A stretch of DNA of 24,367 nt from a virus, in IMG/VR virus record IMGVR_UViG_3300027139_000023, positions 1-24,367 of that record, one strand, 5' to 3'. The position numbers and the translations under genes were made by a program. Shown here in pieces: positions 1 to 24,367 of this stretch (the first letter of the stretch is position 1; each line of letters opens with the position of its first letter). The notes under the pieces were generated by a model. That model searched no databases and was not told the origin of the DNA. It saw nothing but the letters and a program-made list of their open reading frames with translations.

Positions 1-1
1 T

Positions 2-439
2 AATAATTCTATTATTAGATATGAACGTAAAAAAGAAGATGTAGTGTTTGAAACAAATAAAATTATCCAAACTAATATTTCGTTAGTTGGAAATACCGTG
101 TTTATTGAGGGGGAATATGTATACCAGCAAAGTGGAACTGTAACTGGTAGTGCAGAGGTTTCTTTTGCAAACTCTTCATTAACAATATTAAAAAATATAA
201 TTGGTACAATTTCAACCACTTATAATTTGAAAGGATCAGAAAGTGGTGCAAATGCAGTTATATCTTCTACAAACACATTAGCAACAAGCATTTCATCAAC
301 TATACAATCTTATTTTGAAAGCAATACTTTTTACGAATATGAGAATGAACTAAACGAGAAGAAAAAGAACATCAAACTTATTGATATTGCTTATGTTGAA
401 GCAATTCAAAAAGAATTTAAGGAATTGCTTTCTTCATGA
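2..439 (+). CDS. 53: Baseplate wedge protein gp53-like, C-terminal part (5' end outside window)
   Basis: The frame is open from base 2, so the gene starts before the window; the GTG at 44 is only an internal in-frame codon. The last 40 residues (YEYENELNEKKKNIKL, then a helix ending KEFKELLSS) resemble the C-terminal end of T4 gp53 as I remember it, where a Tyr-Glu/Asn-Glu/Lys-Ile pattern leads into a terminal amphipathic helix. gp53 is a wedge component that joins wedges around the hub. Upstream of this segment lies a Thr/Ser/Asn-rich stretch (GEYVYQQSGTVTGS, then a SESGANAVIS turn) that looks like the inserted beta modules in other virion proteins of this window and is not a T4 gp53 feature. 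Position just before the hub and gp5 genes supports the call. The stop overlaps the next start (ATGA at 436). The family call is moderate because only a fragment is visible. Confidence 0.55.
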   Translation, partial: NNSIIRYERKKEDVVFETNKIIQTNISLVGNTVFIEGEYVYQQSGTVTGSAEVSFANSSLTILKNIIGTISTTYNLKGSESGANAVISSTNTLATSISSTIQSYFESNTFYEYENELNEKKKNIKLIDIAYVEAIQKEFKELLSS

Positions 440-1728
440 TACTAACACCAAGTCAGTGCGATATTACAAGCATATCAATTACCAATCATAATAAGTCTAT
501 CACAATTGATAAGAACTCAAAGTTTCTAGAGTTTTTTGGTTCTATTGATATTTACGAAAATGTTTTTAATCCATTCATAACAGCTGATTTAGTGCTTTTG
601 GATGGAGCAAGTTTTATTGAAAATCACAATATAACCGGAGATGAGGATTTTATTATAGAGTTTGTTGGATATGGTAGCGATGAAAGTTTGAAATATACTT
701 TCAAAGTTATTGAATTGGTATATAATGTTCCAAACACAAACCTGAGATCAAAAAATGTGATGCTTAGATTGGCCAGCGCTGAGCTTTTACAAGATAACAG
801 TACATCTATTGCAAAGAGCTACAATATTGGTACCTCTGAAATAGTTAATGATATTATTAGTAACTATTTACATAGCAAGAAGAACGTATATCTCGAAGAC
901 ACTAAAGATCCTCCTATTGTTATTCTTCCCTATATGTCACCCTTCAAATCGATTGATTTTTTAAGACAAAGAGCAGTTTCTCAGAAATATAAATCATCAA
1001 CGTTTCTTTTTTTTGAAACTGATAAGGGGTATACGTTTGCTACTGTCGAGGGATTGTATAATATTGGACTCAATAAATCACCTCAAACTTTCTTTCAGAA
1101 AGAGGGAATAAATCAAACCTCAAAAGGAGCTTCAAGTGATATTACAGATCGCGATATGTTCCATTTGTTTGATAATTATACCGTAAAATCTTCCTTTAAT
1201 TTAAATAATACCTTCAAAAACGGAGGATTAAAATCTGTAGTTACTCAGTTTGACATTACAACCAAAACATATCAAGCAAGGTTGTTTGAGAATAATCCTG
1301 ACAATCCTCAATTCGTAGATACAACAAACAATAAAAATCCTAAAGTATCAAAACAAGTATTTACAAAATACACCCCTAACCCAAACAAAGCATTATTCTT
1401 ACCATTTTTAAAATACAAAGATACAAACAATAACGTGTCTAATTTTATTTACGATAACGTTGCTGAGCGGGTATGTTTTGCAAACTTATTCACTCAAGAA
1501 AAAACATACATTGATATTCCAGGCAATACAAGAATAAATGCAGGTACCATAATATATCTCAAAGTTCCAAGGTATGATTCAGTTATGAAAATGGAAGACA
1601 GTAATCAAAGAGAGAGTGGATACTACATGGTTACTGCATGTAAACATACTATAACTAATAGTGAAATAGCAAAGTATGATACCCACCTTGAGTTAATGCG
1701 ATTTGGAAGAGGAGAATTTTCAACATGA
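436..1728 (+). CDS. Baseplate hub protein, gp27-like
   Basis: This 430-residue protein sits directly before the gp5 spike gene. Its N-terminus has the typical hub pattern: a short beta-strand lead-in, then IYENVFNPFITADLVLLDG and GDEDFIIEF. This matches the first tail-tube-like barrel of T4-type hub proteins (gp27 family), which trimerise and dock the gp5 spike. The length is close to T4 gp27 (about 390 residues). The C-terminal part (residues about 345-425) is again beta-rich and ends in a strand motif, DTHLELMRFGRGEF, common at the end of hub domains. The start overlaps the previous stop (ATGA). An AAGGA is visible about 12 bases upstream (419-423). The end overlaps the gp5 start at 1725-1728, which implies translational coupling of hub and spike. 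No frameshift or odd composition is visible. Confidence 0.75.
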   Translation: MILTPSQCDITSISITNHNKSITIDKNSKFLEFFGSIDIYENVFNPFITADLVLLDGASFIENHNITGDEDFIIEFVGYGSDESLKYTFKVIELVYNVPNTNLRSKNVMLRLASAELLQDNSTSIAKSYNIGTSEIVNDIISNYLHSKKNVYLEDTKDPPIVILPYMSPFKSIDFLRQRAVSQKYKSSTFLFFETDKGYTFATVEGLYNIGLNKSPQTFFQKEGINQTSKGASSDITDRDMFHLFDNYTVKSSFNLNNTFKNGGLKSVVTQFDITTKTYQARLFENNPDNPQFVDTTNNKNPKVSKQVFTKYTPNPNKALFLPFLKYKDTNNNVSNFIYDNVAERVCFANLFTQEKTYIDIPGNTRINAGTIIYLKVPRYDSVMKMEDSNQRESGYYMVTACKHTITNSEIAKYDTHLELMRFGRGEFST

Positions 1729-2612
1729 CAACATATGCAATGGGTGAAGAAGGATTTAGATGGTTTTTTGGGGTTGTTGAAGATCGGGATGATCCTAAAC
1801 TACTCGGTAGACTTAGAGTGCGGGTATACAACGTTCATCCGTTTATGTCATCTGGTCAACCAGATTTAGTTGCTGTTCCTACTGATCACCTACCGTGGGC
1901 GATCCCAATCAACTCTATCATGAGCGCTGGTATAGTTGGAAACATAAAAGACGGAGTAGGGATAAGTCCAGTTGGAGCAATGGTGGGTACAACTGTCTTT
2001 GGTTTCTTTGCTGATGGACAAGAATGTCAAATGCCTATCATATTAGGTACGACAGCAGCAATTGTCGGTAGGGACGAAATCAACGAAGTTCCAAGTAATG
2101 CAATATCGTACAATACAGTTGAATCTTTAAAGAACAGTAAAAAAATACCCGCTAGCACTCCTTTTCCTGGTGAACCAGCTTCCAAGTACAATACTAAATA
2201 TCCTTATAACAAAGTAATTAGATCAGAGGGCGGTCACTTAATTGAGCTAGATGATACTCCTAATAATGAGCGGATTCATATTATGCACAAGTCCGGAACT
2301 TATGTTGAGATTGATAATACTGGCGAACTTGTAATAAAAACAGTAGATGATCGGTATGACATTACCACAAATAACAACAATGTTTACGTTGGTGGTAATA
2401 TTAATCTAATTATCAAGGGAAATGTTAGTACTCAGGTTAATGGCTCTTATACCTTGAACGTTAATGGTCCAATAGTAATGAATGGATCTACCGTTAATAT
2501 AAACAACGGATCTATGGGTGCTGCCAGAATTGGTGATGACGTACCGGATTCTGAAGTGGATGGAACGAAAGGTATTGGTGAGGGATCCAGAACAGTATTC
2601 ATCGGAGATTAA
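1725..2612 (+). CDS. 5: Baseplate central spike protein gp5-like, without lysozyme domain
   Basis: Residues about 10-125 form the OB-fold region of gp5/VgrG-type spikes (FRWFFGVVEDRDDPKLLGR, followed by a P-W-A-x-P segment). Residues from about 168 (EGGHLIELDDT) to 260 are the short beta-strand, Asn/Gly/Val-rich repeats of the trimeric beta-helix needle (VYVGGNINLIIKGN, then a VNGPIVMNGS repeat). At 295 residues it is about half of T4 gp5 (575), and the T4 lysozyme domain between OB fold and helix is absent. The last 30 residues contain AARIGD (266-271) and end in a TVFIGD strand, which resembles elements of PAAR-type tip proteins. The protein would cap the tail tube and pierce the outer membrane. 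The start overlaps the hub stop; a GAGGAG-type site lies upstream. The next gene starts on the base after the stop. Confidence 0.88.
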   Translation: MTTYAMGEEGFRWFFGVVEDRDDPKLLGRLRVRVYNVHPFMSSGQPDLVAVPTDHLPWAIPINSIMSAGIVGNIKDGVGISPVGAMVGTTVFGFFADGQECQMPIILGTTAAIVGRDEINEVPSNAISYNTVESLKNSKKIPASTPFPGEPASKYNTKYPYNKVIRSEGGHLIELDDTPNNERIHIMHKSGTYVEIDNTGELVIKTVDDRYDITTNNNNVYVGGNINLIIKGNVSTQVNGSYTLNVNGPIVMNGSTVNINNGSMGAARIGDDVPDSEVDGTKGIGEGSRTVFIGD

Positions 2613-3038
2613 ATGGCAACGTCATACGCAGATAAATTTACAACAACATCTTTAATATCAGAGAGGTATAGTGATTTTTACAACAACCTCAATAAAAACT
2701 ACGGTACAAAAGATATTGCTCGTAATACAAACGAAGAAGCAATTATTAACTCATTGAAGAATATTATACTGACCAAAAAAGGAGAACGCCCATTTCGTCC
2801 AGATTTTGGTTGCAATATATCAGGATTATTATTTGAAAACTTTTCAGAATTTACTTCAAAGTCAATAGAGACAGAAATAAAAACTGCTGTAGAGAACTTT
2901 GAGCCAAGAGTAAAAACAATCAAGGTGGTTGTTAAGGAGACCCAAGAAGCTCATATGATTGAACTTCAACTATTCTTTACCACTATAAATAATCCAGAGA
3001 ATATCTCTATAAGTTTCTTTCTTTCAAGAATAAGGTAA
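2613..3038 (+). CDS. 25: Baseplate wedge protein gp25-like (GPW/gp25 family)
   Basis: This 141-residue protein has the family core: an N-terminal helix region, then the KKGERPFRPDFGCNI segment (about residues 53-67), a long helix, and the conserved Glu-Pro-Arg at residues 97-99 that marks gp25/sheath-initiator proteins. In T4, gp25 sits in the inner baseplate, contacts gp6 and gp53, and nucleates the sheath with a fold like the sheath handshake domain. The length equals the usual 130-140 residues. It begins immediately after the gp5 stop, with a GGAGA ribosome-binding site inside the end of gp5 (near 2604), and is followed one base later by gp6. Together these give the gp5-gp25-gp6 order seen in many T4-like marine phages. 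No anomaly is visible. Confidence 0.92.
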   Translation: MATSYADKFTTTSLISERYSDFYNNLNKNYGTKDIARNTNEEAIINSLKNIILTKKGERPFRPDFGCNISGLLFENFSEFTSKSIETEIKTAVENFEPRVKTIKVVVKETQEAHMIELQLFFTTINNPENISISFFLSRIR

Positions 3039-3039
3039 A

Positions 3040-4827
3040 ATGGCTAACTCTTCTATCAACCTAGTCAATTTAGATTTCGACGCTTTGAAGTCGTCTCTAA
3101 AAACTCATCTCACTTCCCAATCAAAGTTTCAAGACTATAATTTTGATGGATCGAACATGAGCGTGTTGCTAGATTTACTAACCTATAATACCTATTTGAA
3201 TACGTTCTATCTTAATATGGTTGCTAGTGAAATGTTCTTAGATACTGCTCAACTAAGAGATAGTATAGTATCACATGCTAAAGAGTTAAATTATCTACCA
3301 AGATCTTTTAGATCAGCTCAAGCAAATGTTAATATATCAGTAACTCCTTCTACAAGTGTAACATCTGTTGTAATTCCTTCTAAAACTGGATTCAGTACTA
3401 GAATTGGCTCGAATACGTTTAATTTTGTTACAAGTGAAACAATTGCTATCACAACAAGTAATAACGGAATATTTTTAGCTGATAATATTATATTGTATGA
3501 GGGGTCATATGTTACAGATACTTTCATTAAAAACGATAATATATCAAACCAACGATTTATTTTAAATAATCCAAACATAGACACCACAAGTATAGAAATC
3601 TCTGTGACTGAGAATAGCGGAGCTAACGTATATTCGTACGTGCATGCTCCTTCTATGTTTGGGGTGTCCTCAAACTCTCAAGTATTTTTTATTCAAGCAG
3701 CAGAAAACGAACAGTATGAGGTAGTTTTTGGAGACAACTCTGCAGGTCGTACTCCTTTGAACGGGGCTGTAATTGGTGTTACCTATCGTATATGTAATGG
3801 TGAATTGCCAAATGGATCAGATTCGTTTATTAATAACACCAGTATTGATGGCCACTCCAATGTAGCCATATCAACTAACGTGGAAGCTCGTAATGGATCG
3901 GTTTCTGAGTCTAATACGTCAATTAAATTCAATGCACCAAGAAGTTTTCAGACTCAAGAAAGAGCAGTTACTGAGAGTGATTACGAGACACTTTTGACCA
4001 GAGAGTTTCCGGAAATACAGGCAATTTCCGTTTATGGTGGTGAAAAAATAAATCCACCCGAATACGGTAAAGTATATGTGTCCGTTGATATTTCGAATGC
4101 AGACGGTATTCCTGAAATTACTAAACAAATCTACAAGGATTATTTAAAAGACAAAACACCAATAGGTATTACAGTAGACGTTGTAGAACCTTTGTTTGTT
4201 TATTTGAGTGTAGTATCTAATATAAACTACAATTATAATACTACAACATTCTCAGCCAATGAATTAAAGACAAGAGCTCTACTAGCAATTGTTGAATACA
4301 ATAATACGTACTTGAATAATTTTAATGCTAATTTTAGGTATAGTAAATTTGTTAGTTATATAGATGGATATGATTCATCATTTATTAATAATGATACAGA
4401 TGTAATACCGTATTTTTTGCTAACTCCTATACTTGGAACTAATACTAGCTTTGATTTCTCGTTTGATACTGAATTACTTGTAACAACTCCTTCTGAAACA
4501 AGTCATCCATTATCTGCAGAAAGAGGATTATATTCAACCTCATTTGTGGTAGAAGGAGTAACCTGTCAGCTAGAGGATGATGGTTTAGGAATCATTAGAA
4601 TTGTAAAGCAGACTGCTGATAGTCACATAGAAATTTTAAGAGTAGGAACAGTTAATTATACTACAGGGGTAATCAATATTACAAACCTCAATGTTGAGAG
4701 TTATTCTGGTAGCGGAATTAAATTATATGTAAAACCTATAAGCAGAGATTACAATACAACATTACAGCATATTCTCAAAATCAAAGAAGAAGATCTTATA
4801 GTAACCATGACGCCTGTAAAATCATGA
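3040..4827 (+). CDS. 6: Baseplate wedge protein gp6-like (Baseplate_J family)
   Basis: The 595-residue protein starts with the gp6 signature: a short lead, LDFDALKSSLKTHLTSQS, then DYNFDGSNMSVLLDLLTYNT and an Asn/Met-rich helix (MVASEMFLDTAQLRDS). The middle holds a beta domain and the AVTESDYETLL segment (from about residue 309) typical of Baseplate_J proteins, followed by an alpha/beta part with DKTPIGITVDVVEP. T4 gp6 (660 residues) forms the inner ring that links wedges through dimer contacts and relays sheath contraction. The start ATG follows an AAGGT-type site two bases from the gp25 stop. The stop overlaps the gp7 start (ATGA at 4824). The arrangement and the start-to-end domain pattern leave little doubt. 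Confidence 0.93.
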   Translation: MANSSINLVNLDFDALKSSLKTHLTSQSKFQDYNFDGSNMSVLLDLLTYNTYLNTFYLNMVASEMFLDTAQLRDSIVSHAKELNYLPRSFRSAQANVNISVTPSTSVTSVVIPSKTGFSTRIGSNTFNFVTSETIAITTSNNGIFLADNIILYEGSYVTDTFIKNDNISNQRFILNNPNIDTTSIEISVTENSGANVYSYVHAPSMFGVSSNSQVFFIQAAENEQYEVVFGDNSAGRTPLNGAVIGVTYRICNGELPNGSDSFINNTSIDGHSNVAISTNVEARNGSVSESNTSIKFNAPRSFQTQERAVTESDYETLLTREFPEIQAISVYGGEKINPPEYGKVYVSVDISNADGIPEITKQIYKDYLKDKTPIGITVDVVEPLFVYLSVVSNINYNYNTTTFSANELKTRALLAIVEYNNTYLNNFNANFRYSKFVSYIDGYDSSFINNDTDVIPYFLLTPILGTNTSFDFSFDTELLVTTPSETSHPLSAERGLYSTSFVVEGVTCQLEDDGLGIIRIVKQTADSHIEILRVGTVNYTTGVINITNLNVESYSGSGIKLYVKPISRDYNTTLQHILKIKEEDLIVTMTPVKS

Positions 4828-7800
4828 AAGAGATAGAAGACAACATTAGTATTTTTGTACAGAATCATTTTCCTGATTTTTATAATGAGCAAGGAAATAA
4901 TTTTATTGAGTTTGTAAAAGAGTATTATAACTGGACTCAGCAGACAAATAATAACATATATTTTGCAAGAAACCTGTTAGAGTATCGTGATATTGATAAA
5001 ACCATAGATGAGTTTTTATATCACTTTAAAGAAAAATACCTTCCTGGCGCTCCTGTATTTTATAATAAAACTAGATCAAATGTTAAAAACTCTCTAGATA
5101 TCTATAGATCCAAAGGAACAGAAAGAGGTGTTAAGTTAATATTTCAAGAAGTATGGGGACTATCTGATATAAATTTATACTATCCAGGTAGCGATGTAAT
5201 AAAACCATCTGACGGAGAATGGTTTGTTCCTTCATATCTTGAGATATCTCTATCGCCTAAAACTCCTACATTCCAAGGAAAACAAATCACAGGATCCACA
5301 TCAAATGCTACTGCTTTTGTTGAGGGTATCAGTAGAAAGACTTTGGCTGGTAGATATATTGATATACTCTACCTTTCCAATATTAGAGGTAACTTTTTAT
5401 ATGATGAAGTGATAACTGTAGATGGAGATCTTCAAGAATGTCCTGTAGTAGTTGGATCTGCTACCACTATAACTATTAATGATGGAGGTCGTGAATTCAG
5501 TGCTGGAGATGTTGTTGATATTGTCTCTCAAAGACGCGGTAAACAGGGTAAAGCAAGAATTAACAGCAGTGTGAATTCTACTGGTAAGGTTTCATTTACG
5601 CTTTTGGACGGTGGTACTGGATACAGATTAGTGACAGTTCCCAAGATTGCTGAAGTTATGTTATCCATTACTAATAAGTCATCGGCTAATGTATACATAA
5701 ATGATTTTTCTATTGATGAGTACGTATACCAGCCCCTAGCAAACATTGCTTTCTACTCATCCAATACATCTTTTCAAATAGGTGATTTTGTAACTGGAGC
5801 AAATGCAACAACATCTTTATCGACTGGTAGAATTGTTGGTAAATTCCAGAATAATATTACAGGTACAGTTACTTCCAATTCTACTTCAAACACTGTAGTA
5901 GGAGTCGGTACATCGTTTGTGTCTCAAATTGCTAATAATGATTATGTCAAATTTCAAGCATGTACGTCAACGTTTCAAGTATACTCAGTTACCAGTAATA
6001 CTCAGTTGACATTAACAACTGTTGGACCAGATGTCACGGCAAACGGGATGACGCAGGCTAACGGAAGTTTCTTGGTAATCAAACTATCAGGAGATTGGTC
6101 ATTAACAGACAGGATATCTGGTTCAGCTGCTCTTATATCTTCCTATACAGATAGAACAGCAACAGGTAGAGTAATAGGAGTAAATGCAGAAGCAATTGGG
6201 TTAACAGAGGTATCCAATTCTTTTTCATCTAATAACTATAACTTCTTTTACGGAGCAACATCAAACGTATATGCAAATGTAAGTGTAGTTGGTTCAGGTT
6301 CTGGTGCTACGTTCACTGTTGGTGGATTGACCGATGAAGAATCTGTATTTTTAAATACAGATTTGATTGGAGGAAACAATGGAATCACTACATTATTATT
6401 ATCTGGAACAGTAACATCCAATACAACAAGTCCTCAAGTTAACGGAGTAGGTACATCGTTTACAACGGATCTATACAGTGGCGCTTATATAAAATTTGGT
6501 GGTAATACGGCAGTATATCAGGTCAACGTTGTATCTAATAACACTATTCTTACCCTCACAGCAAATTCCCGATTAGCAACATCAAACACAATATCTGTTA
6601 CCAACGGCCAATATAAAACTATTCCATTGAATGCTTTGCAATATGGTTTTCCAAAAATGCCAACTGCTAATATTAACATTATATTAAATAATGTTCTTAC
6701 AACTGATTCATATAATATAGGTACAATTTCTTCTCTTGCAGGTATCAATCCTGGATCAGGCTATAATATATCTCCATTCGTTCTAGTTAGAGATGATGGA
6801 ATATCTCAATTTAACAGACGTGATTTGCATATTGCAATATCTAACAAATCTGGTAATTTTACTGTGGGTGAAGAGCTAGTACAGAACTTCTCTAAACCTT
6901 CTTACACTTTATCTATTAGTGGATCTAACACATCATATACTACAAATGAGAATATCACTCAAGTAATCAATTCTACCGCAAACGGATATGGACAAGTTAC
7001 TTCTTCTAATACAAGTGTTGCTTTTGTAGTAGTTAGTGGTACGTCTAATTCAACCTATGGTAACAGCTTTGTTAACTCAGCCCTCAGTGCTGCAGCAACA
7101 GGTACTGTAACATCAAATGCAACAAGTCCACAGGTTAATGGTACAGGAACGACATTTACATCATCATTTACTGCTGGTGACTTTATTAAGTTCTCAGGAA
7201 ATAATTTAGTATTTCAAATTAACACAATTAGTAATAATACTACATTAAATTTAAAAACAAACAGTGCTGTAATCACAAGTACAAATACAATATCTAAAGC
7301 AACTAACGTCGCTATTGGTATGACTTCAGGACGTATATTCTTCATTGATACATCATTAGCAAACGCACAAATATCAATATCAAGAGGAAATGTTATTAAT
7401 TCATCTTCGTCATTTATTAATGCAACAAGAAAGACATTTAACCAATCATTCACGGCAGGAATACCAATAACAGGAAGTATTTCAGGAGCAACAGCTGATG
7501 TTGGAAGTGTTTCTCAGATTGCAGGTTCTTCTCTTATGGGTAACAACGCAGTTGTTAATTCCTTTGCTGGGATTGTCAATGGATCTATATCCGATCTATC
7601 TATTATTGACTCAGGATTTGCATATGAGCAAGGCGAGCCAATTACTTTAAGCAAGGAAGACAGTCCGTACATTGCTAGTGGTTATATAAATTTAATTAAC
7701 CAAGGAGTTGGAGAAGGGTACTTCAAATCCACTAAAGGGTTCTTGAACAGTGATAAATACATACACGATGGTGATTTTTACCAAACTTATTCATATCAAG

Positions 7801-7946
7801 TTCAAGCAGCAGTTCCATTAGACGTATATGGAGAAACTTTGAAGAAGTTAATGCATGTTGCAGGTACAAAGCTTTTTGGAAATGTGGTTAAAACATCAAA
7901 TGTTAACCTGGCAATAACAACCTCCGGTGTACAAATAATCATATGA
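4824..7946 (+). CDS. 7: Baseplate wedge protein gp7-like, enlarged by beta-repeat insertion
   Basis: Residues 1-130 are a helical domain (FVQNHFPDFYNEQG, a YLPGAP turn, then IYRSKGTERGVKLIFQEVWG) that resembles a segment in the C-terminal third of T4 gp7, where an STKG-type turn precedes an LFK-containing helix. Residues about 984-1035 (DFYQTYSYQVQAAVPLDVYG, then a KKLMHVAGTKLFGNV helix) match the later T4 gp7 helix pattern. About 850 residues of Thr/Ser/Asn-rich beta modules lie between, including three copies of a roughly 54-residue repeat (residues 347-400, 528-582, 760-814) and Gly-Thr-Gly-Tyr type strands. The T4-like N-terminal domains are missing, so similarity is confined to the two ends. 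gp7 organises the wedge and gp8/gp10 contacts. Starts and stops overlap neighbours by four bases. Homology was judged from memory of T4 gp7. Confidence 0.75.
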   Translation: MKEIEDNISIFVQNHFPDFYNEQGNNFIEFVKEYYNWTQQTNNNIYFARNLLEYRDIDKTIDEFLYHFKEKYLPGAPVFYNKTRSNVKNSLDIYRSKGTERGVKLIFQEVWGLSDINLYYPGSDVIKPSDGEWFVPSYLEISLSPKTPTFQGKQITGSTSNATAFVEGISRKTLAGRYIDILYLSNIRGNFLYDEVITVDGDLQECPVVVGSATTITINDGGREFSAGDVVDIVSQRRGKQGKARINSSVNSTGKVSFTLLDGGTGYRLVTVPKIAEVMLSITNKSSANVYINDFSIDEYVYQPLANIAFYSSNTSFQIGDFVTGANATTSLSTGRIVGKFQNNITGTVTSNSTSNTVVGVGTSFVSQIANNDYVKFQACTSTFQVYSVTSNTQLTLTTVGPDVTANGMTQANGSFLVIKLSGDWSLTDRISGSAALISSYTDRTATGRVIGVNAEAIGLTEVSNSFSSNNYNFFYGATSNVYANVSVVGSGSGATFTVGGLTDEESVFLNTDLIGGNNGITTLLLSGTVTSNTTSPQVNGVGTSFTTDLYSGAYIKFGGNTAVYQVNVVSNNTILTLTANSRLATSNTISVTNGQYKTIPLNALQYGFPKMPTANINIILNNVLTTDSYNIGTISSLAGINPGSGYNISPFVLVRDDGISQFNRRDLHIAISNKSGNFTVGEELVQNFSKPSYTLSISGSNTSYTTNENITQVINSTANGYGQVTSSNTSVAFVVVSGTSNSTYGNSFVNSALSAAATGTVTSNATSPQVNGTGTTFTSSFTAGDFIKFSGNNLVFQINTISNNTTLNLKTNSAVITSTNTISKATNVAIGMTSGRIFFIDTSLANAQISISRGNVINSSSSFINATRKTFNQSFTAGIPITGSISGATADVGSVSQIAGSSLMGNNAVVNSFAGIVNGSISDLSIIDSGFAYEQGEPITLSKEDSPYIASGYINLINQGVGEGYFKSTKGFLNSDKYIHDGDFYQTYSYQVQAAVPLDVYGETLKKLMHVAGTKLFGNVVKTSNVNLAITTSGVQIII
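5862..6023 (+). repeat. Shared ~54-residue beta module, copy 1 (in gp7-like gene)
   Basis: The module reads GTVTSNSTSNTVVGVGTSF, then a D-Y-V-K-F step, a Q-V-Y strand and SNTQLTLTT. The pattern G-T-V-T-x-N, G-x-G-T-x-F, D-Y/F-I/V-K, S-N-T-x-L-T-L recurs in five other places of the window. Confidence 0.8.
6405..6569 (+). repeat. Shared ~54-residue beta module, copy 2 (in gp7-like gene)
   Basis: GTVTSNTTSPQVNGVGTSF, then YIKFGGN, VYQVNVVSNNTILTLTANS. It is closest to copy 3 in the same gene. Confidence 0.85.
7101..7265 (+). repeat. Shared ~54-residue beta module, copy 3 (in gp7-like gene)
   Basis: GTVTSNATSPQVNGTGTTF, then GDFIKFSGN and ISNNTTLNLKTNS. It has the same length as copy 2 (55 codons). 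Confidence 0.85.
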
Positions 7947-10231
7947 GTAAACTTATAACAAACAACATTAAGTTATTTAACGTAGATCAATTTATTGAAT
8001 CGTTTTCTGAACCTAATTTCAATATCTACTATTATTTTATAGGTAATCCTATACCGTATACGGAAGACGCCTCACCTCCTACTTTAGTTGATACAGTGCA
8101 AACCACTCTGTTTGACACATATAATAATATGATTTACGGTAAAAGAATAACATCTGAAGACGTTTGTAGTATGGCACCAAGACACAATTGGGTAGCTGGT
8201 ACAGTATACCAACAGTATGTTCATGATACTAATAACTACCAAAATAATTTCTATGTTCTTTCTGATGAAGGAAGCTCATATAGTGTGTTTAAGTGTTTAA
8301 ACAATAATAACGGAGTTCCATCAACATACCGACCAAGACTTTCTGACACATCAGCTGACGATGACTTTTACTTCACACCCACAGATGGGTACCAATGGAA
8401 GTATATGTATTCAATCACAACCACTCAGTATAATAAATTTGCAACTACGTCACATATACCAGTGTTTATAAATGCTAATGTAGTAGGTAATGCGGTGTAT
8501 GGATCTATTGATAGTATAGTTGTTACTTCAGGTGGAGATAGATATGCTTCATACACAAGTGGATATTTTCAAGAAGTTAGGGTTGGTGGTAATCCATTAA
8601 TATTTGCTATTGATTCTACTACAGCATCATCAAATGCTAACTTCTACATCAACTCAGCTTTAAAGATTACTAATGGTACTGGTAGTGGCCAACAAAGGTA
8701 TGTTACAGGGTACACTGTCTCTGGTACAACAAGGCGTGTTATTATAGACTCAGCATTTGATACTACTCCAACTACTTCATCTCAATATGAAATAACACCG
8801 CTTGTTACTGTTACAGGAGATGGTTCGGGTGCACAAGCTCGTGCTATAGTAAACACACAAAGCAATACCATCTACAGTATTGAAGTAGTAAGTAGAGGAG
8901 AAGGATATACACATGCATCTGTTGTTGTTACTGGAAATACAGGAATTATAAACGTTAATACTGGAAGTACAATAACAGCCAATACTGCAACTGCAAAGGT
9001 TATTCTGTCTCCAAAAGGTGGTCATGGTAGTAATGCTGCAGCAGAACTAGGTGCACACTATGTTGGAATTAGCACTATTTTTGATAGTAGTCTTTCTGGT
9101 GGTAAAGTTGTCGACTCTAATGATTTTAGAGTGGTTGGAATTATAAAAGATCCGTTGTTTGCAAATGTAGAAATAGATATTAGTTTATCGTCAGGTACCT
9201 TTTTAGACGGAGAGACGGTTAGTCAGTCTTTGGGATCACCAATATCTAGTATTGTGATTACAAGTGCTGGTTCTGGATATACATCCAACTCAACGGTAAC
9301 CATATCTGGATCAAGTACGGTTGATGCTCTAGCAAATGCAGAAGCCAATTCTTCTGGTAGAATATCAGTAATAAAGATAGCAAATAATGGAGCGGGATAT
9401 ATCACTCCTACAGCAACTGTAAATCCACCATCACCTGTTTATTTTAATGCAAATAGCGATGTTACAGATGCAACCGATTTTATATCGATATCTAATAACG
9501 TTTTTCAAAATAACGATTATGTAAAATATCTTGTGGCTACAGGAAATACAGCAATATCTGGTCTATCAAACAACACATCTTATTATGTTGTTTCCGCTAA
9601 CTCAACTGGATTGAAGTTGTCGACTGCTCTCAATGGAGCAAATGTTAACATAACAAAAGGTCTAACACAAAACGGTCATTCATTTACTGGTCAGACTGCT
9701 ACAGTCATTCCTGTAGTGGATTTGACAAAGACGACAACAGCAAGAGGAATTGTTTATGCAGCAAATGATTCCGTAGTTAAGCTGACTAATGCATATGGAT
9801 TTTTTGTAACTGGTAACTCTACAGTGAGTCTATTATACGGTAATTCAAGTACGTATACGGCTGTATCCGATACTGTCACCCAACCAACAACATATATTGA
9901 CCAGACATATAAAGTTACTGGAACGCTTACAGCACAGAACTTCAGTGCTGATGAGTTGGTGGTACAAAATGAAAATGCCAACGGATTTTTCTATTATTCT
10001 AATAATACTACTGTTAGGCTAGTAGATAAAAAAGGAACCATTAATCAAAGTGAAGCAACTACTCCATATTATATCACTGGGACCACTTCCGGAGCTCAGT
10101 TTCTTGTTTCCGGAATCACGTCCGGAGATTTGGTTGACGGTTCTGGAGACGTTATATATATTGAGAACTTCACTCCTGTTACTAAAACACCAGGACAGAC
10201 AGAAACAATTAAATTGATTCTAGAATTTTAA
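7943..10231 (+). CDS. 8: Baseplate wedge protein gp8-like, enlarged by beta-repeat insertions
   Basis: Three blocks recall T4 gp8. The first is residues 1-180, with APRHNW at about 78-83 (T4 has a PRRDW-type motif), a VFKCLNN segment and DGYQWKYMYSI from about 148. The second is a middle block around residue 394 (DFRVVGIIKDPLFAN), like the T4 segment with two short strands and NPL. The third is the C-terminal strand block (VIYIENFTPVTKTPGQTETI, then KLILEF). Between these are Gly/Ser/Thr-rich inserts, including repeats of the GSGYT type (residues about 313-330, 437-455, 477-494) and a block with NNTSYYVVSANSTGLKLS. The protein is 762 residues against 334 in T4 gp8, a wedge dimer that contacts gp7 and gp10. 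Start and gp7 stop overlap (ATGA). The following gap of 11 bases carries an AGAGGA site. Confidence 0.78.
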   Translation: MSKLITNNIKLFNVDQFIESFSEPNFNIYYYFIGNPIPYTEDASPPTLVDTVQTTLFDTYNNMIYGKRITSEDVCSMAPRHNWVAGTVYQQYVHDTNNYQNNFYVLSDEGSSYSVFKCLNNNNGVPSTYRPRLSDTSADDDFYFTPTDGYQWKYMYSITTTQYNKFATTSHIPVFINANVVGNAVYGSIDSIVVTSGGDRYASYTSGYFQEVRVGGNPLIFAIDSTTASSNANFYINSALKITNGTGSGQQRYVTGYTVSGTTRRVIIDSAFDTTPTTSSQYEITPLVTVTGDGSGAQARAIVNTQSNTIYSIEVVSRGEGYTHASVVVTGNTGIINVNTGSTITANTATAKVILSPKGGHGSNAAAELGAHYVGISTIFDSSLSGGKVVDSNDFRVVGIIKDPLFANVEIDISLSSGTFLDGETVSQSLGSPISSIVITSAGSGYTSNSTVTISGSSTVDALANAEANSSGRISVIKIANNGAGYITPTATVNPPSPVYFNANSDVTDATDFISISNNVFQNNDYVKYLVATGNTAISGLSNNTSYYVVSANSTGLKLSTALNGANVNITKGLTQNGHSFTGQTATVIPVVDLTKTTTARGIVYAANDSVVKLTNAYGFFVTGNSTVSLLYGNSSTYTAVSDTVTQPTTYIDQTYKVTGTLTAQNFSADELVVQNENANGFFYYSNNTTVRLVDKKGTINQSEATTPYYITGTTSGAQFLVSGITSGDLVDGSGDVIYIENFTPVTKTPGQTETIKLILEF

Positions 10232-10232
10232 T

Positions 10233-10238
10233 AGAGGA
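10233..10238 (+). promoter_or_regulatory. Shine-Dalgarno site for the large virion protein gene
   Basis: AGAGGA lies four bases before the ATG at 10243, in the short gap after the gp8 stop. It fixes this ATG as the start, which also gives the MALDTDFNVSPFYDDY lead typical of DUF4815-type proteins. Confidence 0.7.
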
Positions 10239-10242
10239 ATAA

Positions 10243-13200
10243 ATGGCACTAGATACAGACTTTAACGTAAGCCCTTTTTACGATGACTATAATGAAACAA
10301 AGAACTTCCATAGAGTTCTTTTCAGGCCGGCCGTCCCTATTCAAGCTAGAGAACTTACTCAGCTACAAACTATCCTTCAAAACCAAGTTGAAAGATTTGG
10401 TGACAATATTTACATTGAAGGTACAATTATCAAAGGATGTAGTTTTACGTTTGATAATAATTACCAATACATAAAATTACAAGATCTTCAAGTTGATGGA
10501 CAATCAACTCTTGTTTCTAATTATGCTAATTCAATAGTTAAAAGCTCTTCTTCTAATCTACAAGCTATAGTTATTAATCAAGTACAGGGACTTCAATCTC
10601 AAAATCCTGACTTATCAACTCTGTTTATTAAATATACAAACTCTGGTACTGCTGGCGAAAAGCAATTCTCAGTAAATGAGACATTAACATCATTTACACC
10701 TACATATTCCATTCAAGATATTACAGTTACATCTATCGGTGCTGGATATAGTAATAGTGATGTGGTTGTATTTGCTGGCGGTGGCGGCACAGGAGCATCT
10801 GCTAATATTGTTACATATACATCTAATGGATCAATACGTGATGTTATTATTACTGGACAGGGATCAGGATATACAACTGCACCTACTCTATCTTTCTTGG
10901 CAGCTAACGGAGCAGCAAGTAGTGGAGCTGGCGGTAGTTTAGAAGCTTTTAATTACATTGCTCGTATTAGAGTTGCAAATTCTTCATTTACCAATGCTGT
11001 TGGTGTTGGATATGCCCTCACAGTAAGCGATGGTATAATTTACCAAAAGGGACATTTTGTAAGGGTTGCTGAGCAGACTACTATTGTTTCAAAATATACA
11101 AACCAACCAAATAATGTTTCTGTTGGATTCACAACAGTAGAGTCTATTGTTAATAATAGCATCGACTCGACTATTCTGGATAATGCTCAGGGATATAGTA
11201 ATTATACAGCTCCTGGTGCATATAGATTAAAATTACAACCCCAACTAATATCTATTTCTACTACAGCGGCAGCTTCTAATTCGGAATTTCTATCTCTTAT
11301 GGATTTTGAAAATGGAAGAGTAACAAGAAGAAGAACAAATACACAATTTAATTCTGTTGGTGTTGAACTAGCCAGACGTACTGCTGAAGAAAGCGGTAAC
11401 TATGTTCTAAATCCTTTTAAACTTTATACAGAAGAGAAGTCTGGCAATACTACCTACTTAAATCTTGCTGTAGCAGCTGGTTCTGGGTATGTGAGCGGGT
11501 ACAAAGTTGAAGTTGGCGATACAATAAGACTTCCTATTAAGAAAGGATCTACAACGGTCGTAGATTCAAGTCAGACTATTACAACTAACTACGGAAATTA
11601 TGTTTTAGTTAGTGAAGTATTGGGAGTTTTTGATTTTACAACAGGCCCAACAGTAAGTTTAAAAGATGCTGTTAGTACTGATGTAACAGATAATTTTGGT
11701 GGAGCTCCAAGCACTTCAGCATCTACAATTGGAACAGCAAGAGTTCGTTCTATTGTATATGATTCAGGCACAGTTGGCACTTCTTCATGTAGATATAGAT
11801 TATATTTGTTTGATGTGAGAATGCAGTCTGGAAAAACATTCAGTAACGTGAGGGCTATCCAGTTATCAACTACGGGTATTGCCGATGTTGTTTTAGAAGG
11901 AACACCAGCAGCTGCTGTTCTTAAAGATGCAAGCTATGATTACTTAGTTTTCCCGTCTGGGGCAGAATCTGTAAAAGCTTTTACTAATGAGCAATTCATA
12001 TACAGAGCAGTTGGTACAACTACAATTGCAACTACCGGAATTGGTACTGTTACTCTTTCGGGATCTGAGAGCTTTCCTTATAGTAATAATAGTACATTAA
12101 ATGATACTCAGGAACGAGATTTCATTGTTATACCTTCCGCTAACGTATATTCAACAACAAATTTATCTGGAACTGTTACGTCATCTGGTAATACTATAAC
12201 TGGAACAAGTACATCATTCTTAACACAGCTAGCTGTAGGGGATTATGTCAAATTCTCTGGTAACACAACCTACTTCAGAGTTACGGAGCTAGTGTCTGCT
12301 ACTTCTATGAAGGTCAATGGAACTGGTCCAGCAATATCTGCCAATACCTTATCATATGGATATGTTAAAAATGTACCTGTTAGACTTGATAGAACAGGGG
12401 CAAGTGTATCAATTGATATTACAGGAAAGATTGCATCAATAAACCTTGGAAATACAGTATTTTCTTCAACTGCTGCAAGTGTAGTCCATAATGCTAAAGT
12501 TACAAATGCAGCTCAAAAAACCAAGACAGTATATAGAAATGCGAATGCAGTTTTTGTCAAACTATCAACTACTTCTTTAACAACCAGTAATACAGGACCG
12601 TGGTGTTTGGGTATTCCTGACGCCTTTAAAATAGAAGCTGTTTATGTTGGATCGGCAAATACTTATGTTGCAACAGGAACTAATAGAGCATCATCTTTTG
12701 AATTGATATCTGGTCAAACAGATAATTTATATGGTCTTTCTTACATAAGAAAGAAGCCAGGAAGCACACTATCTCTTACTTCATCAAGTAGCTTACTTGT
12801 AAAAGTTAGTTGTTTTACACATGGATCTGGTTACTACCTATCAACTGAATCATATCCTGTAAATGATGCTGGTGCTGAAACAGCTACGGCAACAATAAAA
12901 ACTCAAGACATCCCATACTTTCAATCTCCAAAAACTGGTAAGTACTTTAATCTAAGAGATGTTATTGATTTTAGACCGATCGTAGCCAACACAGCAAATG
13001 TATCTAATGCATCAACTGTAGGTGGTGCATCTATCGACCCTATAACAACAGAAACTCTTACTGGTACGTTCTATTTCCCGACACCAGATAAAGACTTTCA
13101 AGCAGATATCGAACACTATCTTAGAAGAATAGATAGGATTGTTATTGATCCTTCTTCAACAGTGAAGATTGTTGAGGGAATTCCTGCACTCAATCCAAAC

Positions 13201-13569
13201 CCACCAAAACAGCCAGATACTACAATGACTCTTGGTGTTGTGCATATTCCTCCCTATCCATCACTATCACCACAGCAAGCATCTGAGGCTCAAAGATCCG
13301 AATATAGCACGCTTGTTCAACACGACCAGGTTCGTGGGTACACTATGAAGGATATCAAGCAAATCGAAGATAGAATTAATAGATTAGAATATTATTCATT
13401 GCTTAATACTCTTGAAAAAGATACAAAGGATTTAGTTATTCCCAGTGAATCAAATTCAAGTATTTCTAGATTCAAGAATGGATTTTTTGTTGATTCATTT
13501 AATAATTATGATATCAAACTTAAGCGATGCGTATACAATAGCTATCGATACTACAAATGGAGTTGCTAG
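10243..13569 (+). CDS. DUF4815-type virion structural protein, 5' part of a frame-split gene
   Basis: The N-terminus (SPFYDDY, then HRVLFRPAVPIQARELTQLQ) is the signature of large DUF4815-type virion proteins of marine T4-like phages; their exact role is not settled, though they lie in the baseplate/tail-fibre gene region. Recognisable later parts are DVIDFRPIV, the YPSLSPQQASEAQRSEYST region and a coiled segment (KDIKQIEDRINRLEYYSLLN) near residues 1045-1065. Inserts include Gly-rich GSGYT-type repeats at residues about 160-225 and one copy of the roughly 50-residue module at 643-692. The reading frame carries family-like sequence as far as FKNGFFVDSFNNYDI (to about 13515), then switches to unlikely residues and a TAG at 13567. 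The continuation is in the next frame (see the following CDS). The first gene half is thus broken by a one-base shift; a sequencing or assembly indel is the simplest cause. Confidence 0.82.
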   Translation: MALDTDFNVSPFYDDYNETKNFHRVLFRPAVPIQARELTQLQTILQNQVERFGDNIYIEGTIIKGCSFTFDNNYQYIKLQDLQVDGQSTLVSNYANSIVKSSSSNLQAIVINQVQGLQSQNPDLSTLFIKYTNSGTAGEKQFSVNETLTSFTPTYSIQDITVTSIGAGYSNSDVVVFAGGGGTGASANIVTYTSNGSIRDVIITGQGSGYTTAPTLSFLAANGAASSGAGGSLEAFNYIARIRVANSSFTNAVGVGYALTVSDGIIYQKGHFVRVAEQTTIVSKYTNQPNNVSVGFTTVESIVNNSIDSTILDNAQGYSNYTAPGAYRLKLQPQLISISTTAAASNSEFLSLMDFENGRVTRRRTNTQFNSVGVELARRTAEESGNYVLNPFKLYTEEKSGNTTYLNLAVAAGSGYVSGYKVEVGDTIRLPIKKGSTTVVDSSQTITTNYGNYVLVSEVLGVFDFTTGPTVSLKDAVSTDVTDNFGGAPSTSASTIGTARVRSIVYDSGTVGTSSCRYRLYLFDVRMQSGKTFSNVRAIQLSTTGIADVVLEGTPAAAVLKDASYDYLVFPSGAESVKAFTNEQFIYRAVGTTTIATTGIGTVTLSGSESFPYSNNSTLNDTQERDFIVIPSANVYSTTNLSGTVTSSGNTITGTSTSFLTQLAVGDYVKFSGNTTYFRVTELVSATSMKVNGTGPAISANTLSYGYVKNVPVRLDRTGASVSIDITGKIASINLGNTVFSSTAASVVHNAKVTNAAQKTKTVYRNANAVFVKLSTTSLTTSNTGPWCLGIPDAFKIEAVYVGSANTYVATGTNRASSFELISGQTDNLYGLSYIRKKPGSTLSLTSSSSLLVKVSCFTHGSGYYLSTESYPVNDAGAETATATIKTQDIPYFQSPKTGKYFNLRDVIDFRPIVANTANVSNASTVGGASIDPITTETLTGTFYFPTPDKDFQADIEHYLRRIDRIVIDPSSTVKIVEGIPALNPNPPKQPDTTMTLGVVHIPPYPSLSPQQASEAQRSEYSTLVQHDQVRGYTMKDIKQIEDRINRLEYYSLLNTLEKDTKDLVIPSESNSSISRFKNGFFVDSFNNYDIKLKRCVYNSYRYYKWSC
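12169..12318 (+). repeat. Shared beta module, copy 4 (in first half of large virion gene)
   Basis: GTVTSSGNTITGTSTSF, then GDYVKFSGNTTYFRV and a closing SMKVN strand. It follows the same pattern as the gp7 copies but lies in a different gene. Confidence 0.8.
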
Positions 13570-16500
13570 ACCACAAATTAACAAGTATGTGATCGACTTA
13601 CAGCCAAACACAGCCTCATCTTCTAATGTTGCTTTTGTAGGTGATTATGCTCTTTTAGAATATGATCAAGCCATTCTGATCAGTCAAACAATAGCTAATA
13701 GTTACAGAAACCCTGTTCAATTACAATATTCATATAACGGGGTTCTTAATGTATTTCCCAAGTATGACAATTATTATGATGTAACACAAGGAAGTCAAAA
13801 TGTTACTATTGATTTAGCAACCCCTCTTAATGGGTTAGTTGATACAATCAACAACAACGTTCAATTCAAAAAAGACGGTGCAGTTGTTACATCATCAGTT
13901 GGTACGGGTAACTGGTCTACTGTTAGTAGTACAAACCTTGGTGGAGGAGCTACTACCCAGTTGCAACAGAGAGAGACAATTGAAACTGTAGCGACAACCG
14001 TGACAACACTGAAACCTTCAGATTCGAAACTATCTGTTCAGCCTGTTGGTTCATTTGTAACAAACTTCGGATTAAATCCATATATTCGAGAACAAAATAT
14101 ATCTTTTGTCGTGACCGGATTAAGACCCCTAGCTGAACACAAGGTATTTTTTGACAAAGTAGATGTATCATCTCAAACAAGACCAGCCATTATAACAAAC
14201 CTGGAGAGTGTTAATTCAAAAGGATTAAAGTTTGATACAAATGCAACTATTACAGGTGCTCTTGGAGCTACTCTCAAAACAGATGACGCAGGAACACTAG
14301 TTGGCGAGATCCACATTAATAGTAATCAGTTTTTTGTTGGATCGCGTGATATTGTTGTAGCTGATGTTCAAAATTATGATGATATAGATCAATCTATTTC
14401 AATTGGTAAGAATGTTTTCAATGCTTTTAATTTTTATAAAGATATAACTGATCTAACTCTTACTACCAAAACTCCAGGTCAGCTTACTCCTTCTTCTAAT
14501 ACTTCTATATCTACCAGAGCTGGAACAGAGCAAAGAAATATTACTGTTCCTGCTCCACAGCCACGGGGTTGTTGTTTTATTAGAGGAACTACCATTACGC
14601 TGGCTGATGGATCAACAAAGTCGATTGAAGATGTTGAGATAGGCGATAAGTTGATTGGTAAAGATAACTCTATTAATATTGTTATTGATTTTATAAGGCC
14701 TTTACTAGGTGATAGAACTCTAGTCTCATTGAACGGTAGTGTTCCATTCATGACAAATGATCATCCTGTGTACATGAAAGATGGTACATGGAAATCATTT
14801 AATCCAGAGGCAACAAAGAAGAAGTATGAAGCGTTGTCTACATGGGATATTGGTAAGTTACAAGTAGGAGATGTAATAGAAACTGTTGATCGTGTCGGAT
14901 TGGAAATTGTGGATATATCAGAACACATCAATGATCCTGACCTACAGGTTTACAACTTTACATTGGATGGTAATAATACCTACATTGCTAACGGTCTTGT
15001 GGTCCATAATAAAGGCGCTGGCGCAGGTGGGACCGATCCTCTTGCTCAGACCTTCAGAATCGATAATAGTGACGGTACACATGGTGTTTATCTAACCAAG
15101 CTTGATTTATATTTTAAATCAAAGGACTCTACTTTAGGTGCAACAGTTCAGATAAGGGAGACTGATAATGGATATCCTGCAACAGCAATACTTGGATCTA
15201 GATATTTAAAGTCCTCTTCTATCAATACTAGTGACACTGCTAGTAGTGTAACAGCTGTTACCTTTGACACTCCAATATATCTAAGCTCAGGTAAAGACTA
15301 TTGTTTTGTAATTATTCCTGATCAAAACAATCCCAATTATCTATTATGGACTGCGGAAGTAGGTATGCCTGATATTGCAGACTCATCGTTAGTGTATGTA
15401 AGTAATTGGGGTGCAGGAGTAATGTTCCTATCATCTAATGATACAGCTTGGACCCCAGTACAGAGGGAAGATGTTAAATTTACAATATACTGTGCAAAAT
15501 TTACAAAAAATACCGGAACATTGGTCCTTGAAAATAAACCGTATGAGTTTTTATCAGTATCTAATACGTACGGATCGTTCCAGGGTGGGGAAGAGATTGC
15601 ACAAAAATCAAACACATATATCAATGCTACGTTCACTTGTAATACCACGAGTCAGGTAGTAAACACAAGCACATCTTTACTAGGAACATTCTCAGTGGGC
15701 GATTATGGTTTGTTTGTATATGGTGACAGTCTGACATCTAATAAAACAGGTACTGTTACAGTATTAGCTTCAAACACAACTGTAGTCGGTACAACTACAG
15801 TTTTTGAAACTGAATATACTGTTGGTGATTATATAAAAATTGATACCTCAATACGCGAGGTTACTGCAATTGCAAGTAATACGACATTAACTATTGATGC
15901 ACCTTTACTTGGGGCTGTTGCTGCTAATACTCACAAAGGTGCATCAAAGTCTTTCCAAGTTCAAAGAATCAATGCTGCTAACTCTTCAACAATAACTGTT
16001 AAAGATTATCCAAGTAAAGCAATTGATAACTCAACCGTTTTTGTTGGAGTTCAGAAAGTTGTAAGAGCGGTAATGTCGAGTGTTGGTAACGATGAAACCG
16101 TTGTTCTTGAAGAATCAAATGCAGCTAATACCACATTCTTATTTCAAGCAAATAAGTCTATTATTGGAGAAGCCTCTGGTGCAACAAGTACTATATCTAG
16201 CGTTGATGATATAGTAGTTAATTATGCAGAGGCGCATATATTAGATATAACACCTCCTACAACATCTACAAGTTACACTATGACAGTTGATCAGACTGCA
16301 AGTGCTGCCCCTTCAAGTATAGATATTATTGAAGGTGTAACTAATAAAATGGCATACGAGGCCGAGGTTAAATCTAGAAGTAATGAAATTGCTAATAGCA
16401 ATAACAAATCATTAAAGTTCAACGTTTCTATGGCTCGTAATGATACTGCATTGACAAAACTATCTCCTGCTGTAGATTTGTTCCCTGCATCAATTATCTC

Positions 16501-17224
16501 TTTTAATAATATTATTAACAACAGTGCAACAAATGAAACAACAGGATATGGGAATGCTTCTGTTAGATATATTTCTAAAAACGTAGTATTGGCGGAGGGT
16601 CTTGATGCTGAGGATATGAAAGTATTCCTGACAGCATATAAACCACCAACATCTACAATACAAGTATATTCAAAAATTCTAAGCTCTGATGATCCTGATG
16701 TATTTAAAGATAAGGACTGGACCTTAATGAGTGCCTCAAACAACTCAAACCTATTCAGTGATTCTTTGAATGATAAAGATTATATTGAGTTTGAATATAG
16801 CTTCCCTAGAACTCCTCCATCAACCGCTTTGGCTGGTATTATAACATCTGCAACTACTACCACATTAACAGGTTCTGGAAGTGCGTTTAATACAGATTTG
16901 GTAGCTAATGATATCATTAAAATTGTTCAAAGTGATACAGAGACAAGTTATGATATCGGTGTTGTGGATGCTGTTACAAACGCCACTAACTTAACATTGA
17001 AGTCAAATACTTCTTTCAGTGGTGCTTGCTCAATTGAAAAAGTTACGCAGAAAAAAGCTGCATTTAAATATAATAGAGAGTCAAATATTGTTACATATTT
17101 TGATGCAAGTAATGGACGTCACTCAAGTTATAAGGTGTTTGCAATCAAAGTAGTCTTATTATCAAGTACAACTCAGAATCCACCGATAATGAAAGATGTG
17201 AGGGCACTTGCAGTGTCTATTTAA
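13445..17224 (+). CDS. Large virion structural protein, 3' part, with internal Hint domain
   Basis: The frame opens after a TAG at 13433. The first possible start is GTG 13445 and the first ATG is 13508; neither has a convincing ribosome-binding site. Natural-looking sequence begins at SNLSDAYTIAIDTTNG (from 13514), which continues the first half, so this is probably the rest of one protein of about 2,300 residues. Residues about 190-370 hold a beta domain with NPYIREQNISFVVTGLRPLA. Residues 377-522 are a Hint domain (own entry). After it comes TDPLAQTFRIDNSDGTHGVY, a conserved tail-protein segment, followed by a jelly-roll-like region. Two copies of the shared module lie at 769-822 and 1131-1188. 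The C-terminus is beta-rich. Function: outer tail or baseplate structural protein; precise role unknown. A different reading is two real proteins with a coupled internal start. Confidence 0.75.
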   Translation: MNQIQVFLDSRMDFLLIHLIIMISNLSDAYTIAIDTTNGVARPQINKYVIDLQPNTASSSNVAFVGDYALLEYDQAILISQTIANSYRNPVQLQYSYNGVLNVFPKYDNYYDVTQGSQNVTIDLATPLNGLVDTINNNVQFKKDGAVVTSSVGTGNWSTVSSTNLGGGATTQLQQRETIETVATTVTTLKPSDSKLSVQPVGSFVTNFGLNPYIREQNISFVVTGLRPLAEHKVFFDKVDVSSQTRPAIITNLESVNSKGLKFDTNATITGALGATLKTDDAGTLVGEIHINSNQFFVGSRDIVVADVQNYDDIDQSISIGKNVFNAFNFYKDITDLTLTTKTPGQLTPSSNTSISTRAGTEQRNITVPAPQPRGCCFIRGTTITLADGSTKSIEDVEIGDKLIGKDNSINIVIDFIRPLLGDRTLVSLNGSVPFMTNDHPVYMKDGTWKSFNPEATKKKYEALSTWDIGKLQVGDVIETVDRVGLEIVDISEHINDPDLQVYNFTLDGNNTYIANGLVVHNKGAGAGGTDPLAQTFRIDNSDGTHGVYLTKLDLYFKSKDSTLGATVQIRETDNGYPATAILGSRYLKSSSINTSDTASSVTAVTFDTPIYLSSGKDYCFVIIPDQNNPNYLLWTAEVGMPDIADSSLVYVSNWGAGVMFLSSNDTAWTPVQREDVKFTIYCAKFTKNTGTLVLENKPYEFLSVSNTYGSFQGGEEIAQKSNTYINATFTCNTTSQVVNTSTSLLGTFSVGDYGLFVYGDSLTSNKTGTVTVLASNTTVVGTTTVFETEYTVGDYIKIDTSIREVTAIASNTTLTIDAPLLGAVAANTHKGASKSFQVQRINAANSSTITVKDYPSKAIDNSTVFVGVQKVVRAVMSSVGNDETVVLEESNAANTTFLFQANKSIIGEASGATSTISSVDDIVVNYAEAHILDITPPTTSTSYTMTVDQTASAAPSSIDIIEGVTNKMAYEAEVKSRSNEIANSNNKSLKFNVSMARNDTALTKLSPAVDLFPASIISFNNIINNSATNETTGYGNASVRYISKNVVLAEGLDAEDMKVFLTAYKPPTSTIQVYSKILSSDDPDVFKDKDWTLMSASNNSNLFSDSLNDKDYIEFEYSFPRTPPSTALAGIITSATTTTLTGSGSAFNTDLVANDIIKIVQSDTETSYDIGVVDAVTNATNLTLKSNTSFSGACSIEKVTQKKAAFKYNRESNIVTYFDASNGRHSSYKVFAIKVVLLSSTTQNPPIMKDVRALAVSI
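13507..13526 (+). other. Probable frame break joining the two halves of the large virion gene
   Basis: Family-like sequence ends in frame 1 at FVDSFNNYDI and resumes one base further on in frame 2 at SNLSDAYTIAID. Skipping one A of the AAA at 13516-13518 yields D-I-N-L-S-D-A-Y without a gap. The crossover can only lie between the frame-2 stop at 13433 and the frame-1 stop at 13567. There is no stop codon at the junction, no obvious strong slippery heptamer and no clear stimulatory hairpin, which argues against a classic programmed site. Confidence 0.6.
14573..15010 (+). other. Hint (intein-like) domain inside the virion protein
   Basis: This 146-residue block has the intein/Hint landmarks in order. 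Block A is CFIRGTTITLADGSTKSIED then VEIGDKL, with Cys at position 1 (a second Cys lies just before it). Block B is FMTNDHPVYM, holding the T-x-x-H motif. The C-terminal pair of blocks is VYNFTLDGNNTYIANG then LVVHN. The following residue is Lys, not the Cys/Ser/Thr needed as the second nucleophile in standard splicing, so ordinary intein excision is unlikely. Self-cleavage at the Cys or Asn side, as described for bacterial intein-like domains, is possible. No homing endonuclease fits in this size. The surrounding protein is in frame, and the domain lies just before the conserved DPLAQTF segment. Confidence 0.85.
15749..15910 (+). repeat. Shared beta module, copy 5 (in second half of large virion gene)
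   Basis: GTVTVLASNTTVVGTTTVF, then GDYIKIDTSIREV and SNTTLTIDAP. More diverged than copies 2 and 3. Confidence 0.75.
16835..17008 (+). repeat. Shared beta module, copy 6 (in second half of large virion gene)
   Basis: GIITSATTTTLTGSGSAF, then a ND-I-I-K-I step and NATNLTLKSN. It is the most diverged copy and slightly longer. Confidence 0.65.
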
Positions 17225-17226
17225 AT

Positions 17227-17445
17227 ATGAAAATCAAAACTGATGCGGATAATTTTTTAAGAGATCAGCAAAGTAGTGCTCTACTAAATACAGATGTAAA
17301 TGCATTTACAATATATCGTCAGCAAAGAGAATCACAATCTGCTGTATCAGGTGTACAGTGTGATGTAGATAATTTGAAAAGAGATGTTGCTGATATAAAA
17401 GATATGTTGCTAATTTTAATCAAACAAAACAGTAAAGAGAACTAA
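17227..17445 (+). CDS. Small coiled-coil protein of unknown function
   Basis: This 72-residue protein lies two bases after the large virion gene and two before the first fibre gene, so it is tightly embedded in the late operon. The first half is polar (DADNFLRDQQSSALLNTDVN). The second half, from about residue 44, is a heptad-like amphipathic helix (VDNLKRDVADIKDMLLILIK), suited to an oligomeric coiled coil. No signal peptide, transmembrane segment or catalytic motif is visible. Small proteins ending in a DIKxxLLxLI helix recur next to virion genes in marine T4-like phages, as I remember, but no role is known to me. A strong ribosome-binding site is not seen, so it may be translated by coupling to the gene before it. 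Confidence 0.75.
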   Translation: MKIKTDADNFLRDQQSSALLNTDVNAFTIYRQQRESQSAVSGVQCDVDNLKRDVADIKDMLLILIKQNSKEN

Positions 17446-17447
17446 AG

Positions 17448-19049
17448 ATGGCGTTACCAACCACGAACGTAAGTACAATAACTGATTCATTCCAGAACTG
17501 GATTGATAAAACTAACGTCTTGCTGGATGCCTATTCAACAACTATCGTTACAACTGCTGCCAATACAGAGGGCGGTAGTACTACTGGCAACGGAACAGTT
17601 AACGGCATCTTTACAGCGAATTCAGTCACTATTAACGGTAACACTACGTTCGGGCTCAGAGGTGGTAATACAACAACCGCCAATGTTCTTTATATTACAG
17701 GTAATGTATCAATCGGTAATACATCAGTAAACACTGTATTCACAACAACCTCAATTGATACTGATCTTACACTTACCGTTCTTGGCGCCACTACTCTTTC
17801 TAATTCATTATCAGTTGGTGGTAATACATTATTGACTGGCAATGCAACACTCAGCGGCACTCTTCAAACAATATCTGGTAATGCTACTTTTGACTCTGGT
17901 GTGCTGTTTGTAGATGCAACTAATAACCGGGTTGGTATCAATAATACAGCACCGGGGGTTGCTCTAAGACTGACTGGCGATATTGATATAAGTGCAACAG
18001 CTAATATTCAAGGAAACGCAAACATAGGCGGTATTTTTGGTGTATCTGGTAACACAACACTAAACGGCGGTCTTCAAACTATAGCTGGCAACGTTAACTT
18101 TGATACTGGTACTCTTTTTGTTGATGCAACTAATAATAGAGTTGGTATTGGTAATACTGCTCCTGGTGTTGCACTAAGAGTGACTGGTGCAACTGATATT
18201 AGTTTAACCGCAAACGTTCAAGGAAACGCAAACGTAGGTGGTACATTTGGAGTTGCTGGTGTGACGACTTTGACTGGTAACGTCACAATGAGTGGGACAC
18301 TACAAACAATATCTGGTAACGTTAATATTGACTCGGGTGTGCTTTTTGTTGATGGAACTAATAACAGAGTTGGTATTAACAATACCGCTCCTACAGTTGC
18401 TCTTGAGGTGGCTGGATCTGCAAACGTAACATTATCAGTTAATTCAGCTTCATTTACTGTTGGTGCAAATTTAATTGCAAATACAACTGGTGTATATCAT
18501 ACTGGTACTGTTAATGCTGCTAGCTTTACTACTAGTGGATTACGTGCAAATGTAACAGCTATTGCACCAACATCAAACTCTGTTTTACTAGGTAACTCCA
18601 TTGGTAGATTTGTTCTCTCTGCTAACTCAGGTAATTTCAGCGGTAATTTGGTAGTATCAGGAACAGCTAACGTTTCACAATCTTTGAATGTCACTGGCAA
18701 TGTAACGATAAATACTTTTGCAACTTTCCTCACCCTAGCAAATACGGATCTTGGTTCGAACACAACAGCTAATGTCACAGTTGTCAGTTTTCCAAAAGCT
18801 TCTTACCAAGCTGGTGAGCTGTTATTATATGTAACAAAAGGAGTAGAGTTTCAAACAACAAAAATATTGTTTGTTCACAACGGTACAGATGTTAACCAAA
18901 CCGTTTACGGAACAGTATTTGCCCCTACCAGCTCTTCTGAACTAGCTAATAACATAGCTTTGAGTGTCAACACAACTAATATAGATGTTACATTACAACA
19001 AAGAGTTGCTAATTCTAATGTAAAAATTATAGCAAACATGATCAGCTAA
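17448..19049 (+). CDS. Repeat-rich fibre-like virion protein
   Basis: The 533-residue protein begins with a short domain (STITDSFQNWIDKTNVLLDA), likely the attachment end, then runs through Gly/Asn/Thr-rich short strands typical of trimeric beta-structured fibres. Three copies of a repeat with GTLQTISGN, then LFVDATNNRVGINNTAPGVA, lie near residues 135-180, 205-247 and 281-324, spaced 70-76 residues apart. The RVGI-x-N-T-x-P pattern is a frequent fibre module. A further module (ANTTGVYHTGTVNAASFTTS) is shared with the next gene. The last 100 residues (SFPKASYQAGELLLYVTKG, then ILFVHNGTD) form a separate C-terminal domain that I recognise as recurring in marine phage structural proteins. No S74 chaperone domain is present. 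Role as distal tail or fibre protein is inferred from architecture and neighbours. Confidence 0.75.
   Translation: MALPTTNVSTITDSFQNWIDKTNVLLDAYSTTIVTTAANTEGGSTTGNGTVNGIFTANSVTINGNTTFGLRGGNTTTANVLYITGNVSIGNTSVNTVFTTTSIDTDLTLTVLGATTLSNSLSVGGNTLLTGNATLSGTLQTISGNATFDSGVLFVDATNNRVGINNTAPGVALRLTGDIDISATANIQGNANIGGIFGVSGNTTLNGGLQTIAGNVNFDTGTLFVDATNNRVGIGNTAPGVALRVTGATDISLTANVQGNANVGGTFGVAGVTTLTGNVTMSGTLQTISGNVNIDSGVLFVDGTNNRVGINNTAPTVALEVAGSANVTLSVNSASFTVGANLIANTTGVYHTGTVNAASFTTSGLRANVTAIAPTSNSVLLGNSIGRFVLSANSGNFSGNLVVSGTANVSQSLNVTGNVTINTFATFLTLANTDLGSNTTANVTVVSFPKASYQAGELLLYVTKGVEFQTTKILFVHNGTDVNQTVYGTVFAPTSSSELANNIALSVNTTNIDVTLQQRVANSNVKIIANMIS
17849..18420 (+). repeat. Three tandem fibre repeats (GTLQT...RVGI type)
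   Basis: Three copies of a coding repeat start near 17849, 18060 and 18287. Each reads as a G-x-LQT strand, a GN-x-x-F/I-D-S/T-G turn, LFVD-A/G-TNNRVGI, then a Pro turn and VAL. The copies differ at many synonymous sites, which points to old duplication. A fourth copy is in the next gene at about 19674-19802. Confidence 0.8.
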
Positions 19050-19052
19050 GGA
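19048..19052 (+). promoter_or_regulatory. Shine-Dalgarno site of the S74 fibre gene
   Basis: AAGGA overlaps the stop codon of the previous gene and lies nine bases before the ATG at 19062, which supports this start. Confidence 0.65.
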
Positions 19053-19061
19053 ACAAGCTAG

Positions 19062-21977
19062 ATGGCAACAGCAAATAGTAAATTAAAGATTGATTATGGA
19101 TTTGATTCTTTTGGTACTAGTAACGTCACTGGTGACTTTAGAGTTACTGGAAATGTATTTTTCACTGGGACAATCCTCAGCTCTATTACCACGAATGGCG
19201 ACTTGATTCCAGTTACTAACGGACTTCAGTTAGGTAATACTACTAATCGTTGGACTGTACTTGCAAACTCAGGTAATTTCAGTAACACATTAACTGTTGT
19301 AGGTTCAGCCACTCTACAAGATGATCTAACTGTTACAAAAACGATTAATGCCAGCAATAACGTTGTAATTACTGGATATGCAAATGCTATTGTCAGTGTT
19401 AATAGTGCTCTACTATCTGTCGGAACATCATTTATTGCAAATACTACTGGTGCATACCACACTGGTACAATTAATTCTGCATCAGTCACATTAAGTAACT
19501 CAACAGTTACTGGTATTGTGACTGCCAACAATTCTGGTGTTTATCCTTCAAGCAATACTGTTGGTACAGCTCTTGGATCTTCTACACAGCGTTGGGTAGT
19601 TAATGGAAATACTGGTAATTTTAGTGGACAGCTAACTGTATCGGGTAACTCAACACTGACCGGTAATGCTACATTGAGTGGCACTCTTCAAACTATAGCT
19701 GGTAATGTTAACTTCGATAGCGGTACTCTTTTTGTTGATGCAGCAAATAACCGAGTCGGAATCGCTAACACTACTCCTGGTGTTGCACTCGAAGTTACTG
19801 GTGCAGCCAATGTATCTGTTAGTGTTAACTCCGCACTATTGACTGTAGGTACTAGCTTCACTGCAAATACATCTGGAGCATACCCAGGATCAAATACAGT
19901 TGGAGCTGCTCTTGGATCCTCTACTCAGCGATGGATAGTTAATGCAAATACTATAAATGCATCTGGCTTAATTACAGGATCAGCTGGCGCCAATATTACT
20001 GGTCAATCCAATCTTGCTGATGTTACTATATCTGGAAATCTTACAGTATCTGGTACAACAACTTATATTAACACAACTACATTGAATGTTGGTGATAATA
20101 TTGTTACTCTTAATGCAGATCTTGATGCGCTAGTAGCTCCAACAGAAAATGCTGGGTTAGAGGTTAATAGAGGAAGTGCTGCAAACGTCAGCTTCTTATG
20201 GAACGAGTCATCAGACTCATGGACACAAGGTAACACTAATATTACTGGATATGCTAATGCTACTGTTAGCTTGTCAGTTGGTACTTCATTCATAGCTAAT
20301 ACAACTGGTGCTTATCATACCGGTACAATTAACGCTGCAAGTTTTACAACTACCAACTTAAAAGCAAATAATACAGGACTAATCCCATTATCTAACACAG
20401 AAGGAATTGTACTTGGAAGTGCAACAAACAGATTTAATTTAACAGCCAACACTGGTAGTTTCAGTGGAACAGTAACCGGTACAGTTGCTAATATGTCAAC
20501 CAGTGTCAACTCGGCATTGTTGACTGTTGGCACATCGTTTATTGCAAACACAAGCGGCGCTATTGTACCGTCTCATCTAATTGTATCTGGCGGCAATGCA
20601 ACCGGTGAGGGTGGTCAGATTGTTCTTGGATATGGTAATAATCTTGCTTCATCTATTACCGGGCTAGCAAATAACACATTCAGCTTTGATATTGTTGGGG
20701 GCAATACTGCTTCTACTCCTATATTACGTGCTTATTTTCAAAATAATGACGGTACAACAACATACGCGTTCAGTGCTGCAAACACAGGTAGAGTGCATGT
20801 TGGTAGTTCTGCAGAGCAAACAGATTCGACATTTAAAGTAACTGGATCTGCAAATGTAACAACAACGCTGAATGTTATAACATCATTAACTGCAAATGCA
20901 TTTACTGCAAATGCATCTGGTGCATATCATACTGGTACAATTAACGCTGCAAGTTTTACAACCACCAACTTAAAAGCAAATAATACAGGACTAATCCCAT
21001 TATCTAACACAGAAGGAATTGTACTTGGAAGTGCAACAAACAGATTTAATTTAACAGCCAACACTGGTAACTTCTCTGGCTTGATAACTGGCACAGCCGG
21101 CACAACAATAACCGGCCAAGTTAATGCAAGCACTGGGTTTGGTTCAGGAACCATCGGAGCTGCATCGAATGGTTTGTTTGCCAATGCCACTTCAATTTCT
21201 GTTGGTAACACATCAGTCAATGTTGCTATAACACCAACAAGTATAGATTTGGGTACACAGTTTGATGCAAACACATCTGGGGTATATCATACTGGTACCA
21301 TTAATGCAGCTAGTTTTACAACAACTAACTTTACTGCAAATAATACTGGTTCTTATCCGTTATCTAATACAGTTGGTAGTGAACTTGGGGCAGGTACAAA
21401 GAGATGGACGTTGAATGCAAGTAATGTTGCTTTAAATTTCCTATCCGCCAATGCCTCGCAAGGCACAGCTGGCGCCGTGTTGACTTCTGGTGGCACTTCT
21501 ACAAATGCATACTGGGCAGATGCTGGTGTTACTATAACCGATGATGTTGCTACTGCGGCTGTAAGATATGTAACCTTTACAAGCTCATCTAGTGGCCAGT
21601 CTACTGGTTTGAATGTCAGTACAACAAAACTTACGTATAACCCATCTACAGGTGCTTTGACATCAACATCTCATGTCAGCTCATCTGATGAAAGATTAAA
21701 AGATGATATTGTTACAATTCCGAATGCTTTAGATAAAGTAAATAGATTAAGAGGTGTATCGTATACCCATAAGCAAACAAAAGGTAAATACATCGGTGTT
21801 ATTGCGCAAGAAACCGAAGAAGTAATTCCGGAAGTAGTGGTCACAGATAGTGAAGGATGGAAATCTGTTTCATATGGTCACATTGTTGGTCTACTAATTG
21901 AAGCAATAAAAGAACAACAAATTCAGATAGACGCGTTGTCTAGCAAAATAAACAATAGTATAATTGAAGGAAAGTAA
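19062..21977 (+). CDS. Tail fibre-like protein with C-terminal S74 intramolecular chaperone
   Basis: The 971-residue protein is made of fibre repeats. One unit, P-x-SNT-x-G-x-x-LGS-x-T-x-RW followed by ANTGNFSG, occurs about six times. Another, YHTGTINAASFTT, occurs four times. One RVGI-type repeat is at 205-247. A unique stretch near residues 325-400 (TINTTTLNVGDNIVTLNADL) resembles a common phage fibre domain. The C-terminus has the S74 signature SSDERLKDDIV; the catalytic Ser is residue 875 and Lys is 880, followed by GVIAQE, VSYGHIVGLLIEAIKEQQ and a final coiled coil. In this family the domain drives trimerisation of the beta-structured fibre, then cuts itself off just before the Ser, leaving about 97 residues released. 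The gene shares modules with its upstream neighbour and probably encodes the host-binding fibre. Confidence 0.85.
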   Translation: MATANSKLKIDYGFDSFGTSNVTGDFRVTGNVFFTGTILSSITTNGDLIPVTNGLQLGNTTNRWTVLANSGNFSNTLTVVGSATLQDDLTVTKTINASNNVVITGYANAIVSVNSALLSVGTSFIANTTGAYHTGTINSASVTLSNSTVTGIVTANNSGVYPSSNTVGTALGSSTQRWVVNGNTGNFSGQLTVSGNSTLTGNATLSGTLQTIAGNVNFDSGTLFVDAANNRVGIANTTPGVALEVTGAANVSVSVNSALLTVGTSFTANTSGAYPGSNTVGAALGSSTQRWIVNANTINASGLITGSAGANITGQSNLADVTISGNLTVSGTTTYINTTTLNVGDNIVTLNADLDALVAPTENAGLEVNRGSAANVSFLWNESSDSWTQGNTNITGYANATVSLSVGTSFIANTTGAYHTGTINAASFTTTNLKANNTGLIPLSNTEGIVLGSATNRFNLTANTGSFSGTVTGTVANMSTSVNSALLTVGTSFIANTSGAIVPSHLIVSGGNATGEGGQIVLGYGNNLASSITGLANNTFSFDIVGGNTASTPILRAYFQNNDGTTTYAFSAANTGRVHVGSSAEQTDSTFKVTGSANVTTTLNVITSLTANAFTANASGAYHTGTINAASFTTTNLKANNTGLIPLSNTEGIVLGSATNRFNLTANTGNFSGLITGTAGTTITGQVNASTGFGSGTIGAASNGLFANATSISVGNTSVNVAITPTSIDLGTQFDANTSGVYHTGTINAASFTTTNFTANNTGSYPLSNTVGSELGAGTKRWTLNASNVALNFLSANASQGTAGAVLTSGGTSTNAYWADAGVTITDDVATAAVRYVTFTSSSSGQSTGLNVSTTKLTYNPSTGALTSTSHVSSSDERLKDDIVTIPNALDKVNRLRGVSYTHKQTKGKYIGVIAQETEEVIPEVVVTDSEGWKSVSYGHIVGLLIEAIKEQQIQIDALSSKINNSIIEGK
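20322..20457 (+). repeat. Near-identical 136-bp direct repeat, copy 1
   Basis: This stretch encodes the GTINAASFTT to TANTG unit and matches 20934-21069 at 135 of 136 bases by direct alignment. The only difference is act versus acc in one Thr codon. The two copies are 612 bases (204 codons) apart in the same frame. Confidence 0.95.
20934..21069 (+). repeat. Near-identical 136-bp direct repeat, copy 2
   Basis: Second copy of the repeat at 20322-20457. Flanking sequence on both sides diverges sharply, so the identical block is bounded. Confidence 0.95.
21684..21974 (+). other. S74 self-cleaving chaperone domain
   Basis: This is the C-terminal part of the 971-residue fibre protein, from the predicted cleavage Ser (residue 875, SDERLKDDI) to the coiled-coil end (QIQIDALSSKI). 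The Ser-Lys pair of the SDxRLK motif is intact, so the domain should be active. Cleavage itself is inferred from the family. Confidence 0.85.
21966..21971 (+). promoter_or_regulatory. Shine-Dalgarno site of the collar-domain gene
   Basis: GAAGGA lies inside the end of the S74 gene, six bases before the ATG at 21978. It supports this start. Confidence 0.65.
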
Positions 21978-22472
21978 ATGGGAACAACCGTAAGCTCTGG
22001 TGGTATTACATTTAATGATACAACAGTTTTAACAACAAATCCGATCCCGGCTGGTACTGTTATGCTGTTTGTGCAAACCGCAGCTCCGACAGGATGGACA
22101 AAGGATGTATCAACACACAATAATAAAGCTTTGCGTGTGGTTACAGGAACGGTTACTCCTGGTGGAACGGTGGCGTTTACAACAGCATTTGCTAGTAAGT
22201 CGGTAGCCGGCTCGGTTACTGTTGATAATACAACACTATCCACACCACAGATACCGGCGCACACCCACACGCTGGGTACGTTACTTGGTCCCGGAAAAGC
22301 TACCTCGGGATCCGCTAGCGGCGCCTCTGGCCCAACACCACAGTCATCTGGTCCTACCGGTGGTGGTGGGGCTCACAATCACACTGGAACTTTTTCAGGT
22401 ACTGCTATTGACCTTGCTGTTCAGTATGTAGATGTTATCATTGCAACAAAGGATGCATATCCTGCTGTTTAA
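21978..22472 (+). CDS. Tail collar-domain adhesin-like protein
   Basis: This 164-residue protein has an N-terminal lead (SSGGITFNDTTVLTTNPIPA) and then the collar-domain start GTVMLFVQTAAPTGWTKD, in which the PTGWT motif is typical. It ends with AVQYVDVIIATKDAY, the usual closing strand of phage tail collar proteins. Two His-x-His motifs, at residues 95-97 (AHTHTLG) and 133-135 (AHNHTG), match positions that in T4 gp12 bind iron along the trimer axis. The Gly/Ser/Pro-rich stretch between them is unusually GC-rich. T4 gp12 is 527 residues, so this is a minimal form, as in many marine phages. It is likely a trimeric receptor-binding tip or short fibre end, placed right after the S74 fibre. Confidence 0.82.
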   Translation: MGTTVSSGGITFNDTTVLTTNPIPAGTVMLFVQTAAPTGWTKDVSTHNNKALRVVTGTVTPGGTVAFTTAFASKSVAGSVTVDNTTLSTPQIPAHTHTLGTLLGPGKATSGSASGASGPTPQSSGPTGGGGAHNHTGTFSGTAIDLAVQYVDVIIATKDAYPAV

Positions 22473-22486
22473 TTATTTTATCATTT

Positions 22487-22490
22487 GGAG
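22487..22490 (+). promoter_or_regulatory. Shine-Dalgarno site deciding the start at 22497
   Basis: GGAG lies six bases before the ATG at 22497. A TTG at 22485 is in the same frame but would overlap this site, so the ATG is preferred. Confidence 0.65.
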
Positions 22491-22496
22491 TTTATT

Positions 22497-22835
22497 ATGA
22501 AGTTTGAACGCGGGGACTTTTGTCCTCTTTTGAAAAAGAAATGTATTGGTTTAGAATGTTCTTGGTTTATCCAAATCAGAGGATCTGATCCAAATACAGG
22601 AAAAGAGATAGATTCCTTTGAGTGTGCAATTGCATGGCTACCAACGTTAATGATTGAAAACAGTCAGCAACAACGACAAACAGGCGCGGCCGTTGAATCA
22701 TTTAGAAATGAAATGGTAAAAGCTAATGAGTCCAATATCAATGTCTTAAAACAAACTGTTGTAAAAGACTATTTGAGGAATACACACGTTGTAGTGGATC
22801 AGTTAATTAATGATGTTGAAGGAAATAGACAATGA
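22497..22835 (+). CDS. Conserved phage protein with four cysteines, function unknown
   Basis: This 112-residue protein carries Cys at 9, 16, 21 and 43 (C-x6-C-x4-C-x21-C) in the segment starting FCPLLKKKCIGLECSWFIQI. Spacing and the compact Cys-rich head suggest a metal or Fe-S site; this is inference. The next part, CAIAWLPTLMIENSQQQRQT followed by GAAVESFRNEM, is a pattern I recognise from unnamed proteins of T4-like and other phages. The C-terminus is helical. No signal peptide is visible. It sits 24 bases after the collar gene and its stop overlaps the next start (ATGA at 22832), so it is coupled to the oxygenase-like gene. No function is claimed. Confidence 0.8.
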   Translation: MKFERGDFCPLLKKKCIGLECSWFIQIRGSDPNTGKEIDSFECAIAWLPTLMIENSQQQRQTGAAVESFRNEMVKANESNINVLKQTVVKDYLRNTHVVVDQLINDVEGNRQ

Positions 22836-23410
22836 AATATCCTGATAATATTAAAGATTATATTGTTGTATTAGAAGATGTGATCCCAATCTCACTGTGT
22901 GATGATATTATAGAAGAATACAAAGATTGCAATTTGTGGAGTAATACTACTGTTGGATATGATTCTGGTTCGACAGTTGTAAATCGAAACATTAGAAGTT
23001 GTCAAGAAATATCTTTATCCCATGAGTCAGTTATTGTCGACAGCTTACTAAGACGAGAACTTGATAACAGGGTATTTGCATGTGTTGGTAATATAATAAA
23101 AAGGTACGCCAATAAATTTCCAGAGTGTAAGATATTTAAAGATGACGGATACCAGCTTCTCAGGTATGAAGTAGGACAAAGATATGTGCAACACACAGAT
23201 CATGTTGGTAATCTTTCCAGAATGGTATCTTGTTCTCTACTATTGAATGATAATTATGAAGGTGGAGAGTGGGCTTTCTTTGATGGTGAGTATATATTGA
23301 AACCCAAAAAAGGATCTGCTATTGTATTTCCATCTACTTTTATATATCCTCATCAAATATTACCAGTAATGTCTGGTACTAGGTATTCAATAGTTTCATG
23401 GTTTAATTGA
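22832..23410 (+). CDS. 2OG-Fe(II) oxygenase, prolyl-4-hydroxylase-like
   Basis: This 192-residue protein shows the double-stranded beta-helix core of 2-oxoglutarate/Fe(II) dioxygenases. The first metal ligands are H121 and D123 (QRYVQHTDH), then MVSCSLLLNDNYEGGEWAFF, the distal ligand H174 (YPHQILPV) and the 2-oxoglutarate-binding R184 (SGTRYSIVSWF). All expected residues are present, so activity is plausible: oxidation of a protein or small-molecule substrate with release of CO2 and succinate. The length is usual for small P4H-like phage enzymes, which are common in cyanophages. The start overlaps the four-cysteine gene stop. The substrate is unknown; closeness to fibre genes allows, but does not show, modification of virion proteins. 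Confidence 0.85.
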   Translation: MKYPDNIKDYIVVLEDVIPISLCDDIIEEYKDCNLWSNTTVGYDSGSTVVNRNIRSCQEISLSHESVIVDSLLRRELDNRVFACVGNIIKRYANKFPECKIFKDDGYQLLRYEVGQRYVQHTDHVGNLSRMVSCSLLLNDNYEGGEWAFFDGEYILKPKKGSAIVFPSTFIYPHQILPVMSGTRYSIVSWFN

Positions 23411-23419
23411 GATATATCT

Positions 23420-24025
23420 ATGAGTTTATTTGATCTTAAAGAAGGCGATATCAAATTCCTTAACCCTAGTTGCTTTATTAGAAGAACAAAAGATGGATTT
23501 GTTAATGAAAACAATGATATATTGAACTTTAACAAAAACGTGTTTACTCCAGTTGTGGTAAAAAACTTCTTCAAAAAAGAAGATCATCAAAGAATTAAAC
23601 ATCACATATATAATGACCTAAATACTTCGATGAGAAGTGTGGATACAGATAATTTTCATCGTACATTTTACCATAATGAGTTTATGATGAGAACTATTCA
23701 TCCACAACTTACAGCAGATGCTTGTAATATCTTTGGTGAAGAAGTAAAGCCTTCTTATAGTTTCTTGAGTATGTATAATGAAAAAGGGATATGTCCATTT
23801 CATACTGATAGGCCTCAATGTAAATATACTATTGATTTTTGTATAGATCAAGATCAAGTTTGGCCAATTAACATACAAGATCAAGATTATATTTTAGAAC
23901 CAAATGATGCTGTTTGTTACTCGGGAACAGATAGCCCACACTACAGAGAGAAAATTAAAGGTAAATTTTGTAACCTTGTATTTTTTCACTTTGTACCAGT
24001 ATCGTACGATATAGATTTAAATTAA
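23420..24025 (+). CDS. Second 2OG-Fe(II) oxygenase-like protein
   Basis: This 201-residue protein is only weakly like its neighbour but holds the same order of motifs: H128 and D130 (CPFHTDRPQCKYTIDFCID), an acidic/hydrophobic strand with LEPNDAVCYSG, and H174 (SPHYREK). The usual 2-oxoglutarate Arg ten residues beyond the distal His is a Lys at 182 in the aligned place (KGKFCNLVFFHF), so cosubstrate binding may differ or activity may be lost. The N-terminal 100 residues (NFFKKEDHQRIKHHIYND) are a helical lead common in this group. It lies nine bases after the first oxygenase and has only a weak ribosome-binding site (GAG near 23409). Relation to the neighbour is probably ancient duplication or separate gain; this is not settled by reading alone. 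Confidence 0.72.
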   Translation: MSLFDLKEGDIKFLNPSCFIRRTKDGFVNENNDILNFNKNVFTPVVVKNFFKKEDHQRIKHHIYNDLNTSMRSVDTDNFHRTFYHNEFMMRTIHPQLTADACNIFGEEVKPSYSFLSMYNEKGICPFHTDRPQCKYTIDFCIDQDQVWPINIQDQDYILEPNDAVCYSGTDSPHYREKIKGKFCNLVFFHFVPVSYDIDLN

Positions 24026-24030
24026 AGGAA
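24025..24030 (+). promoter_or_regulatory. Shine-Dalgarno site of the last gene
   Basis: AAGGAA lies five bases before the ATG at 24036, in the ten-base gap after the previous stop. Confidence 0.65.
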
Positions 24031-24035
24031 TTTCG

Positions 24036-24359
24036 ATGAGAGTAACAATTGTACCAGTTGATAATATGATTTATCTAGATAACTTCAACGCAACTGTTGA
24101 CTGTTCTTCTTTAGATCCATCCATTCATGCTGTTCAGTGGAATGGAAATATAGGAGAGATAGAATATAAAAATGTTGTTACTGGGAAAAAAACTAGAAAC
24201 GAAGAAATAACCGACATTAGCCCATACAGCGATTTGATTGCACTTGCGCAACAACAAGAACAAGAACTATCGGCAGTTGCCAATGAGATGTCTGAATTTG
24301 AAAGATTACTGGCAGAGGGAAGTGCTACTATACCAGACAATCAAACATTCAATGCATAG
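24036..24359 (+). CDS. Small conserved phage protein, function unknown
   Basis: This 107-residue protein starts MRVTIVPVDNMIYLDNF and contains IHAVQWNGNIGEIEYK, then a GKKTRNEEITD turn. The pattern (beta-rich N-terminus, VQW-x-G-x-x-G-E-I/V-E/Y) is one I recognise from unnamed proteins often placed next to fibre genes in tailed phages. The C-terminal 45 residues form a helical region (LIALAQQQEQELSAVANEMS). The N-terminal half could be a small fibre-linked or chaperone-like domain, but nothing in the sequence proves it. It is the last complete gene before the window end, and the eight bases after it hold nothing recognisable. Confidence 0.75.
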   Translation: MRVTIVPVDNMIYLDNFNATVDCSSLDPSIHAVQWNGNIGEIEYKNVVTGKKTRNEEITDISPYSDLIALAQQQEQELSAVANEMSEFERLLAEGSATIPDNQTFNA

Positions 24360-24367
24360 TTAAATAT

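Follow-up and report, generated by a model that had tools for sequence, protein, structure and literature searches.

Hint domains resembling type-A BILs, with a near-fixed basic +1 residue and tandem arrays, in phage baseplate-type and fibre proteins

To our knowledge, only a small number of bacterial-intein-like (BIL) domains are known, and what most of them do biologically is not settled. Type-A BILs end in His-Asn and carry no nucleophile at the following (+1) position, they are reported to form an N-terminal thioester and to cleave at the Asn, with ligation in some cases by way of the amine that this sets free (PMC4031507), and a C-type BIL has been reported from Bdellovibrio (PMC9185962). 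Here we describe a domain that resembles this kind within a structural protein of a virus, in IMG/VR record IMGVR_UViG_3300027139_000023 (positions 1 to 24,367). The window below refers to this whole stretch of 24,367 nucleotides, and all features of the gene are given on its plus strand.

The domain interrupts what the original prediction had called a large phage virion protein, a description that held and could be narrowed to a DUF4815 baseplate-type protein with a solved homologue (9euf_0). The N-terminal flank, which is the DUF4815 part, spans 10243..14572, and the C-terminal flank (15011..17224) runs from KGAGAGGT into a conserved DPLAQTF domain (from 15035). DUF4815 (Pfam) was matched in the upstream ORF 10243-13569 (E=1.9e-53), the first half of phrog_358 was matched by the same ORF and its last part by the ORF that holds the Hint domain, and both flanks matched the single solved chain 9euf_0 (phmmer 8e-22 and 5e-20), placing homology to a DUF4815 baseplate protein on both sides of the insert. 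Adjacent genes encode wedge and hub proteins of a T4-type baseplate, and the isolate homologues that we checked are mostly from Kyanoviridae (VrlC genes), with SPO1 gp16.2 more distant. In this record a 2-nt difference near 13,510-13,520 splits the baseplate gene, within its N-terminal flank, into two overlapping frames. The sister contig L035, which differs from the window by one mismatch and one 2-nt gap over 16,438 bp, joins ORFs 10243-13569 and 13445-17224 in one open frame of 2327 aa with the Hint domain at residues 1445-1590, and a further sister contig, L036, begins inside the gene, yet is open through the same junction. A programmed frameshift between the two ORFs is ruled out, as two near-identical contigs have one open frame, and the GTG-started 1259-aa ORF 13445-17224 is not the real gene: one small change, peculiar to this record, accounts for the split, and the GTG at 13445 is no real start. 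Further along the window, a 163-bp repeat occurs twice (20295-20457 and 20907-21069, 96% identical) inside an S74-ending fibre gene at 19062-21977, and the fibre genes are followed by a 2OG-Fe(II) oxygenase (PF13640, E 1.7e-17) at 22832-23407 and by a protein without a Pfam match at 23420-24022; an oxygenase-like frame likewise follows the Hint gene in contig L009.

The Hint domain comprises 146 aa, C1 to N146 (14573..15010), it starts with CFIRGTTITLADGS and ends in YIANGLVVHN, after which the chain continues as K-GAGAGGT-DPLAQTF. The block A Cys, the T-x-x-H block B, the VVHN end, the length and the Lys that follows had all been pointed out from the letters alone and were all confirmed, as was the absence of an endonuclease insert from the 146 residues. 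The catalytic Cys1 (codon 14573-14575) is preceded by an extra Cys at -1, giving a Cys-Cys pair at 14570..14575, block B reads TNDH (14753..14764), the block G His-Asn at 15005..15010 is the predicted C-terminal cleavage site, and the +1 Lys occupies 15011..15013. Pfam Hom_end_hint (E=1.5e-9) and NCBIfam intein_Cterm (TIGR01443) were both matched above the respective model's cut-off, and a profile search of PDB sequences returned the solved BIL 2LWY as its top match (E=5e-20). The structure prediction and profile comparison that had been proposed as a check gave the same answer, with AlphaFold2 producing a Hint fold from a 27-row alignment (pLDDT 89.7, pTM 0.83) and BILs as the best matches: Tetrahymena BIL2 headed the Foldseek and VIA-align ranking (Z 19.5, rmsd 2.0-2.3), followed by Clostridium BIL4 (Z 15.9), which was level with the best inteins (gp41-1, Z 15.7), whilst Hedgehog domains scored lower. 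The Hint match is far above chance level. The sequence and fold features of a type-A BIL are all present, namely a Hint fold of ~130-155 aa with Cys1 and a block B TxxH, a C-terminal His-Asn (VVHN, last base 15010) and no obligatory Cys, Ser or Thr at +1. Among PDB sequences the Hint profile also picked up ataxin-1 through its AXH domain, at an E of 1.4e-5 that equals those of some true inteins, and Pfam AXH matched 17/27 of the Hint domains; AXH and Hint domains may have a common origin, judging from these profile matches.

Comparison of homologues with and without the insert, also suggested at the outset, located the insertion precisely. In Melnitz, HTVC008M, S-SSM5, S-SRM01 and SPO1 the same protein runs uninterrupted into DPLAQ[ST]F, and among the 80 nearest homologues on viral contigs the Hint domain stands directly upstream of the C-terminal flank in 11 and is absent from 69. 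Even close relatives differ in its presence, for example the Hint-free L112 reads PRLPPPPPP-NRDPLAQTF across the site. Since the Hint-free relatives run straight through the site, the alignments show that the domain was inserted cleanly, and in some members only, into a variable linker just upstream of DPLAQTF. The usual, if not strictly defining, site of an intein is a conserved enzyme active-site motif; here it is a linker of a structural protein.

Searches of viral contigs, in which one protein, two alignments and a DNA pattern neutral at +1 served as queries, recovered 63 distinct complete phage Hint domains. Baseplate-type proteins were found to carry them in tandem, in arrays of two (L037), three (L062), four (L038 and L049) or about seven (L043), where most neighbouring domains meet as HN-K-CF, a single residue apart, and the unit repeats every 163 aa. 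Other Hint domains reside in glycine-rich adhesin-like or fibre proteins. S74 domains self-cleave, and in L047 the HN-K of the second Hint (949-952 aa) lies directly before an S74 chaperone domain and close to the usual cleavage place, the S74 match, which is slightly below Pfam's cut-off, beginning one residue after the +1 Lys. The chain stops right after HNK in three contigs (L009, L020 and L024). In four others (L041 at 2180-2400 aa, L043 at 1618-1838 aa, L057 and L067) the last array member, at the protein end, lacks HN; these members keep Cys1 and a TxxH-like motif and end in a TVNGYGT..GDGG-like sequence, and by their motifs they could cleave at the N-side only. An AlphaFold2 model of a tandem pair folded both domains, with low confidence at the junction (pTM 0.48), and therefore does not bear on whether the two could act at once. 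Nucleotide divergence between array copies is about 18-42%, and arrays recur on many independent contigs, so assembly artefacts are unlikely in general, although broken or collapsed copies were seen in L005/L042, L006/L044 and L023. In a quick tree the phage domains were largely separate from bacterial ones, with few resolved deep forks, and the 162-aa array type formed one well-supported group. No record among 50,697 cultured-phage genomes matched as this Hint family; hits there came mainly from enzyme inteins and from remote Hint proteins, for instance a BIL-like protein encoded by a Ruminococcus phage. A viral structure library already annotates Hint-domain proteins of uncultured phages as such, and searches of an open-access literature library for tandem or virion Hint domains gave inteins in enzymes or nothing relevant, and no paper describing such arrays.

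The residue after His-Asn is nearly fixed. Of the 63 distinct phage domains, 54 have Lys and 6 have Arg here, which makes 60/63 basic, and none has Cys, Ser or Thr (0/63); with later loci added the residue is basic in 69/72. At non-tandem ends it is basic in 34/36, and plain composition is ruled out as the cause, K+R amounting to just 3.9% at +2..+20. The Lys codons divide into 28 AAG and 26 AAA, so it is the residue that is conserved and not the DNA. In the bacterial (Bdellovibrionales) relatives +1 is basic in 4/14 distinct units, and a Fisher test of phage against bacterial domains, using a hand-counted 4/15, gave p about 5e-8, a value to be taken as a guide only because the rows are related. 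Cys1 is present in 62/63 and the block B His in 63/63, as is the His-Asn, a count inflated in part by the requirement for full-length profile matches, and C1, the block B His, H145 and N146 are among the columns that do not vary across 27 diverse members. Comparisons of array copies with each other, and of orthologues, gave dN/dS of 0.06-0.27 at dS about 1 or more. With dN/dS this low and the catalytic residues nearly invariant, the domains are, on this comparative evidence, evidently maintained under purifying selection and not decaying. Recent duplication as the source of conservation within arrays is ruled out by dS of about 0.8 to 2.8 and mixed +1 Lys codons. The extra Cys before the catalytic one, which had been flagged as unusual, is real and recurs in 17/39 non-tandem domains, nine of them with two Cys. 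The Cys(-1)-Cys1 pair could act as a redox lock, by analogy with a DnaE intein that has a redox trap in its N-extein (title of 3NZM).

We consider it probable that the domain is a type-A BIL autoprocessing domain lodged in the flexible linker before the DPLAQTF domain of a DUF4815 baseplate protein, and its nearest relatives by fold and profile, which are BILs, support this. Alongside the observed fold, motifs, catalytic conservation, insertion site, basic +1, arrays and purifying selection, we infer all of the chemistry of the phage domains as follows. Cys1 and the block B His would convert the N-terminal junction to a thioester, and cyclisation of Asn146, assisted by the penultimate His, would break the Asn-Lys bond; the usual branched ester could not form because +1 is not Cys, Ser or Thr. 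The N-flank would then be freed by hydrolysis, leaving two chains, or be passed to an amine, for which the alpha-amine exposed on the +1 Lys or Arg is the simplest candidate; this second course would amount to excision with ligation. Most likely the Hint domain would be removed or released from the precursor during assembly, whether by ligation or by plain cleavage. Against the type-A BIL reading, plain cleavage by every domain of an array, where up to seven in one chain look active, would break a structural protein into pieces, and the last members of some arrays have no HN. The forms that stop at HNK would lose one residue only, therefore simple C-extein release cannot be the whole story.

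The observations of the original prediction thus stood in both sequence and fold, and its interpretation stood in part: a Hint domain without a +1 nucleophile, inside a virion protein, is borne out by fold, motifs and homologues, whilst the further proposal that the protein is cut into two mature chains is one of several outcomes to be weighed. Under that proposal the Hint domain cleaves only, and the baseplate protein persists as separate, still associated N- and C-terminal chains. Cleavage products do predominate in type-A BILs (PMC4031507) and the Hint lies right at the point where a folded, conserved domain begins, but Hint-free homologues, one of them solved, hold both parts in an uninterrupted single chain, which means that the family can do without two chains, and neither the arrays nor the C-terminal HNK-stop forms fit; we regard this as a possibility of the second order. 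Conjugation, in which the thioester would move the N-flank to a Lys side chain (at +1 or on a neighbouring subunit) and create isopeptide cross-links in the virion, as BIL2 does with ubiquitin-like domains, is in our view unlikely. Its appeal lies in the best fold match, BIL2 (Z 19.5 against 15.9 for the next), being a maker of Lys isopeptide bonds (PMC8616854) and in the position-specific Lys at +1 in 54/63; however, a shared fold is no proof of a shared function, the +1 residue of BIL2 is Met and its acceptor Lys lies elsewhere, and the Arg at +1 in 6/63 domains is a poor nucleophile. The latter weakens the Lys epsilon-amine as sole nucleophile, and given the BIL2 Met and the Arg found here, attack by the side chain of the +1 Lys should be read as a lead and not a conclusion.

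Two further explanations deny the domain an active role, and we hold both to be improbable. It might be a selfish or decaying mini-intein, once mobile, that has shed its endonuclease and its +1 nucleophile and is now carried along passively, as the missing endonuclease and the patchy presence in 11/80 nearest homologues would allow, but a retained function is indicated by the age of the arrays, the low dN/dS, the conservation of the basic +1 and the near-invariance of the catalytic residues, and the host site is a variable linker, not an enzyme active site. Or the Hint fold might serve as a spacer or decoration with no chemistry, which would suit arrays that look like the domain repeats of extracellular adhesins and last members without HN, yet conservation peaks exactly at Cys1, the block B His, the HN and +1. 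More speculatively, and with a chance that we would put as low as that of conjugation, the family could be a new mechanistic class of Hint domain in which the basic +1 takes part as acceptor amine or electrostatic catalyst, and arrays, acting in series, join baseplate and fibre proteins by ligation or cross-linking, or else produce a fibre tip that bears an activated Hint, with an HNK chain end that is natural or follows S74 chaperone cleavage.

Working like a type-A BIL remains the most likely mode on the combined alignments and models, and the novel part would be the phage family itself, with its arrays and its fixed basic +1. If the basic +1 supports a ligation route that inteins do not use, this would explain a maturation or cross-linking step of the virion and would provide a new protein-ligation tool. 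The one-residue-spaced arrays and near-fixed Lys or Arg at +1 in virion proteins make a clear, cheap test possible. This suggests that the phage Hint arrays may represent a hitherto unexplored type of protein self-processing in virus particles.

Of the described systems, Clostridium thermocellum BIL4 (PDB 2LWY) shares the short Hint fold, Cys1, TxxH, HN end and lack of both endonuclease and +1 nucleophile, whereas the phage family departs from BIL4 and other type-A BILs in its near-always basic +1, its one-residue-spaced arrays and its baseplate or fibre hosts. BIL2 of the Tetrahymena BUBL1 locus (PDB 6TMM, 6Y75) has the closest fold, likewise lies between independent domains and likewise has a non-nucleophile at +1, but its flanks are ubiquitin-like, its +1 is Met and its acceptor Lys is not at +1, such that the likeness is one of fold. 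Canonical mini-inteins (gp41-1, DnaB and RecA) and phage helicase and terminase inteins share the fold and catalytic motifs, with a Vibrio phage helicase intein at about 28% identity; they differ in occupying conserved enzyme sites and in having Cys, Ser or Thr at +1 (HN-C in Vibrio K453), the hallmark of class 1 inteins, where the window has Lys (15011-15013). PT-HINT (pretoxin) domains share the Hint fold and VHN end, and their model matches 9/27 family members, but what follows the HN here is the DUF4815 baseplate part (9euf_0), with no toxin domain in the window; Hedgehog-type Hint domains are terminal, lack the HN and precede a sterol-recognition region, whereas the domain here has the HN and a 737-aa baseplate part downstream. 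The nearest cellular relatives found are Bdellovibrionales Hint proteins (38% identity), a scan of genome contigs having yielded one bacterial relative only. Some of these end in HNK or HNR, for example L085 and L076, where the Hint ends HNK before a Gly-rich CC tail or HNR at the stop. They differ from the phage family in a varied +1 (K, R, V, I, T, C or Y) and in being single domains of bacterial proteins, some with apparent signal peptides.
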